Part shown: positions 1 to 64,000 of the stretch, piece by piece | Layout: the number at the start of each line of letters is the position of its first letter | How positions within the stretch are numbered: position 1 is the first letter of the stretch | Source of the DNA: Archaeoglobaceae archaeon | Lineage (GTDB): Archaea > Halobacteriota > Archaeoglobi > Archaeoglobales > Archaeoglobaceae | DNA: 64,000 nucleotides | Assembly: GCA_038734275.1 (NCBI GenBank) | Contig: JAVYOO010000010.1 | Coordinates: forward strand, 1 to 64,000 | Direction: 5' to 3' | Position numbers and translations under genes: made by a program | The notes under the pieces: model-generated | Databases searched by the model: none | Told to the model about the DNA's origin: nothing | Seen by the model: only the letters and a program-made list of their open reading frames with translations

Positions 1-202
1 CCAGTTTGCAATCAGGTCTTTCCACAAGATCGGCAGGAGTGAGTCCATGCTTTTCAAGAAAACCACGATACTTTGCCATCGCAATCTTTCGAGCGATCTT
101 GATCTTCTCCTTGGGATGAATGTTCCTGTTCCTGAGCTGAGCCATCGCTTTGTTGTATTCTTCTCTGAAAAGTTCCTCGGCTTTCTCCTTTATCGTTCTC
201 AT
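1..202 (-). CDS. hypothetical protein, N-terminal part only
   Basis: An open frame starts at ATG 202 and runs off the left edge (67 codons seen). The visible N-terminus begins MRTIKEKAEELFREEY and is rich in Lys, Arg and Glu, likely helical. I do not recognise the family. The ATG overlaps the TGA of the upstream helicase gene by 4 nt (ATGA), so the two are probably translationally coupled and belong to the same element operon. Function unknown. Confidence 0.6.
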   Translation of the reverse strand, partial: MRTIKEKAEELFREEYNKAMAQLRNRNIHPKEKIKIARKIAMAKYRGFLEKHGLTPADLVERPDCKL

Positions 203-1743
203 TTTTGACCACCTATAAACGGAGTAAAATCCACAAGTTGCACAATCCCCAAAGCTTCCCTCGCTCTTGTCGCTCCGACGTAGAAAACCCTCAATTCGTC
301 TTCATAGCCCTCTCTTTCCCTGATATTCCATTCGATCGACTTCGTTATCGCATCAACGAGAAGGGCAACATCGGCTTCCCTTCCCTTGCTTGCGTGGATC
401 GTATCAACGTATAGATTCACCTTTGCCGGATCTATGGGTTTATTTGCAAACTTTATTGCCTCAAAGATCATGGGATCAACCTTATTTTCATCGAGGACGA
501 ACGGGATCTTGTCCGCTATCTGGTAGAACTGAATCGGGATGTTTCCCTTTTCCGCGGACTGTATCAGAATTTCCTTCTCTTTATCGGTGAAGAACGGTTT
601 CATGTGTTCGAAAATCCACGTGAGTTCCACGGAAGTTAAAGGAAGTTTGTTTCTCGTCTTCGCAACAGCATTCCACGCAGTTAATAGCTCCCTCTCCCAA
701 ATTGATTGACTTTTCAGACTTTTGAATGGAAACCTTGCCCTGATAAGCGAGGATTCAGCAACCTTTACCATCTGATTCGTTCTAAACAGCAAGAAGACAG
801 TCTTCTGTGGATACAGCATTGCAAGATTCTTCGCCATGTTTGCAACTCCTTCGATATCATACGCTCCGGAAAAGAACTTTACAGATCCACCTTCCTTTGC
901 CGGCTGAATGTCTTTTTCCTTTCTCTCCAAAACAAGCCCTATTATTTGATTGGCGAATTCAAAGATCTTGCTCGGAACTCTGTGGGATTTCGGTAAAACC
1001 ACGTCTTCATCTGCCTTTAGGTTAAGAAAGTATCTCGATTTTGCCCCTTTCCATCCGTGGATTGCCTGATCATCATCTCCAGCGACAAAGGCATCTTTGC
1101 TTGCATCGATGAATCTCTCGATGATGAGATACTCGAGCAAGCTGAGATCTTGAGCTTCATCCACGAGGACGTAATCTGTTGGTGGGAAAAGCTCCCTTTC
1201 ATAAGCCTCGATCAGAATGTCGTTGAAGTCTATTATTCCGTTATGCTCTTTGAAAGCAATCCATTTCTTGATTATATCACCACAGAGGAGGGATTCCTTG
1301 TAAACTAACTCCACGCAAGCCATTATATCCTTCTTCACAGGATACCACGTTCCGATCGCTTTTGAGTGTAGGGAGAAAGCCTGATTTCCGAGTAATTCCG
1401 AATTCCCAACGGCAAAAGGATCGAACGGAATTTTGAAGTCTTTGCAAAACTTTATCTGCCATGAAATAACAAAATTCGGTTTTTCAAAAGTTTTCTTAGC
1501 CCTTTGCTTGAATCCATTTCCCTCGGTCATCGCAAGAGAAAGACAGACACCATGAAGAGTGTTGAACCACTTAAGTTTGTTCTTTGAAACCTGAAGCCTT
1601 TGCCTGACCTCTTCAATCGCAGAAGTTGACCAAGTGATGAAGGCGATGTTTTCCACAGGAGTTGACTTCGAAAGATTCTCGATTTCCCTCAGCAAATAAG
1701 ACGTTTTCCCGGTTCCTGGTCCGCCAAAGATCCTTGTGATCAT
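199..1743 (-). CDS. superfamily I (UvrD/Rep-like) DNA helicase
   Basis: ATP-dependent 3'-5' DNA helicase of the UvrD/Rep/PcrA class, probably used to replicate or repair the integrated element. Motifs in order: Walker A GGPGTGKTS near the N-terminus, Walker B VLVDEAQD in the middle, GDDDQAIHGWKGA (motif III), DTIHASKGREAD (motif V) and VFYVGATRAREAL (motif VI). About 514 aa is short for UvrD (about 700), so the accessory 1B/2B domains are reduced. I chose ATG 1743 because the P-loop begins directly after it; a longer frame to 1773 would overlap the upstream gene's end. The upstream gene stops 5 nt before the start, and the next gene overlaps the stop. Confidence 0.85.
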   Translation of the reverse strand: MITRIFGGPGTGKTSYLLREIENLSKSTPVENIAFITWSTSAIEEVRQRLQVSKNKLKWFNTLHGVCLSLAMTEGNGFKQRAKKTFEKPNFVISWQIKFCKDFKIPFDPFAVGNSELLGNQAFSLHSKAIGTWYPVKKDIMACVELVYKESLLCGDIIKKWIAFKEHNGIIDFNDILIEAYERELFPPTDYVLVDEAQDLSLLEYLIIERFIDASKDAFVAGDDDQAIHGWKGAKSRYFLNLKADEDVVLPKSHRVPSKIFEFANQIIGLVLERKEKDIQPAKEGGSVKFFSGAYDIEGVANMAKNLAMLYPQKTVFLLFRTNQMVKVAESSLIRARFPFKSLKSQSIWERELLTAWNAVAKTRNKLPLTSVELTWIFEHMKPFFTDKEKEILIQSAEKGNIPIQFYQIADKIPFVLDENKVDPMIFEAIKFANKPIDPAKVNLYVDTIHASKGREADVALLVDAITKSIEWNIREREGYEDELRVFYVGATRAREALGIVQLVDFTPFIGGQK

Positions 1744-1748
1744 GTTTC

Positions 1749-2897
1749 TCACTCGACGTTGATCCTGTCCCAATCGATTTCAATGCTCTGTTTTTCTTCC
1801 TCAGATTTGGATTCCACAGAATCTGGCTCGGCAATTTCCTTCTTCTGAATGACCGGTTCCCAATCGAAGTTAAGAAGAATTTTTGCGAGCTTCTTGATTG
1901 CTTTAATATCAAAAATCCAGAAGCGATGAATTCGTGAATTTCCAGATGGATCTGCAACCCTCCTTGAATCCACACCGAGAAGAATATCTTTTAACGCAAC
2001 TCTCAGCTTTCTAAAGCTATAATTGATTCCAACTTGATCGAGAACCCTTCTCAGCAAATTGTTGTTTATCAGAAGCTGGTTTCCGTCCATGAATGCTGAG
2101 AAGTAAACCGAGACCTGTCCAGACTGGGCATCTTCAAAGGAGTATAGCGGTAAATCTACGATCGACTCGATAACTCCACGGAGAATATCGAACTCAGGAG
2201 TAAGGGGTTCCCTTATTCTTTCAACTCTCTTAACCCATCCTTCATAGATCTTATAGCAGTGGGTAGGAGTGAGCTCCTTAGGTGGGAAATCATAGAGATC
2301 GATGTATAGAGAACCAAAGAATTCCACATTGATCTTATATACCTCATTCTCTCTGTCATAAAAGAACAAATCTGATTTATTTACTTCGATCAATCTCCCT
2401 TTTACATTCAGAAGCAGTTTTCCGACAGATGATAATTCCACAACAGATCTGGTGTCGTTCAGTATCCGCATTGCCGGGTCGATATTGAATGGACAGCTTG
2501 GATCACAGAGTCCAAGAGCCTGGGCAAAATCACAAGCCGAAAAATTAGTTTTTTCAGCCCAGGAGAGGATCTCAAGAACCGCATTGGACGGAATCTCCTT
2601 TATCTTTGGAAATTCCAGAGATGCCGAGTTCGGATCCTTTCCAGCTTGTTTTGCGTGTAAAATCCACAAACGCAAACTCATGGTGGGTTCTAATTCCACA
2701 GAATTCCTTATACATGCTCTATTTTCAAAATGTTCAAGATGTTCAAGGTGTTCAAGATGTTTAACTTGTTCAAGATGTTCAACATGTTCAAGGTCTTTGT
2801 GGGGTTTGTGAGTTCCAGAACAATCTTGAACAGTTGAACAAGTTGAACATGTTGAACATGTTATACATTTTGCGAGATCAGGATTTGTGGACTTCAA
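1749..2897 (-). CDS. element protein with Cys-Ser-Thr and Leu-Glu-His repeats
   Basis: A 382-aa protein, not recognised. The likely start is TTG 2897 since no ATG or GTG lies between it and the upstream in-frame stop. Residues about 15-60 read as CSTCSTCST followed by repeats of LEH/VEH, because this stretch is encoded by the 9-bp DNA repeats of 2724-2868. The rest (from about residue 70) looks like an ordinary globular protein with a Lys/Glu-rich tail. The DNA repeats may have a DNA function, with the protein tolerating them. An internal ATG near 2681 (MSLRLWILHAK) is an alternative start that would place the repeats upstream of the gene. It lies between the primase and helicase genes, so a replication role is inferred only from position. 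Confidence 0.6.
   Translation of the reverse strand: MKSTNPDLAKCITCSTCSTCSTVQDCSGTHKPHKDLEHVEHLEQVKHLEHLEHLEHFENRACIRNSVELEPTMSLRLWILHAKQAGKDPNSASLEFPKIKEIPSNAVLEILSWAEKTNFSACDFAQALGLCDPSCPFNIDPAMRILNDTRSVVELSSVGKLLLNVKGRLIEVNKSDLFFYDRENEVYKINVEFFGSLYIDLYDFPPKELTPTHCYKIYEGWVKRVERIREPLTPEFDILRGVIESIVDLPLYSFEDAQSGQVSVYFSAFMDGNQLLINNNLLRRVLDQVGINYSFRKLRVALKDILLGVDSRRVADPSGNSRIHRFWIFDIKAIKKLAKILLNFDWEPVIQKKEIAEPDSVESKSEEEKQSIEIDWDRINVE
2724..2868. repeat. two inverted arrays of a 9-bp iteron-like repeat (candidate origin)
   Basis: Positions 2724-2795 hold eight tandem 9-bp units of the type TTCAAGATG. Positions 2825-2868 hold four to five units of the type GTTGAACAT, the same core (TGTTCAA/TTGAACA) in the opposite orientation. 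About 29 bp separate the arrays. Tandem short repeats beside replication genes are typical of iteron origins. The strand preference of GTGGA also flips across this spot. The two arrays could also pair as a large hairpin. Role as origin is inferred. Confidence 0.65.
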
Positions 2898-2929
2898 TTT
2901 CTCGATAACAGCTTTTATCTCCGTGGATT

Positions 2930-3832
2930 TTAGTAAAGAACCTTTCTCCTCTGGTTTTTATCTCTTAATCTTCTTGCCAATTCCTCGCAAGTGACAATCC
3001 CGAGAAGCATTCCCGCAAGTGATAGCCATCTACCACCAACGTTGTGGCGGAAGCAATACCATGAGGAGCCATCCTCTGAGATTGCAAAGTTTCTTCCAGT
3101 GTGCTCACTCCCATGTGTGGGATGCTCTCCTTGGAGACTATTATCTCCCACTCCTTTGTGGAGTTTTCCTAAAGCCTCGGGTTTAAGAGCCTTCAAAACT
3201 TCAATGCATGAGATCTCCGAGCTTTCCCCGCTTCTTTCTGCCGTTTCAACAAGTGTTTTATTTACTCCCAAAAGCTCCGCATAGAAACGATTGAGAAACT
3301 CATCGTTCTGCCTTATCTCCTTTGGTGTGGACTCAATCCACCAGCCTGTGATAGTCAGAAACCTCTTTTCCTTGTAAATCTCCACTTTAAGATCATCGTT
3401 CCTGATGTTCCGTGGAATCGAGCCTTTAAGCCAAATTCTAACTCCCTTTCCAGAAGGAGTTATCTCTGCATAGCTATTTGCCTCTTGTAGTATTCTTTCA
3501 ACCCATGGATTCAGCTTTCCATCCTCGATGCAGTCGTCAATATCTATCGCCACAAGGTTAAGCTCTGGAGCGAGAACGAAGCCAATTCCGATGTTTAGCT
3601 TCCTTGCATAGCCCAACGCTTCGAGAAAGCTCACGTGAGTTTTTGGATCGGTATAACTGCATCCTATCGGTCTCCCTTCCTGCGTGGTTTTCAGCTCTCC
3701 ATTGCTTAGCCATGGAGCGACTGGGGTCTTATCGAGCTTTCCGTTTGCCATGTAAGGAGCCCAGCAGATCCAGTGTGGGATTTTCTTTAGCTCCTCGGGA
3801 ATGTTCTCCTCTCTGATCTCCGTGGGATTCAT
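2930..3832 (-). CDS. PrimPol (archaeo-eukaryotic primase superfamily) replication protein
   Basis: Primase-polymerase of the kind found in archaeal plasmids and viruses, expected to make primers and extend them on the element. The N-terminal pattern (IPHWICWAPYMANGKLDKTP) is typical of this family. The metal-binding DxD is in VAIDIDDC (about residue 95), followed by ITPSGKGVRIWLKG and RFLTITGWW, which match the nucleotide-binding strands of AEP primases. The C-terminal part (about 235-280) has His and Cys in GEHPTHGSEH and WYCFRHNVGG, resembling a zinc-binding primase module. At 300 aa it lacks a fused SF3 helicase; the separate SF1 helicase of this operon may serve. ATG 3832 overlaps the upstream gene by 4 nt. 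Confidence 0.75.
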   Translation of the reverse strand: MNPTEIREENIPEELKKIPHWICWAPYMANGKLDKTPVAPWLSNGELKTTQEGRPIGCSYTDPKTHVSFLEALGYARKLNIGIGFVLAPELNLVAIDIDDCIEDGKLNPWVERILQEANSYAEITPSGKGVRIWLKGSIPRNIRNDDLKVEIYKEKRFLTITGWWIESTPKEIRQNDEFLNRFYAELLGVNKTLVETAERSGESSEISCIEVLKALKPEALGKLHKGVGDNSLQGEHPTHGSEHTGRNFAISEDGSSWYCFRHNVGGRWLSLAGMLLGIVTCEELARRLRDKNQRRKVLY

Positions 3833-4197
3833 GGCTTATCACCTTCGATCTTCACTGGATCTAATTCAATCGCCAAAATTTTCCGTGTATAATCGCTCTC
3901 CCAAGACTCAAGTCTCAATTTTATGCATCTTTTTTCTTTCTTTCTCCACACCGCAAGGCAGTCGCCATAATCACGTATCCCGCAGAGAAGTTTCGGATCA
4001 TCTAAACAGTCTTCGCAATCTTCAGGATCTTGATCGCTACAGAATTTAACTTTGAAATGCTCACATGACGAATTTGTCTTATTGCAAAGCTTACATGTAA
4101 ACTTAATCTCATCGAAGTCTATTATGAAGTCCTCGAATTCGTGGACTTCACTTTTTTGGACGTCCCTTCTTGGAAGAGGAGCATCTTCTTCCATCAT
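3829..4197 (-). CDS. small Cys-rich, putative zinc-binding protein
   Basis: A 122-aa protein with an acidic N-terminus and a cluster of cysteines (CKLCNKTNSSCEHFKVKFC, then CEDCLDD and LLCGI) that could bind one or two zinc ions. Family not recognised. The last codons overlap the primase start (ATGA), and its own start overlaps the stop of the AbrB-like gene upstream by 4 nt, so it belongs to the leftward element operon. The composition suggests a regulatory or replication accessory factor, without direct proof. Confidence 0.6.
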   Translation of the reverse strand: MMEEDAPLPRRDVQKSEVHEFEDFIIDFDEIKFTCKLCNKTNSSCEHFKVKFCSDQDPEDCEDCLDDPKLLCGIRDYGDCLAVWRKKEKRCIKLRLESWESDYTRKILAIELDPVKIEGDKP

Positions 4198-4469
4198 TTT
4201 CGGATCACCTCTTGAGAAGGAGCGTTATCGGGCTCATCCTCCTCCTCTTCAATCTCTACAGGATCGAGAACGATCTTGCCACTTTCAACATAGACCGCAA
4301 AGCGATGGCTGTGGAATAACTTCCTGATAAAGGATGGAACGTAGATCTTCCCACGCTTATCGAATTTGTAGAGTCTCAGCTCAGAATCGAAAGCTTTTTC
4401 AGCTCTTCGGTCGTAGGTTTTACCAGAAATCGAGCGTCTTTTGGTTTGTAGCGTCGTGGTGGACGTCAT
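4194..4469 (-). CDS. AbrB/SpoVT-like DNA-binding protein
   Basis: A 91-aa protein. The middle part (YKFDKRGKIYVPSFIRKLF, then FAVYVESGKIVLDP) has the swapped-hairpin pattern of AbrB-family transition regulators. The C-terminus is acidic (EEEEDEPDN). It probably binds element promoters as a dimer. It starts 3 nt after the stop of a second AbrB-like gene, so the pair is co-transcribed. Target unknown; the palindrome at 4713-4728 upstream of the operon is the natural candidate. Confidence 0.6.
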   Translation of the reverse strand: MTSTTTLQTKRRSISGKTYDRRAEKAFDSELRLYKFDKRGKIYVPSFIRKLFHSHRFAVYVESGKIVLDPVEIEEEEDEPDNAPSQEVIRK

Positions 4470-4471
4470 TT

Positions 4472-4699
4472 TTAATTCACCTCTTGAGAAACGTTATCGG
4501 ATTCGGCTCTCGTGAGTGTGGAATCCTCGTTATAAGGCTCGATAACGAGTTTTCCATCGATAAGAGTTATTTTGACGTATTCTCCAAGCTGATCGGCTAT
4601 TTCTGGTGGGATTCTGACGACTTTTTCACTGTTGTAAATCCCTTTTGACTTCCTTACCTTATACACCCAGATCGGATTTATCATATTTCTCCACCACAT
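4472..4699 (-). CDS. AbrB-like DNA-binding protein, first gene of leftward operon
   Basis: A 75-aa protein with an AbrB-type core (EKVVRIPPEIADQLGEYVKI followed by GKLVIEP). ATG 4699 lies about 20-25 nt from a TATA element that forms part of the palindrome 4713-4728, so the transcript may be leaderless and the gene could be autoregulated. An ATG six codons in (MINPIWVYK) is an alternative start. It heads the operon that runs through the second AbrB-like protein, Cys-rich protein, primase and helicase. Confidence 0.65.
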   Translation of the reverse strand: MWWRNMINPIWVYKVRKSKGIYNSEKVVRIPPEIADQLGEYVKITLIDGKLVIEPYNEDSTLTRAESDNVSQEVN

Positions 4700-4712
4700 C
4701 TTAACACTTAAT

Positions 4713-4728
4713 TTAACTTATAAGTTAA
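4713..4728. promoter_or_regulatory. 16-bp palindromic operator in the divergent promoter
   Basis: TTAACTTATAAGTTAA is a perfect palindrome containing TATA-like DNA, placed where the TATA box of the leftward operon should be (start codon 4699). It lies just upstream of the rightward TATA box at 4742-4749. A dimeric regulator bound here would block the leftward promoter. The AbrB-like proteins or the winged-helix protein are candidate ligands. Confidence 0.6.
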
Positions 4729-4741
4729 GTTGTCCGATGGG

Positions 4742-4749
4742 TTTATATA
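4742..4749 (+). promoter_or_regulatory. TATA box for the rightward element operon
   Basis: tttatata lies about 25 nt before ATG 4770, the distance expected from an archaeal TATA box to the transcription start. The mRNA would therefore be leaderless. The box overlaps an upstream in-frame ATG (4737), which rules that ATG out as the start. Confidence 0.6.
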
Positions 4750-4769
4750 CTTTTCGGCTAATTCCTTTT

Positions 4770-5162
4770 ATGAAAGTGTGGGTGACTAAAGGCAAGGTTC
4801 TACATACAATCAAAACAGGAAATCATGCTTTTACCGAAATAGAAGAAAAAAGTGGTCTCGGATCTCCGACCGTGAGCAAATATCTTCGGGAATTGGAGCG
4901 AGAAGGATTAATTATTGTCGAATTAGATAGATTTACCCGTAAACCTCGCTACAAATTAAACGAATCCCGGATAGATGAGATCAACAAACTGATCAACGCA
5001 TATCTCGAAAGCGAAGCAAAAGAGTTCAAAGAAAAAATAGAGATTGCGAAGACAGTCATTCCCGAGAAAGAAAAGATAAGACTCGCTTCTTACTTCATAA
5101 CCGTGGATGAGGAAAAGAGGAAGCGGATCGAGAAGATGCTTGAAGAAATTCTGAAGGAATGA
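4770..5162 (+). CDS. winged-helix transcription regulator
   Basis: A 130-aa protein. Residues about 5-65 form a winged helix of the ArsR/MarR-like kind: VLHTIKTGNHAFTEIEEKSG, recognition helix SPTVSKYLRELEREGLI, then a wing ending in RKPRYKL. The C-terminal half is a charged helical region, probably for dimerisation. ATG 4770 was chosen because the TATA box sits 25 nt before it. The stop overlaps the next gene by 4 nt. It is likely to control the divergent element operons through the palindrome just upstream. Confidence 0.7.
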   Translation: MKVWVTKGKVLHTIKTGNHAFTEIEEKSGLGSPTVSKYLRELEREGLIIVELDRFTRKPRYKLNESRIDEINKLINAYLESEAKEFKEKIEIAKTVIPEKEKIRLASYFITVDEEKRKRIEKMLEEILKE

Positions 5163-6079
5163 GGATTGAAAAATCTCCCGACTTTTCGAAAAAAGAGGAT
5201 GAAGTTCTTGTTCTCGATAATAGAGAGAGAAAACAGCATATAATTACTGTTGTCTTCGACGACTTACAATCACATGTGGATTTTGAGAATAAGCGGATAG
5301 TGATAAACAAAAACCTTCCGGACAATCAAAAGAAGTTTGTTCTCCAGCATGAAGTCGAACATCTAAATAAAAAATTTGTCTCGCCTTGGTGGGTTCTCTC
5401 TATCCCGGGCTTTAAATTAGCGGAGTATTTCAGCATGGAAGCAAAAACGAGAATTGAAAAAGAAGTTTTGGATAAGCTTTTATCTAATCCCGATCCGAAG
5501 CTACGTCTTCTCGGCATAACTGTGGATGCTTTTCTACCCCAAACTCTCGATAACTATATCGAAGATTTTTTCATTAACAAACATCTCATTAAGAACCACC
5601 GTATTAATAAGTCTTCTCTTGAAGAGTTGTATGGATTAGGAACTCTTTCGAGCGTGAAGTATTTCAGAAGGATTTCTGATGCATATTCGCAATATTTCGG
5701 AGTTAATGTTAATCGAATTGAAGAGCCTTTGAAAGTTCAAAAGAATCTTTTCTCCAATTCTCATAATGTCGGTTATCTCGTAAACTCTTTAGCAGATTGC
5801 GGTTACTGTCTCACCGAAAAAATGAAATTAATTGATTTTTACGAGTTGACAAAGAAGGGGTTAAAAAGAGTTGTCGATTCTGTGGATTCTGAAGACATCT
5901 TCAGCGAAGTTTTGCTTCATAAGGTTAAAACAGAATTAGAACGCCTTAATCAGATTCAAACCATTTTAGAGATTTTGAAATCCAACAAAAACCCGTTTTT
6001 CAAGAATAGATCACTGAAATTTTTATTCTCGGTTTACCAATCTGCTCTTTCTCGTCCAGAATTATCGAAAATACTTTGA
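5159..6079 (+). CDS. putative zinc metalloprotease-like protein (HEVEH motif)
   Basis: A 306-aa protein with HEVEH at residues 64-68 (context VLQHEVEHLNKKF), the HExxH zinc signature of gluzincin/ImmA-like peptidases. A third zinc ligand may be a Glu in the helix around residues 85-100 (KLAEYFSMEAKTRIEKEV). The remaining 200 residues are not recognised and show no membrane segment. It is coupled by a 4-nt overlap to the winged-helix gene. A regulator plus a metalloprotease is the layout of the ImmR/ImmA switch of mobile elements, in which the protease destroys the repressor. Here that is only an analogy. Confidence 0.55.
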   Translation: MRIEKSPDFSKKEDEVLVLDNRERKQHIITVVFDDLQSHVDFENKRIVINKNLPDNQKKFVLQHEVEHLNKKFVSPWWVLSIPGFKLAEYFSMEAKTRIEKEVLDKLLSNPDPKLRLLGITVDAFLPQTLDNYIEDFFINKHLIKNHRINKSSLEELYGLGTLSSVKYFRRISDAYSQYFGVNVNRIEEPLKVQKNLFSNSHNVGYLVNSLADCGYCLTEKMKLIDFYELTKKGLKRVVDSVDSEDIFSEVLLHKVKTELERLNQIQTILEILKSNKNPFFKNRSLKFLFSVYQSALSRPELSKIL

Positions 6080-6540
6080 TAAAAAAAGACGAATACTTAA
6101 ATGTGGTTGCTCGGGTTTCCACCAAATATCGATTTTTTAGAAAAGCTTTTGTCTTGGTTGCCAACTATGACTTTATGGAACTTATGGGAAAATTCGTTAT
6201 TCGAAAAAAGAAAGCCAAAGAGGGCTTCGAATACCCTTACTTGCGGTTGCCCGTGGATTTTTCCGAGCTTATTGGTTGCGAAGCGGAGATCTACCGTGAT
6301 AAAGAGTGGTTTTTCATACACATAGTTGGCAACTCGGTTGGCAACTCATATGGGATATCCAGCGAAAATAAAACTCCACAGCCTCCAAAACGAGAATCAA
6401 GCCATTCAAAAAATCGAGAATTTAACGATAGCCTCTTAAATTGCTCAAATTCCCGCAAGGAATGGGCTCGGCCGGATTCGAACCGGCGATCTCCGCCGTG
6501 TAAGGGCGGTGTCATAACCCCTAGACCACGAGCCCTTTAG
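6076..6540 (+). CDS. element protein whose frame runs into the tRNA gene
   Basis: The frame opens at TTG 6076, overlapping the previous stop by 4 nt, and continues to 6540. The first 95 residues look real; YPYLRLPVDFSELIGCEAEI resembles an AbrB-type hairpin. The last 25 residues are the antisense of tRNA-Val and are a by-product of integration. In the free element the gene probably had a different 3' end, so what is seen may be a truncated or altered protein. Function unknown. Confidence 0.5.
   Translation: MIKKDEYLNVVARVSTKYRFFRKAFVLVANYDFMELMGKFVIRKKKAKEGFEYPYLRLPVDFSELIGCEAEIYRDKEWFFIHIVGNSVGNSYGISSENKTPQPPKRESSHSKNREFNDSLLNCSNSRKEWARPDSNRRSPPCKGGVITPRPRAL
6463..6535 (-). tRNA. tRNA-Val (anticodon UAC)
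   Basis: Reading the minus strand, a 7-bp acceptor stem GGGCTCG/CGAGCCC, D arm, anticodon stem CCGCC/GGCGG with loop CTTACAC (anticodon TAC), T arm GCCGG-TTCGAAT-CCGGC and discriminator A give a complete 73-nt cloverleaf without encoded CCA. No intron. Its 3' end points toward the integrated element, so it is the likely attachment site, with the 3' part of the gene supplied by the element on integration. Confidence 0.95.
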
Positions 6541-6636
6541 TGAGAGTGATGACTTGAATTTAAGAATTTTTGTTTATCCCTTTTTGTTGTGTATTTATCG
6601 AAAGTCTTAAATCGGAATGTATAGATACACCAAAAC

Positions 6637-6852
6637 ATGAAGAACATATTCATAAGAGATGAAGTTTATGAAAAGTTGCAGAAACTCAAAAGAGGTAAAG
6701 AGTCTTTTTCGGATGTCATCATGAGGTTGATAGAGGGGAGAACTGACGTGGACGTTCTCGATAAGTATGCCGGTAAGCTGGCTGACAGCCAGATTTCGGA
6801 TTTGGTGGATGAAGAGAGAAAGAAGTCAAGGGTGAGGGAATTTGATAGTTGA
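6637..6852 (+). CDS. vapB: VapB-type antitoxin
   Basis: A 71-aa protein starting MKNIFIRDEVYEKLQKLKRG with the pattern ESFSDVIMRLIEGR, typical of archaeal VapB/DUF217 antitoxins: an N-terminal DNA-binding part and a C-terminal tail (DEERKKSRVREF) that blocks the toxin. It overlaps the toxin gene by 11 nt, as usual for such pairs. It would neutralise VapC and repress its own promoter. Confidence 0.8.
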   Translation: MKNIFIRDEVYEKLQKLKRGKESFSDVIMRLIEGRTDVDVLDKYAGKLADSQISDLVDEERKKSRVREFDS

Positions 6853-7240
6853 TACTTCTGTTTTGCTGAGAATTTTGAAAGACAGGGAATTCTTTGAGAA
6901 AATCAAGCCAAAGATTGCAGAATTTAAGATTACTTCAATAACTGCCTACGAGCTTTTAAGAGTAGCGACTTATCTGAAGTTGAAAGGCAGTAGTAGAGAA
7001 TTGGAGGTTTTAGAAGCTCTTTTACATGAAACAGACGTAATCCCATTTACGAGAGATGAGTTGAAAATTTCGGCAAATATATGGGCAAAATTAAAAGAAA
7101 AAGGATTGGAAATAAGCGATTCAGTTGTGATGATCTCTGCAATTTGCATAAGGAGTAAGGAGAAATTGATAACACTTGATAGAAACTTTAGGCATGTGAA
7201 GGACTCATTTAAGGATTTTGACGTGGAGATTCTTGAGTAG
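6842..7240 (+). CDS. vapC: VapC-type toxin, PIN-domain ribonuclease
   Basis: A 132-aa PIN-domain protein. Acidic residues that bind Mg are visible: Asp in MIVDTSVLL (residue 4), Glu in AYELLRV (about 38), Asp in ISDSVVMISA (about 95) and Asp in LITLDRNF (about 115). It starts at TTG 6842 with a GGTGAGG ribosome site about 5 nt before it, inside the end of vapB. VapC toxins cut tRNA or rRNA when freed from VapB. The pair lies between the tRNA-borne element and purE. Confidence 0.85.
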   Translation: MIVDTSVLLRILKDREFFEKIKPKIAEFKITSITAYELLRVATYLKLKGSSRELEVLEALLHETDVIPFTRDELKISANIWAKLKEKGLEISDSVVMISAICIRSKEKLITLDRNFRHVKDSFKDFDVEILE

Positions 7241-7502
7241 TTTATTTTATGTTATGAATTATATTTTAGTATAACTAATTCTTGTTGTTTGCTACTGGTC
7301 TCTGGGAGCTTTTACGGAAAATCTTATTAACTGGAGATATTGGCGGTATTGATGTCTACAACGGGATCTCTAACCGATAAAAGGACAAGAGCAGGAATTG
7401 CAGATTCGGGTAATTTAGAAATTTTAGCTTTTTCGGACTTATCTACAATAGGAACTTACTCTACGGTCGAATTTTTGAATTTCGAAGTCTTGGTGAGGTT
7501 TT
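7241..7502. promoter_or_regulatory. 262-bp intergenic region upstream of the pur/car operon
   Basis: No convincing gene is seen. An AT-rich stretch near 7255-7275 (tatattttag) may hold the TATA box of the purE operon, leaving a leader of more than 200 nt, unusually long next to the many apparently leaderless genes here. A short frame at 7340-7531 overlaps purE and was not accepted. A GGTGAGG ribosome site (7491-7497) precedes purE. Confidence 0.35.
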
Positions 7503-7973
7503 ATGAAAGCAGTTGTGTTGATGGGTTCTAAAGCGGATTTGGATTACTCAAAGGAGATAGCACAAAAGCTTAAGCTTTTTGGAATTGAGAGCGAGCTTAG
7601 AGTAGCTTCAGCGCACAAAACTCCTGAGCATGTGCTTGAAATTCTGGAAAAATACGAAAAAGAAGACGTTGTGTTCGTTACGGTAGCGGGTAGAAGCAAT
7701 GCTTTGAGCGGGTTTGTGGATGCAAACACAACAAAGCCCGTAATAGCCTCGCCACCATACAGCGATAGATTTGCTGGAGCGGACATATTTTCGAGTATCA
7801 GAATGCCCTCGGGAGTTGCTCCAATGCTCGTGCTCGAAGCGGAGAACACCGCTTTGGCTGTTGCAAAGATCTTTGCGATTAAAAACGAAGCGGTGAAGAG
7901 ATTGGTCGAGGAATACCAGAGGAAGAAAAAGGAGGAAATCATCAAAGCAGACAAAGAGGTGGGCTATGGGTAG
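7503..7973 (+). CDS. purE: phosphoribosylaminoimidazole carboxylase, class II-like PurE
   Basis: Carboxylates AIR to CAIR in purine synthesis. At 156 aa it has the PurE N-terminal pattern MGSKADLDYSKEI and the active-site SAHKTPEH. Downstream, GRSNALSGF, SPPYSDRFAGADIFSSIRMP and the C-terminal KADKEV resemble class II PurE (AIR carboxylase domain of animal PAICS) more than bacterial class I. A class II enzyme uses CO2 directly and needs no PurK, and none is adjacent. The stop overlaps purC by 8 nt. Start ATG 7503 has a good ribosome site. Confidence 0.85.
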   Translation: MKAVVLMGSKADLDYSKEIAQKLKLFGIESELRVASAHKTPEHVLEILEKYEKEDVVFVTVAGRSNALSGFVDANTTKPVIASPPYSDRFAGADIFSSIRMPSGVAPMLVLEAENTALAVAKIFAIKNEAVKRLVEEYQRKKKEEIIKADKEVGYG

Positions 7974-8958
7974 TGTTAAGGATTTAATTGTGCTCAGGAG
8001 TCCAAATGGAGGACTTGGCGAGGGCATATTTGAGTTCTCGAATCGCTACAGCGTCTTCGACTACGGGGAAATGCCAGACAAGATCGAAGGAAAAGGAGCT
8101 TCGCTTTGCCTAATTTCGGCTTATTTCTTTGAAAAACTTGAAAAAATCGGAATAAAAACTCACTACGATGGACTAATTGAAGACAGCAGAGTAAAAAGGC
8201 TCGATGAATTGAGCTCAGCTACAAATAAAATGAAAATTAAGCTTGTCAGGGTTTTAAGACCAAAGGGCAGAGATTACTCGATATTCAGCAGAGAGAAGGC
8301 AAACTTCCTGATTCCGCTTGAGATAATCTACCGCAACAAAATCCCAGAAGGCTCTTCTTTGTTAAGAAGAATTGCGAGCGGGGAAGTAAAGCCAGAGGAC
8401 TTCGGACTTAAAGAAGTAAAGCCAAATATGAAGCTTGAAAAACCAATTGTTGATTTCAGCACGAAACTTGAAGACGTTGACAGATATCTTAGCTATGAGG
8501 AGGCAAAGAAAATTTCGGGATTGAGCGATGAGGAATTTGAAAAGCTTAAAGAGATCGTGCTTAAAGTTGATGATCTAATTACTGCAGAAGTTTCAAAGGC
8601 GGGTTTGGAGAACGAAGACGGAAAGATCGAGCTTGCTTTTGATGATAAACGCGAATTCATGGTTGTGGATGCAGTTGGAACTCCAGATGAGTGTAGGTTC
8701 AGCTTTGAAGGCTTTGAGGTAAGTAAGGAAATCCTCAGGGGCTATTACAAGAGGACAGAGTGGTATGAAAGGATTAAAATCCACAAGGGCAAAGAAAACT
8801 GGCGGGAGATTGTGGGGGTTCCGCCAAAGCTTAACCCAGAAGTAAAGAAATCAGTTTCGGAGCTATACATGGCTCTATGCAACGAAATAACTAAAAGAAA
8901 ATTCTTTGATGTTCCAAAGCTTCGCGCTGTTGTAAGGGAATTGAGGGGAATGCTATGA
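7966..8958 (+). CDS. purC: SAICAR synthetase (phosphoribosylaminoimidazole-succinocarboxamide synthase)
   Basis: Joins aspartate to CAIR with ATP, the step after PurE. The 330-aa length is that of the longer archaeal/eukaryote-like form. Visible signatures are the N-terminal YSVFDYGEMPDKIEGKG, IPLEIIYRNKIPEGSSL and the catalytic-domain DDKREFMVVDAVGTPDECRF. It overlaps purE by 8 nt and carA by 4 nt, so purE-purC-carA-carB form one operon for purine and carbamoyl phosphate synthesis. Confidence 0.9.
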   Translation: MGSVKDLIVLRSPNGGLGEGIFEFSNRYSVFDYGEMPDKIEGKGASLCLISAYFFEKLEKIGIKTHYDGLIEDSRVKRLDELSSATNKMKIKLVRVLRPKGRDYSIFSREKANFLIPLEIIYRNKIPEGSSLLRRIASGEVKPEDFGLKEVKPNMKLEKPIVDFSTKLEDVDRYLSYEEAKKISGLSDEEFEKLKEIVLKVDDLITAEVSKAGLENEDGKIELAFDDKREFMVVDAVGTPDECRFSFEGFEVSKEILRGYYKRTEWYERIKIHKGKENWREIVGVPPKLNPEVKKSVSELYMALCNEITKRKFFDVPKLRAVVRELRGML

Positions 8959-10022
8959 AAGCGGGCTTGGCTTTGGAAGATGGAACTTATCTCGAAGGTA
9001 AGGCTTTTGGAGCGGAAAAAATCGGCATAGGGGAGCTTGTTTTCTGCACATCGATGACTGGTTATGTTGAGGCTTTGACGGATCCAAGCTACAAAGGACA
9101 AATTCTAATGATGACCTATCCGCTTATTGGCAACTACGGGGTATGCAAAGAGGACTTTGAGAGCGACGGCGTTAAAGTTGAGGGCTTCGTGGTCCGTGAG
9201 CTCTGCAAGAAGCCAAGCAACTGGCGGAGCGAGATGAGTGTTGATGAACTGCTAAAGCAATACGATGTCGTGGGCATTGAAGGTGTTGACACCAGAATGC
9301 TTACGAAGAAGATCCGAATTTACGGCTCAATGAAGGCTGCAATCGGCGTAGGGGTTGAAAAGGAAAAGCTGATCAAGATCGCAAGGGAACAGCCTTTCAT
9401 AGGCGATATTGATCTTGTCGATAAAGTCTGCGTTAGGGAGCCAAAAAGGATTGAAGCCAAAGGAAAATACGAAGTTGTGCTCATCGACTGCGGTGTAAAG
9501 ATGAGCATAGTTAGACAGCTTCTGAAGCGTGGAATTAATCTCACACTTGTGCCTTACAACTTTCCAGCTGAGAAGATCATCGAAATGAACCCTGATGGTG
9601 TCTTCATATCTAATGGCCCTGGCGATCCTGCGAGGGTTAAGGAAACAATAGAGACGATCAGGAAGCTCGTTGGCAAGTTTCCAATGGCTGGAATTTGCCT
9701 TGGACACCAGTTGATGGCTTTAGCTTTTAAAGCCAAGACCTTTAAGCTTAAATTTGGACACCACGGGAGCAATCAGCCCACAAAAGATCTTGAGACAGGC
9801 AGAGTTTTCATTTCAAGCCAGAATCACAACTTCTCGGTTGACGAAAAAACCCTGCCGAAGGGTTTCGAAGTGACGCAGATTAATCTTAACGACAGAACTG
9901 TCGAAGGACTCAAGCACAATGATCTGCCCATAATAACCGTGCAATATCACCCAGAAGCTGGTCCTGGGCCACATGACACGTATTTCTTCTTCGATCGATT
10001 TCTTGAGCTTTTGAGGGGTTGA
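8955..10022 (+). CDS. carA: carbamoyl-phosphate synthase small (glutaminase) subunit
   Basis: Hydrolyses glutamine and passes ammonia to CarB. The 355-aa protein has the CarA N-terminal domain ([15 protein letters not shown]) and a C-terminal class I glutamine amidotransferase: oxyanion [10 protein letters not shown], nucleophile Cys in GICLGHQ, and catalytic His-Glu in [15 protein letters not shown] 8955 overlaps the purC stop by 4 nt. carB starts 1 nt after the stop. It acts in the cytoplasm, feeding pyrimidine and arginine synthesis. Confidence 0.95.
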
Positions 10023-10023
10023 A

Positions 10024-13234
<3,211 letters not shown>

Positions 13235-13260
<26 letters not shown>

Positions 13261-13906
13261 GAATCTTGCAAAACTCGATTTCGAACGAGAAAAAAGGGCA
13301 GGAAAGCCAGAGGCGATTTTCGGTGAGGGAAAGCCTGTTGAAGTAGTAGTAAGGATAGCAGAGGAATACAAAAAATTGGGCCAGCCAGTGCTTTTCACAA
13401 GACTTAACAAAGAGCAGATGGAAGCTTTGAAAGCCATTGGAGCAGAAATAAACGAGCTTGCAAGAACTGCAACTTTTGGAAAAGCTAAAGAGACTATTGG
13501 AAGTGTTGCCATACTAACAGCCGGCACAGCTGATGTGGCCGTTGCTGAGGAAGCGAGAGTGACGGCCGAGTTTCTTGGCTTGGAAGTTTTAAAATTCTAC
13601 GACGTCGGTGTTGCGGGGTTGCACAGGATCATAGAACCCGTAAAGGCAATAAGGGAAAAGAAAGTTGATAGTGTTATTGTAATCGCTGGGATGGAAGGAG
13701 CCTTGCCTTCGGTTATAGCAGGGCTAGTTGATGTGCCAGTTATAGCTGTTCCTACTTCGATCGGTTATGGAGTTCATTTAAAAGGAATTTCGACACTTTT
13801 TGCAATGCTACAAAGCTGTCCCTCTGGAGTTGCGGTCGTTAACATCGACAACGGCTTTGGAGCATCGGTTTTTGCCTATTTGATTTCTAAGGTAAAAAGC
13901 CGTTAG
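13235..13906 (+). CDS. larB: LarB-like pyridinium biscarboxylate synthase (NCAIR mutase-like)
   Basis: LarB carboxylates nicotinate adenine dinucleotide in synthesis of the nickel-pincer cofactor. The 223-aa length fits the family. The N-terminal [19 protein letters not shown] and the PurE-like C-terminal part ([38 protein letters not shown]) are characteristic. ATG 13235 lies inside the carB end (26-nt overlap). LarC and LarE are not nearby. Its paralogy to PurE and its place in a pur/car operon could also suggest a purine role, but the LarB pattern is clear. Short AT-rich downstream sequence separates it from the convergent hydratase gene. Confidence 0.8.
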
Positions 13907-13974
13907 TCTAATATTTTTGCCTAATTTCGGGTTTATTCGACTGTATAGTTACGAAAAATAAAAAGATTTTAAGA

Positions 13975-14796
13975 TTATTTCATCTGAAACTCAGGCTTTC
14001 TTTTTTCGAAGAATGCCAAAACCGCTTCCCTGAGCTCACCAGTGGCTATTGAGAGCATGATCGAAAGAACTTCGTAGTATAGCCCAGACTGTAGAGAGCA
14101 TTCTTTACCTTTTTCGATCTCGAACTTTGCAATCTGAACGAGCATCGGATTCTTTTCAGCGATCTTCTTTGCAAAGTTGATCGTATATTCTTCAAGCTTA
14201 TCTGCTGGAATGACTTCATCCACTATTCCCAAGTTTTTGGCAGTTTCCGCATCGATCGTTTCGCAGGTAAAAATCAACCTCTTTGCTTTTGATTCGCCAA
14301 TCTTTCTCGTGAGCCTTTGCGTAGCCCCCCATGCGGGAGTCATTCCGAGATTCAACTGCGGAAAGCTAAACGTTGCATCTTTGGATGCGAAGATGAAATC
14401 ACAGCAAAGAGCCATTTCAACGCCACCACCAATTGCAAGCCCATTGACCATTGCTATAACCGGCTTCGGAAAATCATCGATCAGATTGAATAGCCTGAAG
14501 ATCTGAGCTACGGTTTTAGAGTAATCAGAATAAACTGTGGGACTGCCTATAAAGAAACCCGGATCAACAAGATCGTCGCCAGAGCAAAAGGCTTTTCTTT
14601 TTCCTTGGATCTCAGCACCAGTTAAAATTACAACCCTGATTGCGTTGTCTTCTGCCAGTTTCTTCATAGCATCCTCAAGCTCCAATCTGAGGGTTGAGTT
14701 TACCGCATTCATTTTTTCTGGTCGGTTCAGATAGACTTTGGCAATTGTGCCGTCAACTATTTCAACTTTAACTTCTTTATAGCCATCATAGCTCAT
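13975..14796 (-). CDS. enoyl-CoA hydratase/isomerase family protein
   Basis: Crotonase-fold enzyme acting on enoyl-CoA esters, probably in beta-oxidation. The 273-aa protein shows YLNRPEKMNAVN, the oxyanion-hole segment RKAFCSGDDL and MVNGLAIGGGVEMALCCD. The usual hydratase Glu pair is not clear in the second helix (FPQLNLGMTPAWGATQRL has no Glu at the common place), so isomerase or another crotonase reaction is possible. ATG 14796 is preceded by GGAGGTGG. It is divergent from a hotdog thioesterase, a functional neighbour in acyl-CoA chemistry. Confidence 0.8.
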   Translation of the reverse strand: MSYDGYKEVKVEIVDGTIAKVYLNRPEKMNAVNSTLRLELEDAMKKLAEDNAIRVVILTGAEIQGKRKAFCSGDDLVDPGFFIGSPTVYSDYSKTVAQIFRLFNLIDDFPKPVIAMVNGLAIGGGVEMALCCDFIFASKDATFSFPQLNLGMTPAWGATQRLTRKIGESKAKRLIFTCETIDAETAKNLGIVDEVIPADKLEEYTINFAKKIAEKNPMLVQIAKFEIEKGKECSLQSGLYYEVLSIMLSIATGELREAVLAFFEKRKPEFQMK

Positions 14797-14890
14797 TTTT
14801 CCACCTCCATTGTCCAAGCTTCGAAGAAAAGTATATATCTTTACTGAAATTTTGTGGACCATTCAACAAATTTTTAAATTAGGATTGATA

Positions 14891-15310
14891 ATGCAAGTCA
14901 TGGATCTTGTTGGGGAATTCGTAAAGCTTGTAGGCAGCGCGCCGTGGTATAGACTTATTGGTATGGAGATTAAAAGAGGAGAAAATGAAATCCTTGTTGA
15001 GATCCAGATTGAAGAGAAACACCTGCAGGCACTTGGAATGGTTCATGGCGGGGCTATAGCGAGTATTCTCGATTCTGCAATCGGTTTAAACATAAATAAG
15101 GAACTGATTGAAAAGGGCAAGCTTGCTATAACTTCTCAGCTGAACGTTCACTATCTCAAGCCAGTATCGAGAGGAAAAATTACTGCAAAAGCCAAGCCCT
15201 TGTTTATAGGCTCAAAAGTCGCTGTTGGCTATGGAGAGCTCAAAGACGAAAATGGAGAAACGATTGCTGTAGCAACTTCAACTTTTTACATCACAACCCG
15301 AAAGGAATGA
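14891..15310 (+). CDS. PaaI-like hotdog-fold acyl-CoA thioesterase
   Basis: Hydrolyses acyl-CoA or phenylacetyl-type CoA esters. A 139-aa hotdog domain with the family motif ALGMVHGGAIASILDSAIG (HGG and the helix Asp) and SQLNVHYLKPV. I chose ATG 14891; an in-frame start at 14810 would lie upstream of the AT-rich promoter (ttttaaatt near 14870). A second ATG at 14900 is also possible. It is divergently placed next to the enoyl-CoA hydratase. Confidence 0.8.
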   Translation: MQVMDLVGEFVKLVGSAPWYRLIGMEIKRGENEILVEIQIEEKHLQALGMVHGGAIASILDSAIGLNINKELIEKGKLAITSQLNVHYLKPVSRGKITAKAKPLFIGSKVAVGYGELKDENGETIAVATSTFYITTRKE

Positions 15311-15355
15311 ATTCAGAATGCGAAGAATTAAAAAGGTTGGAAGGAACTGATCTTG

Positions 15356-16447
15356 ATGAACATCTTCGGCTACGCTTTCAGAGTCACAACCTGGGGGGAA
15401 AGCCACGGTAAGGCTGTCGGCTGTGTTATCGACGGCTGTCCTGCGGGACTTGAAATTGACGAGGAATTCATTCAGAAAGAAATGAGTAGAAGAAGGCCAG
15501 GTGGTGAATTTAGCTCAAAGAGGAGGGAAATCGATAAAGTTGAGATTCTTTCTGGCGTTCTAAATGGAATCACGATTGGAACACCTATTTCGATGCTCGT
15601 GTGGAATGTTGATGTGGATTCAAGTCCTTATGACGAGCTAAGAACAATTCCACGTCCCGGGCATGCGGACTGGAGTTACTATGCAAAATTTGGAATTCGG
15701 GACTGGCGTGGTGGTGGGAGAGCTTCGGCAAGAGAAACGGTCGCAAGAGTTTCTGCTGGAGCAATAGCAAAACTTATTCTGAAAAAATATGGAATAAAGG
15801 TTTTTGGATACGCAAAAGAAATCGGAGGAATAAAGTTTGAAGTTGAGGATGCTGAGAAAGCCTTTGAAATTGCAGAGAAAAGCCCAATAAGGTGCCCAGA
15901 TATAAAAAAAGAGAAAGAAGCTGAGGATTTGATAAAAAAGGTGATGAGTGAAGGTGATAGTGTTGGCGGGATTGTGGAAATCGTTGCGAAGAATGTGCCA
16001 GCAGGCTTAGGAGAACCAGTCTTTGGTAAGATCAGCGCCTATCTTGCCTATGCTCTCATGAGCATACCCTCAGTGAAGGGCTTTGAGATTGGAAAGGGTT
16101 TTGAAGTTTCAAAGCTCAGAGGGAGCGAAAACAACGATCCAATCGTGCTGAGAGATGGTAGAATACGGTTTGCAACAAATAACGCTGGCGGAATTCTTGG
16201 AGGGATTACGAATGGAGAAGACATTGTTATGAGAATCGCAGTTAAGCCAACTCCTTCTATAGCGAAAAAGCAAAAAAGTGTTGACTACGAGAAAATGGAA
16301 GAAGTCGAGATCAGCGTGAAGGGGCGACATGACCCTTGCATAGTTCCAAGAATAGTTCCTGTGGCGGAAGCGATGGTTTCGCTTGTGCTTGTGGATTGCA
16401 TGCTCCTTCAGGGTTTGATTCCAAGGAGTTTTATGGGGAGAACATGA
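15356..16447 (+). CDS. aroC: chorismate synthase
   Basis: Last step of the shikimate pathway: EPSP to chorismate with reduced FMN. At 363 aa the protein has all signatures: [64 protein letters not shown] and [13 protein letters not shown]. The ATG at 15356 was chosen over the TTG just before it, since the protein normally begins M(N)xFGxxF. The stop overlaps the polyferredoxin start by 4 nt, linking aromatic synthesis with the next genes. Confidence 0.95.
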
Positions 16448-17742
16448 TCGAAAGAGAGATAGAAGCAGACGAAAAACTAAAACTTGTTCAGAAGGCTGAA
16501 GATGAGATTAGAGAGCTTATTTACGATTATAAAAGATGCAATGGCTGTGGAATCTGCGTTTATGCATGCCCTGTGAATGCAATCGAACTCGGGCCGGTGC
16601 ACGAGATTGCCAAAGGAATGGAGATGCCACCAGTGATCATAGACCACCTGAAATGTGCATATTGCGGAATATGTTTCTCATTTTGCCCCTTTAATGCCTT
16701 TGAATTTTATATAAACAAAGAACCGATTGAAAAATCCTCTTTACCTCTCTCTCCAGTTCGCTACACTTACAAATACGAGAACTGCAAAGAGTGCACTCTC
16801 TGCTACAAGGTCTGCCCAACGAAGGCGATAAGCAGAGAGAGAATAATTACAAGAAGCCAGATCCCAGAAAAGAATGAGAACTTAAAGGGATCTGTTAAGA
16901 TCGACAGGCAGAAGTGCAATCTATGCGGAATATGTGCGGAATTTTGCGAAGTATTTAAAATGGTGGATAAGGAGATCTCTCCGACGGACATAATGCCTTA
17001 CAGCGACATTTTGATCGATGAGAGCAAATGCGATTACTGCAAGCTTTGCGAGGAAATTTGCCCAGAGAAAGCAATAGCGGTCGAGGGAAAAAGAATCTCC
17101 TACAGGCTTCCGCAAAAGATCGCAAAGATTACGATAGAGCAGAATATTTGCTCAAACTGTGGCTACTGCGAAGAAATTTGCCCTTATGACGCTGCAAAGA
17201 CTATAAAGCCAATTGAAGGAAAGCTAAGCTTGTTTGAAGCGAGAATGACAAGATGCGATCCCGTTGGTTGTGGAGCCTGCCTTAGGATCTGCAAGTTTAA
17301 CAGAGTCTGGTTCGTGTCAGAGGACAGAAAAAGAGTTTATTTTAATGAAAAGTTCTGCATATACTGCGGAGCATGCGAAAATGCTTGTCCTTACGATTTG
17401 ATTTTGGTTGAAAGAAAGAATTACTTCACAAAGGAGATGGTTTTTGACGCTCCATGGAGAAACGCTTGGGAGGATGCGGTTGGTAGAATAGTTAAAAAGG
17501 AGAGAGTTAAACAGCTTGAAAAGATCTCGGTTTCAGAAGCGGAGCAGATAGCAATTGAAGAAGGCTTGGAGATCGGTGAAAAGGCTCCGCTTAAAGGTTT
17601 GGACAAACTTGAAAAAATTGAAGAACTGCTAAGAAAAGTCAGGTATAGAAAGGCTCTCGAAACTGGGGATCTTGAGGTGTTTATGAGGGGTGTTGAACGT
17701 GCACTTGGAGAGAATCCGAGGAACGGAGAGCAGAAGACTTGA
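16444..17742 (+). CDS. polyferredoxin with eight 4Fe-4S cluster motifs
   Basis: A 432-aa electron carrier. Eight CxxCxxCxxxC-type motifs are readable, among them [71 protein letters not shown] and [12 protein letters not shown]. One carries a variant spacing ([13 protein letters not shown]). It resembles FwdF-type polyferredoxins that serve formylmethanofuran dehydrogenase and other redox complexes, but no fwd genes are here. ATG 16444 overlaps the aroC stop (ATGA); an upstream in-frame start would run deep into aroC. The C-terminal 90 residues have no cysteines and are helical. Confidence 0.85.
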
Positions 17743-18901
17743 AGGAAAGAAGATCGTGCTTGGAGTTACTGGTAGCATTTCCGCTGTTGAATGTGTAAAG
17801 CTTGCAAGAGAGCTTGCGAGAAGAGGAGCGGAGGTATTCGCCGTAATGAGCGAATCTGCACAGAAAATTATTCATCCGTATGCTCTTGAATTTGCCACTG
17901 GGAATAAGGTTGTTACGGAAATCACGGGAATGATTGAGCATGTTAACTATCTGGGCTCAGAAGGATTTGCGGATCTATACTTAATAGCCCCCGCCACTGC
18001 AAACACAATCTCGAAGATCGCCAACGGGATCGACGACACACCCGTGACGACTTTTGCAACAACTGCCTTGGGGGCAAAGAAGCCAGTATTAATAGCCCCA
18101 GCGATGCATGCGGCGATGATTGAGAATCCCGCTGTGCGGGAGAACATTGAAAAGCTTAAAAAAATGGGAGTCGAGTTCATAGAGCCAAGATTTGCTGAAG
18201 GAAAGGCAAAGTTTCCTGAAATTGAAAAGATCTGCTTGCATGTAGAAAGGAAGCTTTATCCAAAAGAATTCGCAGGAAAAAAGGTTCTCGTGACCGCGGG
18301 ACCAACTTACGAGCAGATCGATCCAGTGAGGTTTATAAGCAACAGAAGTTCTGGGCTAATGGGTAAGGAAATCGCTCTTGAGCTTTGGCGCAGAGGAGCG
18401 GAGGTCGTGCTAATAACTTCGAGAAACTTTGGAATCGATCTGCCCAATTTCAGGGAAGTGCATGTGTGGTCAGTCAGGGATATGCTGAATGCCGTGCTGA
18501 AGGAGATTAAAGATTGCTCTTTATTTGTGTCTTCGGCAGCTCCCGCGGACTTCGTTGTTGAAATGCAGGATAAAAAGATCAAAACTACTCCAGAGCTTGT
18601 TCTCAGGCTTAAAGAAGCTCCAAAAATAATAAGAGAGGTTAGAAAAGTTTACAGTGGAGATATAATAGGTTTCAAAGCTGAAACTGGGGTTAGAGATGAA
18701 GAACTTGTGGGAATTGCGATGGAGAAGCTGAATACTGACGACTTAGTCATGATCGTTGCGAACGATGTTCTTGAAAAAGGCATGGGAACCGAAGAAACAC
18801 GAGTTGCGGTGATCAACCGCAAGAGAACCCAATGGCTTGAAGGAAAGAAGGGAGAAGTTGCGAAGAGGATTGTGGAGATCTACATCGAAGATTGCCTATG
18901 A
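17690..18901 (+). CDS. coaBC: bifunctional phosphopantothenoylcysteine decarboxylase/synthetase
   Basis: Two steps of CoA synthesis: ligation of cysteine to 4'-phosphopantothenate (CoaB) and decarboxylation with FMN (CoaC). The N-terminal CoaC domain has KIVLGVTGSISAVECVKLAR, the catalytic His in GMIEHVNYL and the PAMHAAM segment. The C-terminal CoaB domain has VLVTAGPTYEQIDPVRFISN. The start is GTG 17690 or GTG 17699; GAGGGG at 17685-17690 favours 17699. It overlaps the polyferredoxin gene by about 50 nt and pantoate kinase by 4 nt. Confidence 0.92.
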   Translation: MLNVHLERIRGTESRRLEGKKIVLGVTGSISAVECVKLARELARRGAEVFAVMSESAQKIIHPYALEFATGNKVVTEITGMIEHVNYLGSEGFADLYLIAPATANTISKIANGIDDTPVTTFATTALGAKKPVLIAPAMHAAMIENPAVRENIEKLKKMGVEFIEPRFAEGKAKFPEIEKICLHVERKLYPKEFAGKKVLVTAGPTYEQIDPVRFISNRSSGLMGKEIALELWRRGAEVVLITSRNFGIDLPNFREVHVWSVRDMLNAVLKEIKDCSLFVSSAAPADFVVEMQDKKIKTTPELVLRLKEAPKIIREVRKVYSGDIIGFKAETGVRDEELVGIAMEKLNTDDLVMIVANDVLEKGMGTEETRVAVINRKRTQWLEGKKGEVAKRIVEIYIEDCL

Positions 18902-19719
18902 TCTTCTGCCCAGCGGCGATAAGCTGTATCTTCAGCCCGAAGATCGATCAGGATCCGCTGAGAACAGGTAGCATCGGAGTGGGGTTCACAATCAACAGGG
19001 GAGTGGTTGCAAAACCCTCTTCTGAAATCACTTTTAACGGAAAAAAAATAGATTTTCCGACCGTCGAGTTTGTGCTTAAAGAGAACAAAATGGAAGGTGT
19101 GGAACTAATCAGCGATTTACCACTTGGCTGTGGATTTGGGTTGAGCGGAGCTTCAGCGCTTGCGACAGCATTTCTTAGCGAAAAACCCGCAGTTGAACTT
19201 TACGACTTGGCACACGTAGCAGAAGTTGTCAATCTTACGGGTCTCGGAACGGTGGCAACTCAGGTTTTCTCGGGATTGGTTATAAGAAAGTCCGCTTCAT
19301 GTCCTTCAAGAATTGTTGTTGAAAGATATGCTTGGAATTATGAGCTGGATTTCCTCTCTTTGGGGAGCATTTCAACAAGGGAAGTGTTGACAACGAGGAA
19401 AAATATAAGCGAAATTGGAATGAAATGGCTTAAGGAGTTCATGAAAAAAGTAACTCTGGAGAATTTGTTCAGATGCTCAAAGGCATTCGCTGTGGAAACT
19501 GGACTTATTGAGCCCGTAAAGGACATAATTGAGGCTGTTGAGAGTTCGGGGGGAATGGCAAGCATGGCGATGCTTGGAAAAACTGTTTTTGCTTATAATG
19601 GCTTTGAAGCATTGAAAGAATTTGGAAAGCCATTCAAAGCTAAAATTGAGTGTATTGGGGTGAGAAAAGTTGAAAGTTTCGGCAATTCAGTGCAGAATCG
19701 GCGATTTGAACAGTGCTGA
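18898..19719 (+). CDS. pantoate kinase (archaeal GHMP kinase)
   Basis: Phosphorylates pantoate, the first committed step of the archaeal CoA route, in which phosphopantothenate is made without PanC or PanK. The 273-aa protein has the GHMP ATP loop SDLPLGCGFGLSGASALATA (residues about 78-97) and the archaeal N-terminal pattern FCPAAISCIFSP. Adjacent coaBC supports the call. ATG 18898 overlaps the coaBC stop by 4 nt. Its 3' end overlaps the next gene by 50 nt. Confidence 0.85.
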   Translation: MIFCPAAISCIFSPKIDQDPLRTGSIGVGFTINRGVVAKPSSEITFNGKKIDFPTVEFVLKENKMEGVELISDLPLGCGFGLSGASALATAFLSEKPAVELYDLAHVAEVVNLTGLGTVATQVFSGLVIRKSASCPSRIVVERYAWNYELDFLSLGSISTREVLTTRKNISEIGMKWLKEFMKKVTLENLFRCSKAFAVETGLIEPVKDIIEAVESSGGMASMAMLGKTVFAYNGFEALKEFGKPFKAKIECIGVRKVESFGNSVQNRRFEQC

Positions 19720-20437
19720 GAGGTTATCAAGGGAAGCAATAGAGATGGGGGCGGAGTTGCTTCTTTACCCCGAATATTTTTCATATCTAGTGTTATCTAT
19801 AGAAATCGGAGAGAAAACCCTTGAATTCCTGCGAAGGATAAGCAAGGAGTATAGTGTTGTCACATCAGGCAACATCGTTTTTAAGGAAGATAAGATTACA
19901 AATAGGGCCTTTATATTTGATTCTGGTGAAGTTGTAGGCTATCAGGACAAAGTTCATCCCACGAGGAATGAAAGAGCTCTTGGAATTGCTTCCGGCGAGA
20001 GACTTAATGTTTTTAATGTTCGAAGGGCAAAAATATGCGTTCTTGTTTGTGCAGACATCCTTTATCCTGAGCTTTGCAGAATAGCTGGTTTAAAAGGAGC
20101 TGAAATCGCTCTGAATCCCGTAGTTTCTTTCAAGTATTCGGAGCTTCCCGGAGAAAATTTGAGATATTGCCTTTACTTTGCCAGATCTTTCGATAACTGC
20201 TATGCAATTGTTAAAGCAGGTGGCTTTGGCAGAACTTTCGCTGGAAGTGATGCGGTTGGGAGAAGCTTGATTGCGAGCTTTGATGGAGTTCTTGCCAAAA
20301 GTAAGGGCGAAGAAAGTGAGGAGGCTGTTATAGCAGACGTTGATCTGAGCAGAATAAGGAACTATAGGTTGATAAATTACTCTCTGATCGAGAGAAACGT
20401 CGAAGCTTATCGGGATTTGCTCGAGAAAAGTATATAA
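19670..20437 (+). CDS. carbon-nitrogen hydrolase (nitrilase superfamily)
   Basis: Hydrolyses a C-N bond in an amide or nitrile; substrate unknown. In 255 aa the Glu-Lys-Cys triad is visible: Glu in LLLYPEYFSY, Lys in GYQDKVHPTRNE and Cys in ICVLVCADILYPEL. The start is TTG 19670, with GGGGTGA seven nt before, inside the pantoate kinase gene. The 50-nt overlap and shared direction place it at the end of the aroC-polyferredoxin-coaBC operon. It may recycle amides, but nothing ties it to CoA directly. Confidence 0.85.
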   Translation: MKVSAIQCRIGDLNSAERLSREAIEMGAELLLYPEYFSYLVLSIEIGEKTLEFLRRISKEYSVVTSGNIVFKEDKITNRAFIFDSGEVVGYQDKVHPTRNERALGIASGERLNVFNVRRAKICVLVCADILYPELCRIAGLKGAEIALNPVVSFKYSELPGENLRYCLYFARSFDNCYAIVKAGGFGRTFAGSDAVGRSLIASFDGVLAKSKGEESEEAVIADVDLSRIRNYRLINYSLIERNVEAYRDLLEKSI

Positions 20438-20479
20438 ATATCTTTGGAATAGTATTAAAAAATTGTGGGGGTGTTGTAA

Positions 20480-20884
20480 ATGAATGGTGAGGAAGCGAAA
20501 CCAGCAGAAGCAAAGAAAGCAAAGACTTCTACTGGTCTTGAAGAGAACGTTGCAGGGCTTTTGTGCTACCTTGCCGGGTTTATAACTGGAATAATATTTC
20601 TAATTATTGAAAAAGAGAGCAGTTTTGTCAGATTTCATGCAATGCAGTCTACGATTACTTTCCTGTCTCTTGTAATATTGAACTGGATCATTGGTGCTAT
20701 TACGTGGTCAATGATATTTACACCATACACTTGGGGCTTAGTAGCAATCTTGGGTGTAATTTCGATTTTGATAACGATCGTGGCAATAATTTTCTGGATT
20801 TTGGGCATGTATATGGCTTATCGTGGGCAGAGGTATAAGTTCCCAATTTTTGGGAACTTAGCAGAAAGCTTCCTAAAACAATAA
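20480..20884 (+). CDS. DUF4870-like membrane protein
   Basis: A 134-aa protein with a charged Ala/Lys-rich N-terminus and three to four hydrophobic helices. The first is VAGLLCYLAGFITGIIFLII, followed by SSFVRFHAMQS, the hallmark of DUF4870/Tic20-like proteins, then helices around residues 70-90 and 92-115. Function unknown. ATG 20480 has GGGGGTG upstream. A TATA-like element (tataaatat, near 20430) lies at the end of the previous gene, so it may have its own promoter. Confidence 0.75.
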   Translation: MNGEEAKPAEAKKAKTSTGLEENVAGLLCYLAGFITGIIFLIIEKESSFVRFHAMQSTITFLSLVILNWIIGAITWSMIFTPYTWGLVAILGVISILITIVAIIFWILGMYMAYRGQRYKFPIFGNLAESFLKQ

Positions 20885-20888
20885 AATT

Positions 20889-21380
20889 TTACTTTTTTCT
20901 GAACTCCCATTCGCACCAGCAGTTTTCTGGCTTCTTGTCGGGTGGACAAGCTTTGCAGATCACTTCAAAATTGCTGTTCAGTTCTTCAACAAAACTCTTC
21001 AGATATCCAAATCTTACTTTTTTGCATGAAAAAATTTCCAATCCTTTTTTCAGTCTCGCTTCCTGAATTTTACAGCTTACAACCCTGAAAATCCCCGAGT
21101 TATCAGAGATCTCGAAATCCTTTTTTGTCTGGTAAAGAGCCCAACTCGTGTTGCTTAAGAGTTCGAGCAAAGTTTCTATGCTTTCAACTTTTTCAATTCC
21201 AAAAATTTTCTTCAAATCTTTGGCTTCGATCTTAGCCAAGGAACTCCAGCAATTTGCATCTATCTCGGTCGCAGGTTTTACACCGAATTTCTCCTCAATT
21301 CCAAGGAAGTAGAGCCCATCGACACGCCAGAGATTTCTAACTTGGAAGAAAAGCAGATCAAGTATTTTTTTCAGTATCAA
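20889..21380 (-). CDS. DUF6125-like hypothetical protein
   Basis: A 163-aa soluble protein with an N-terminal NLWRVDGLYFLGIEEKFG and a C-terminal cysteine pattern (CKIQEARLKKGLEIFSCK, then CKACPPDKKPENCWCEWEF) that I associate with DUF6125, a family found in anaerobes and of unknown role. The Cys and Trp suggest a metal or cofactor site. The start TTG 21380 is weak; there is no good ribosome site. Its stop lies 4 nt from that of the convergent membrane protein. Confidence 0.6.
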   Translation of the reverse strand: MILKKILDLLFFQVRNLWRVDGLYFLGIEEKFGVKPATEIDANCWSSLAKIEAKDLKKIFGIEKVESIETLLELLSNTSWALYQTKKDFEISDNSGIFRVVSCKIQEARLKKGLEIFSCKKVRFGYLKSFVEELNSNFEVICKACPPDKKPENCWCEWEFRKK

Positions 21381-21461
21381 GTTTCCGCAACCTAAGACGG
21401 TCTTCAGCTTCAGTTATCTCCATAGCCAAAATAATTCGTTAACATAAAAACTTTTGTGATT

Positions 21462-22121
21462 TTAATTAAGCTTAGCTTCTTTTAGAGCTTTTATGACCGC
21501 TTCTATACAGCTTTTAGCTAAATCAAAACCTTCTTTACCAAGAAACGCAGATCCAAACGCAATCAATCCTCCTCCTTGAATTATGAGTTCTTTTGAACTT
21601 GTCGATGGGATCTTGAACCTCGCATTTTTGATTTCAAGAATTTGTAGCGGTTCCACTGCTTTAGATTTTGAAACTTCTCTTTCGCTCTCAAGCCTGAATT
21701 CCAGTTTTCCAGAGCTTGCAAAAGCAAACAGAGGCTTTATGGCGTAAATCCTGAGATAATTTCCAAAGAATTGCTTTAAAGCAACAATTAAGTAAATGTC
21801 CCCTTTTAGTTTTATAACCGCATATGGCTTAACCAAAGCCCACTCTTCTGCGGGAAGCTGTTGAACTACCTTACGAGCTAATTTTTTAGTCTCGTTGAAG
21901 TTATAGGCAGAAAGGCTTGAGATCGTGACAATCATGCCTGCAAGAAAAGAAATGAGAGATAAGAACTCCGTAGAAAATCTTAGGGCAAGCAAAATTAGCA
22001 TTATCAGAAAGAATACGAGACCCATAAAGGCGTAACTCTTTATATCATATTTTGCTTTCGAGATGTATCTCGGTTCAAGTGCTGTGTTTTCTGAGCTAAT
22101 TTTTGAAATCGAATTTCTCAT
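21462..22121 (-). CDS. membrane protein of unknown function
   Basis: A 219-aa protein. Two adjacent hydrophobic helices (YAFMGLVFFLIMLILLAL and FLSLISFLAGMIVTISSL, residues about 30-70) form a hairpin; the remaining 150 residues are likely cytoplasmic and soluble. The C-terminus has another weak hydrophobic patch (GGGLIAFGSAFLG). It resembles a conserved archaeal family (perhaps DUF2208) that I cannot name with certainty. It stands alone, divergent from aroE. Confidence 0.55.
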   Translation of the reverse strand: MRNSISKISSENTALEPRYISKAKYDIKSYAFMGLVFFLIMLILLALRFSTEFLSLISFLAGMIVTISSLSAYNFNETKKLARKVVQQLPAEEWALVKPYAVIKLKGDIYLIVALKQFFGNYLRIYAIKPLFAFASSGKLEFRLESEREVSKSKAVEPLQILEIKNARFKIPSTSSKELIIQGGGLIAFGSAFLGKEGFDLAKSCIEAVIKALKEAKLN

Positions 22122-22207
22122 CGCTTGTCAGTATGAATCTAACTGCTTAATAAATCTCTTCAGGTTGTGAACGATTAGAATTATTAACTTACTCCCTAAG
22201 TTTTATT

Positions 22208-23014
22208 ATGCTATACTTGGGCATAATAGGGTATCCGATCTCTCATTCGATTTCACCAAGGATTCACAATGCGGTAATGGAAGAGCTGAAAATCGAAGGA
22301 AGATATCTGGCATTTGAAGTTAAGCCCTCTGAGTTGAAGGAAGCCATTTTTGGTGCTAAGGCACTCGGATTTACGGGGCTTAACGTTACGATCCCTTATA
22401 AAGAAGAAGTGCTGAAGTTCGTAAAACCGATTGGCGAGGCAAGGCTTGCTGTGAATACAATCGATTTGAGAAAGATGGAAGGATATAACACCGATGTTTA
22501 TGGGGTCGAAATGTCCTTTAAAAATTCTGGGATCGATGTAAAAGATAAAATTGCTCTTGTGGTTGGTGCTGGCGGGGCGGGAAAGGCGATTGCCTTGGCT
22601 TTGATGAAATTGGGTGCAAGAGTTGTTTTGACAAACAGAACCGAAACGAGGGGGATTGAGGCAGTCAAAGCCTTACGGGGGTTTGGACACTGCATATTTT
22701 GTCCATGGGATAAAATTAAGGAGCTTAAAGTGGACATAGTTGCAAATGCGACTCCAATTGGGATGAAGGGCTTCTCTAAAGGTCTACCAATTCCTGAAGA
22801 AATCTTGAAACCTGAGATGATCGTTTTTGACGCAGTTTACAATCCTCCTGAAACCCAGCTGATCTCCAAGGCAAAGGAAAAGGGTTGTTTAGCTATAGGC
22901 GGTTTGGATATGCTAATACATCAGGCGGAAAAGGCTTTTGAGATCTGGACAGGAGTTAAACCGCCAGTTAGCCTAATGAAAAAAGTCGCAATGGATGCTT
23001 TAAAGGTTCAATAA
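22208..23014 (+). CDS. aroE: shikimate dehydrogenase
   Basis: NADP-dependent reduction of 3-dehydroshikimate to shikimate. The 268-aa protein has the shikimate-site IGYPISHSISPRIHNAV, the catalytic Lys in NVTIPYKEEV, the nucleotide fold VVGAGGAGKAIALAL with VLTNRTETR, and the C-terminal GLDMLIHQAEKAFEIWTG. Start ATG 22208; AT-rich DNA near 22180 fits a TATA box with a leaderless start. The 3' end overlaps the convergent EMC6-like gene by 15 nt. Confidence 0.95.
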   Translation: MLYLGIIGYPISHSISPRIHNAVMEELKIEGRYLAFEVKPSELKEAIFGAKALGFTGLNVTIPYKEEVLKFVKPIGEARLAVNTIDLRKMEGYNTDVYGVEMSFKNSGIDVKDKIALVVGAGGAGKAIALALMKLGARVVLTNRTETRGIEAVKALRGFGHCIFCPWDKIKELKVDIVANATPIGMKGFSKGLPIPEEILKPEMIVFDAVYNPPETQLISKAKEKGCLAIGGLDMLIHQAEKAFEIWTGVKPPVSLMKKVAMDALKVQ

Positions 23015-23254
23015 AAATGTCCAAATGATATACCAGGAGGAAAGAGTCATAAAAGACAGCCCAATCCAATCCCGCGCTTTGAGTTCGATTCCAAATTTCC
23101 GAAATAAAAATTTCTGAATATATATAAAGAAGACCAATATTATTATACCAAACGCATCTCTTTGTCTAAGGTCTTGAGTAATCATAAAAGAAGCGATTCC
23201 GGCAAGAATTCCAAGCAAGACTGGAACGAAAACCTTCTTTAATTCTGCATCCAT
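23000..23254 (-). CDS. EMC6-like small membrane protein
   Basis: An 84-aa protein with three predicted helices (VPVLLGILAGIASFMI, FGIIILVFFIYIQKFLF and a C-terminal FMTLSSWYIIWTFLL). This layout and the short length match the archaeal proteins related to subunit 6 of the eukaryotic ER membrane complex, thought to help insert membrane proteins. It starts 4 nt after the thrS stop and so ends the cofG-cofH-thrS operon. Confidence 0.65.
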   Translation of the reverse strand: MDAELKKVFVPVLLGILAGIASFMITQDLRQRDAFGIIILVFFIYIQKFLFRKFGIELKARDWIGLSFMTLSSWYIIWTFLLNL

Positions 23255-23258
23255 TTTA

Positions 23259-25103
23259 TCACCTGAATGAAGGCCTCATTGATAACAACTTCGGAAGTGG
23301 AAGAGGTAGGAATGGTTTACCTTCAATATCTTTCTGCAAAATTTTCTTAAATTCCTCAACTGTAACCTGAATCCTCTTTTGCTTCTCAAGCGTGGACTCG
23401 CTTCTTACCGTTACGGTCAACTTTCCTTCTTGAATTTCTTTCTCTCCAAGAACAACTATGTAGGGTATCCATTCGGTGTTTGCGTCTCTTATCTTTTTGT
23501 TCAGAGTCTCGTTGCGGTCATCGACGTCAACTCTTGCGGGTAGCATTTCTGCAATCTTCTTAGCTTCTTCAAGATATTTTTCGCTGACGGGAACTATTCT
23601 AACTTGCGTGGGCGAAAGCCAAACTGGAAGCATTGGCAACCTCTTTGCATCGAGCATGAATTTTGCTTTTTCAAGCAGAGCATACATAACTCTTTCTATA
23701 GCACCGCTTGCAGAACAGTGCAAGATCAGCGGGGTTTTTCTGTTTCCGTCAGAGTCTACAAAAGTTATTCCGTATCTCTCCGCATTCTCGACATCGATCT
23801 GCACGGTCGATAACGCCGAAGCTTTGTCAAGCGAATCAATAAAATTAAATTCAAACTTTAAAACGAAGTAGAAAAAGCGATGGTCCCACATTTCAAGCAG
23901 TATTGGTTTCTGAAGGACTTCTGCAATTTTCTTAACAAAGTCTTTATTCTCTTCGTAGAAATCTCTCGTAATTCTTATTGCAACCTCGTAATCATCTGGC
24001 TTAATCCCTATCTCGCTCAGAACTTCGACCGCAAGCTTATACTGCCTGAGAAATTCTTCCATTGCCTGATTCATGTCTTTTACAATTGTGTGCATGTCCG
24101 GCATTGTAAATGCTCTGAGCCTTCGTAAGCCAACAAGCTCCCCTCTTTGCTCCTTTCTGAAAGAATACCTTGTGAGCTCGTAAATTTTCAATGGAAGGTT
24201 CTTGTAAGTTATTGTTGCATCTGAGAGCATCAAGAATTGCCCAAAACATGCTGCAAATCGCATGAAAAACTCTCTTTTGTCGCCCTGAAGTATATATTGC
24301 CTTGCGGGGAATCTCTCAAGGTATTTACGCAATGTCGGATGGTTGCGATCATACATTAGCGGAGTTTCGACTTCCATTGCTCCGTATTCAATGCATTTCT
24401 GGGTAACAAAGCGTTCTATCAAGCTTTTTATCAGTCTTCCCTTAGGATAGAACCTTATATGCCCAGAATCGCTTGCATTCTCGTAATCTGCAATTTCAAG
24501 CTTTTGCATGAATTCAACATGAGCCGGAATTGCATCGACCGCCCTTCTCTTCTCCATTTCATAACTTGCAAATTTTCTCAGGTTCTCAAAGCCCTTGAAG
24601 TCGAATTCTTCAACTTTTGTAAGCTCTCCATTCGGTTTAAGGATAAACCAGTAGCTTACAACCTTTTTTTCGTCACGCAAAGCCTTTGTGATCTCCGCTT
24701 CTTCGCCACCAATCTCCCTTGAGAGCTCGCTTAATGGATGACCTTTACAGGAGATTTTGAAAGCCTTATACCAGCCAAATGGTGCTCTTTTCACTTCAAA
24801 ACCCTTGAGTTCGGATTCAAGCATTTTTAAAATCTTTATCGCAGTCTCAGAATCTGCAAGATTTGAGGAGAGATGAGCATAGGGATAAATCAAAATCCTA
24901 TTCGCTCCAACCTTGTTTGCAACATCCGAGATCTCTTCGACTGCTCTTTTTGCAGTCTCTTCATTATCTCCCTTTTCAACAGACGTAAAGACAACGAGAA
25001 CTTCTTCAACTCTGTCTCCTTTTCCCTCAAAATCTTCTGCAAGTTTTGTTCTTTCCTTCACTTCGTATTCAATGTAATCAGCGTGGATTAGGAGTAGCTT
25101 CAT
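23259..25103 (-). CDS. thrS: threonyl-tRNA synthetase, archaeal type
   Basis: Charges tRNA-Thr. The 614-aa protein opens with the archaeal editing domain ([20 protein letters not shown]), which resembles D-aminoacyl-tRNA deacylase and removes serine. The class II catalytic core follows, with motif 2 in [15 protein letters not shown] and motif 3 in [21 protein letters not shown]-terminal anticodon-binding domain begins at [14 protein letters not shown]. Start ATG 25103, 35 nt after cofH. It is likely co-transcribed with the F420 genes, with no functional reason visible. Confidence 0.95.
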
Positions 25104-25138
25104 GAAGGGCAGAACGCAGAGGGAAAGATAAACTTTTC

Positions 25139-26152
25139 CTAATCCAATATATTGTAAAGCGTATCTCTCTGCTTTGGAATTCTCCCCGCTCTGATTATGA
25201 GCTCTTTTAGCTCTTCTGGGCTGATAAATTCTCCACTCGTAGCTCCTGCAGACTTCGATATGTTTTCCTCGATTAGAGTTCCACCAAGATCGTTCGCTCC
25301 AAAATTCAGCGATGCCTGAGCCAGCTTCACACCAAGTTTAACCCATGAAGCCTGAATATTCTTTATCTCTGGATAGAGCAAAATTCTTGCAATTGCGATT
25401 ACAAGAAGATCATCGAATCCAGAAACCCCTTTAGCTTTAGCTCCGAGCTCGTTATTTTTCCACATAAATGACAGTGGAATAAATTCAGTAAAACCATGTG
25501 TCTCTCGCTGAATCTGCTTTATCAGAAGAATGTGTTTTATTCTTTCCTCCCATGTTTCTATGTGCCCATACATCATCGTTGCGGTTGTTGGAATTCCTGT
25601 ATTATGGGCTTCTTTTATTATTTTTACCCATTCGTGAGTTTTAAGCTTCTGAGGGCAAATTTTTTGTCGAACACAGTCGTCGAGAATCTCTGCTGCAGTT
25701 CCCGGCATTGAACCCAAACCCTCTTTTTTTAGAAGTTTCAGAACCTCAACTGTGGGCAATCCACTGTTTTTGGCCATGTGCATAATCTCCATTGGAGAAA
25801 AAGCATGGATATGGATCTTCTTGGAAACATCTCTTACTGCTTCGAGTATCGAGACGTAGAAATCCACTCCTGCATTTGGCAAAAGGCCTCCCTGAATACA
25901 AACTTCCGTGCATCCAAAATCAACCGCTTCTTCGACCTTCTTCTTTAATTCTTCGAGGGAAAGAATATAATTGCGTCTATTCCTGAAAGAGCAAAACTTA
26001 CAGTTATTTACACAAATATCGGTGAAATTTATGTTTCTGTTGACTACAAAAGTTACGATGTCCCCAACAGCCTTCTTTCGCAACTCATTAGCCAGTTTAA
26101 AAGTTTCGTATGGATCTTGTAAAAGCTCAAGAGCGGGAGTATCCGTCATCAT
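25139..26152 (-). CDS. cofH: FO synthase subunit 2 (radical SAM)
   Basis: With CofG makes the deazaflavin FO, the chromophore of coenzyme F420, from tyrosine and a flavin precursor. The 337-aa protein has the radical-SAM cysteines in [10 protein letters not shown] (residues about 47-56) and CofH-type segments such as [18 protein letters not shown] and the C-terminal [13 protein letters not shown]. Start ATG 26152 (or the ATG at 26149) lies inside the end of cofG (26-nt overlap), indicating coupled translation. Confidence 0.92.
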
Positions 26153-27098
26153 CTGAATACACCTCTATTAGCTCACTCACAGCACTCCCAAACAATTTAA
26201 GCTTTACGAATTTTGGATAAACAGGAAGCCTTTCCTTTAGAATAAATTCGTTTCTCAAAGCCTCTCTTAATTTTTCGATGGAGGGCCAATTCGCTTCTGG
26301 ATTTATATAATCTGGCGTCACTTCCGATATCCCTCCAAGATCATTCGCTCCTGCCTTCAAAAATGGATAAACATCATTGACGAGATTTGGTGGAATCTGA
26401 ATGGCTACATCTTCCGGCAAAATATCTCTTGCAATTTTCACCGTCTCGAGCATCTCTTCAACTGATGGTTCTGGATTATTTTCCATTTTGGTTCCTTTTT
26501 TTGGCTTGAAATTTTGAATTATAACTTCCTGGATATGCCCGAACTCCTCGTGAATATTGGATATAACTTCAAGCGAGTATTCTCGATCGTATTTTCTCTC
26601 ACCTATCCCTACAAGGATTCCAGTTGTAAATGGAATTTTGAGTTTTCCCGCCTCTCTAATTGTTTTAATTCTGAGCTCAGGCTTTTTTCCGATGCTGTCT
26701 GAATGACATTCCAGCTCAACTGCCTGTTCGAGCATAAGGCCGAGGCTTGCATTGAATGGTTTGAGTTTCAAAAGTTCCTCTTTATCAAGCAGGCCTGCAT
26801 TTGTGTGTGGAAGAAAACCGAACTTTATTGCAAGCTTATTCATGTCCACAACATAGTCTAAAAAATCTGAATAGCCCCAACTCCTTAGAACTTCCTTTAT
26901 TTCAGGATAAACTTGATCTGGCTTTTCTCCAAAAGTGAAAAGAGCCTCCTTTGCACCTCTTGCTTTGTATAAAAGCTCTTCAACGCTTTTTTTACTCATC
27001 AAATTTATTTTTTCACTCCTGAATCCACAATACCAGCACTTATTCCGGCAGTTTCTGGTAAGAGGGATGAAAACATTTCTTGAATACGTGACGATCAC
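26127..27098 (-). CDS. cofG: FO synthase subunit 1 (radical SAM)
   Basis: Partner of CofH in FO synthesis. The 323-aa protein carries the radical-SAM motif CRNKCWYCGF early (residues about 17-26) and ITTGILVGIGER-like core strands (FTTGILVGIGERKYDREYSL). The frame starts at GTG 27098. A TATA-like ACTTTATAG lies only about 7 nt upstream on the coding strand, closer than expected, so either the promoter is elsewhere or the start is unusual. First gene of cofG-cofH-thrS. Confidence 0.9.
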   Translation of the reverse strand: MIVTYSRNVFIPLTRNCRNKCWYCGFRSEKINLMSKKSVEELLYKARGAKEALFTFGEKPDQVYPEIKEVLRSWGYSDFLDYVVDMNKLAIKFGFLPHTNAGLLDKEELLKLKPFNASLGLMLEQAVELECHSDSIGKKPELRIKTIREAGKLKIPFTTGILVGIGERKYDREYSLEVISNIHEEFGHIQEVIIQNFKPKKGTKMENNPEPSVEEMLETVKIARDILPEDVAIQIPPNLVNDVYPFLKAGANDLGGISEVTPDYINPEANWPSIEKLREALRNEFILKERLPVYPKFVKLKLFGSAVSELIEVYSDDDGYSRS

Positions 27099-27208
27099 AC
27101 TATAAAGTATTCGAACTTCTCAAAAAATTTGTGACAGCGCTCTTTGTATCGATATAGGAACAATAAACTAAAATCGAAAGATATTTTAACATCTTAATAG
27201 ACCTATGT

Positions 27209-28183
27209 ATGATGGAGACCAGAAAGCTCCAGTTGATTGGAGGATCGAGCTACATGGTCAGCCTACCAAAGGAGTGGGTAAAAGCAAATAAGTTGGGCCA
27301 AGGAGACGAAATAATTCTTGAAGTTGAAGACAAAGTTATAACGCTTTATCCAAAGGGATTTAAGGATGATCTGAAGGTTTCAAGGGTTGTCATTGACAAT
27401 CTAAAAAGATATGATGAAAAGTTTTTACGTAGATTTATATATGCTTTGTATATACAGGGTATTGACGAAATTCTGATAACTGACAGGAATCTGAACCCGA
27501 GACTCATTGCGAAAATTAGCGAGATAGTAAAATCCCTTATAGGCATAGAAATAATCGATGCAAGCGACAAAGTTGTGCTGAGATGCCTTACGGTGACGGA
27601 CTTTGATGTGTATGGCGTTGTTAGGCGGATGACCCAGATAGTTCTCACGATGATTCATACGATCTTAGATGCAATGGCAAAAAACGATTCTTCTGCTCTT
27701 AGAGAGATTAGAAATCTGGAGATAGATTCTGACAGGCTGTATCTTTTGGCGGTAAGGCAGGAACACAGACTAGTAAGAGAATTCTCGAGCCCAGCGAGAT
27801 GGAATGAGTTGAGGCTGATTCTTGGAATTAGAACAGTTGCAAAACTAATTGAAGAGATCCTCGACAATTTTGAAAATTTCTCGAATTACGTTGCAGAGCT
27901 GAAAGATACAAAAGAAAAAGAGATATTGGTCAAATTCCTGAAAGATCTCAGCAACGCCTTTGAAATGACTTCAAGGGCTTATTTCAACTCAGATCTCGAA
28001 CTTTCAGAGGATTCTATACAATTGCTCGAGGAAATCGAAAAGAAGATGGTGGAGAGCATTGAAGGCACATCGCAGTATCGTTTAGGGTTGGAATCTCTTT
28101 TAAGCGCCTGCAGACATATGAAGTCCATAGGAGAGATTGCACTGAACAAATCAGTCAGAGAGACGCTAAAAATGGTAGATTAA
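27209..28183 (+). CDS. PhoU-family phosphate regulator with AbrB-type N-terminus
   Basis: A 324-aa protein. Residues 1-50 (TRKLQLIGGSSYMVSLPKEW...GDEIILEVEDKVITLYP) form a SpoVT/AbrB DNA-binding hairpin. Residues about 120-324 are PhoU-like helical bundles with acidic metal-binding helices (LREIRNLEIDSDRL, MKSIGEIA). This fusion is common in archaea and is thought to control phosphate uptake; no pst genes are near. Start is ATG 27209 or 27212, with a TATA-like ttttaac near 27185. Its stop overlaps that of ribB by 4 nt. Confidence 0.85.
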   Translation: MMETRKLQLIGGSSYMVSLPKEWVKANKLGQGDEIILEVEDKVITLYPKGFKDDLKVSRVVIDNLKRYDEKFLRRFIYALYIQGIDEILITDRNLNPRLIAKISEIVKSLIGIEIIDASDKVVLRCLTVTDFDVYGVVRRMTQIVLTMIHTILDAMAKNDSSALREIRNLEIDSDRLYLLAVRQEHRLVREFSSPARWNELRLILGIRTVAKLIEEILDNFENFSNYVAELKDTKEKEILVKFLKDLSNAFEMTSRAYFNSDLELSEDSIQLLEEIEKKMVESIEGTSQYRLGLESLLSACRHMKSIGEIALNKSVRETLKMVD

Positions 28184-28884
28184 ATGAAAATTTTTGCTTT
28201 GATTTCCCTAAACTCTTTGTAGTGTTTCACAACATCCTTGCCTTCGACAAAAGGAATATTCCTCTCTTCAGCGAACTCCATCGCTTTTTCTTTGCTTAGG
28301 GCCTTTCCAGTTTCGCTGTCAAGCATTTCGCATATGGCAACTGCAGGGGCTATACCTGCCATTTCTGCCAGTGCTACGCTTAATTCTGTCTGCCCAACTC
28401 TGTTGTATGTTAAATTCTCAGAGGCTCGAAGAATTGCAACGTGTCCGGGGCTTCTGAATTCTTTGCCAAAATCGAAATTACCGTTTAGCATCACAATGTC
28501 CACAACTTCCCCAATTCTTTTTATGGTCTTTGCTCTATCCACGTCTGTTATGCCTGTAAAAGTATCCCTATGGTTTACCCAGATCGAGAAAGAGCTTCTT
28601 GAGTCATATTTTATGTCAAAGTTTGAAATTGAAGAAAGAGACGGGATCTTTTCACTTGCAACTCGCAATACATCATGCATGAAAGGCAATCCGAGCTTTT
28701 TAGCAGCTAAAGGATGAATCGCTACACAAATGAGCCCACCACCATCAATTCGCATCATCGCAACGTCTTTCGGCTTTACAAATTGTGCAGGAATTGCAAT
28801 GTCCGTTTCACCTTCACGGTCTTCAAAGTCGAAAATCAGAACGGGTTTCCCCCTTCTAAAGGCTTTTAGAGCTTCTTCGATCAT
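28180..28884 (-). CDS. ribB: 3,4-dihydroxy-2-butanone 4-phosphate synthase
   Basis: Converts ribulose 5-phosphate to the four-carbon precursor of riboflavin. The 234-aa protein shows the acidic metal loop FDFEDREGETDIAIPAQ (residues about 20-36), the HRDTFTGITDVDRAKTI segment and RSPGHVAILRA. It overlaps the upstream riboflavin kinase/regulator by 4 nt; the two form a riboflavin operon. No GTP cyclohydrolase domain is fused. Confidence 0.92.
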   Translation of the reverse strand: MIEEALKAFRRGKPVLIFDFEDREGETDIAIPAQFVKPKDVAMMRIDGGGLICVAIHPLAAKKLGLPFMHDVLRVASEKIPSLSSISNFDIKYDSRSSFSIWVNHRDTFTGITDVDRAKTIKRIGEVVDIVMLNGNFDFGKEFRSPGHVAILRASENLTYNRVGQTELSVALAEMAGIAPAVAICEMLDSETGKALSKEKAMEFAEERNIPFVEGKDVVKHYKEFREIKAKIFI

Positions 28885-29528
28885 AGAATCACCTCCACTT
28901 CGACTGAATCTCCATCTTTAAGGTTTAAAACATCTCTAAGCTTTTTGTCCGAAATTATTTCGAGAACATCTCCCGGGTAGTGAGTTCTCTGAGGTATCAC
29001 AATGAAGGCATTCAGATCATTTACCCTACATTTAAATGCTTTGACAGAACCGAAGGTTCTGTTCTCTGCTGTAAAACCCTCGATTTTTATTCCATCTTCG
29101 AAATCAAGTCTTTTTTTGATTATCATGTGCTCTTTCAAAACTCTCAAGTTCAGCGTGCCTGGAAATGGATCTATGCCAAGCTTTTCGATGAACTGTTTTC
29201 TGTAGCCTTCAAGCGATACATAGTATCTACCCTCGCCAAGACCGCTAAAAACTATGCAGTGGATTTTTATGACGTTTGGAGTCTCAAATATCTTTTTATA
29301 ATCTGAATATTCGGCATAAAGGGCGTCTATACCTTTTTCAGTTATTGCTATGAACTGACCGTCTTTTGTTATGTTTCTCTCAATAAGACCCTTGGCTTCA
29401 AGCTCCTTTAATCTTCTTGAGGCTGTCTGTGAGCTTTGGCCTATTTTATCTGCAAGCTCTTTGCAACTAACCTTAATAACTTCCCTTGTAGCATTCATTA
29501 GTGCCAAGATTTTCAGGGTTTCAATCAT
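28881..29528 (-). CDS. rbkR: CTP-dependent riboflavin kinase with HTH domain (RbkR-type)
   Basis: Makes FMN from riboflavin using CTP and represses riboflavin genes. The 215-aa protein has an N-terminal winged helix (MNATREVIKVSCKELADKI, SSQTASRRLKELEAKGLIER) and a C-terminal RFK domain (VFSGLGEGRYYVSLEGYRKQ, DPFPGTLNLRV, THYPGDVLEII). Such fusions are known as RbkR in archaea. It heads the operon with ribB, and probably binds its own promoter in 29529-29611; I did not recognise the operator. Confidence 0.9.
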   Translation of the reverse strand: MIETLKILALMNATREVIKVSCKELADKIGQSSQTASRRLKELEAKGLIERNITKDGQFIAITEKGIDALYAEYSDYKKIFETPNVIKIHCIVFSGLGEGRYYVSLEGYRKQFIEKLGIDPFPGTLNLRVLKEHMIIKKRLDFEDGIKIEGFTAENRTFGSVKAFKCRVNDLNAFIVIPQRTHYPGDVLEIISDKKLRDVLNLKDGDSVEVEVIL

Positions 29529-29611
29529 ATCAATTTCGAGATGCTTCTCGCAAGTGTTATAAATTTTTTGCTCGATAAATCAATTATTAAAAACTTGAGA
29601 ATTCTATAGGT

Positions 29612-30946
29612 TTAAAGTTCAAGGTTTCCTCTCTTTAACTTTGAAATCACGAGTTTTTTAATGTCGTGGTAAACTTTCTCGAGATCTTTAAAAAATAGAA
29701 ATGGCAAGTTTACGAGTGCAGACGTTATTGGCTGTCCGAATTCATCATAGAACTTAAGTAGGGGGAGAAGGAGCAAAGAAGATACGAGAGAAAAGGCAAA
29801 TAGGACAAGAAAAGCGTTTTCCCCCAAAAATGCAAGTTTTATTAGCAATAGACCACCAAAAATACTTCCTAAGGCTGAAAATAAATCTTGCATCCAGTTA
29901 CCTATAGCATAAAATGGAGCAGAGTGTTTTCTACGAGTCATGTCTGCAACCGCATTCATAAATGCTATGGTGGGTGCGGAAGTGTAGAAGCCATGTAGGA
30001 TGTAGGCTAGGATTAGCAAGTATAGAGAAATATAGAATTCTGAAAGTATAAAGAGAGCAGCTGAGAAGACAAATGAGGCTATGGAGATACCGAGTAAAGG
30101 TTTATTGCCAAATTGATCCGATATAGTGCCCGCAAATCTTAGTGAAAATATGGAGGAGGTATGAGCAATAAATGCAAATAGAAAAATAAACCAGATAGGA
30201 TATCCAAGAACCTGTAAAACATACACAGCAAAAAATGAACGCGAGGCACTTAAGGAAAAGCAGAATGCAGAGTTTAAAAACGTCCATTTCAGGAAATTAC
30301 TATTTTTAAGTGGAGTTATGAGACTTGGTTCACTTATTCTACTTGATTTTACTTCTTCAATGTTTCTAAGAAAATATACGCTTATGACACCCGCAAGAAA
30401 AGTTAAAAAGAAGAGAATCGGAAAAGCCTGTTTGTCGAGCTTTTCAAAGAGCCAGATCTCAAATATAAAAATAGGAATTGCAGCCAATTTTCCGTAAGCC
30501 AATCTTTTTGATAGCATTTCACCCATTTTTGCTCCGAAGAGCAGATCTCTCATCCAGGAGCTCCAGCTTACGGTTAGAAGGTCTTCACAAATGTTAAAAA
30601 TTAGGTAGAAGATTCCAAATAAAAGAATCTCATATGGCCCATCTAAAAGTGAAGTAATGGCGATTGCTAAAATCGAATTTTTAGCCACAAAACTGGCAAA
30701 TACTGCCACTTTTTTCCTACTCTTTTTTTCAACGAATTTTGCCGAGATTATCTGCGTAATCGTTGTCATGTTGGGTATTGCAACTAAAATCCCGATAACA
30801 AAAGGATCTGCTCCTGCTAAAGCAAGATAAGAACTTATGATGGTTGCGGTGAGCAATGAAGCTGTTATCTGTGAGAAAATACCTTCTCTAAGGAAATTTT
30901 TCAGGCTTCTCTCAGGATCGTGAAATTCTACATGCATCGCTTGCAA
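29612..30946 (-). CDS. MFS-type transporter
   Basis: A 444-aa membrane protein with about 12 hydrophobic segments in two halves and a Major Facilitator pattern (AGADPFVIGILVAIPNMTTI, then KFVEKKSRKKVAVFASF for the loop between helices 2 and 3). The second half contains RFAGTISDQFGNKPLLG, the equivalent loop. Substrate unknown. Start ATG 30946. It is single, between rbkR and a hydrolase-like gene in the same direction. Confidence 0.8.
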   Translation of the reverse strand: MQAMHVEFHDPERSLKNFLREGIFSQITASLLTATIISSYLALAGADPFVIGILVAIPNMTTITQIISAKFVEKKSRKKVAVFASFVAKNSILAIAITSLLDGPYEILLFGIFYLIFNICEDLLTVSWSSWMRDLLFGAKMGEMLSKRLAYGKLAAIPIFIFEIWLFEKLDKQAFPILFFLTFLAGVISVYFLRNIEEVKSSRISEPSLITPLKNSNFLKWTFLNSAFCFSLSASRSFFAVYVLQVLGYPIWFIFLFAFIAHTSSIFSLRFAGTISDQFGNKPLLGISIASFVFSAALFILSEFYISLYLLILAYILHGFYTSAPTIAFMNAVADMTRRKHSAPFYAIGNWMQDLFSALGSIFGGLLLIKLAFLGENAFLVLFAFSLVSSLLLLPLLKFYDEFGQPITSALVNLPFLFFKDLEKVYHDIKKLVISKLKRGNLEL

Positions 30947-31005
30947 ATCTCGGATCTGTTTTTAAAGGTAATTAGGAGTATCAAAAAATACTTGAATTCT
31001 TTCTT

Positions 31006-31773
31006 TTAATTTAAACGCTTTTGACTTTCTTCATTATAAATTTCTGGCAAGATTTCGCTTAGATTGTGGTATTCTTGGGCACAGTGATGGAACATGTGTT
31101 TTCCAACGTCTCTTGGAATTACCCTTCTTTTAATAATGGGTCTGTTTAAAAGCCAAGAAAGAATTTTTCCTCCAAATCCTTCAACTTCCAATCTTTCACC
31201 GATCCAGAATCTACTCCTGAGTTCGACTCCTTCTTGAGCCTTTCGAACAAAATGACACATTTTTGTATGCCAGACGGTAAACCAAGCTCTTTTGATTCCA
31301 ACCCTTGCACAGATTATGGCCACTTTGTCAAAATCGACATTTTCAAGTTTTTTCGTGTCGAAGCCAAACTCCAAGGGAGTCAGAAATTGTATAATGAGCT
31401 TTTGCTTTCCTGTGCCAATATCTTCAGTGACATAATGAGTGAAGCCCGTCGAATCGGTGTGAACGTCGAAGTGTTTCTCCGGATACCAGATCCTGTATCT
31501 GATTCCTTCCTTTGAGTGCCACCAGAACCACCAGTATAGCATCTCAATGCTGACTTTGGGCATCTTCGTCAGGCAGGCAACATAGGCACTCCCATCTTTG
31601 AAGTGATGGAAACCATTTTCGAAGAGATGATAACCTTCTTCCAGCAGTTTATCTTTTTCGGAAAACATTAAGACTCCTTCAGACGGGATATCTTTGCCTT
31701 CGTTGATTATTTTAAGATGCGTTTCCGGTAGTGGAACATTACCCCTTGTAAGGAACTTTTCGTATCCACTCAT
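31006..31773 (-). CDS. DAPG/phloretin hydrolase-like protein (PhlG fold)
   Basis: A 255-aa protein whose central and C-terminal motifs (EMLYWWFWWHSKEGIRYRIW, PEKHFDVH and KHMFHHCAQEYHNLSEILPE) match the phloroglucinol C-C hydrolase family, zinc enzymes that cut acyl-phloroglucinols. The His and Glu of these motifs are the likely zinc ligands. In archaea the substrate is unknown and may be another diketone. ATG 31773 was preferred to the TTG just before it. It lies downstream of the por operon, with its own AT-rich promoter region. Confidence 0.65.
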   Translation of the reverse strand: MSGYEKFLTRGNVPLPETHLKIINEGKDIPSEGVLMFSEKDKLLEEGYHLFENGFHHFKDGSAYVACLTKMPKVSIEMLYWWFWWHSKEGIRYRIWYPEKHFDVHTDSTGFTHYVTEDIGTGKQKLIIQFLTPLEFGFDTKKLENVDFDKVAIICARVGIKRAWFTVWHTKMCHFVRKAQEGVELRSRFWIGERLEVEGFGGKILSWLLNRPIIKRRVIPRDVGKHMFHHCAQEYHNLSEILPEIYNEESQKRLN

Positions 31774-31840
31774 CAATCATTAAAATTTATTGAGGTATTA
31801 ATTCTTTTTCATGAGTTAGCAAGGAAATGGTTGTAAAAAA

Positions 31841-32722
31841 TCACTCTTTCTTTATGTCCAAACCGTATTTTTCTGCATTGTAGTCAGCAATTTTCTGTAT
31901 TTCTGCGATTACCTCTTTACCTCTTGGATCTGCAAATAGGTGTCTGAATCTGCGCTGGAGCTTGAGATATTCCTCAACTGGCTTGCGATCTTTTATTTTT
32001 CTTACCGTCCTGAGTTGTCCATTTTCGAACTCCACAATTGGATAGAGTGCGGTCTCAATCGCAAGATTTCCAACTTTTACAACATCTTTGCCATCAATGC
32101 CCCATCCCGTAACGCAGGGGCAGTGGATTTGTATGTACTTCGCTCCATAGAGATCTGCAGCTCTCTTGACTTTTCTCCTGATATCCGCAGGCAAAACTGC
32201 ACTGGAAGTGGCAACATAGGGTGATCCATGGGCCAAAGCTATCGCAATCATGTCCTTTTTTCTACCAGTTTTTCCAAGCATTTTTTTCCCCGCGGGTGTT
32301 GTGGTCGTCTCCTCACCGAGCGGTGTTAGACCGCTTTGCTGATGTCCAGTGTTCTGATAAGCTTCGTTGTCGAGGCAAATGTATATCACATCATGATTTC
32401 TGTCGAACATTCCGTGTAGGGTCAGTCCGATGTCAGCAGTTGCTCCATCGCCTGCCAAAACAACAACTTTGCCCTCGTCTTCTCTTCCCAATGCTTTGAG
32501 TGCCTCAGAAATTCCACATGCTACTGCTGCAGTATTGTCGAAAAGTGAATGGATATATGGCACCCCCCAAGCATTTTTACCGTATTGCGAGCTTATGATC
32601 TCGAGACAGCCAGTAGAGTTTGCTACAAAGCATTTTCCATCTAAAGCTTCGAGCACATTTCGAACTGCGATAGTTAATCCGCATCCCGGACAGGCTCCAT
32701 GGCCTCTACCAAAGAATCTCAT
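31841..32722 (-). CDS. porB: pyruvate:ferredoxin oxidoreductase beta subunit
   Basis: Thiamine-diphosphate subunit of the complex that links pyruvate oxidation to ferredoxin and makes acetyl-CoA. The 293-aa protein has the cluster-binding GACPGCG near the N-terminus and the ThDP motif GDGATADIGL with VIYICLDNEAYQNTGHQQSG. The four-cysteine set seems complete (Cys also in STGCLEI and HCPCVTGW). It overlaps porA by 4 nt and closes the operon porG-porD-porA-porB. Confidence 0.92.
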   Translation of the reverse strand: MRFFGRGHGACPGCGLTIAVRNVLEALDGKCFVANSTGCLEIISSQYGKNAWGVPYIHSLFDNTAAVACGISEALKALGREDEGKVVVLAGDGATADIGLTLHGMFDRNHDVIYICLDNEAYQNTGHQQSGLTPLGEETTTTPAGKKMLGKTGRKKDMIAIALAHGSPYVATSSAVLPADIRRKVKRAADLYGAKYIQIHCPCVTGWGIDGKDVVKVGNLAIETALYPIVEFENGQLRTVRKIKDRKPVEEYLKLQRRFRHLFADPRGKEVIAEIQKIADYNAEKYGLDIKKE

Positions 32723-33885
32723 GGGATCACCTCTTCAAATTCCTTGACACCCTTAAAACCGCTCTTTTCTTTTCCTGCCAATGCGTCTCTTACCAATTTT
32801 TCCAGAAAGTCCTTTGGGATATCTCTCCCACCGAGTCCAATAATCATCGAAACTATTTCTGCGGACATTCCGTAGAGAGCGGATTTAAGCTCTATCGACA
32901 GATTTCCTTCATATCCAAGGCTTACAGAACGGTCAATAACAATTATCTTCTCCGCTTCGCTTAGGGCTTTCCTTAATTCTTCTGTAGGGAACGGTCTGAA
33001 CGTTCTTAGCTTTATTAGCCCAACCTTTAATCCTTCTTTCTGCAAGTCCTCCACAACTTTTCTGAGTAGACCAACAACCGAGCCCACTGCAACAACAAAT
33101 GCCTTTGCATCTGGATTTACAACTTCCAGATGCCCGCCCCAGTCTCTGCCCGAGATCTCTGCCCATTCTCTGAATACATTTTCCATTATTGTCTTTGCCC
33201 TCTCCATTGCATTCTGCATTGCAACCCTGAACTCCATGTAAATGTGTGGTGGAGCGTAGCAACCGAATGCAAGAGATCTTTTTGTTGTCATGTAGGCCTT
33301 TGGTTTATATGGGGGCAGAAAGCTGTCAACCAACTCTTGATCAAGCAGGTCTACGGGTTCATAAGCGTGTGTTAGTTTGAAGCCATCCATACAGACCATG
33401 AAAGGTAGAAGAATTCTTTCATCTTCGGCAATTTTGTAAGCCTGTGGAATCACGTCATGCGCCTCCTGATTATTCTCAACATAAAGCTGAATTATCCCGG
33501 CATCTCTTAAAGCCATGCTATCCTGAAGATCGTTCCAGATGCTTAGAGGAGCTGAAACCGCTCTGTTCGTATTTACGATAACGATTGGCAATCTCAAACC
33601 AGCAGCATTGTAGAGAACTTCACTCATCAATATTAGTCCCTGACTGCAGGTTGCTGTAAAAGTCCTTGCTCCTGTTGCAGATGCTCCTAATAGAATACTT
33701 GCTGCAGCAAATTCGGATTCTGCAGTTATATATCTACAATTTTGCAGTTCTCCATTTGCATACATTTCTGCAAGATTTACAACGATTTCAGTTTGGGGGG
33801 TAATTGGATAAGCACATATCACGTTTGGTTTGCATAATTTTACAGCATGAGCAACGGAATAAAATCCCCTTACGACCCTCATCAT
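32719..33885 (-). CDS. porA: pyruvate:ferredoxin oxidoreductase alpha subunit
   Basis: Core alpha subunit (388 aa) with the pyrimidine-binding domain (VICAYPITPQTEIVVNLAEM, ESEFAAASILLGASATGART) and the C-terminal VVAVGSVVGLLRKVVEDLQ domain. ATG 33885 was chosen because GAGGAGGTG lies 9 nt before it; the frame is open further upstream without a ribosome site. Pyruvate is the most likely substrate, but other 2-oxoacids (2-ketoisovalerate) cannot be excluded by reading. Confidence 0.9.
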   Translation of the reverse strand: MMRVVRGFYSVAHAVKLCKPNVICAYPITPQTEIVVNLAEMYANGELQNCRYITAESEFAAASILLGASATGARTFTATCSQGLILMSEVLYNAAGLRLPIVIVNTNRAVSAPLSIWNDLQDSMALRDAGIIQLYVENNQEAHDVIPQAYKIAEDERILLPFMVCMDGFKLTHAYEPVDLLDQELVDSFLPPYKPKAYMTTKRSLAFGCYAPPHIYMEFRVAMQNAMERAKTIMENVFREWAEISGRDWGGHLEVVNPDAKAFVVAVGSVVGLLRKVVEDLQKEGLKVGLIKLRTFRPFPTEELRKALSEAEKIIVIDRSVSLGYEGNLSIELKSALYGMSAEIVSMIIGLGGRDIPKDFLEKLVRDALAGKEKSGFKGVKEFEEVIP

Positions 33886-33899
33886 ATGCTTACACCTCC

Positions 33900-34190
33900 T
33901 CAAAGTTCGAGTTTGAAAAGTTCCTTCATTTCCATTCTTATGGCATTCTTGGGACAAACAGAAGCGCAAACTCCGCATCCCTTGCAGTAATTGTAATCCA
34001 CAACCGCAAATTTTTCTTTTTCGAACTCTTTTACTTCAATGCATCCATCTGGACAGAACTGCTCACAAATTCTGCAAGCTGTGCACTTTTCCTTGTCAAC
34101 AAAAGCCCATTCGGCTCCCCAATCACCTGTTTTTAGCTTTTCAGATTGCAAAGGTTCAGAAATGGCTCCTAAGTTAATCTTTATCTTCAT
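33900..34190 (-). CDS. porD: pyruvate:ferredoxin oxidoreductase delta (ferredoxin) subunit
   Basis: A 96-aa 2[4Fe-4S] ferredoxin subunit with CTACRICEQFCPDGCIEV and CKGCGVCASVCPKNAI, taking electrons from PorB to soluble ferredoxin. The N-terminus (GAISEPLQSEKLKTGDWGAE) is typical of PorD. It overlaps porG by 4 nt and is followed by porA after 14 nt. Confidence 0.93.
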   Translation of the reverse strand: MKIKINLGAISEPLQSEKLKTGDWGAEWAFVDKEKCTACRICEQFCPDGCIEVKEFEKEKFAVVDYNYCKGCGVCASVCPKNAIRMEMKELFKLEL

Positions 34191-34744
34191 CTGCAGACAC
34201 CTCGCATGTAGTTATAAGCCTCTTCAATCAGAGTTTTGTTTTTTCTCAATAGATCACCATCAAACAATTCTTCAGCAGTCTTTATCAGAGTTTCAAGCTT
34301 AAATATGCCCGTCGCTCCTGCAAAAGCTCCAACCATGGCGGTGTTTGTTATTGGTCTACCCAGTATTCTCATCGCCATTTTTGTTGCGTTTATCGTAAAG
34401 ATCTTATTTTCGATCTTTAAATTCATTCTAAGCTCTTCTGGACCTTTTGGATAATTTGCTATAAGCATACCGTTTGATTTTAATCCTGAAACTACATTTA
34501 CCGATTCAAATACGCTTGGATCAAGAACGACAACATAATCGGGATTATAAACTTCATCACGGACAGCTATTGGTTCGTCAGAGATTCTTAGAAACGATGC
34601 CACTGGTGTCCCCCTTTTTTCGGCTCCAAATGTTGGGAATGAGAGAGTATAATAACCCTCTTTGAAACCCGCTACCGCGAGAAAGTCTGCCGCGGTGACA
34701 ACTCCTTGTCCTCCTCTTCCATGGAATCTTACCTCAATCAACAT
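34187..34744 (-). CDS. porG: pyruvate:ferredoxin oxidoreductase gamma subunit
   Basis: Gamma subunit (185 aa) that begins MLIEVRFHGRGGQGVVTAAD, the conserved PorG start, with FPTFGAEKRGTPVASFLRIS next. ATG 34744 was chosen; the frame continues upstream through ATGs 34750 and 34762. A TATA-like tttttaaa near 34770-34777 lies 25-30 nt before, so the mRNA is probably leaderless. First gene of the por operon. Confidence 0.9.
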   Translation of the reverse strand: MLIEVRFHGRGGQGVVTAADFLAVAGFKEGYYTLSFPTFGAEKRGTPVASFLRISDEPIAVRDEVYNPDYVVVLDPSVFESVNVVSGLKSNGMLIANYPKGPEELRMNLKIENKIFTINATKMAMRILGRPITNTAMVGAFAGATGIFKLETLIKTAEELFDGDLLRKNKTLIEEAYNYMRGVCR

Positions 34745-34827
34745 GTTCATCAGGCAGAGCATAGGTTTAAAAAATTTTTTGAGTTTGACAAAAAAGTTGA
34801 AACTCTTACAATTTTTGATACTTATTT

Positions 34828-34856
34828 TTGCCAATCTTTACAAATTTTTTTGGCAA
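34828..34856. promoter_or_regulatory. inverted repeat upstream of the por promoter
   Basis: TTGCCAA (34828-34834) and TTGGCAA (34850-34856) form a perfect 7-bp inverted repeat with a 15-bp spacer, lying about 60 bp upstream of the por TATA box in an AT-rich 200-bp divergent gap. It could bind a dimeric activator or repressor for por or for the surface-protein gene on the other side. Confidence 0.35.
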
Positions 34857-34946
34857 TCTATGTAGCACTTTCATTCGAAGTGAATTCAATCGAGAAATTT
34901 CAATTTGGGAAGAATGACTTAAAAATGCGTGCTAAAATTAGTAAGC

Positions 34947-36689
34947 ATGAAAGCAGTATTGATACTTCCCTTGCTCCTGGTAATCCTCGCTCCTGTTTCT
35001 GGAAAAACAGAAGTATATATAAAATTGGATAAAGATCTGGTTGCTAATGGAGAATTAATTCGTATAAATGTCAATGTTTTATGCGATCCCCCCAGCCCAG
35101 TTGAAATTCTGGTCGCTGGTGCGAGCGGTGGAGAATGGCTTTATGATTCTAATAGCGAAAAAATTGAAAAATTAAACGAAACTTGGGAGTTTCAAATACC
35201 CGAAGATTGGCAGGAGGGAAAATACTTTGTAAAGGTCAATATTTTGGAAAATTCCACAACAAGAGAATTTTTTGAAGAATTTAGGGTTCTAAAACCAAAA
35301 ATTATTGGAGTAGGAGTCCCTGAAATTCCGTACCAAGGAAGTGTCTGGATAAACGTTATTGTGGAGACACCTGAAGAGGATAAAACGAGTTTATCTTTCA
35401 GAGTTATAGGAGCAAATGTAAAATTTAACTCAAATGAGGAATTTAAACCATACAAAAACTCAACAAAGCTAAGATTGAATCTTCGGGAATTATATGAAAA
35501 AAGCAGAAGTATGGATTATGCTTTAAAACCAGGAATATACGCAATGGAGCTTATACTGAAATACGGAGGAAAAATTTATGACAGCAGGATTTTGACTTTT
35601 GAAGTCGTAAAACCGAGAATAGCAGTAAGTGTTGCCGAAGAAATCGTTTCGGGAACTCCTCTTCGAGTATCTATATCTACAAATAGAGTAAATGAAACCT
35701 CTGGTGCTTACAATGGGATCATATTGACACTCGTTGGCGAGAATTATAGGATTGTGAGGTTGGTGGAATTAGACGATTGGGGATGTGCAAACATTACGTT
35801 AGAAACTGCTGGACTTAGCGAGGGAGATTACAGGCTTTATGTTCGGGACACTTCACTAACACTGAGAGGACTAGATCCAAAAATATTCGGTTTTTTATAT
35901 TATGATCTTGATCCGAAAGACCCTGTTGCGAGAGAATATCATGCCCAAGATGATGTGCTTGTGGTGAAGTATTTAAAAATCAAAAATGTAGACAAGTCTA
36001 AGCCAGAGCAAATCATTTTCCTCGAACCTTCAGATCAAAATGTTATTCAGGGGGATTTTGTAGATTATAAAGTTCTGCTTAGCGGTGCAGAAAATGGGCT
36101 GAGCGCTTATGAAATAGTTCTTAGCATTTCTAATCAATCTGTTGCGAAATTCCTCAATATCTACACTCCGGAATGGGCACAGGAGATGCGCAGGATTGTT
36201 AATGAGGACTATATAGTGCTTAAAGCGTTAGACATAAAGGGTGGTGTGGGCAAAGGAGCAGGCAGAGTTGAATTAGCAACTGTCAGACTCAAAGCTGTGA
36301 GTGAGGGTTTGACGGAGATAAGCGTTAGAGCTAATAGGCTCAACTCCGACAATGGCGACTCCATGAATTCGTATTCTTATGGTGCATACCTAATTGTTAA
36401 TCCCATGCCTGTAGAGGAAATAAACGAAACAGAAGATCTAATTAACTCGATTGGGGAATTTGAAAGTGAAATTTTAGAAATTCAGGAATTGGAAGAGTCA
36501 CACGAGCGAATAAGTATGGAATTTCTAAACTCAACGATTTTGCCTTATTTAGATTACAGCAGTTCTGAAAACAAGACTAAAATCCCAAAGCCGAAAGAAA
36601 TTAGCATAGAAGTTGCAGATCTGGTATTGATGGCCGGAACTGGACTTGCCTTTATTTTAGTCGCTGGTAGAAATAAATTTAATGGTTAG
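34947..36689 (+). CDS. secreted, membrane-anchored protein with cohesin-like domain
   Basis: A 580-aa surface protein. An N-terminal signal peptide (MKAVLILPLLLVILAPVSG) and a C-terminal helix (DLVLMAGTGLAFILVAG) followed by RNKFNG show it is exported and anchored. Residues about 20-340 look like repeated beta-sandwich domains. About 350-490 resembles a cohesin: EPSDQNVIQGDFVDYKVLL, GLSAYEIVLSI and a final strand with VELATVRLKAVSEG. Cohesins bind dockerins, and Archaeoglobus is known to have non-cellulosomal ones. ATG 34947 was chosen, with a TATA-like ttaaaaa about 25 nt before it. Acidic helical linker (EEINETEDLINSIGEFESEI) before the anchor. Confidence 0.7.
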   Translation: MKAVLILPLLLVILAPVSGKTEVYIKLDKDLVANGELIRINVNVLCDPPSPVEILVAGASGGEWLYDSNSEKIEKLNETWEFQIPEDWQEGKYFVKVNILENSTTREFFEEFRVLKPKIIGVGVPEIPYQGSVWINVIVETPEEDKTSLSFRVIGANVKFNSNEEFKPYKNSTKLRLNLRELYEKSRSMDYALKPGIYAMELILKYGGKIYDSRILTFEVVKPRIAVSVAEEIVSGTPLRVSISTNRVNETSGAYNGIILTLVGENYRIVRLVELDDWGCANITLETAGLSEGDYRLYVRDTSLTLRGLDPKIFGFLYYDLDPKDPVAREYHAQDDVLVVKYLKIKNVDKSKPEQIIFLEPSDQNVIQGDFVDYKVLLSGAENGLSAYEIVLSISNQSVAKFLNIYTPEWAQEMRRIVNEDYIVLKALDIKGGVGKGAGRVELATVRLKAVSEGLTEISVRANRLNSDNGDSMNSYSYGAYLIVNPMPVEEINETEDLINSIGEFESEILEIQELEESHERISMEFLNSTILPYLDYSSSENKTKIPKPKEISIEVADLVLMAGTGLAFILVAGRNKFNG

Positions 36690-36709
36690 TAAGCGCACAG
36701 AAAGATGTT

Positions 36710-36723
36710 CACAAGAACTTGTG
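36710..36723. promoter_or_regulatory. 14-bp inverted repeat upstream of dsrC
   Basis: CACAAGAACTTGTG is a perfect palindrome with a 2-bp centre, about 35 bp upstream of the dsrC TATA box (tatatatt, 36759-36766). It is too short for a terminator and has no T-run, so an operator is more likely. Confidence 0.35.
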
Positions 36724-36797
36724 CCTATTTAAATCTTTTAGTATCGAAAATCGCAAGATATATATTTAGAAGGGTTTATACGAAAAATGGTGAAGTT

Positions 36798-37145
36798 ATG
36801 ATGGAGCTGTTGATAAAGGGAAAGAAGCTTAGGATTGATGATGATGGCTTTCTTCAGGATTGGGAAGAATGGGATGAAGAGATCGCAATAATGCTGGCCA
36901 AGGATCCTCGTTTTACAACACAGCCAATAGAGTTAACGGAAGAACACTGGAAAATCATAAGGTATCTTAGAAGCTATTATATAAAATATGGTGTAGCTCC
37001 TCCGGTAAGAATGCTTATAAAACAGGCAAAGAAAGACATTGGCCCACATGTGGACTTGCAGTATATCTACAAGCTGTTCCCTCAAGGCCCTGCAAGGGAT
37101 GCGTGTAGGATTGCCGGTTTACCGAAGCCGACAGGTTGTATCTGA
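36798..37145 (+). CDS. dsrC: DsrC/TusE family sulfur carrier protein
   Basis: Carries the sulfur that dissimilatory sulfite reductase releases, as a trisulfide between two cysteines. The 115-aa protein has the family N-terminal pattern (LRIDDDGFLQDWEEWDEEIA), the HTH-like middle LTEEHWKIIRYLRSYYIKYG and the flexible C-terminal arm ACRIAGLPKPTGCI. Both redox cysteines are present, ten residues apart and one before the last residue, so it is a true DsrC and not a TusE-like form. Two adjacent ATGs (36798, 36801) follow a GGTGAAG site; the longer frame from 36705 would lie upstream of the TATA box. No dsrAB nearby. Confidence 0.92.
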   Translation: MMELLIKGKKLRIDDDGFLQDWEEWDEEIAIMLAKDPRFTTQPIELTEEHWKIIRYLRSYYIKYGVAPPVRMLIKQAKKDIGPHVDLQYIYKLFPQGPARDACRIAGLPKPTGCI

Positions 37146-37148
37146 ATT

Positions 37149-37805
37149 TTAAAGCATTTTATTCTTCCAGAACTCATAATCTGCTTTCATTATCTCTTTG
37201 TAGTTTTTAATGAGGTTCATCAGCTGTTTTTGCAATATAAGATCTTCTGTTTTGGCTTCTGGTTTAATGCCTGTCTTGTAGGCTTTTGCTATCTCTTTTC
37301 CAAGATTTCTTGCTTTTTCAATGTCGCTCTCACTTACATCGCCCGGAAAAACACCAAAGCCTATTGCATAACCCACAGGATAAACCCCCCAGGATTTCAG
37401 GACTCTGTTAAGATATTCCGCAACCACTTTCGGCTCTCCAACACCAGCATAGGTCACAATAGCACCCCCATACCCTCTTAACGAGGGTCTGTGTCCGAAG
37501 GCAAGCATTCTATCGATAAAGCACTTCATCTGAGCACTAACGTTTAGAAAATAAACCGGGGAGGCAAGGACGAGAACTTTCACATTCTTTATTTTATCCT
37601 TTAGCTCTGCCATATCGTCATTTATAAGACAATCCCCCTCTCTCAGACAGGTTCCACATCCAATGCAATACCCAATATCCTTTTCCTGAAGATAAACGAA
37701 TTCCGTTTCAAAGCCAGAAGCTGAAAGTTCATCCAGGCATGCACGAAGCATTTTAGATGAATTACCCTCTTTTCTCGGAGAGCCAAGAATTCCGATGGCT
37801 TTCAA
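37149..37805 (-). CDS. iron-sulfur flavoprotein (NADPH-dependent FMN reductase fold)
   Basis: A 218-aa flavodoxin-like protein. N-terminal IGILGSPRKEGNSSKML binds FMN phosphate. The compact CIGCGTCLREGDC (residues about 46-58) binds a 4Fe-4S cluster, as in archaeal Isf proteins that pass electrons from ferredoxin. VLASPVYFLNVSAQMKCFIDR is the second flavin-binding segment. It may reduce O2 or hydrogen peroxide or serve as an electron carrier. Convergent with dsrC, and 4 nt downstream of the HAD gene. Confidence 0.85.
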   Translation of the reverse strand: MKAIGILGSPRKEGNSSKMLRACLDELSASGFETEFVYLQEKDIGYCIGCGTCLREGDCLINDDMAELKDKIKNVKVLVLASPVYFLNVSAQMKCFIDRMLAFGHRPSLRGYGGAIVTYAGVGEPKVVAEYLNRVLKSWGVYPVGYAIGFGVFPGDVSESDIEKARNLGKEIAKAYKTGIKPEAKTEDLILQKQLMNLIKNYKEIMKADYEFWKNKML

Positions 37806-37809
37806 CTTA

Positions 37810-38769
37810 TCACCCCAGAGTTCCAGCAGATCTCCTCAACCTTACTCTTGTTCTCATAGACTTTTCAAGCACCTCTTCAAAGTCTGAATCGCTCATAATA
37901 TATACTTTCGTTCCAGTTGGATACTTCTGAGATTTCAGTAGCTTCAGGTTTATTCCACCATTTAGCAGTGTTTTCACAACTATCGCCGTGCTCATCGCAG
38001 ATTGGCTTACAATAGCAACATCTGCCTCCTCGAGAGCGTATTTATTCCCGTTAAAGGCTATAGCAACTCCTCCAAGCTCTTTAGCCTTCTTAAACATTTT
38101 GCAATCTGTTATACTGTCTCCAATTGTGATAGGAGTTTTTGGCTCGTATCTTTCAAGAATTTCGGCCTTTTCTTTTGCTCCAATAACTCTTAAATTGGTT
38201 AATCGACCCCATAATTTCGACATAAGGTTGTTAAGAAATTCAAAAAGGCTTTCACCTTTCAAAGAGGCAATTAAATCAATACTGCTCAGCAATTCTTCCT
38301 TTAAAGTTTCATCAAGCTCCAGAGAAAAGTCGACCTCGCTTCCGTGAACTATCTTGAATCCTATTCTCTGCGCAGTTGCAGATACAAATTTGCTGTAAGC
38401 CGTAGAGATTACCACAGGCTCGAAAAAGTTTAGAATTTCGCTGCCCGCTCTCTTTGCGTCGGGAACAAACCTTGCAGAGTTTATCAGACTATCGATAACG
38501 CCTTCTTTAATCCCGAAAGCGGAAATGAATGGAACTAAGAGCTTTAAAGTATACCCCGCCTCATATCCTTCTCTTTTTTCCACGTAGAACAAGTAGTCAT
38601 CGAATTCGCTGAGATTTCTGAAAAATCGCTCGTTGTTAAAAATTGCAAGGCAAAGTTCGTATGCAAAATCGTTTAAAACCCAGGGCCCTTCCCAGTCTGT
38701 GAATAACCAAGCTTTCTCAGTATTTTTGCCACTCCTGTCGAATACTGTATTGCCTTCTTTTCCCTCCAT
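37810..38769 (-). CDS. HAD-superfamily protein, EhaR-like
   Basis: A 319-aa protein with motif I FTDWEGPWVLNDFAYE (residues about 23-38) and motif IV IGDSITDCKMF (about 220). Motif I has Asp-Trp-Glu instead of Asp-x-Asp. This pattern is shared with proteins annotated as energy-converting hydrogenase A subunit R in methanogens, whose role is not known. Its start ATG 38769 lies 97 nt inside the upstream asparagine-synthetase-like gene, and no later ATG, GTG or TTG precedes motif I, so the overlap appears real. Confidence 0.7.
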   Translation of the reverse strand: MEGKEGNTVFDRSGKNTEKAWLFTDWEGPWVLNDFAYELCLAIFNNERFFRNLSEFDDYLFYVEKREGYEAGYTLKLLVPFISAFGIKEGVIDSLINSARFVPDAKRAGSEILNFFEPVVISTAYSKFVSATAQRIGFKIVHGSEVDFSLELDETLKEELLSSIDLIASLKGESLFEFLNNLMSKLWGRLTNLRVIGAKEKAEILERYEPKTPITIGDSITDCKMFKKAKELGGVAIAFNGNKYALEEADVAIVSQSAMSTAIVVKTLLNGGINLKLLKSQKYPTGTKVYIMSDSDFEEVLEKSMRTRVRLRRSAGTLG

Positions 38770-39803
38770 ACTACCTCCTCTGGAAGATATTTTTGAGCAA
38801 TCCTCCTTAAAAAGTATTTCCTTACGATTTTACCTTCTATTCTCGCGACTTTTAATTCAGGCGGTATGCTCAGAGAATTTTTTATCACCCCCCATCTGAG
38901 ATAGGGCAAAATAAGCTTTATTTCGTTGTGATACGAGAGCTTTGTGTCTCTTACCAAGTTTTTGGTGCCTATGTTTTTCAAATCTTCAATCAAAATTTTT
39001 TCGAGTTCAATGCTTTGATAGTTTTCATACCTCTTGTAGCCACCAAAGAGCTCATCCGCACCCTGCCCAAATATGACTCCATCAAAACCGCACTTTTTTG
39101 CAAATTTCATGGTTAGATGCACTGGAATTGCAATCGAAAGCTGTAAAAAGTTTGAGGATCCTATTACATTTGAAATTTCCGGGATTATGTGCTTTAACTC
39201 GTCTTCAGATATCTCAAAAAGCTCCAAATCTCTGGACAATTCTCTTGCTACTTTTTTGATCCATTCCTCCTCTTTTTTACTTGCGGTTACCGATAAAAGC
39301 GGGAGATCGTATAATGAAGCGAGAAAAGCTGAATCCAATCCACCCGAAAATGCTATACAGCTATTTCCAAATTTCAAACCGATTAATTCCTTTATTATTT
39401 CCTCTTCTATTTCCTCCAGATTCCTGTCCTCTTTTTTGATCACATCTTCAAATTTATATTGTCTCCTCTCCAGCAATCTACCCTCGTAGTCTATTTTAAC
39501 AATCTCCCCTGGGAGGACTTCTTTTGGTTCTTCAAGGAAAGAACTGAAGGATGAAATTCCATTGGAATCGTAATACAGCGGTTTTCCGCCCAAAATGTCT
39601 CTTGATAGTAAAATGTAAGAAGCTCTGAATGCAACTACTGCATGTAGGCATTCAAGGTTTTTTGGCATATCTTCTGCAAATTTTAGATTTGGGGGGATAT
39701 CAGAGTCATAGAAAATATTTCCTTTTTGCTCTGAGGGATATCGTGCAGATGCGTATATTCTCCTGATTTTTCCATCCTCAACATCGAAAGTTGCGTTAAT
39801 CAC
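38673..39803 (-). CDS. asparagine synthetase-like protein without glutaminase Cys
   Basis: A 376-aa protein. The ATP-PPi loop is clear (CIAFSGGLDSAFLASLY, residues about 155-170), as is GVIFGQGADELFGGYKRY, typical of asparagine synthetase B. The N-terminal about 120 residues look like a shortened Ntn domain (RDILGGKPLYY is conserved) but lack the Cys-2 nucleophile needed for glutamine use. It may use free ammonia or form another amide. The C-terminus overlaps the HAD gene by 97 nt. Upstream lies a divergent promoter region with SAM synthetase. Confidence 0.75.
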   Translation of the reverse strand: MINATFDVEDGKIRRIYASARYPSEQKGNIFYDSDIPPNLKFAEDMPKNLECLHAVVAFRASYILLSRDILGGKPLYYDSNGISSFSSFLEEPKEVLPGEIVKIDYEGRLLERRQYKFEDVIKKEDRNLEEIEEEIIKELIGLKFGNSCIAFSGGLDSAFLASLYDLPLLSVTASKKEEEWIKKVARELSRDLELFEISEDELKHIIPEISNVIGSSNFLQLSIAIPVHLTMKFAKKCGFDGVIFGQGADELFGGYKRYENYQSIELEKILIEDLKNIGTKNLVRDTKLSYHNEIKLILPYLRWGVIKNSLSIPPELKVARIEGKIVRKYFLRRIAQKYLPEEVVWREKKAIQYSTGVAKILRKLGYSQTGKGPGF

Positions 39804-39923
39804 GTTTAAACAGTGGAACTTTAAAGTTTATCTAACTTAGCTTAGCACCTTGAAGATCGAAAATCGCTGTTGAGCCGATGTAAGATTTATATCACTTCTG
39901 CGTTCAAGCTTCTTGGTGGTTAC

Positions 39924-41120
39924 ATGCCCAACATAGTTGTTGAGGAACTCGTTCACACTCCGATCGAAGAACAAAAGGTCGAATTAGTCGAGAGAAAAGG
40001 AATTGGACATCCTGATAGCCTTGCAGACGGGATTGCGGAAAGCATGAGCAGAGAGCTTTGCAAGGAATACATAAAGCGTTTCGGCGTTGTTATGCACCAC
40101 AACACCGACGAGACTCAAATTATTGCGGGAAAGTCGTGTCCGAGGTTTGGCGGTGGCGAAGTTATAGAGCCGATTTATATAATCCTTGTGGGGAGGGCAA
40201 CAAAAAAGATAGGAGATGAAGCAATTCCAACAGATAAAGTAGCTCTAAACGCTGCTAAAAGATACGTAAAAAGTGCAATGCGTTATCTTGATCCTGATCT
40301 TGATATTGTTTTTGATGTTCGCCTTGGCGAGGGCAGTGCGGATTTGCAGGATGTTTTTAAGAGAAAAAAAGAGATTCCACTTGCAAACGACACTTCATTT
40401 GGCATAGGTTTTGCTCCCCTTTCAGAAACCGAAAAATTGGTTTTGAATGCTGAAAGAAGGATTTATGAAGAGCTAAGAAAAAAAGTTCCTGCCATCGGAG
40501 AAGACATAAAGGTAATGGGGCTAAGAGAAAAGGATAAAATCAAGCTGACTGTTGCGGTTGCGATGGTTGACAGGCACATCAGAGACATTACAGAATACGA
40601 TGCGGTTAAGAGAGAAGTTGCGGAATTTTTAAAGGACATCGCTCCGGATTACACTTCCCGAGAGGTTGAAGTTTTTGTAAACACGGCGGACGATTACTCC
40701 ACAAAAAGCGTTTATCTTACTGTAACTGGAACATCTGCAGAGAGTGGCGATGATGGAAGTGTTGGAAGAGGAAACAGATGCAACGGTCTAATAACTCCTG
40801 GCAGACCGATGAGCATGGAGGCGACGAGCGGAAAGAACCCGATAAACCATGTCGGGAAGCTTTACAATCTGCTCTCCAATATGATTGCAAACCGTTGTTA
40901 TGAGGAAGTAGAAGGAATTCGAGAGGTTTACGTTAGAATTCTTAGCCAGATCGGTAAGCCTATTAACGATCCCAAGGTTCTCAGCATTCAAATAATCCCG
41001 CAGAAAGGTTACACGATTGAAAAGCTTGATCGCAAAGTCAGAGAAATTGCGGAAGAGATGATCGGGAATATAACGAAGCTTACTGACAAAATAGTCAAAG
41101 GGGAGATCAAAACTTTCTGA
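39924..41120 (+). CDS. mat: S-adenosylmethionine synthetase, archaeal type
   Basis: Makes SAM from methionine and ATP. The 398-aa protein matches the archaeal family, distant from bacterial Met[61 protein letters not shown] and [23 protein letters not shown] 39924 follows a TTGGTGG site; an upstream in-frame ATG (39870) gives an unlikely leader. Stop overlaps the convergent M20 gene by 14 nt. Confidence 0.95.
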
Positions 41121-42243
41121 AATTTTCTATAATTTTCCTGTATATTTTAGTTGCAAGTCTAAGCTCTGAAATGTAGACGAATTCGTCTTCGCTGTGCAGA
41201 TTTTCGCCTCCAGGACCGAAGTAAAATGCTGGAATTCCGAATTTTCTCACGTGCCTTGTATCGCCAACTCCCAAGCTGAAAACTGCTCTTGGATTCAAAC
41301 CTTCCGACCTAATTGCATCTGAGATGATCCTTAGAAGCCTTAGATCATTTTCGAGCGGAACGCTGTCCACAAGAATTCCGTATGCGGGGAGAAATCCCGA
41401 AACTTTAAAATTCAAACCCTCTCTGCTGAGCATATGCAGGACTTCTTCAACACTTATCCAGGGGGCAAATCTGATGTCCGCAGAGAGCTCGCATTTTGGA
41501 GCGACTACATTCCTCTTAATGCCTCCCTTAATTATGGATGGATTAAAGACCGCTTCCCAGGTTTTTATAACGAATGGGATTCCAAACCCCTCAAACAAAC
41601 TTTTATAGGGTTCATAGTTGCCTTTTAGGTTCTTAAAAAGCTCTGGAATTTCGGTAATGAACTTCGAGGCTTTAAAAATAGCTCCATCTCTTGCATCCCT
41701 CGTTGCTGTGTGCCCGTCTTTTCCTTCGAATTCTATGTCTAATGCGAGAACGCATGCCTGAAGAACGTTAATCGAGCCACATCCCGTTGGTTCCCCTATC
41801 ACAACCGCATCGCATTTCTCAGCTTCAAACACCTTTTTGAGCCCATTCCTGCCACCAACTTCTTCATCTGCAGTAAAAGCTACCTTTAATCCAACCCCGA
41901 TATCCTCAAGTTTGAGAACCGCACTGCAAATAGACGCAACACAGCCCTTTGCGTCGCAACTACCTCGCCCATAAAGCTTTCCATTCACAGTTATCGGATT
42001 CAAAAGCTCGTCTCCACACGGAACTGTGTCCAAATGGGAAGATAGCATTAGAGTCTTTTCTCCTTTGGAAATCTCAACTAATAGGCTCTCTTTTCCTTCA
42101 TGTGTGTAGCTTTTGGTTTTAAATGAAGAAAAAAGCTTCTCAAGAAAATCAACCGCCTGAGAAGTATCTCCCGGCGGATTTCTTGTGTCGATCTTTATCA
42201 GCTCTTTTGTGAGCTCAACCTCGTCTATTTCCAGCTGAGACAC
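41107..42243 (-). CDS. M20-family deacylase/peptidase (ArgE/DapE-like)
   Basis: Zinc amidohydrolase, possibly acetylornithine or succinyl-diaminopimelate deacylase or a dipeptidase. The 378-aa protein shows zinc ligands and catalytic residues in MLSSHLDTVPCGD, YGRGSCDAKGCVAS, FTADEEVGGRNG and VIGEPTG, then a dimerisation domain and the final His in ENLHSEDEFVY. It overlaps nnrED by 19 nt. Confidence 0.85.
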   Translation of the reverse strand: MSQLEIDEVELTKELIKIDTRNPPGDTSQAVDFLEKLFSSFKTKSYTHEGKESLLVEISKGEKTLMLSSHLDTVPCGDELLNPITVNGKLYGRGSCDAKGCVASICSAVLKLEDIGVGLKVAFTADEEVGGRNGLKKVFEAEKCDAVVIGEPTGCGSINVLQACVLALDIEFEGKDGHTATRDARDGAIFKASKFITEIPELFKNLKGNYEPYKSLFEGFGIPFVIKTWEAVFNPSIIKGGIKRNVVAPKCELSADIRFAPWISVEEVLHMLSREGLNFKVSGFLPAYGILVDSVPLENDLRLLRIISDAIRSEGLNPRAVFSLGVGDTRHVRKFGIPAFYFGPGGENLHSEDEFVYISELRLATKIYRKIIENFRKF

Positions 42244-43622
42244 CTCCTGAAAGCTTCTGGGAGCATTTCAATCAGGTGCATGGAAGTGTAATTGTATCCG
42301 AACTTCTCGAGGCATAGATCCCCAGCGAAGCCGTTTATGAATGCTCCAGCACATGCAGAATGAAAAGCGTCGTCAAGGCAAAGCAGTGCACCGCAAATTC
42401 CAGCAAGCACGTCTCCAGTGCCACCAACGGTCATCCCTGCATTTCCTGTTCTGTTCACCTTTGTGCGATAGCCATCCGTGATAACGTCTTCCTTTCCTTT
42501 CAGCAGAACAACCGCTCCTATTTCTTTTGCAACCTTCTGAACATCCTTTGGCTCTGCGTTGAAGTTCTTTTTCAGCTCTCCTCTGTGCGGAGTTAATATG
42601 CACTCAACCCCTTCGGGAATATTCCCCGTAATTCCTTCAGCATCAAGAACCGCCTTTTTACAGCTCTTTAATAGCTCTTCAACGAATTCTTTGAATTCAG
42701 GATTCTCACCGACTCCCATTCCAATTACCACTACATCACATCTCTTAACAATCTCCTCAGCTTCTTTCAGATTTTTCGGAGTTATTTTATCTCCTCTTAA
42801 TCCCCTGACGATCAGATTAGGGCTGAAGCTTGCAACCACGCCTTTTATGCTCTCGGGAACAGCGGTTATCACTATGTCCGCTCCCGCATGATATGCGGAG
42901 AGACTTGCAAATGCCACTGCTCCAGTGTAATCGCCTCCACCAATCACTGCAACCCTTCCATGCATTCCTTTATGCGCGTCTTCAAATCTTTTGTAAGTTG
43001 CAACAAGATCTCCGACTCCGCATAGCTTTTCAAATTGCTCAGGGATTCCAATGTCTTTAACCACGACTTCTCCGCAGATCTCCTTCGCCTTTAAAATGCC
43101 CGGCTTCATTTTGTGAAAAGTCACCGTGAGATCAGCCTTTACCGCAAGTTCATACTCGCCAGTGTCCGCATTTAGCCCGCTCGGAACATCTACAGCAACT
43201 TTAAAAGCTTCCATGCTGTTTATGAGCTCAATAGCCTTTGCATACTCCCCTCTTGGCTTTCCCGCAATTCCTGTGCCAAGCAATGCATCGACAACGATCT
43301 CAGCGTCGCATTCAGAGATCCTTTGGATTTTGTAGTTTGCTTTCTGGAGAATTTCAAAGTTCTTCATCGCAATCTCTGTCTTTGGCTCTCCCGCTAAGTA
43401 GATCTCGACTTCAAAGCCCTTGAGATGCCTTGCTGTTACAAATCCATCTCCACCGTTGTTGCCACTGCCCGCAAAAATTGCAACTTTTCCACCTTTAACT
43501 CTCTTCATGATCTCTTCAGCAACCGCTTTTCCCGCATTTTCCATCAACTGAAGCCTGCTCAAGCCGAAGTATTCGCAATTCAGATCGAGAATTCGCATGT
43601 CCTTGGAATTTATCGTTTCCAT
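42225..43622 (-). CDS. nnrED: bifunctional NAD(P)H-hydrate epimerase/dehydratase
   Basis: Repairs damaged, hydrated NAD(P)H. The N-terminal YjeF_N epimerase domain has LQLMENAGKAVAEEI, AIFAGSGNNGGDGFVTARHL and a VDALLGTGIAGKPRGEYA segment. The C-terminal ADP-dependent dehydratase (carbohydrate kinase-like) domain has LTPHRGELKK, VVLLKGKEDVITDG and NRTGNAGMTVGGTGDVLAGI. The 465-aa length is normal for the fusion. Start ATG 43622; it is divergent from a broken prenyltransferase-repeat gene. Confidence 0.92.
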   Translation of the reverse strand: METINSKDMRILDLNCEYFGLSRLQLMENAGKAVAEEIMKRVKGGKVAIFAGSGNNGGDGFVTARHLKGFEVEIYLAGEPKTEIAMKNFEILQKANYKIQRISECDAEIVVDALLGTGIAGKPRGEYAKAIELINSMEAFKVAVDVPSGLNADTGEYELAVKADLTVTFHKMKPGILKAKEICGEVVVKDIGIPEQFEKLCGVGDLVATYKRFEDAHKGMHGRVAVIGGGDYTGAVAFASLSAYHAGADIVITAVPESIKGVVASFSPNLIVRGLRGDKITPKNLKEAEEIVKRCDVVVIGMGVGENPEFKEFVEELLKSCKKAVLDAEGITGNIPEGVECILTPHRGELKKNFNAEPKDVQKVAKEIGAVVLLKGKEDVITDGYRTKVNRTGNAGMTVGGTGDVLAGICGALLCLDDAFHSACAGAFINGFAGDLCLEKFGYNYTSMHLIEMLPEAFRRCLSWK

Positions 43623-43696
43623 CAGATTTTAATTGGCATTAAGCTTAAATTTTTTGCTGAGCCTTGAGCAATCATAAATACCGCAGGCCGAAATTG

Positions 43697-44335
43697 TGGA
43701 TCTCGATAAGGTAATTGAATTCGTGCTAAGCAGACACAATGAAGATGGGGGGCTTTACGATCTGCAAGCCTTTACCCTTTGCATTCTCTATACTTTGCTT
43801 TAAACTCTCTTAATGATTTGGGAGTTGAAGTTCCACACTACAGCGATTACCTAATAAGAATTCAAAATTTTGCTGAAAGAGACGATAGCGGGTTTTTTAG
43901 AGCTGATCGAGGCATAACCGCCACTTATTCCTTTGAATCTCCAAACGAGCTTCGTGAGCTTTAAATGGCTATAAATTGCCTGAAAGCGATTGGAAGAGAA
44001 TTTGAGGTTCAAAAAGATTTTTTAGAGCGATACAGAAAAGGAAAAGATTTGGAAAGAAGTTCGCAAACCTTCAGGATACCTTCTACTGCGTTTACGTTCT
44101 GCAGTCTCTTGATAAAAAGACGAGGAGGTTTATACTTGAGTTTAGATGCGAAGGTGGTGGTTTCTCAAAAATTCCCGGAAGCTATCCTCTATACTTGGAA
44201 GAAACCGCAGAATTCGTTGAAAATCTTCAAAATTACAATGGCGGTTTCAGGAGAAGTGTTTACGGAGGAATTTCAACTCTTGAGGACACGTATTATGCAA
44301 TTTCAGTTCTTAAGTATTTAAGATTGGTGGTTTAG
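43697..44335 (+). pseudogene. broken prenyltransferase/squalene-cyclase-repeat protein
   Basis: Three pieces in different frames join into one alpha-alpha-barrel repeat protein. The frame from GTG 43697 reads VDLDKVIEFVLSRHNEDGGLY. From about 43791 the frame changes (YFALNSLNDLGVEV..GITATYSFESPNELREL), and a TAA at 43962 interrupts before MAINCLKAIG. From about 44120 a third frame gives CEGGGFSKIPGSYPLYLEE and FVENLQNYNGGF..TYYAISVLKYL to a TAG at 44335. The LQNYNGGF and TYYAISVLK patterns are those of the repeats in prenyltransferase beta subunits and related archaeal proteins. At least two frameshifts and one stop make an intact product impossible. Confidence 0.75.
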
Positions 44336-44400
44336 GGCTTTTAAGATCATGTCGAAGTCAAAAGGCCAAGCGATATATATACTTTAGTCTTCTTTAATCT

Positions 44401-45336
44401 ATGCGACCCAATTCTGACTTTCTTTTGCAGGCATTAAAATACAGAAAAGAGGCAATAATATTTCTTGATGGCTTCGAGATAGTATCTGCAATTCCCGATA
44501 ATGTTTTTGGATATCCTAATTCAGATCTTGTTGGTAAAAACATTTTGTCATTTTTCAGAAGTGTAGACGTTGAAGAGAAGTTAAAAATACTGCAAAGTGG
44601 AACAGTTGGCGAGTTAAGATTCGAGTCCCTCTTTAATGCGCGAGAGAGACCGATCTTGGTAGATTTATTTGCAAATATGTGCAATAAACAAATCATTCTA
44701 CAACTTAGAGACATTTCGAAAGAAAAAAGCCTAAATATTGCACTTAAAGCGACCATAGAAACTCTTAAACTCCTTCCAAGTGGAAAAATAGAAAAAGTGG
44801 TTGATGTTTTGAAAAATTATTTTGAAGATGTTAAAATAGAGGTTGTATCAAAGAGAGATCCTGGTATTAACTTCTTTTCAGTTCCTCTCAACTCTTCGGG
44901 AACTCCTTTGGGCTCCTTATGTTTCAAACTTCCAGAATGGTTCATCTTAGATGATGAAATTCTTGGACTTTTTGACACGATTGCTTATGAAATCGGTGAA
45001 AGTTTTACTTTTAAATTGCTGTCGAGATCTACATTTGCAACGCTGGATCTGGTGAAGGAGTCGATAAATCATGTTTCTTTTCTTGTTGATCGAATCAGAA
45101 ATCCTCTTGCAGTAATTTATAGTCTTGCAGAACTCGAAGACTCTCTTGGAAAGATTGGGGATAGGGTAAAGGTGCAGGTAGAAAGAATAGTTAATTACCT
45201 TATCGAAGTCGAAAGAGATTGGAAAAAGCTCGAGGAACTCGAAAGAGAACTTAGAAACACGTTAATAGAAATAGGGTTTACTTTGGACGAACTATCTTCC
45301 CCCTTTAATAGAAAAGGGGACTCAAATTTGAGTTAA
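44401..45336 (+). CDS. PAS sensor protein with a degenerate histidine-kinase helix
   Basis: A 311-aa protein. Residues about 10-110 fit a PAS domain (EAIIFLDGFEIVSAIPDNVFGYPNSDLVG). The middle may be GAF-like. About 225-290 resembles the HisKA helices (VSFLVDRIRNPLAVIYSLAE) but has Asp where the phospho-accepting His should be, and the ATPase domain is absent. It cannot be a normal kinase and may be a signal-input or scaffold partner of another kinase. A TATA box (gatatatata, 44373-44382) gives a leaderless ATG 44401. CCCCTTTT-like inverted repeat near the stop. Confidence 0.6.
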   Translation: MRPNSDFLLQALKYRKEAIIFLDGFEIVSAIPDNVFGYPNSDLVGKNILSFFRSVDVEEKLKILQSGTVGELRFESLFNARERPILVDLFANMCNKQIILQLRDISKEKSLNIALKATIETLKLLPSGKIEKVVDVLKNYFEDVKIEVVSKRDPGINFFSVPLNSSGTPLGSLCFKLPEWFILDDEILGLFDTIAYEIGESFTFKLLSRSTFATLDLVKESINHVSFLVDRIRNPLAVIYSLAELEDSLGKIGDRVKVQVERIVNYLIEVERDWKKLEELERELRNTLIEIGFTLDELSSPFNRKGDSNLS

Positions 45337-45347
45337 AAATTAAAATC

Positions 45348-45665
45348 TTGCTCAAAACTTTTATTGTGGTATTCAGTGGAAGACACAAGACTGTAATTGG
45401 AGACAGGGAAGGATTAAAGCTAATTGGAGAAATACTGTCACATAGTGGTGTAAAGAGAGTAATTTTCGGCAGAATAGAAAACAAAGGGGCAAGAACTGGA
45501 CACGGGCTGAGGTTCAAGATCACAAGGGTTGATGAAAGAGGCAATATTAGAGCAATCCTTTCGTATGGCTCCTCAAATCAGGAAATTCACATTATTACTA
45601 CTGCCAAGGATAGGGAAGAGGGTTTGAAAATAGCAAAAGAGCTCTCGGAGCTTTTTAAAAGATAA
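45348..45665 (+). CDS. DUF2103-like small protein
   Basis: A 105-aa protein with FSGRHKTVIGDREGLKLIG and KRVIFGRIENKGARTGHGLR, which resembles DUF2103, a predicted metal-binding family in archaea and some bacteria. The frame begins at TTG 45348 with no clear ribosome site, so the exact start is uncertain. It lies 11 nt after the PAS gene and may be co-transcribed with it. Function unknown. Confidence 0.6.
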   Translation: MLKTFIVVFSGRHKTVIGDREGLKLIGEILSHSGVKRVIFGRIENKGARTGHGLRFKITRVDERGNIRAILSYGSSNQEIHIITTAKDREEGLKIAKELSELFKR

Positions 45666-45760
45666 AGCCCCTGAAACGATCTCAAATTTAGCCAATATTC
45701 AGCATGATGAGGTCTTTTCGAGCAAAATAGATTTATAGCCCTATTCCAACATCTATATTG

Positions 45761-46168
45761 ATGTATAGGTATCCGATTGAGGTTATCTCGGACATATATC
45801 TTAGCAGGGTTGGTGGGTTCAGCTATGAGCTAAGTGAGAGAGAGGTAGGTATAAATCATAAAGCTATCGAGTTGAAAACATCTTTAATTCCGAATGAAAC
45901 TTTTGTGACACTGAGATTTCTTGATAAGAAAGCCAAGCCGTACTTTTTCAGAAAAAGGTTTCTGGTTGTTGGAATCGAAGAACAGATGGATTCATACGAG
46001 ATGACGAGCAACGGGGAACTTGTGCTCCCGGAATCGTTCAAAGAAGAGGCCGAAATAGGCAAAGAAGTTATAATAAATGCTGTTGAGTTTTTTAGAATTG
46101 ATAGAGATCTTGCAGCCGTCTTTGAAGCCTTAATTCTGCGTTTAAGATCGAAAAATGAGGAAAATTAA
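45761..46168 (+). CDS. hypothetical archaeal protein
   Basis: A 135-aa soluble protein, not recognised. It begins MYRYPIEVISDIYLSRVGGF and has many beta-strand-like segments followed by a C-terminal helix (RDLAAVFEALILRLRSK). No cysteines or membrane helices. ATG 45761 is preceded by a TTG; a TATA-like tttatag lies near 45730. Its stop overlaps the convergent prefoldin gene by 4 nt. Confidence 0.6.
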   Translation: MYRYPIEVISDIYLSRVGGFSYELSEREVGINHKAIELKTSLIPNETFVTLRFLDKKAKPYFFRKRFLVVGIEEQMDSYEMTSNGELVLPESFKEEAEIGKEVIINAVEFFRIDRDLAAVFEALILRLRSKNEEN

Positions 46169-46515
46169 CCAGCTTGTTGACCTAAAAGTCCTTGGAGCTT
46201 CTTTTGAAGTTCGGCGAATCTCTCTCTCAATCTCTCTTCTTGCCTCTCGAGGGTTTTAATTCTGATTTCCAGGCTCTCTTTTCTCTCTGTTAGTTCTTGG
46301 ACAACTTTGGTCTTTGCTTCTCTAACGAGAATGCTTCCCACAGCTTTATAGATTGTTACGTCTTCGCCCACCTTCTGCAACTCTTCCAAGGCCTGCTTAG
46401 CCTCCTCAAGCATAGCTTCAACCTGTGCTTTCTGCGTTACAACGATTTGCAATTGCTGTTGGATTTGCTGTAGTTGCGCCACTAAATTCTGAACCTGTGG
46501 GGGTAATTCGCTCAT
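46165..46515 (-). CDS. pfdB: prefoldin beta subunit
   Basis: Chaperone subunit that holds unfolded proteins for the thermosome. At 116 aa it has two coiled coils (VAQLQQIQQQLQIVVTQKAQ and ERKESLEIRIKTLERQEERL) around a hairpin (EDVTIYKAVGSILV), the standard beta-prefoldin layout. ATG 46515 was chosen, overlapping pcc1 by 4 nt. Confidence 0.92.
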   Translation of the reverse strand: MSELPPQVQNLVAQLQQIQQQLQIVVTQKAQVEAMLEEAKQALEELQKVGEDVTIYKAVGSILVREAKTKVVQELTERKESLEIRIKTLERQEERLRERFAELQKKLQGLLGQQAG

Positions 46516-46724
46516 ACCAACACCTCTATTTCCAAACACATATTTATAAGCCTCAACCATGAATTGATTGAGGCTCTCAGAGCTGAGATCGATTCTGCAA
46601 AGATCTCGATTTTCAACTTCTCTTCGGATTGATAAATCTTTGCCTCGCTTATAGCATTACTCTCCTCTGGCTTTAGAGCTTTAATCAAATCTCCATTGGC
46701 GTCAATCTCAATGTAAGCTTTCAT
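46512..46724 (-). CDS. pcc1: Pcc1-like subunit of the KEOPS tRNA-modification complex
   Basis: A 70-aa protein with the Pcc1 fold pattern (EKLKIEIFAESISALRASINSWLRLI). KEOPS makes t6A on ANN-decoding tRNAs, with Kae1 and Bud32; Pcc1 binds Kae1 as a dimer. It is coupled by 4-nt overlaps with sufB upstream and prefoldin beta downstream. Kae1 is not in view. Confidence 0.8.
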   Translation of the reverse strand: MKAYIEIDANGDLIKALKPEESNAISEAKIYQSEEKLKIEIFAESISALRASINSWLRLINMCLEIEVLV

Positions 46725-47806
46725 AACGCTCTTTTCATGTCTTCTATTGCTCTGTCAATCGTAGCCTTAAGAACATCTGGAAGTCCCCGTATCTCGATCT
46801 CCATAAAGCCACGGACTATGGCAGAAACGGCCTCGTCTCTACTTAATCCTCTCGACATTAAGTAGAAGATCTCTTCTTCAGCAATTTTTCCTATCGCAGC
46901 TTCATGACTAAGTTCAACGTTGGGATGTCTTGCTATCAATTCGGGAATGGCGACAATCTCCCCTTTTTCTGATAAAATCAACCCTTTACACTCAAGATGA
47001 CCTCTAACCCCCTCAGCCTCGCCAACGATTTGTCCCCGGGCGAAAACCCTTCCTCCTCTGCTTATACTTCTCGAAACTATTTCTGCAACCGCCCCACTTC
47101 CAGTTAAAATTGCTCTCGAACCTGAATCGATGGTGCAACCTTCCAGTGCAACGATAACATTGCTAAAAACCGCCCTTGCATTTTTTCCAACGTATGCGGT
47201 GGGATACATTTGGACGAGCTTTACTGGATTTAAGAGAATGTAATTGCTGATGAAAGTTGCTCCTTCTTCGATTACCGCTGCACTTCTTGGACGGACTTCG
47301 ATATTGTTTTGCCAGCTGTGAATCATTGTGAAAGTTAACTTTGCTCCTTTTTTTATAAAAAACTCTGAAACGCCGATGTGCATTCCGATTGCGGTTGGAT
47401 GGGATGTGCATCCGGTTATAATATTTATTTCGGAATTCTCTTCAGCTATAATTATGTTATGAACCTTTTGCTTCCCTGCTTTGTGGAGATAAAGACATGC
47501 TTCAACTGGGATCTCTACTTTGGCGTTTGGCAAAGCTCTTATAAAATACCCATTTGCTTCTTCGCTATCCGCTTCTTTTGTAAATTCATCCTGATCCCTG
47601 CGAAGAAGCTTCCAGAAGTAGTCTTTGACCCAATCGTATTTTTCCATTGCTGATCTTATACTCATGACTTCCACACCTTCATAGAAAGACGCAAAAGTCT
47701 TGACTTCCTGATCTTTCTGTAAAAACGTTCCGGAGCGTTTTTTGGGATCGAGTTCAATCCCAACTTCTTTTAACTTTTCAGTATCTACTCCATATCCTTC
47801 AGGCAT
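46721..47806 (-). CDS. sufB: SufB/SufD-family Fe-S cluster assembly protein
   Basis: Scaffold partner of SufC for building iron-sulfur clusters. The 361-aa protein shows the beta-helix core typical of SufB/SufD (VRPRSAAVIEEGATFISNYI, ARAVFSNVIVALEGCTIDSGSRAILTGSGA) and the C-terminal ARHPNVELSHEAAIGKIAEEEIFYLMSRGL motif. ATG 47806 was chosen (MPEGYGVDTEKLKEVG); it overlaps sufC by 22 nt. No SufS is nearby, as in many archaea that use free sulfide. Confidence 0.9.
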   Translation of the reverse strand: MPEGYGVDTEKLKEVGIELDPKKRSGTFLQKDQEVKTFASFYEGVEVMSIRSAMEKYDWVKDYFWKLLRRDQDEFTKEADSEEANGYFIRALPNAKVEIPVEACLYLHKAGKQKVHNIIIAEENSEINIITGCTSHPTAIGMHIGVSEFFIKKGAKLTFTMIHSWQNNIEVRPRSAAVIEEGATFISNYILLNPVKLVQMYPTAYVGKNARAVFSNVIVALEGCTIDSGSRAILTGSGAVAEIVSRSISRGGRVFARGQIVGEAEGVRGHLECKGLILSEKGEIVAIPELIARHPNVELSHEAAIGKIAEEEIFYLMSRGLSRDEAVSAIVRGFMEIEIRGLPDVLKATIDRAIEDMKRAL

Positions 47807-48525
47807 CGCGCAACACACCCCTCGTAGCCATTTTTCCTTATCTGTGTGATTATGTCCTTGGGATCTCCGATGCATGCAACTCTTCCCTTGTATAAAATCA
47901 CTCCGTAGTCTGCAGACACGTAGTCAAGGATATGACCTTGGTGAGTGATTATTATACCGCCCTTCTCTCTTTCCGCTTTATCTCTTTCAAGAAGCTCACT
48001 TATTGCAGAGCCCACTATTGCTATGTTCTCCAAGTCTACGCCACTGTCGGGCTCATCAAGCAAGACAAAGTCAGGATTCATCAATAAAAGTTGTAAAATT
48101 TCAGATCTCTTTACTTCTCCACCTGAAAATCCGACGTTTATCGATCTGTAAAGATGATCTTTCATTCTGAGCTTTTCTGCAAGCTCCATGATCATACCTT
48201 CTCTACCGCCTAACTTTGCACATTGTCTCAAAATATCGATCAGTTTCACACCACTTATTTTTGGTGGATTTTGGAAGGAAATCCCAAGTCCAAGCTTTAC
48301 TCTTTCATCGGTCGGAAGATTCGTTATGTCAACTTTCTTAAAAATTATTCTACCACCTGAGATCTTGTATGCAGGATTTCCAACTATTGCGTTTAGAAGA
48401 GTGGACTTTCCACTTCCGTTTGGACCGAAGAGTGCAAAGGTTTCCCCCTTTTTCACGTAGAGATTTACGTTGTGGAGTATCCTCTTTCCATCAACCTCAA
48501 CGCTTAAATTAACAATTCTCAACAT
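47785..48525 (-). CDS. sufC: SufC, ATPase of Fe-S cluster assembly
   Basis: ABC-type ATPase of 246 aa that drives the SufBC scaffold. Motifs in order: Walker A FGPNGSGKSTLLNAIV, Q-loop GISFQNPP, signature VGFSGGEVKRSEILQLL, Walker B FVLLDEPDSGVDLENI and the switch His in IIITHQGHIL. First gene of sufC-sufB-pcc1-pfdB. Confidence 0.95.
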   Translation of the reverse strand: MLRIVNLSVEVDGKRILHNVNLYVKKGETFALFGPNGSGKSTLLNAIVGNPAYKISGGRIIFKKVDITNLPTDERVKLGLGISFQNPPKISGVKLIDILRQCAKLGGREGMIMELAEKLRMKDHLYRSINVGFSGGEVKRSEILQLLLMNPDFVLLDEPDSGVDLENIAIVGSAISELLERDKAEREKGGIIITHQGHILDYVSADYGVILYKGRVACIGDPKDIITQIRKNGYEGCVARCLKDME

Positions 48526-48582
48526 AATAAAAATTTAGTATAGGGCTTAAAAAGATTTTGAGCTTTTCGCAACTCAAAAAAT

Positions 48583-49575
48583 TCAGCCCTTCAGGACGAT
48601 TTTTTCGTAATCTTTTTCGATTTCTGCAAGCAGTTCCCTTTCCGTGATTCCACGACGATAGGCAAAGAATGCAAGCCCACCGGCACCCACACCCTCTTTA
48701 ACAAAACCCTCGGCATATGCTCTTAGTCCGGGATACCTTGAATTTGCAAGTGGAATCTTCGCAACGAAAACTTCACATGGTGCAAGGGATAGATCTGCGG
48801 TTTTATCGTTAGCAACGAATTCTGTTGTTGCTATTGCAATTTCACAGTCCGTGATCATCTTCGCCACATTTGCAATCGCAACCATCTGGGTTCCACCTGC
48901 AAGCAACGCCCTCTTGCAACCGCTTAGAATTCCAACGACGCCTGCAATCACAGGATCGCCAACTGCGGATATTATCTCGACAGGGTCCTTGCTTTTCACT
49001 TTTTTAACAGCCTCGTCTATTACTTTTCTCTTAAGTTCGAGTGGATTTGAAGGCATACTCGAAGAAACCTTAGGCTCGAAGCCGAGAGCTTTCAACACAG
49101 CTCCAGCTGTGGTGGTGCCTGCAGGAATGCTTTCACCTATGATTAATAAGTCCACAATCTTTGCAAGTTGTTCTCCAAGTATTCTTCCGTTTTCAAGAAC
49201 TTTTTTCGTGTCTTCGATGCTCATGGCCCTTTCAGTTGCGATGTTTTTCCCCACAGGGGCATTTAAAGTTATGTGGGGTATTTTTGGCTTAACGATCAAG
49301 CCTGAATCTACGACCAAGAAAGGTATTTTTGTAAGCCTAAGTGCAGTGTATGAGATTAGCGCGGGTGTCGGTTTTCCATCGGGTGTTGCCGGGATTGAAT
49401 CGATACTTAAACACTTCCCGTGATAGAGCAATTCAGCATCTGCGGGTGGAGTGTATTTTATAAGCTCAGGATTTGCTCCTGCAACCGTAATTCCCGGGAT
49501 CTCTGCAGTTTTCGTGTTTCCTATCACGAGAGTGAAGAGCACTCTCCCCTTTACCAAATCCAAAATTTTTGACAT
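48583..49575 (-). CDS. cobT: CobT-like nicotinate-nucleotide:base phosphoribosyltransferase
   Basis: Archaeal relative of the enzyme that activates the lower ligand base of cobamides. The 330-aa protein contains LVIGNTKTAEIPGITVAGAN, IGESIPAGTTTAGAVLKALG and GGTQMVAIANVAKMI. It fits the archaeal subfamily (TIGR00303-like), whose activity with DMB is presumed. ATG 49575 chosen (MSKILDLVKGRV). It is divergent from the DUF39-CBS gene. Confidence 0.82.
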   Translation of the reverse strand: MSKILDLVKGRVLFTLVIGNTKTAEIPGITVAGANPELIKYTPPADAELLYHGKCLSIDSIPATPDGKPTPALISYTALRLTKIPFLVVDSGLIVKPKIPHITLNAPVGKNIATERAMSIEDTKKVLENGRILGEQLAKIVDLLIIGESIPAGTTTAGAVLKALGFEPKVSSSMPSNPLELKRKVIDEAVKKVKSKDPVEIISAVGDPVIAGVVGILSGCKRALLAGGTQMVAIANVAKMITDCEIAIATTEFVANDKTADLSLAPCEVFVAKIPLANSRYPGLRAYAEGFVKEGVGAGGLAFFAYRRGITERELLAEIEKDYEKIVLKG

Positions 49576-49690
49576 GAAATCCAATATCTCTAAGGAAATT
49601 TATGCTTTTTCTTTTCGGAAAATGAACAATAGGAATATTCCTAAGCTAAATTTTCAAAAGGTTTATATACTGTTCTTTGTTTTGAATTCC

Positions 49691-51163
49691 ATGAAAACGA
49701 TCGAGGAGATAAATGAGAAGATCCGCCGTGGTGAAGTTTGTGTTGTTACTGCTACTGAGATGAAGGAAATAACGTCCCAGTTAACTCCAGAAGAAGCTGT
49801 AAAAGAAGTAGACGTGGTTACAACAGGGACTTTTGGAGCGATGTGCTCTACAGGGGCCTTCATAAATTTTGGGCACTCTGATCCGCCTATAAAATTTAAG
49901 AAGGTTTGGTTAAATGATGTTGAAGCTTATGCTGGCTTGGCTGCGGTTGATGTATTCATTGGTGCTACTAAACCTTCCGAAACGAGAGAACTATATGGCG
50001 GAGCTCATGTGATCGAAGAACTTGTTTCTGGCAAGGATATTGAGTTAAGGGCAATAGGTTATGGAACAGACTGTTATCCAAACAGAGAAATTGTAACTAA
50101 TATGTCTCTTGAGGATGTCAATCAGGCAGAAATGGTAAATCCAAGAAACGCATACCAGCGGTATAGAGCAGCAACTAATTCCTCGGACAAAATTTTGAGA
50201 ACGTACATGGGCACTCTACTTCCCAATTATGGAAACGTCACGTTTGCGGGCACAGGAGAGATTTCACCTCTGAATAACGATCCAGAATTTCGGACAATTG
50301 GTGTTGGGACAAGGATTTTCTTGTGCGGAGCTAAAGGTTACGTCATTGGCGAAGGCACACAGCATTCTCCACCATTTGGCACGCTCATGGTTAGGGGAAA
50401 TCTGAAGGAGATGAAGCCCGAATTCCTTAAAGCTTGCTATTTTCCAGGATACGCCCCCTCAATATACCTTGGAATTGGAATTCCAATCCCGGTGCTGGAC
50501 GAAAATATTGCAAAGGCCTTGAGCATCAGGGACAGTGAAATTAAAACTACAATCATCGACTTCGGAGTTGCGAGGCGACAGAGGCCGGTTGTGAGAGAAG
50601 TCAGCTATGAAGAGCTTAAGAGTGGCAAGGTTGAGATTAATGGCGAAGAAGTACGTGTTTCTCCACTTTCAAGCTATTACATGGCTGAGAAAGTTATGAG
50701 GGAGCTTAAGAAAATGATTGAAAGAGGGGAGTTTTTGCTGACTATGCCTGTGGAAAGGTTAAAGCCAAAGGAAGTCCTCAAACCAATGAAGCAAAAGGAG
50801 ATAAGAGTTGTAAAGGATCTAATGACAAAAGCGATAACGATTGGCGAAGATTGGAGCATAGAAGACGCTGCAAAGCTTTTGATTGAGAAAAATGTAAATC
50901 ATCTACCGGTGGTGGACAGCGATGGCACTTTGAAGGGTATAGTCACATCATGGGATATTGCAAAAGCTGTTGTGAAGAGAAGTTCAAAAGTTAGTGAGAT
51001 AATGACAAAAGACGTGATCACTGTATATCCAGAAGATCCAATAGCTATAGCAGTGAGTAAACTCGAAAAATTCGACATATCTGCTTTGCCAGTAGTAGAT
51101 AGCAGGAAAAGGGTTTTGGGGATTATCACGAGCGAAACTCTCAGCAAGCTTTTGGGGAGGTGA
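49691..51163 (+). CDS. homocysteine-biosynthesis protein, DUF39 plus two CBS domains
   Basis: A 490-aa protein. Residues 1-360 are DUF39 (TTGTFGAMCSTGAFINFGHS, GYGTDCYPNREIVTNMSLED, GTQHSPPFGTLMVRGNL), known from methanogens as a factor that makes homocysteine from aspartate semialdehyde and sulfide. The C-terminal tandem CBS domains (VKDLMTKAITIGEDWSIEDA, VSEIMTKDVITVYPED) may sense a nucleotide or SAM. ATG 49691 is about 25 nt after a TATA box (tttatata, 49662-49669), so probably leaderless. The partner ferredoxin follows after 6 nt. Confidence 0.88.
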   Translation: MKTIEEINEKIRRGEVCVVTATEMKEITSQLTPEEAVKEVDVVTTGTFGAMCSTGAFINFGHSDPPIKFKKVWLNDVEAYAGLAAVDVFIGATKPSETRELYGGAHVIEELVSGKDIELRAIGYGTDCYPNREIVTNMSLEDVNQAEMVNPRNAYQRYRAATNSSDKILRTYMGTLLPNYGNVTFAGTGEISPLNNDPEFRTIGVGTRIFLCGAKGYVIGEGTQHSPPFGTLMVRGNLKEMKPEFLKACYFPGYAPSIYLGIGIPIPVLDENIAKALSIRDSEIKTTIIDFGVARRQRPVVREVSYEELKSGKVEINGEEVRVSPLSSYYMAEKVMRELKKMIERGEFLLTMPVERLKPKEVLKPMKQKEIRVVKDLMTKAITIGEDWSIEDAAKLLIEKNVNHLPVVDSDGTLKGIVTSWDIAKAVVKRSSKVSEIMTKDVITVYPEDPIAIAVSKLEKFDISALPVVDSRKRVLGIITSETLSKLLGR

Positions 51164-51169
51164 AGTGGT

Positions 51170-51553
51170 ATGCTATTTCTTTTGAGATTTGATGCCCGAA
51201 CGGTCAGAGAGCCCATAATTTCATTAACTGCGATAAAAACCGGGGCGTTGATAAACATACTTAAAGCAGATGTTGGTGCAAGAAAGGGAGAAGTAATAGT
51301 TGAGGTTCCGGATGAAAAATCAGTCGAAGTCTTGGAAATGCTGAAGAAAATGGGTGTTGAAATTCACGAAATAACGAAAAGCATTGCCAGAAACGAAAGA
51401 TGCATTCACTGCGGGGCATGTTTAAGCATATGTCCAACCGAAGTTTTTTATATAAATGTAGAAAAAAAAATAGATATCCGAGCTGAGAAGTGCATTCACT
51501 GCGGGGCATGCATTAAAGTTTGTCCAACTATGGCCCTATACTTTCCGATCTAA
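51170..51553 (+). CDS. NIL-domain ferredoxin, partner in homocysteine synthesis
   Basis: A 127-aa protein with an N-terminal NIL domain (residues about 1-70) and two 4Fe-4S motifs, CIHCGACLSICPTEVF and CIHCGACIKVCPTMAL. In methanogens this protein and the DUF39-CBS protein act together, probably supplying electrons for sulfur transfer. GGGGAGG lies before the start. Its stop overlaps the convergent CYTH gene by 18 nt. Confidence 0.88.
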   Translation: MLFLLRFDARTVREPIISLTAIKTGALINILKADVGARKGEVIVEVPDEKSVEVLEMLKKMGVEIHEITKSIARNERCIHCGACLSICPTEVFYINVEKKIDIRAEKCIHCGACIKVCPTMALYFPI

Positions 51554-52048
51554 TTTTTCAAGCATTTCCAAATAAGAAAGCCGAATACTTTCTGCTCGAG
51601 AATATCCGAGAGTTTCGGCAATTTTAAAAATCTCTTCCTTTTTCTCCAATCCACCCTCAACTTCTATTTCAATAAAGTCCCCCAGGCCCTCTACGGAGTC
51701 TATACAGATTATTGCTTTTTCGAGTTTGAAGATTTTTCTTCGCTTTCTGACGGTTCTAAATTTTTTAAATCCGAGTAACTCGAAAAGCTTTAAAGCATCA
51801 TCAAAGCTATTGACTTCAAGATTTACCTCTTCCCTGCTTTTGGTTTCAGAGTCGACCTTTGGACCCTTATAGGTTAACTTGATTTTTTTCTCAACCCGTA
51901 TACGAAGTGCTTCGTCAGTTTCGGCAAAATCTCTGCAGGGATGGTTTAAGTAGATGTCGAATTCGTCTTTCTCCTCTAAAAAGTTCGCAATCTCCTTGAC
52001 TTTTTCTTCAACTCCTGGTTTAAGTCTAAACTTAGCCTCAACTTCCAT
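51536..52048 (-). CDS. CYTH-domain protein (CyaB/thiamine-triphosphatase-like)
   Basis: A 170-aa protein of the triphosphate-tunnel fold. It begins MEVEAKFRLK, with the conserved ExExK, then ALRIRVEKKIKLTYKGPK, EEVNLEVN, KIFKLEKAIICIDSVEGLGDFIEIE. It resembles class IV adenylate cyclase and inorganic triphosphatase; most archaeal members hydrolyse triphosphates or have unknown roles. Start ATG 52048. No partner gene visible. Confidence 0.85.
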   Translation of the reverse strand: MEVEAKFRLKPGVEEKVKEIANFLEEKDEFDIYLNHPCRDFAETDEALRIRVEKKIKLTYKGPKVDSETKSREEVNLEVNSFDDALKLFELLGFKKFRTVRKRRKIFKLEKAIICIDSVEGLGDFIEIEVEGGLEKKEEIFKIAETLGYSRAESIRLSYLEMLEKLDRKV

Positions 52049-52121
52049 AACAAAATCTTTCGTGCAGATTTTAAAATTCTGCGGAGGAGAAAGATTAAAT
52101 TTGATGAGCTAATTATCAATC

Positions 52122-52964
52122 ATGGTTGATGAAAGATTCTTGGGTAGCATGAAAGAAGTGTGGCTTGGGAACATCCATGCTTGGGAGCATGAAAATGGCG
52201 AGAATTGCATTGTGATGGCTCATGGCTTCGGAGCAGTTAAGGATTTGCTTTTGCCGTATGCGGAGAAATTTGGAAAACGTTTTTCATTGGTTATCTTTGA
52301 TTACCGACATTTTGGAAGAAGCAAAGGTGAGCCGAGACAGCTAATAAGCATAAAAAAGCAGATTGAAGACTGGAAAAAAGCGGTGGAGTATGCAAAAAGC
52401 AAATACAAAAAAGTGGCGATTTGGGGCAGCTCATTTAGCGGTGGGCACGTCCTTGAAATTGCTTCACAGTATGAGGTTGACGCCGTGGTATCTCAGGTTC
52501 CTTTTGTGGATGGATTGTCAGTAGCCAGGGCAATGGGGTTAAGAAGCGTTAAATTTGCAATTCTTGGGATAATAGATTTGGTTCTTTCACCTTTTGGGGG
52601 TTACAAAGTTGCAATAGCTGGAGAGAAAGGTCTTCTACCCGAGGACTATCTAAGACTAATTGAAGAGCATAAGAAACGCTATTCAACCAGCATACCCTGG
52701 GAGAATTATACTTTTGCCAGAATAGCCCTCTCGATTCCCTTCTATAGGCCGATAAAAAAAGTTAGTAAAATAAATTGTCCAGTATTTTACTTAATCGCTG
52801 AGAACGACACAGTAACACCAGCGAGTGCGGCATTTAAGGCAGTCGAGAAAACAAAGGAAGCTGAAGTAATGAATTTGAAGTGTGGACATTTTGGTGTTTA
52901 CATTGACTTCTTTGAGGAGAGCTCGAACAGAGAGTTCGAGTTTCTTAATAAGCATCTGGGTTAG
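52122..52964 (+). CDS. alpha/beta-hydrolase family protein
   Basis: A 280-aa soluble hydrolase. The oxyanion region MAHGFGAVKDLLLPYAE, the nucleophile elbow VAIWGSSFSGGHVLEIA (Ser; the usual first Gly is changed), the Asp in YLIAENDTVTP and the His in KCGHFGVYIDFF complete a catalytic triad. Substrate unknown. Its start ATG 52122 follows an AT-rich region. It is the last protein gene before the rRNA operon. Confidence 0.8.
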   Translation: MVDERFLGSMKEVWLGNIHAWEHENGENCIVMAHGFGAVKDLLLPYAEKFGKRFSLVIFDYRHFGRSKGEPRQLISIKKQIEDWKKAVEYAKSKYKKVAIWGSSFSGGHVLEIASQYEVDAVVSQVPFVDGLSVARAMGLRSVKFAILGIIDLVLSPFGGYKVAIAGEKGLLPEDYLRLIEEHKKRYSTSIPWENYTFARIALSIPFYRPIKKVSKINCPVFYLIAENDTVTPASAAFKAVEKTKEAEVMNLKCGHFGVYIDFFEESSNREFEFLNKHLG

Positions 52965-52982
52965 TCATTCTATTGCAGAATG

Positions 52983-53092
52983 TTTATATCGCGAGTTATT
53001 TTTATTTTTTCTATCGGAAATATGGACAGCCATTCATATTTAAATAGAAGCTGTTGCAAGCTTGAAGACTCTCAAGCAAAAGTCTTATAAAT
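52983..53092 (+). promoter_or_regulatory. rRNA operon promoter region, up to three TATA boxes
   Basis: TATA-like elements occur at about 52983-52990 (tttatatc), 53036-53045 (atatttaaat) and 53084-53092 (cttataaat). Tandem promoters are common before archaeal rRNA genes. The last box would start transcription near 53115, leaving about 185 nt of leader before 16S. Confidence 0.5.
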
Positions 53093-53137
53093 CCAAAAGA
53101 GTAATGGTATACTACACCACAACTTCAAAGTAGATAA

Positions 53138-53300
53138 CCGCGGATCCAGCTAGGACCCCGACTGAGCACAGCTCTGGGTGAGGGGTAGCGTTCTCGTCCG
53201 CGGTATAGCAGGGAGGACCGCAAATTGTTGCGGTCTGATGTGGGGCTTGTCAGCAGAGCAGACTGGCAGGCAGGGGGACGTATTCACTATAACCCCGCCA
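53138..53300 (+). other. rRNA leader with hairpins and 5' arm of the 16S processing stem
   Basis: CCGCGGA (53138-53144) pairs with TCCGCGG (53197-53203), and GACCGCAA..TTGCGGTC makes a second hairpin near 53216-53235. GCTTGTCAGCA (53245-53255) and the GGCAGGCAGG stretch (53265-53274) pair with the sequence after 16S (54794-54822), forming the bulge-helix-bulge stem cut by the splicing endonuclease. Confidence 0.7.
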
Positions 53301-54784
<1,484 letters not shown>

Positions 54785-54904
54785 AGCGAACACCTGCCTG
54801 TCAGGCTTAAATGCTGACAAGCCTCTTTTCATGCACCCGGCGATGAAAGTCGTCGGGGAAGGGTTAATGCCTTCGGGCAAGTGAGACCGTGCAGGGGTAG
54901 GTGC
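54785..54904 (+). other. 16S-23S spacer, no tRNA
   Basis: About 120 nt. It holds the 3' arm of the 16S stem (TGCTGACAAGC at 54812-54822, perfectly complementary to 53245-53255, and cctgcctg at 54793-54800) and the 5' arm of the 23S stem (54886-54900). No tRNA-Ala cloverleaf is present, although many euryarchaea have one here. Confidence 0.75.
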
Positions 54905-57850
<2,946 letters not shown>

Positions 57851-57863
57851 TTCCAGGCACAAG

Positions 57864-57878
57864 CTACCCCTGCACGGT
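57864..57878 (+). other. 3' arm of the 23S processing stem
   Basis: CTACCCCTGCACGGT is the exact reverse complement of 54886-54900. The stem extends a few wobble pairs outward. This brings the ends of pre-23S together for endonuclease cutting. A T-rich stretch (tttggtttttctg) follows and may end transcription. Confidence 0.75.
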
Positions 57879-57911
57879 TTCGTTTGGTTTTTCTGATTGA
57901 TTTCCTATTTC

Positions 57912-58577
57912 TTAGGTTTTAAGCCTTTCAATTTCGGCTTTTATTTCATCAATCACTTCTCTGTTGTAGATCGCTTTTTTATTATCCTTTTTAATTGAAA
58001 GGACAATGAAAACCTTTCCACCGAACCTCTTTTCGAACTTCTCATGCGAAGCTTTGTAAGCTTCTCTCCATTTAGTTGCGAATTCGGGAGCGTGTTCGAA
58101 GGTTGTAGGTTTGATTTGAATGCCTATAAATTTCTCTCCAACTTTTATGAAGAAGTCAACGTTGTAAAGCCTATCCCATTCATCTGGTGCTGGTTTGATT
58201 TCAACGCCTAAAATATCCTGAAGTTGTCCATAAATTGTCTCTTTCTCAGTTACATAGCCCTCAAATGTTCTATTTATAACAAGCTCTTTGATGTAAGCTA
58301 TGCAGTCTTTCTCAGTCACTTCTTCAATCTCCGCTGTTAGCACTTCAGTGATCTTTGTGTATAACCTTTTTCCAAGACTTTCGAGGTATTCTTCAGGTTT
58401 AAGGTTAATATTACGTTCTTTTAAAAATTCTCCAAGTTTCTGAAGGTAGAATGATTCCCATTCTTCGAGATTCTTAGGACTACACTCTCGAATCCATTTC
58501 GCAACTGGTCCAACTCTGTTCTGCTTGTTTAAACCCCATCTATTGCATGCGATGTTCAGAATCCATTCTCTACTCAT
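57912..58577 (-). CDS. MjaI-like type II restriction endonuclease
   Basis: A 221-aa protein. Its N-terminus (MSREWILNIACNRWGLNKQN) and overall pattern match the MjaI family, whose members cut CTAG. A PD-(D/E)xK-like core may lie around DRLYNVDFFIKVGEKFIGIQIKP (residues about 135-158, Asp...Gln-x-Lys). Its start overlaps the methyltransferase gene by 8 nt, the normal R-M pairing. Recognition of CTAG is inferred from family. Confidence 0.8.
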   Translation of the reverse strand: MSREWILNIACNRWGLNKQNRVGPVAKWIRECSPKNLEEWESFYLQKLGEFLKERNINLKPEEYLESLGKRLYTKITEVLTAEIEEVTEKDCIAYIKELVINRTFEGYVTEKETIYGQLQDILGVEIKPAPDEWDRLYNVDFFIKVGEKFIGIQIKPTTFEHAPEFATKWREAYKASHEKFEKRFGGKVFIVLSIKKDNKKAIYNREVIDEIKAEIERLKT

Positions 58578-59814
58578 TTTTACCCTCCTGGATCCTCAAA
58601 AATTTGTGTTTATACATAAAATCATCTTCTTGAGTGACTGCAAAACCCTGTTTGATCATTTCTTTATTCACAAATATCTTGTTTTTGAGGAAAAGGTAAG
58701 CCTGAAGCTCATCGTTTTTGGCTTCATAGCAAGGATCTAACCTTATAAATACTTCTTTTCCTTTGACGAAGTTCTCGAGATATCTCTTGGCTTCCGAAGT
58801 TTTATCTGGCAAGACTCTTATTCCAAGCAATTTTACAACCAGCCCATTGTCCAATTCTACGCTGTTTTCACTCAGAACTCTCTTAACTCTGAAAAGCTTC
58901 TGCTCTTTAAATTTCAGTCTTTTTGGTTCAATTAATGGCTTTGCATCCTTGATATTTGGTTGATACTCGGGTGAATCTTCAATTTCGACTTTTTCGCTTC
59001 TCTTTATAATCTCAACCTTAGCATTTATAAAAGAAAGGTTTTCACTCAACTTCTGTTTAATTATAGGCAAAAAGGCTTCGTTTATCTCGTAACCGATTCC
59101 ATTCCTTTCGAGGTTGATTGCAGCTCTTAGCGTTGTCCCACTACCCAAAAAAGGATCAAGCACGACATCGCTAACGAATGTGAACATCCTTATCAATCTC
59201 TTCGGTAGCTCCTCCGGAAACATTGCTTCGTGCATTATTTGTCTCTCTCCAGCAAAATTCCAGTGTCCCGAAAAGAACTCCTTCCATTCCTCTTTGCTCA
59301 GCTTTGACATCTCCTTTATCTCTTTAGAAGGTGCGGGCTTTTTACCAGGTTTTTTAAAAACGAGGATGAATTCGTAGTCAATTTCTATCATACCATTCGG
59401 CGGATATGGGTAGGAACCCATCACATTCGCTCCTCCGGTTGTGTTCATAGTCGTCTTCTTTTGCCAGATTATCGCCCCCATATAGTCGAAGCCAATTTTT
59501 TCACACTGCACAATCATCTCGGAATGAAGCGGGGCTATTTTGTATCTCCCATAAACAACGCTTCGCAAAAACTGGTCGCCAATGTTTATGCATAACCTTG
59601 AACCCGGTTTGAGGACTCTAAAGCATTCTTTCCACACCAAGTATAGACTTTTCAGGTATTCATGCAGACTTTGACCGTAGCCAATCTGACCTTCGACGCC
59701 ATAATCCTTTATATGCCAATAGGGCGGGGAAGTGACAACGAGATCTATGCTATGATCTTCGAGCTCAAGCATTTTTCTGCTGTCACCGATGATCACCTTT
59801 GCGAATACTGCCAC
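58570..59814 (-). CDS. N4-cytosine DNA methyltransferase fused to a SNase-like domain
   Basis: A 414-aa protein. Residues 1-250 are a beta-class methyltransferase: catalytic VTSPPYWHIKDYG first, SAM-binding VVLDPFLGSGTTLRAAI later. TSPPY fits N4-cytosine enzymes. It protects the site of the adjacent endonuclease. Residues about 300-410 (FRVKRVLSENSVELDNGLVV, then KLLGIRV, LQAYLFLKNKIFVNKEMIKQ) resemble a staphylococcal-nuclease fold, but the Arg and Glu of the catalytic site are not seen, so it probably binds DNA only. Starts at GTG 59814, about 25 nt after a TATA-like element (reverse strand 59831-59846). Confidence 0.8.
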   Translation of the reverse strand: MAVFAKVIIGDSRKMLELEDHSIDLVVTSPPYWHIKDYGVEGQIGYGQSLHEYLKSLYLVWKECFRVLKPGSRLCINIGDQFLRSVVYGRYKIAPLHSEMIVQCEKIGFDYMGAIIWQKKTTMNTTGGANVMGSYPYPPNGMIEIDYEFILVFKKPGKKPAPSKEIKEMSKLSKEEWKEFFSGHWNFAGERQIMHEAMFPEELPKRLIRMFTFVSDVVLDPFLGSGTTLRAAINLERNGIGYEINEAFLPIIKQKLSENLSFINAKVEIIKRSEKVEIEDSPEYQPNIKDAKPLIEPKRLKFKEQKLFRVKRVLSENSVELDNGLVVKLLGIRVLPDKTSEAKRYLENFVKGKEVFIRLDPCYEAKNDELQAYLFLKNKIFVNKEMIKQGFAVTQEDDFMYKHKFLRIQEGKNE

Positions 59815-59886
59815 GTAGAATGTAGTTGTGGTAAGAAATAAATTTTTGTCTTAAGAGAATACCTCTTCATCTTCGGTCTGTGTCGC

Positions 59887-59902
59887 TTTTATACTTTATA
59901 TA
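59887..59902 (+). promoter_or_regulatory. TATA box upstream of the halocin-like gene
   Basis: The AT-rich stretch atactttatataaaca (about 59891-59906) has a good TATA box and would start transcription near 59925. That leaves about 85 nt before ATG 60010, in contrast to the leaderless genes nearby, and just includes the hydrophobic open stretch that lacks a start codon. Confidence 0.45.
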
Positions 59903-60009
59903 AACAGATATCCTCGATTCGCTAGTAAACCTGTCTCTTTTCCAGTCAGTGGATTGATTGGTTAGAGCTCTGGTTTTCTTGTCTTATTAGTTTTTTTCTG
60001 GTTCTGGTC

Positions 60010-60903
60010 ATGCTTTGCAATTTAGCGACGCCAGTGATGGCAAAAAAGGCTGAAGTAGATAGTGAAAACAGTTGCAGTGAAATAACGCTGAAGAGAATTG
60101 TGGAAGTCGAGATTGCAAAGAATGAAAAGGCGATTTTGAACATCACAGAAGTGAACAAAAGCTTAAGCGAATGGATTTCCGAGAATTTCAAAGAAAGCTC
60201 TTGCCAAGATCAAAGCTGCTTAGCATTTGATTACCAAGTGGAGATCAAAGAGATCTACAATTACTCAAACAATGGCAAGAAACTCACTTTCAGCGAATTA
60301 AAAGTTTACAATGCAACAGCGAGCTTTGATTTCAAAGTTCTTAGCTACTTCGCCGAAACCGCAACCTATAATTTGAGCTTGGTGACAAGAGTGATGCAAG
60401 TTGAAGGCGAGAACTACTTTGTAACTGCAATAAATGTAGCTCCTAAGAATGAAAAGAAGTTCGCTCCATTCGCTGATGTCATCGAGATCAAAAGCAAAGC
60501 CAAGCTCTCCGAGCACTACAGAATTCTTGCTGAAGTGCTCAACGAGATAAGAAAGCAAGATGAAACGAGCTGGATTTGGAATAAGGTTAAGCTTGAGCTG
60601 AGCTATTTGAGCAGAGTAGTTGAGAGGAATTTGGCTGAGTTCAATGCGGAGGGGAAAGGGAGCGCCATCGTTTTTGATCAAACACAGTGTGCATGGTCTT
60701 GTTTGGGTTGCGTTATAGCTACGGGAGCAGTTATATACAACTGCTGGCCTTGTTTTGCTCCGTGTATAGCAGTGTTTACAGCATGGACTTGTGCCCTCTG
60801 TTTGGTAACTTATTGTATAATAGCCAACATAGGTACAATTCTGAGCTTTGCCGGTTCTGTAATCTCCTGTACAGATTGTGCTCGTTGTCTTGGATATCTG
60901 TAA
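60010..60903 (+). CDS. putative bacteriocin precursor with halocin C8-like Cys-rich domain
   Basis: A 297-aa protein, probably exported. The last about 72 residues hold 12 cysteines among hydrophobic stretches (QCAWSCLGCVIATGAV, YNCWPCFAPC, CALCLVTYC, ISCTDCARCLGYL), the style of halocin C8, which is released from the C-terminus of a larger precursor whose N-terminal part gives immunity. Residues about 15-215 would be that part: soluble, Glu/Lys-rich. Upstream of ATG 60010 the frame is open to 59929 and encodes a signal-like helix (LWFSCLISFFLVLVMLCNL) but with no ATG, GTG or TTG, so the true start is uncertain. A small membrane protein gene follows after 30 nt. Confidence 0.65.
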   Translation: MLCNLATPVMAKKAEVDSENSCSEITLKRIVEVEIAKNEKAILNITEVNKSLSEWISENFKESSCQDQSCLAFDYQVEIKEIYNYSNNGKKLTFSELKVYNATASFDFKVLSYFAETATYNLSLVTRVMQVEGENYFVTAINVAPKNEKKFAPFADVIEIKSKAKLSEHYRILAEVLNEIRKQDETSWIWNKVKLELSYLSRVVERNLAEFNAEGKGSAIVFDQTQCAWSCLGCVIATGAVIYNCWPCFAPCIAVFTAWTCALCLVTYCIIANIGTILSFAGSVISCTDCARCLGYL

Positions 60904-60933
60904 CCCATTTATGTTTCAAATTATGGTGATTTA

Positions 60934-61098
60934 ATGGAGGAGAAAAGAAGACTGATATCTTCAATTTTAACTCTTGTTGTCTTTTTAATACTCCTCGCAA
61001 TAAATTTGCCAATCGACTCTCTTTGGGATTACATTATTCTTTTTTTATTCATTCTATCATTTATAAATTTTCTGTACAGTTGTTATTATGTTTTTTAG
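60934..61098 (+). CDS. small two-helix membrane protein, possible immunity factor
   Basis: A 54-aa protein: MEEKRRLI, a helix (SILTLVVFLILLAIN), a short loop and a second helix (YIILFLFILSFINFLYSCYY). Its start is 30 nt after the halocin-like gene, same strand. Tiny membrane proteins beside bacteriocins often give immunity or help export. The stop TAG lies in a T-run; one extra T would extend the frame to 61184 (see the following entry). Function inferred from position only. Confidence 0.55.
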   Translation: MEEKRRLISSILTLVVFLILLAINLPIDSLWDYIILFLFILSFINFLYSCYYVF

Positions 61099-61184
61099 AG
61101 TTTTTTAGAGACAAGATTATCGCAGACGCAGGAGAATTGCTGGCTTCTCATGTCAAAGCTGCTATAACTTCTGAATTGACTTGA
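61099..61184 (+). other. possible frameshifted C-terminus of the small membrane protein
   Basis: After the stop at 61098, a frame shifted by one base reads EFFRDKIIADAGELLASHV and AAITSELT to a TGA at 61182-61184. Its amphipathic look suggests former or actual coding. The break is at TTTTTT inside a 10-nt tandem duplication (GTTTTTTAGA twice, from 61090). Confidence 0.35.
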
Positions 61185-61200
61185 ATATTTTATCGCAAGC

Positions 61201-61209
61201 TTTAAATTT
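61201..61209 (+). promoter_or_regulatory. TATA box for the cmr operon
   Basis: tttaaattt lies 23-31 nt before ATG 61232, a leaderless arrangement that supports 61232 as the start of cmr1. Confidence 0.45.
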
Positions 61210-61231
61210 GTTGATTACTAAAAATGGTCTG

Positions 61232-62143
61232 ATGAGAGTGGAACTTGAAACAGTAACACCTCTATTCTTGGCCGGTGCAAATCAAAGAGAACCAGAGCTT
61301 CGCGCTCCATCGTTTCGTGGAGTGATGAGGTTTTGGCTCAGAGCTCTTCTTGGGGGCGTTTTAGGCAATAATCCGCAGGAAATTTTCAAGCACGAAAGTG
61401 CAGTCTTTGGAAGCACTGAACATGCTTCGCCTGTGATTGTGAGAGTGGACCTGAGAGATGAATTGCAGTCAGAAGATTACAGACCACTCCCTCACAACCC
61501 TAAAAAAAGCTTCACTTTCAAAGGTCTCGCTCCCGATCAAATTTTCACGCTCACTTTGCTTAGTCGCGACGAAAATGCTCTTAAAAAAGCAGCCAAAGCG
61601 CTGCAGTTGCTTTGTCTTCTTGGCGGACTCGGAAGGCGCAGCCGTCGCGGGTTTGGAAGTTTGCAAATTGTCAATGGAGATTTACCCAAATTGGAAGCCA
61701 GCACGACCAAAGAATTGTCTTCGCGTTTAAAGGAGCAGTTGGAGAAAATAACAGGTAACAAATTTGCATCTGTGAGTTCAACACCCAGTTTTCCCATACT
61801 TCATCCTTGGTGGACCCAAATCAGAGTTTACAAAAAAGAGTTTGGCAGTTGGGAGGAAGCGATTAGGTTCGTAATGGAAAAAGCCCATGAGCACAGAAAT
61901 CCCAGTTTAGGTTGGGCTGGCGGTAAGGAGAAACGACAGGCATCACCCATACATGTCCATGTCACAAAATTGACGAATGGCAAATACGCGTTGGTGTTGA
62001 CGACTCTGCTGTCTAAAATGAACCCGAGCTTAGGCCGTGTTGATCGCGGAAAACTTGTTGCCTTCCTTAATGCTTTTGAGGGCGAGGTTGTTTTTGGTTT
62101 TAAGGAGGTGCCAGAAAAATGGCCTACTGGCAACGTAAAATAG
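61232..62143 (+). CDS. cmr1: Cmr1 (Cas7 family), type III-B CRISPR effector subunit
   Basis: RAMP-fold subunit near the 3' end of the crRNA in the Cmr RNA-targeting complex. The 303-aa protein begins MRVELETVTPLFLAGA and has PSFRGVMRFWLRALLGG and the glycine-rich loop GLGRRSRRGFGSLQI, all typical of Cmr1. ATG 61232 was chosen; a TTG at 61181 would precede the TATA box. It overlaps cmr2 by 25 nt. Arginine codons are often CGT and CGC, unlike the AGA/AGG-rich genes of the core region, which suggests transfer from a bacterium. Confidence 0.88.
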   Translation: MRVELETVTPLFLAGANQREPELRAPSFRGVMRFWLRALLGGVLGNNPQEIFKHESAVFGSTEHASPVIVRVDLRDELQSEDYRPLPHNPKKSFTFKGLAPDQIFTLTLLSRDENALKKAAKALQLLCLLGGLGRRSRRGFGSLQIVNGDLPKLEASTTKELSSRLKEQLEKITGNKFASVSSTPSFPILHPWWTQIRVYKKEFGSWEEAIRFVMEKAHEHRNPSLGWAGGKEKRQASPIHVHVTKLTNGKYALVLTTLLSKMNPSLGRVDRGKLVAFLNAFEGEVVFGFKEVPEKWPTGNVK

Positions 62144-64000
62144 TCGCCTTACTTCACGATCCACCCGATAAAGCATTGCAAATTTCGAGACACGAAGATC
62201 GTGCCCGCGATCTGATGAAACTTGCGCTTAAGGATTTGCCTGTTCCATCAACGGAAATTCCAGATGCTTCATGGGTCAGGGCTGCGAAAAATGCCGACAA
62301 AATCGCTTCCGCTGCCGACAGACCGAATTTCCCTGGAGATGTGGAAGTCCTTGACTGGACTCATACAATAAGTTCGCTCATTATTCATCCGCTCTCGGGG
62401 CAACGTTTGCCCTTGAACATCACTTCCCCAAAACAATCCCACAATGCTCAAGAAGAAGCCGTTCGCTCTTTAAGCCAAAAGTCCAATGATCCGCAAAAGC
62501 GATTTTTGCTTTTCTGGCGCTGTTTTGAAGAGGAACTGCATCGCCATGAGCCAAATTTGCCCTGGGAACTTCTGCCTGCTGACACTCGCGTCCCAAACCA
62601 CTCGCTCTTGCACCACAACCGCGTCGCAAGTGCTTTCGCTGCTATCGCAAAACCTGCGACGCTCGTTTTCAGCATCGGTCCAGTCCAAAGTTTCATCGCA
62701 ACTGCAAGAAAAACACGTGACCTTTGGATTGGCAGTTACTTGCTCTCTTACCTTATTTGGCACGCAATCAAGGTCATCGCTGAAAAACTCGGTCCCGACC
62801 ATGTGATTTACCCATCGTTGCTTGAACAACCGCTCGTTGACTTTTGGCTGAGCAAGGAAAAGAGATTGCAAGTTGCTTTGCCAGATTCCAGCCGTTTGCG
62901 TCTGGCAACTTTTCCGAACAAGTTCAACGCAATTGTGCCTGCTGAAGAAGCGGAAAGTTTGGCAAGGGAATGCGAAAAAGCGGTGCGCAACGAATGGAAG
63001 CGGTTGGCTGATGAAGTCTGGGAACAATTGATTCAAAAAGCGCCTGAGTTCAGTGCAGTAAGCGAAATCTGGCGGCGCCAAGTTGAACAGTTCCCCGAAA
63101 TTTACTGGGCGATTTACGAGTGGAGTGACACGCCTGAGGAAATCGCTGGGCTTTACAAGGAACTAACAGGCGATGAACGGTTTGAAAAGTTGCTTGAACT
63201 CAAAGGTGCTTATCCGACCAATCAAGGCACAGTTTACGCAGCCTGTCACGACTTGTCGGAAAGGGCTTTGGCAGCACGAAAGTCAACTCGTAACTTTGAG
63301 CAAATTTTCGAACCCGCGGGCAAGTGCACTGTTTGCGGGGAGCGAGAAGTTCTGCATGACCAAAGAGATTGGCTAGGCAGAAAGTTTTGGCAAGAAGTTG
63401 CGAAGAAACTCCCTGGGCATATTGAGCAAGATGGCAGTGAAAGGTTGTGCGCTATTTGTGCCATTAAACGCTTCGTCTTACCCTTCGTGTTCAATAAAGA
63501 AAATGAACTTGGCTTAAAGGGCGATTTCCCTTCAACCGACAGCGTTGCTGCAGCGACCTTTGTGAAAACTGTGCTGGAAAATTGGGAGCAAACAAAAAGC
63601 AAGGTGCGGGATTTAATTGCAACCATTGAAAGAACTGCGCTCAAGGCTTTCACCGGGATGGATATCCCGAAGTTGATTGAAATGGCAGAGAAAATTGGTG
63701 ATGATGCAAAGAAATTTGTCAGTCTTGATGGTGAATGGTTTTTCTTGGAAAGTTACGACCGTGAGCGACTTGAAAGAACACATGGTGTCAAGCTGAATGA
63801 AGATGATTTGCAAGAATTGCGAAAGGCATTGAGCGATTTGTGCAAAACTGCCGATGCTCATCCAACCGATTACTACGCCATCTTGATCATGGATGGCGAT
63901 GGGATGGGCAAATGGCTGAGTGGGACACATGAAGGTTTGGCGAATTTTGAAGCAATGCTTCATCCAAAAGCGCTTGAGCAGTTGAAGGATGATCAGCAAT
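62119..64000 (+). CDS. cmr2: Cmr2/Cas10, type III-B CRISPR large subunit, incomplete
   Basis: Signalling and DNase subunit of the Cmr complex; Cas10 proteins make cyclic oligoadenylates. The frame opens at ATG 62119 after AAGGAGGTG and remains open to the window end (627 codons seen). It shows the N-terminal HD-type LLHDPPDKAL, SIGPVQSFIATARKTRDLW, a zinc site CTVCGERE...LCAICAIKRF, and the Palm-domain MDGDGMGKWLSGTH at about residue 590. The second, cyclase GGDD motif is expected beyond the edge. Overlaps cmr1 by 25 nt. Codon use is CGN-rich, like cmr1. Confidence 0.92.
   Translation, partial: MAYWQRKIVALLHDPPDKALQISRHEDRARDLMKLALKDLPVPSTEIPDASWVRAAKNADKIASAADRPNFPGDVEVLDWTHTISSLIIHPLSGQRLPLNITSPKQSHNAQEEAVRSLSQKSNDPQKRFLLFWRCFEEELHRHEPNLPWELLPADTRVPNHSLLHHNRVASAFAAIAKPATLVFSIGPVQSFIATARKTRDLWIGSYLLSYLIWHAIKVIAEKLGPDHVIYPSLLEQPLVDFWLSKEKRLQVALPDSSRLRLATFPNKFNAIVPAEEAESLARECEKAVRNEWKRLADEVWEQLIQKAPEFSAVSEIWRRQVEQFPEIYWAIYEWSDTPEEIAGLYKELTGDERFEKLLELKGAYPTNQGTVYAACHDLSERALAARKSTRNFEQIFEPAGKCTVCGEREVLHDQRDWLGRKFWQEVAKKLPGHIEQDGSERLCAICAIKRFVLPFVFNKENELGLKGDFPSTDSVAAATFVKTVLENWEQTKSKVRDLIATIERTALKAFTGMDIPKLIEMAEKIGDDAKKFVSLDGEWFFLESYDRERLERTHGVKLNEDDLQELRKALSDLCKTADAHPTDYYAILIMDGDGMGKWLSGTHEGLANFEAMLHPKALEQLKDDQQ

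Follow-up and report, generated by a model that had tools for sequence, protein, structure and literature searches.

The integrated element E1 and its replication module

The window, i.e. the whole stretch of 64,000 nucleotides analysed here, starts at a contig end, within an integrated element that we named E1. The following features were identified in this part of the window:

1..6463: left part of the integrated element E1, from the contig end; 50 YGTGG/CCACR sites
199..1773, minus strand: UvrD/Rep-family helicase
1749..2897, minus strand: ORF2, a conserved replication-module protein that matches no known family; 9-bp repeats in the 5' end of the gene
2724..2791, plus strand: first arm of the tandem 9-bp repeats (TGTTCAAGA-like), which lie in the ORF2 frame and translate as LEH...
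2834..2872, plus strand: 9-bp repeats, inverted arm; iteron-like, 87% complementary to 2753-2791
2930..3832, minus strand: PrimPol-type primase, 300 aa, with an NrS-1-like AEP domain and a CHC2-like zinc-ribbon stretch
4194..4469, minus strand: small protein adjoining the primase gene; homologues in E2, L125 and L126
4472..4699, minus strand: MazE/AbrB-type DNA-binding protein
4737..5162, plus strand: winged-helix regulator
5159..6079, plus strand: M78/IrrE-like metallopeptidase (weak match)
6076..6540, plus strand: N-terminal part of the integrase, whose gene is split by integration; overlaps tRNA-Val
6463..6535, minus strand: tRNA-Val (TAC), attachment site

The remainder of E1 lies on another contig (G000:C7:88217-93939), with the C-terminal part of the integrase and a second copy of the attachment site. 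Positions 6345-6506 of the window are duplicated there as 162 identical bp (G000:C7:88217-88378), and the C-terminal integrase part is carried by the copy at G000:C7:88065-89240. With a tRNA target and a split integrase gene, E1 shows an SSV-type integration, like the integrated archaeal plasmids with a split integrase of this type. It differs from these plasmids by its replication module (primase-ORF2-UvrD), and no named plasmid family was matched here. A second element, E2 (L013), is present in the same genome at a tRNA-Ala gene (contig C8, about 80.3-90.5 kb). The primases of E1 and E2 share 98% identity, the UvrD proteins 42% and the ORF2 proteins 30%. Besides E1 and E2, ORF2 was found in five related elements.

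A pentamer enriched beyond coding constraints

The sequence-only reading of this DNA had reported about 38 occurrences of GTGGA or its complement TCCAC in positions 1-6463, against about a dozen in similar lengths of neighbouring DNA. We counted 39 (17 GTGGA and 22 TCCAC), and 11-17 in neighbouring 6.4-kb blocks. The excess over chance was confirmed (3.9-fold relative to base composition, the highest among 512 pentamers) and persists after codon correction (38 observed vs. 20 expected, z = 5.2). The word is thus element-specific and not a codon artefact, but it is not the motif proper: TGTGG is stronger, GTGGT and CGTGG are enriched too, and the core is YGTGG (Y = C or T), which is enriched on both strands.

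We ranked the 512 degenerate pentamer classes against two null models. The first one shuffles synonymous codons and keeps the protein and the codon usage. The second one, stricter, also keeps the dinucleotides at codon junctions; its shuffle was pooled over genes, as a gene-by-gene strict shuffle mixed too little (z of 3-5 in E1, E2 and the related element L126). YGTGG ranks first of the 512 classes in E1, E2 and L126 under both models. With the synonymous-codon shuffle, 69 sites were observed vs. 28 expected in E1, 64 vs. 23 in E2 and 43 vs. 21 in L126, the excess in E1 and E2 being 2.0- to 2.9-fold (z = 8-10). Under the strict model, the excess in these three elements is still about 1.7- to 2.0-fold (z = 5-9). 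In comparison, YGTGG reaches only 1.08-fold in host genes, and GTGG, the top 4-mer in E1 and E2 under the synonymous shuffle, 0.99-fold. When the genome was scanned in 522 segments of 6.4 kb, the five highest for YGTGG were all in or overlapping E1 or E2. Codon usage and codon-junction dinucleotides are therefore rejected as the cause, since both shuffles leave the enrichment standing, and so is a host-wide bias, since neither the host genes nor the genome scan displays a comparable enrichment. The enrichment of YGTGG is real and element-specific, and exceeds what amino acids, codon usage and junction dinucleotides would give.

The base preceding GTGG (position -1) is preferentially a pyrimidine (T 2.3-fold, C 2.2-fold; A and G 1.2-fold), and the base following it is preferentially A or T. 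Within the window part of E1, there is about one YGTGG per 250-270 nt on each strand; the UvrD gene of E1 (199..1773) contains 14 sites vs. 6.2 expected. As a separate feature of the genome, host genes strongly avoid GTAC (50 vs. 1245 expected) and CTAG (90 vs. 1341 expected).

Related elements with and without a detected primase

Relatives of E1 were sought by ORF2 and UvrD in 55 genomes of the family, and five were found (L125-L129). L125 encodes a PF09250 primase domain with a weak NrS-1-type helix-bundle match, and L126 a split primase-like pair, weakly matched. L127, L128 and L129 carry ORF2 and UvrD, and no primase match was obtained among their genes examined. YGTGG is enriched in the primase-bearing relatives (2.1- to 2.2-fold in L126, 1.6- to 1.8-fold in L125) and not in the three others (about 1.05-, 0.7- and 1.1-fold, respectively). 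The same genes, with and without a primase, provide built-in controls: YGTGG in the UvrD gene reaches 2.24-, 2.59-, 2.56- and 2.02-fold in the four primase elements vs. 0.93-, 0- and 1.10-fold in the three elements without a detected primase. Two further elements, L175 and L174, were found via the C-terminal stretch of the primase and show YGTGG at 1.86- and 1.5-fold, respectively; L174 encodes a DnaG-type protein that has a CHC2 zinc ribbon. The enrichment thus goes with primase genes inside this element group, which counts about six positive elements that are partly dependent (the primase gene is common to E1 and E2, and L125 has genes in common with L126).

Across four comparisons of UvrD or ORF2, the number of YGTGG sites at homologous positions was 0, 0, 0 and 1. 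Because the sites are almost never at homologous positions, it is their density, and not their position, that is kept. The three unenriched elements also encode a protein of about 367 aa (L127:12250-13350; L128:7196-8299, minus strand; L129:11973-13085) that matches phrog_9660 and is a possible alternative initiator.

YGTGG could instead be bound by a different protein of the element, involved in compaction, partition or copy control, for example the protein encoded by 4194-4469. Homologues of this protein occur in E2, L125 and L126, while the three unenriched elements yielded none; however, none was found in L174 and L175 either, which are both enriched. Moreover, a binding word would not predict the biochemical match to GTG and the pyrimidine where priming would start (see below), and we consider this explanation quite improbable. 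A functionless leftover, in composition or mutation, of a different host or polymerase appears just as unlikely. Although other words in the elements also deviate from expectation, they do so more weakly; a leftover would hardly put a single class first in three elements and favour particular bases at -1 and +1, nor outlast shuffles that preserve junction dinucleotides. In addition, YGTGG lies at 0.85- to 1.18-fold in the hosts of the related elements, and homologous elements in sister hosts are without enrichment. Finally, the Chi word of Escherichia coli ends in GTGG and E1 encodes a UvrD-family helicase, for which YGTGG might form Chi-like recombination sites. A homologous UvrD is present in three elements without enrichment, which disfavours this explanation and makes it highly improbable.

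Orientation of the sites and 9-bp repeats

The sequence-only reading had also proposed that GTGGA changes strand at the 9-bp repeats, as a primer-start site polarised on both sides of an origin. Its counts were close to ours: positions 1-2700 contain 16 TCCAC and 3 GTGGA, as claimed, and positions 2880-6463 contain the 14 GTGGA claimed, with 6 TCCAC instead of 5. At 2800, no other pentamer is as asymmetric as GTGGA (Fisher p = 0.001), although this is the best of 275 tests. The 50 YGTGG sites in 1-6463 are distributed as 4 plus and 19 minus to the left of 2750, and 22 plus and 5 minus to the right (Fisher 1e-5). However, most of this switch arises because the amino acids that can carry YGTGG differ by strand: coding content alone predicts 31.7 of the 50 window sites in the proposed polarity, vs. 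41 observed (p = 0.002, for a split that was set once the data were known). In E2, 44 sites were observed in the proposed polarity vs. 40.5 expected (p = 0.22), and the C7 half of E1 shows a mixed orientation (14 plus, 16 minus). No orientation bias about an origin beyond the coding expectation was therefore replicated in E1 and E2. As the switch in the window is largely coding-driven and is repeated neither by E2 nor by the C7 half of E1, a polarised array is not supported. Start sites polarised about an origin at 2724-2868 would be a stronger version of the explanation that we favour below; they are unlikely, despite the coding-corrected excess in the window. From the initial proposal, a primer start fits our results, while the strong polarity about the repeats is not supported.

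The repeat arms of E1 (2724-2872) are a possible candidate origin. By eye, such an arrangement, with 9-bp repeats in tandem and inverted arms, seems to recur close to the 5' end of ORF2 across elements: in the window at 2724-2872, in L127 at about 9485-9610 and in L128 at about 10.77-10.91 kb (minus strand). E2 has merely a looser inverted pair (about 11.38-11.50 kb of L013), and in L129 none was seen by eye at this place. The repeat units are unrelated in sequence (E1 has TGTTCAAGA-like units, L127 and L128 GGGACANNN-like ones), so that the repeat architecture, and not the unit sequence, seems to be conserved.

The primase and its putative start signal

The window primase (2930..3832) matches a PHROG DNA primase/helicase (E = 6e-36). 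Using phmmer against primases of the PDB, we obtained matches with 7ola (E = 1e-18) and with 6a9w, 6k9a and 7rr3 (about 1e-11), the NrS-1 PrimPol being among these solved relatives. The NrS-1-like AEP domain covers residues ~6-212 and the CHC2-like zinc-ribbon stretch residues ~234-284. The AEP motifs DxD and SGxGxH are aligned with IDID and SGKGVR, an R standing where NrS-1 has an H. The helix-bundle domain PF22763 gave no Pfam match in the window primase; PF09250 gave none in this protein, nor in the genome that carries it (E ≤ 1e-6). A search of viral contigs gave no relatives of the window primase, and a search of plasmids none of the L125 primase.

A pyrimidine at -1 would specify a purine start, and primases usually begin with a purine. 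The NrS-1 PrimPol requires GTG, with GTGA and GTGG as best templates, and its main start lies one base upstream (PMC8718748). The pRN1 primase also requires GTG in its template, as the sequence-only reading had noted, and sets its first nucleotide, ATP on the studied template, opposite the base 5' of GTG (PMC8076596, PMC11009956). The window enzyme has an AEP domain homologous to that of the NrS-1 PrimPol (E = 1e-11), for which GTGG is one of the two best templates. It differs from it by its length (300 aa), without a fused helicase, by its CHC2-like stretch and by a helix-bundle domain that was not detected; furthermore, GTGA is equally good for the NrS-1 PrimPol, yet it is not enriched in E1. 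The likeness to pRN1 ORF904 lies in the GTG of the template and in a start opposite its 5' neighbour, precisely where Y sits. However, ORF904 is a member of PF09250, a family to which the window primase gave no match, and the preferred words of ORF904 are YCGTG and YGTGA.

From these homologues, we infer that the window primase reads YGTGG: the word would probably mark where the element's own primase starts on its template, not necessarily in a polarised arrangement. This enzyme (AEP domain plus template-recognition domain) would read GTGG on single-stranded DNA, and the first nucleotide, a purine, would be laid opposite the pyrimidine just 5' of GTGG. Selection for frequent priming would have produced the enrichment by raising the density of YGTGG element-wide, with positions left unfixed. 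As YGTGG is about twice as frequent as the genes require and matches the start signal of the relatives, the preference of the enzyme seems to be written over the whole element. In addition, GTGC words and YGTGT are depleted in E1 and E2 (0.24- to 0.45-fold), and near-cognate start words are possibly avoided in these elements.

More tentatively, the primase may combine an AEP domain with a zinc ribbon of the DnaG type (CHC2), and the start word may be set by this ribbon rather than by the catalytic fold. This reading, which we find possible but doubtful, comes from L174, enriched in YGTGG, whose DnaG-type protein starts with a ribbon sharing 43% identity (51 residues) with residues 234-284 of the window primase. 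If it is true, template specificity has been exchanged between two unrelated primase superfamilies, in a way readable from genome statistics.

Primase start sites are usually determined at the bench, enzyme by enzyme. Here, the start word appears legible from the element sequence alone and matches the biochemistry of the relatives at the base level. Should assays agree, the specificity of primases from many plasmids and viruses could be predicted with codon-corrected word statistics, and priming would be shown to shape the sequence of a whole mobile element.

Control plasmids, phages and other AEP loci

As a positive control, we analysed the pRN1-family plasmids under the synonymous null model: YGTGN is enriched 1.25- to 1.88-fold in 5 out of 6, while RGTGN lies at 0.81- to 1.15-fold. 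In pNOB8, pING1 and SSV1, Sulfolobales elements taken to be without such a primase, YGTGN lies at 0.89- to 0.99-fold under the same model. NrS-1 shows a small excess of YGTGG (1.24- to 1.35-fold), and NrS-2 and NrS-4, in which the primase is not annotated, 0.88- to 1.11-fold.

YGTGG enrichment is absent in most PF09250 neighbourhoods tested in the phylum. Likewise, no enrichment was found in pIT3 and in another plasmid, from haloarchaea, nor in several phages that carry distant PrimPols. Some of all these loci are depleted. They refute the idea that any AEP implies YGTGG. As most other PF09250 neighbourhoods are unenriched, the association is limited to this primase group and does not concern AEPs generally. 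In the phages Kaya, Halfdan and Paracoccus R3 (L151, L150 and L148), GTGG words are strongly depleted, RGTGG the most (0.06- to 0.24-fold), despite the distant PrimPol relatives that these phages carry. In pRN1, pRN2 and pHEN7 (L145, L153 and L154), the strict null model places YCGTG first among the enriched pentamer classes (z = 4-6), which suggests a role for two pyrimidines ahead of GTG in these plasmids.
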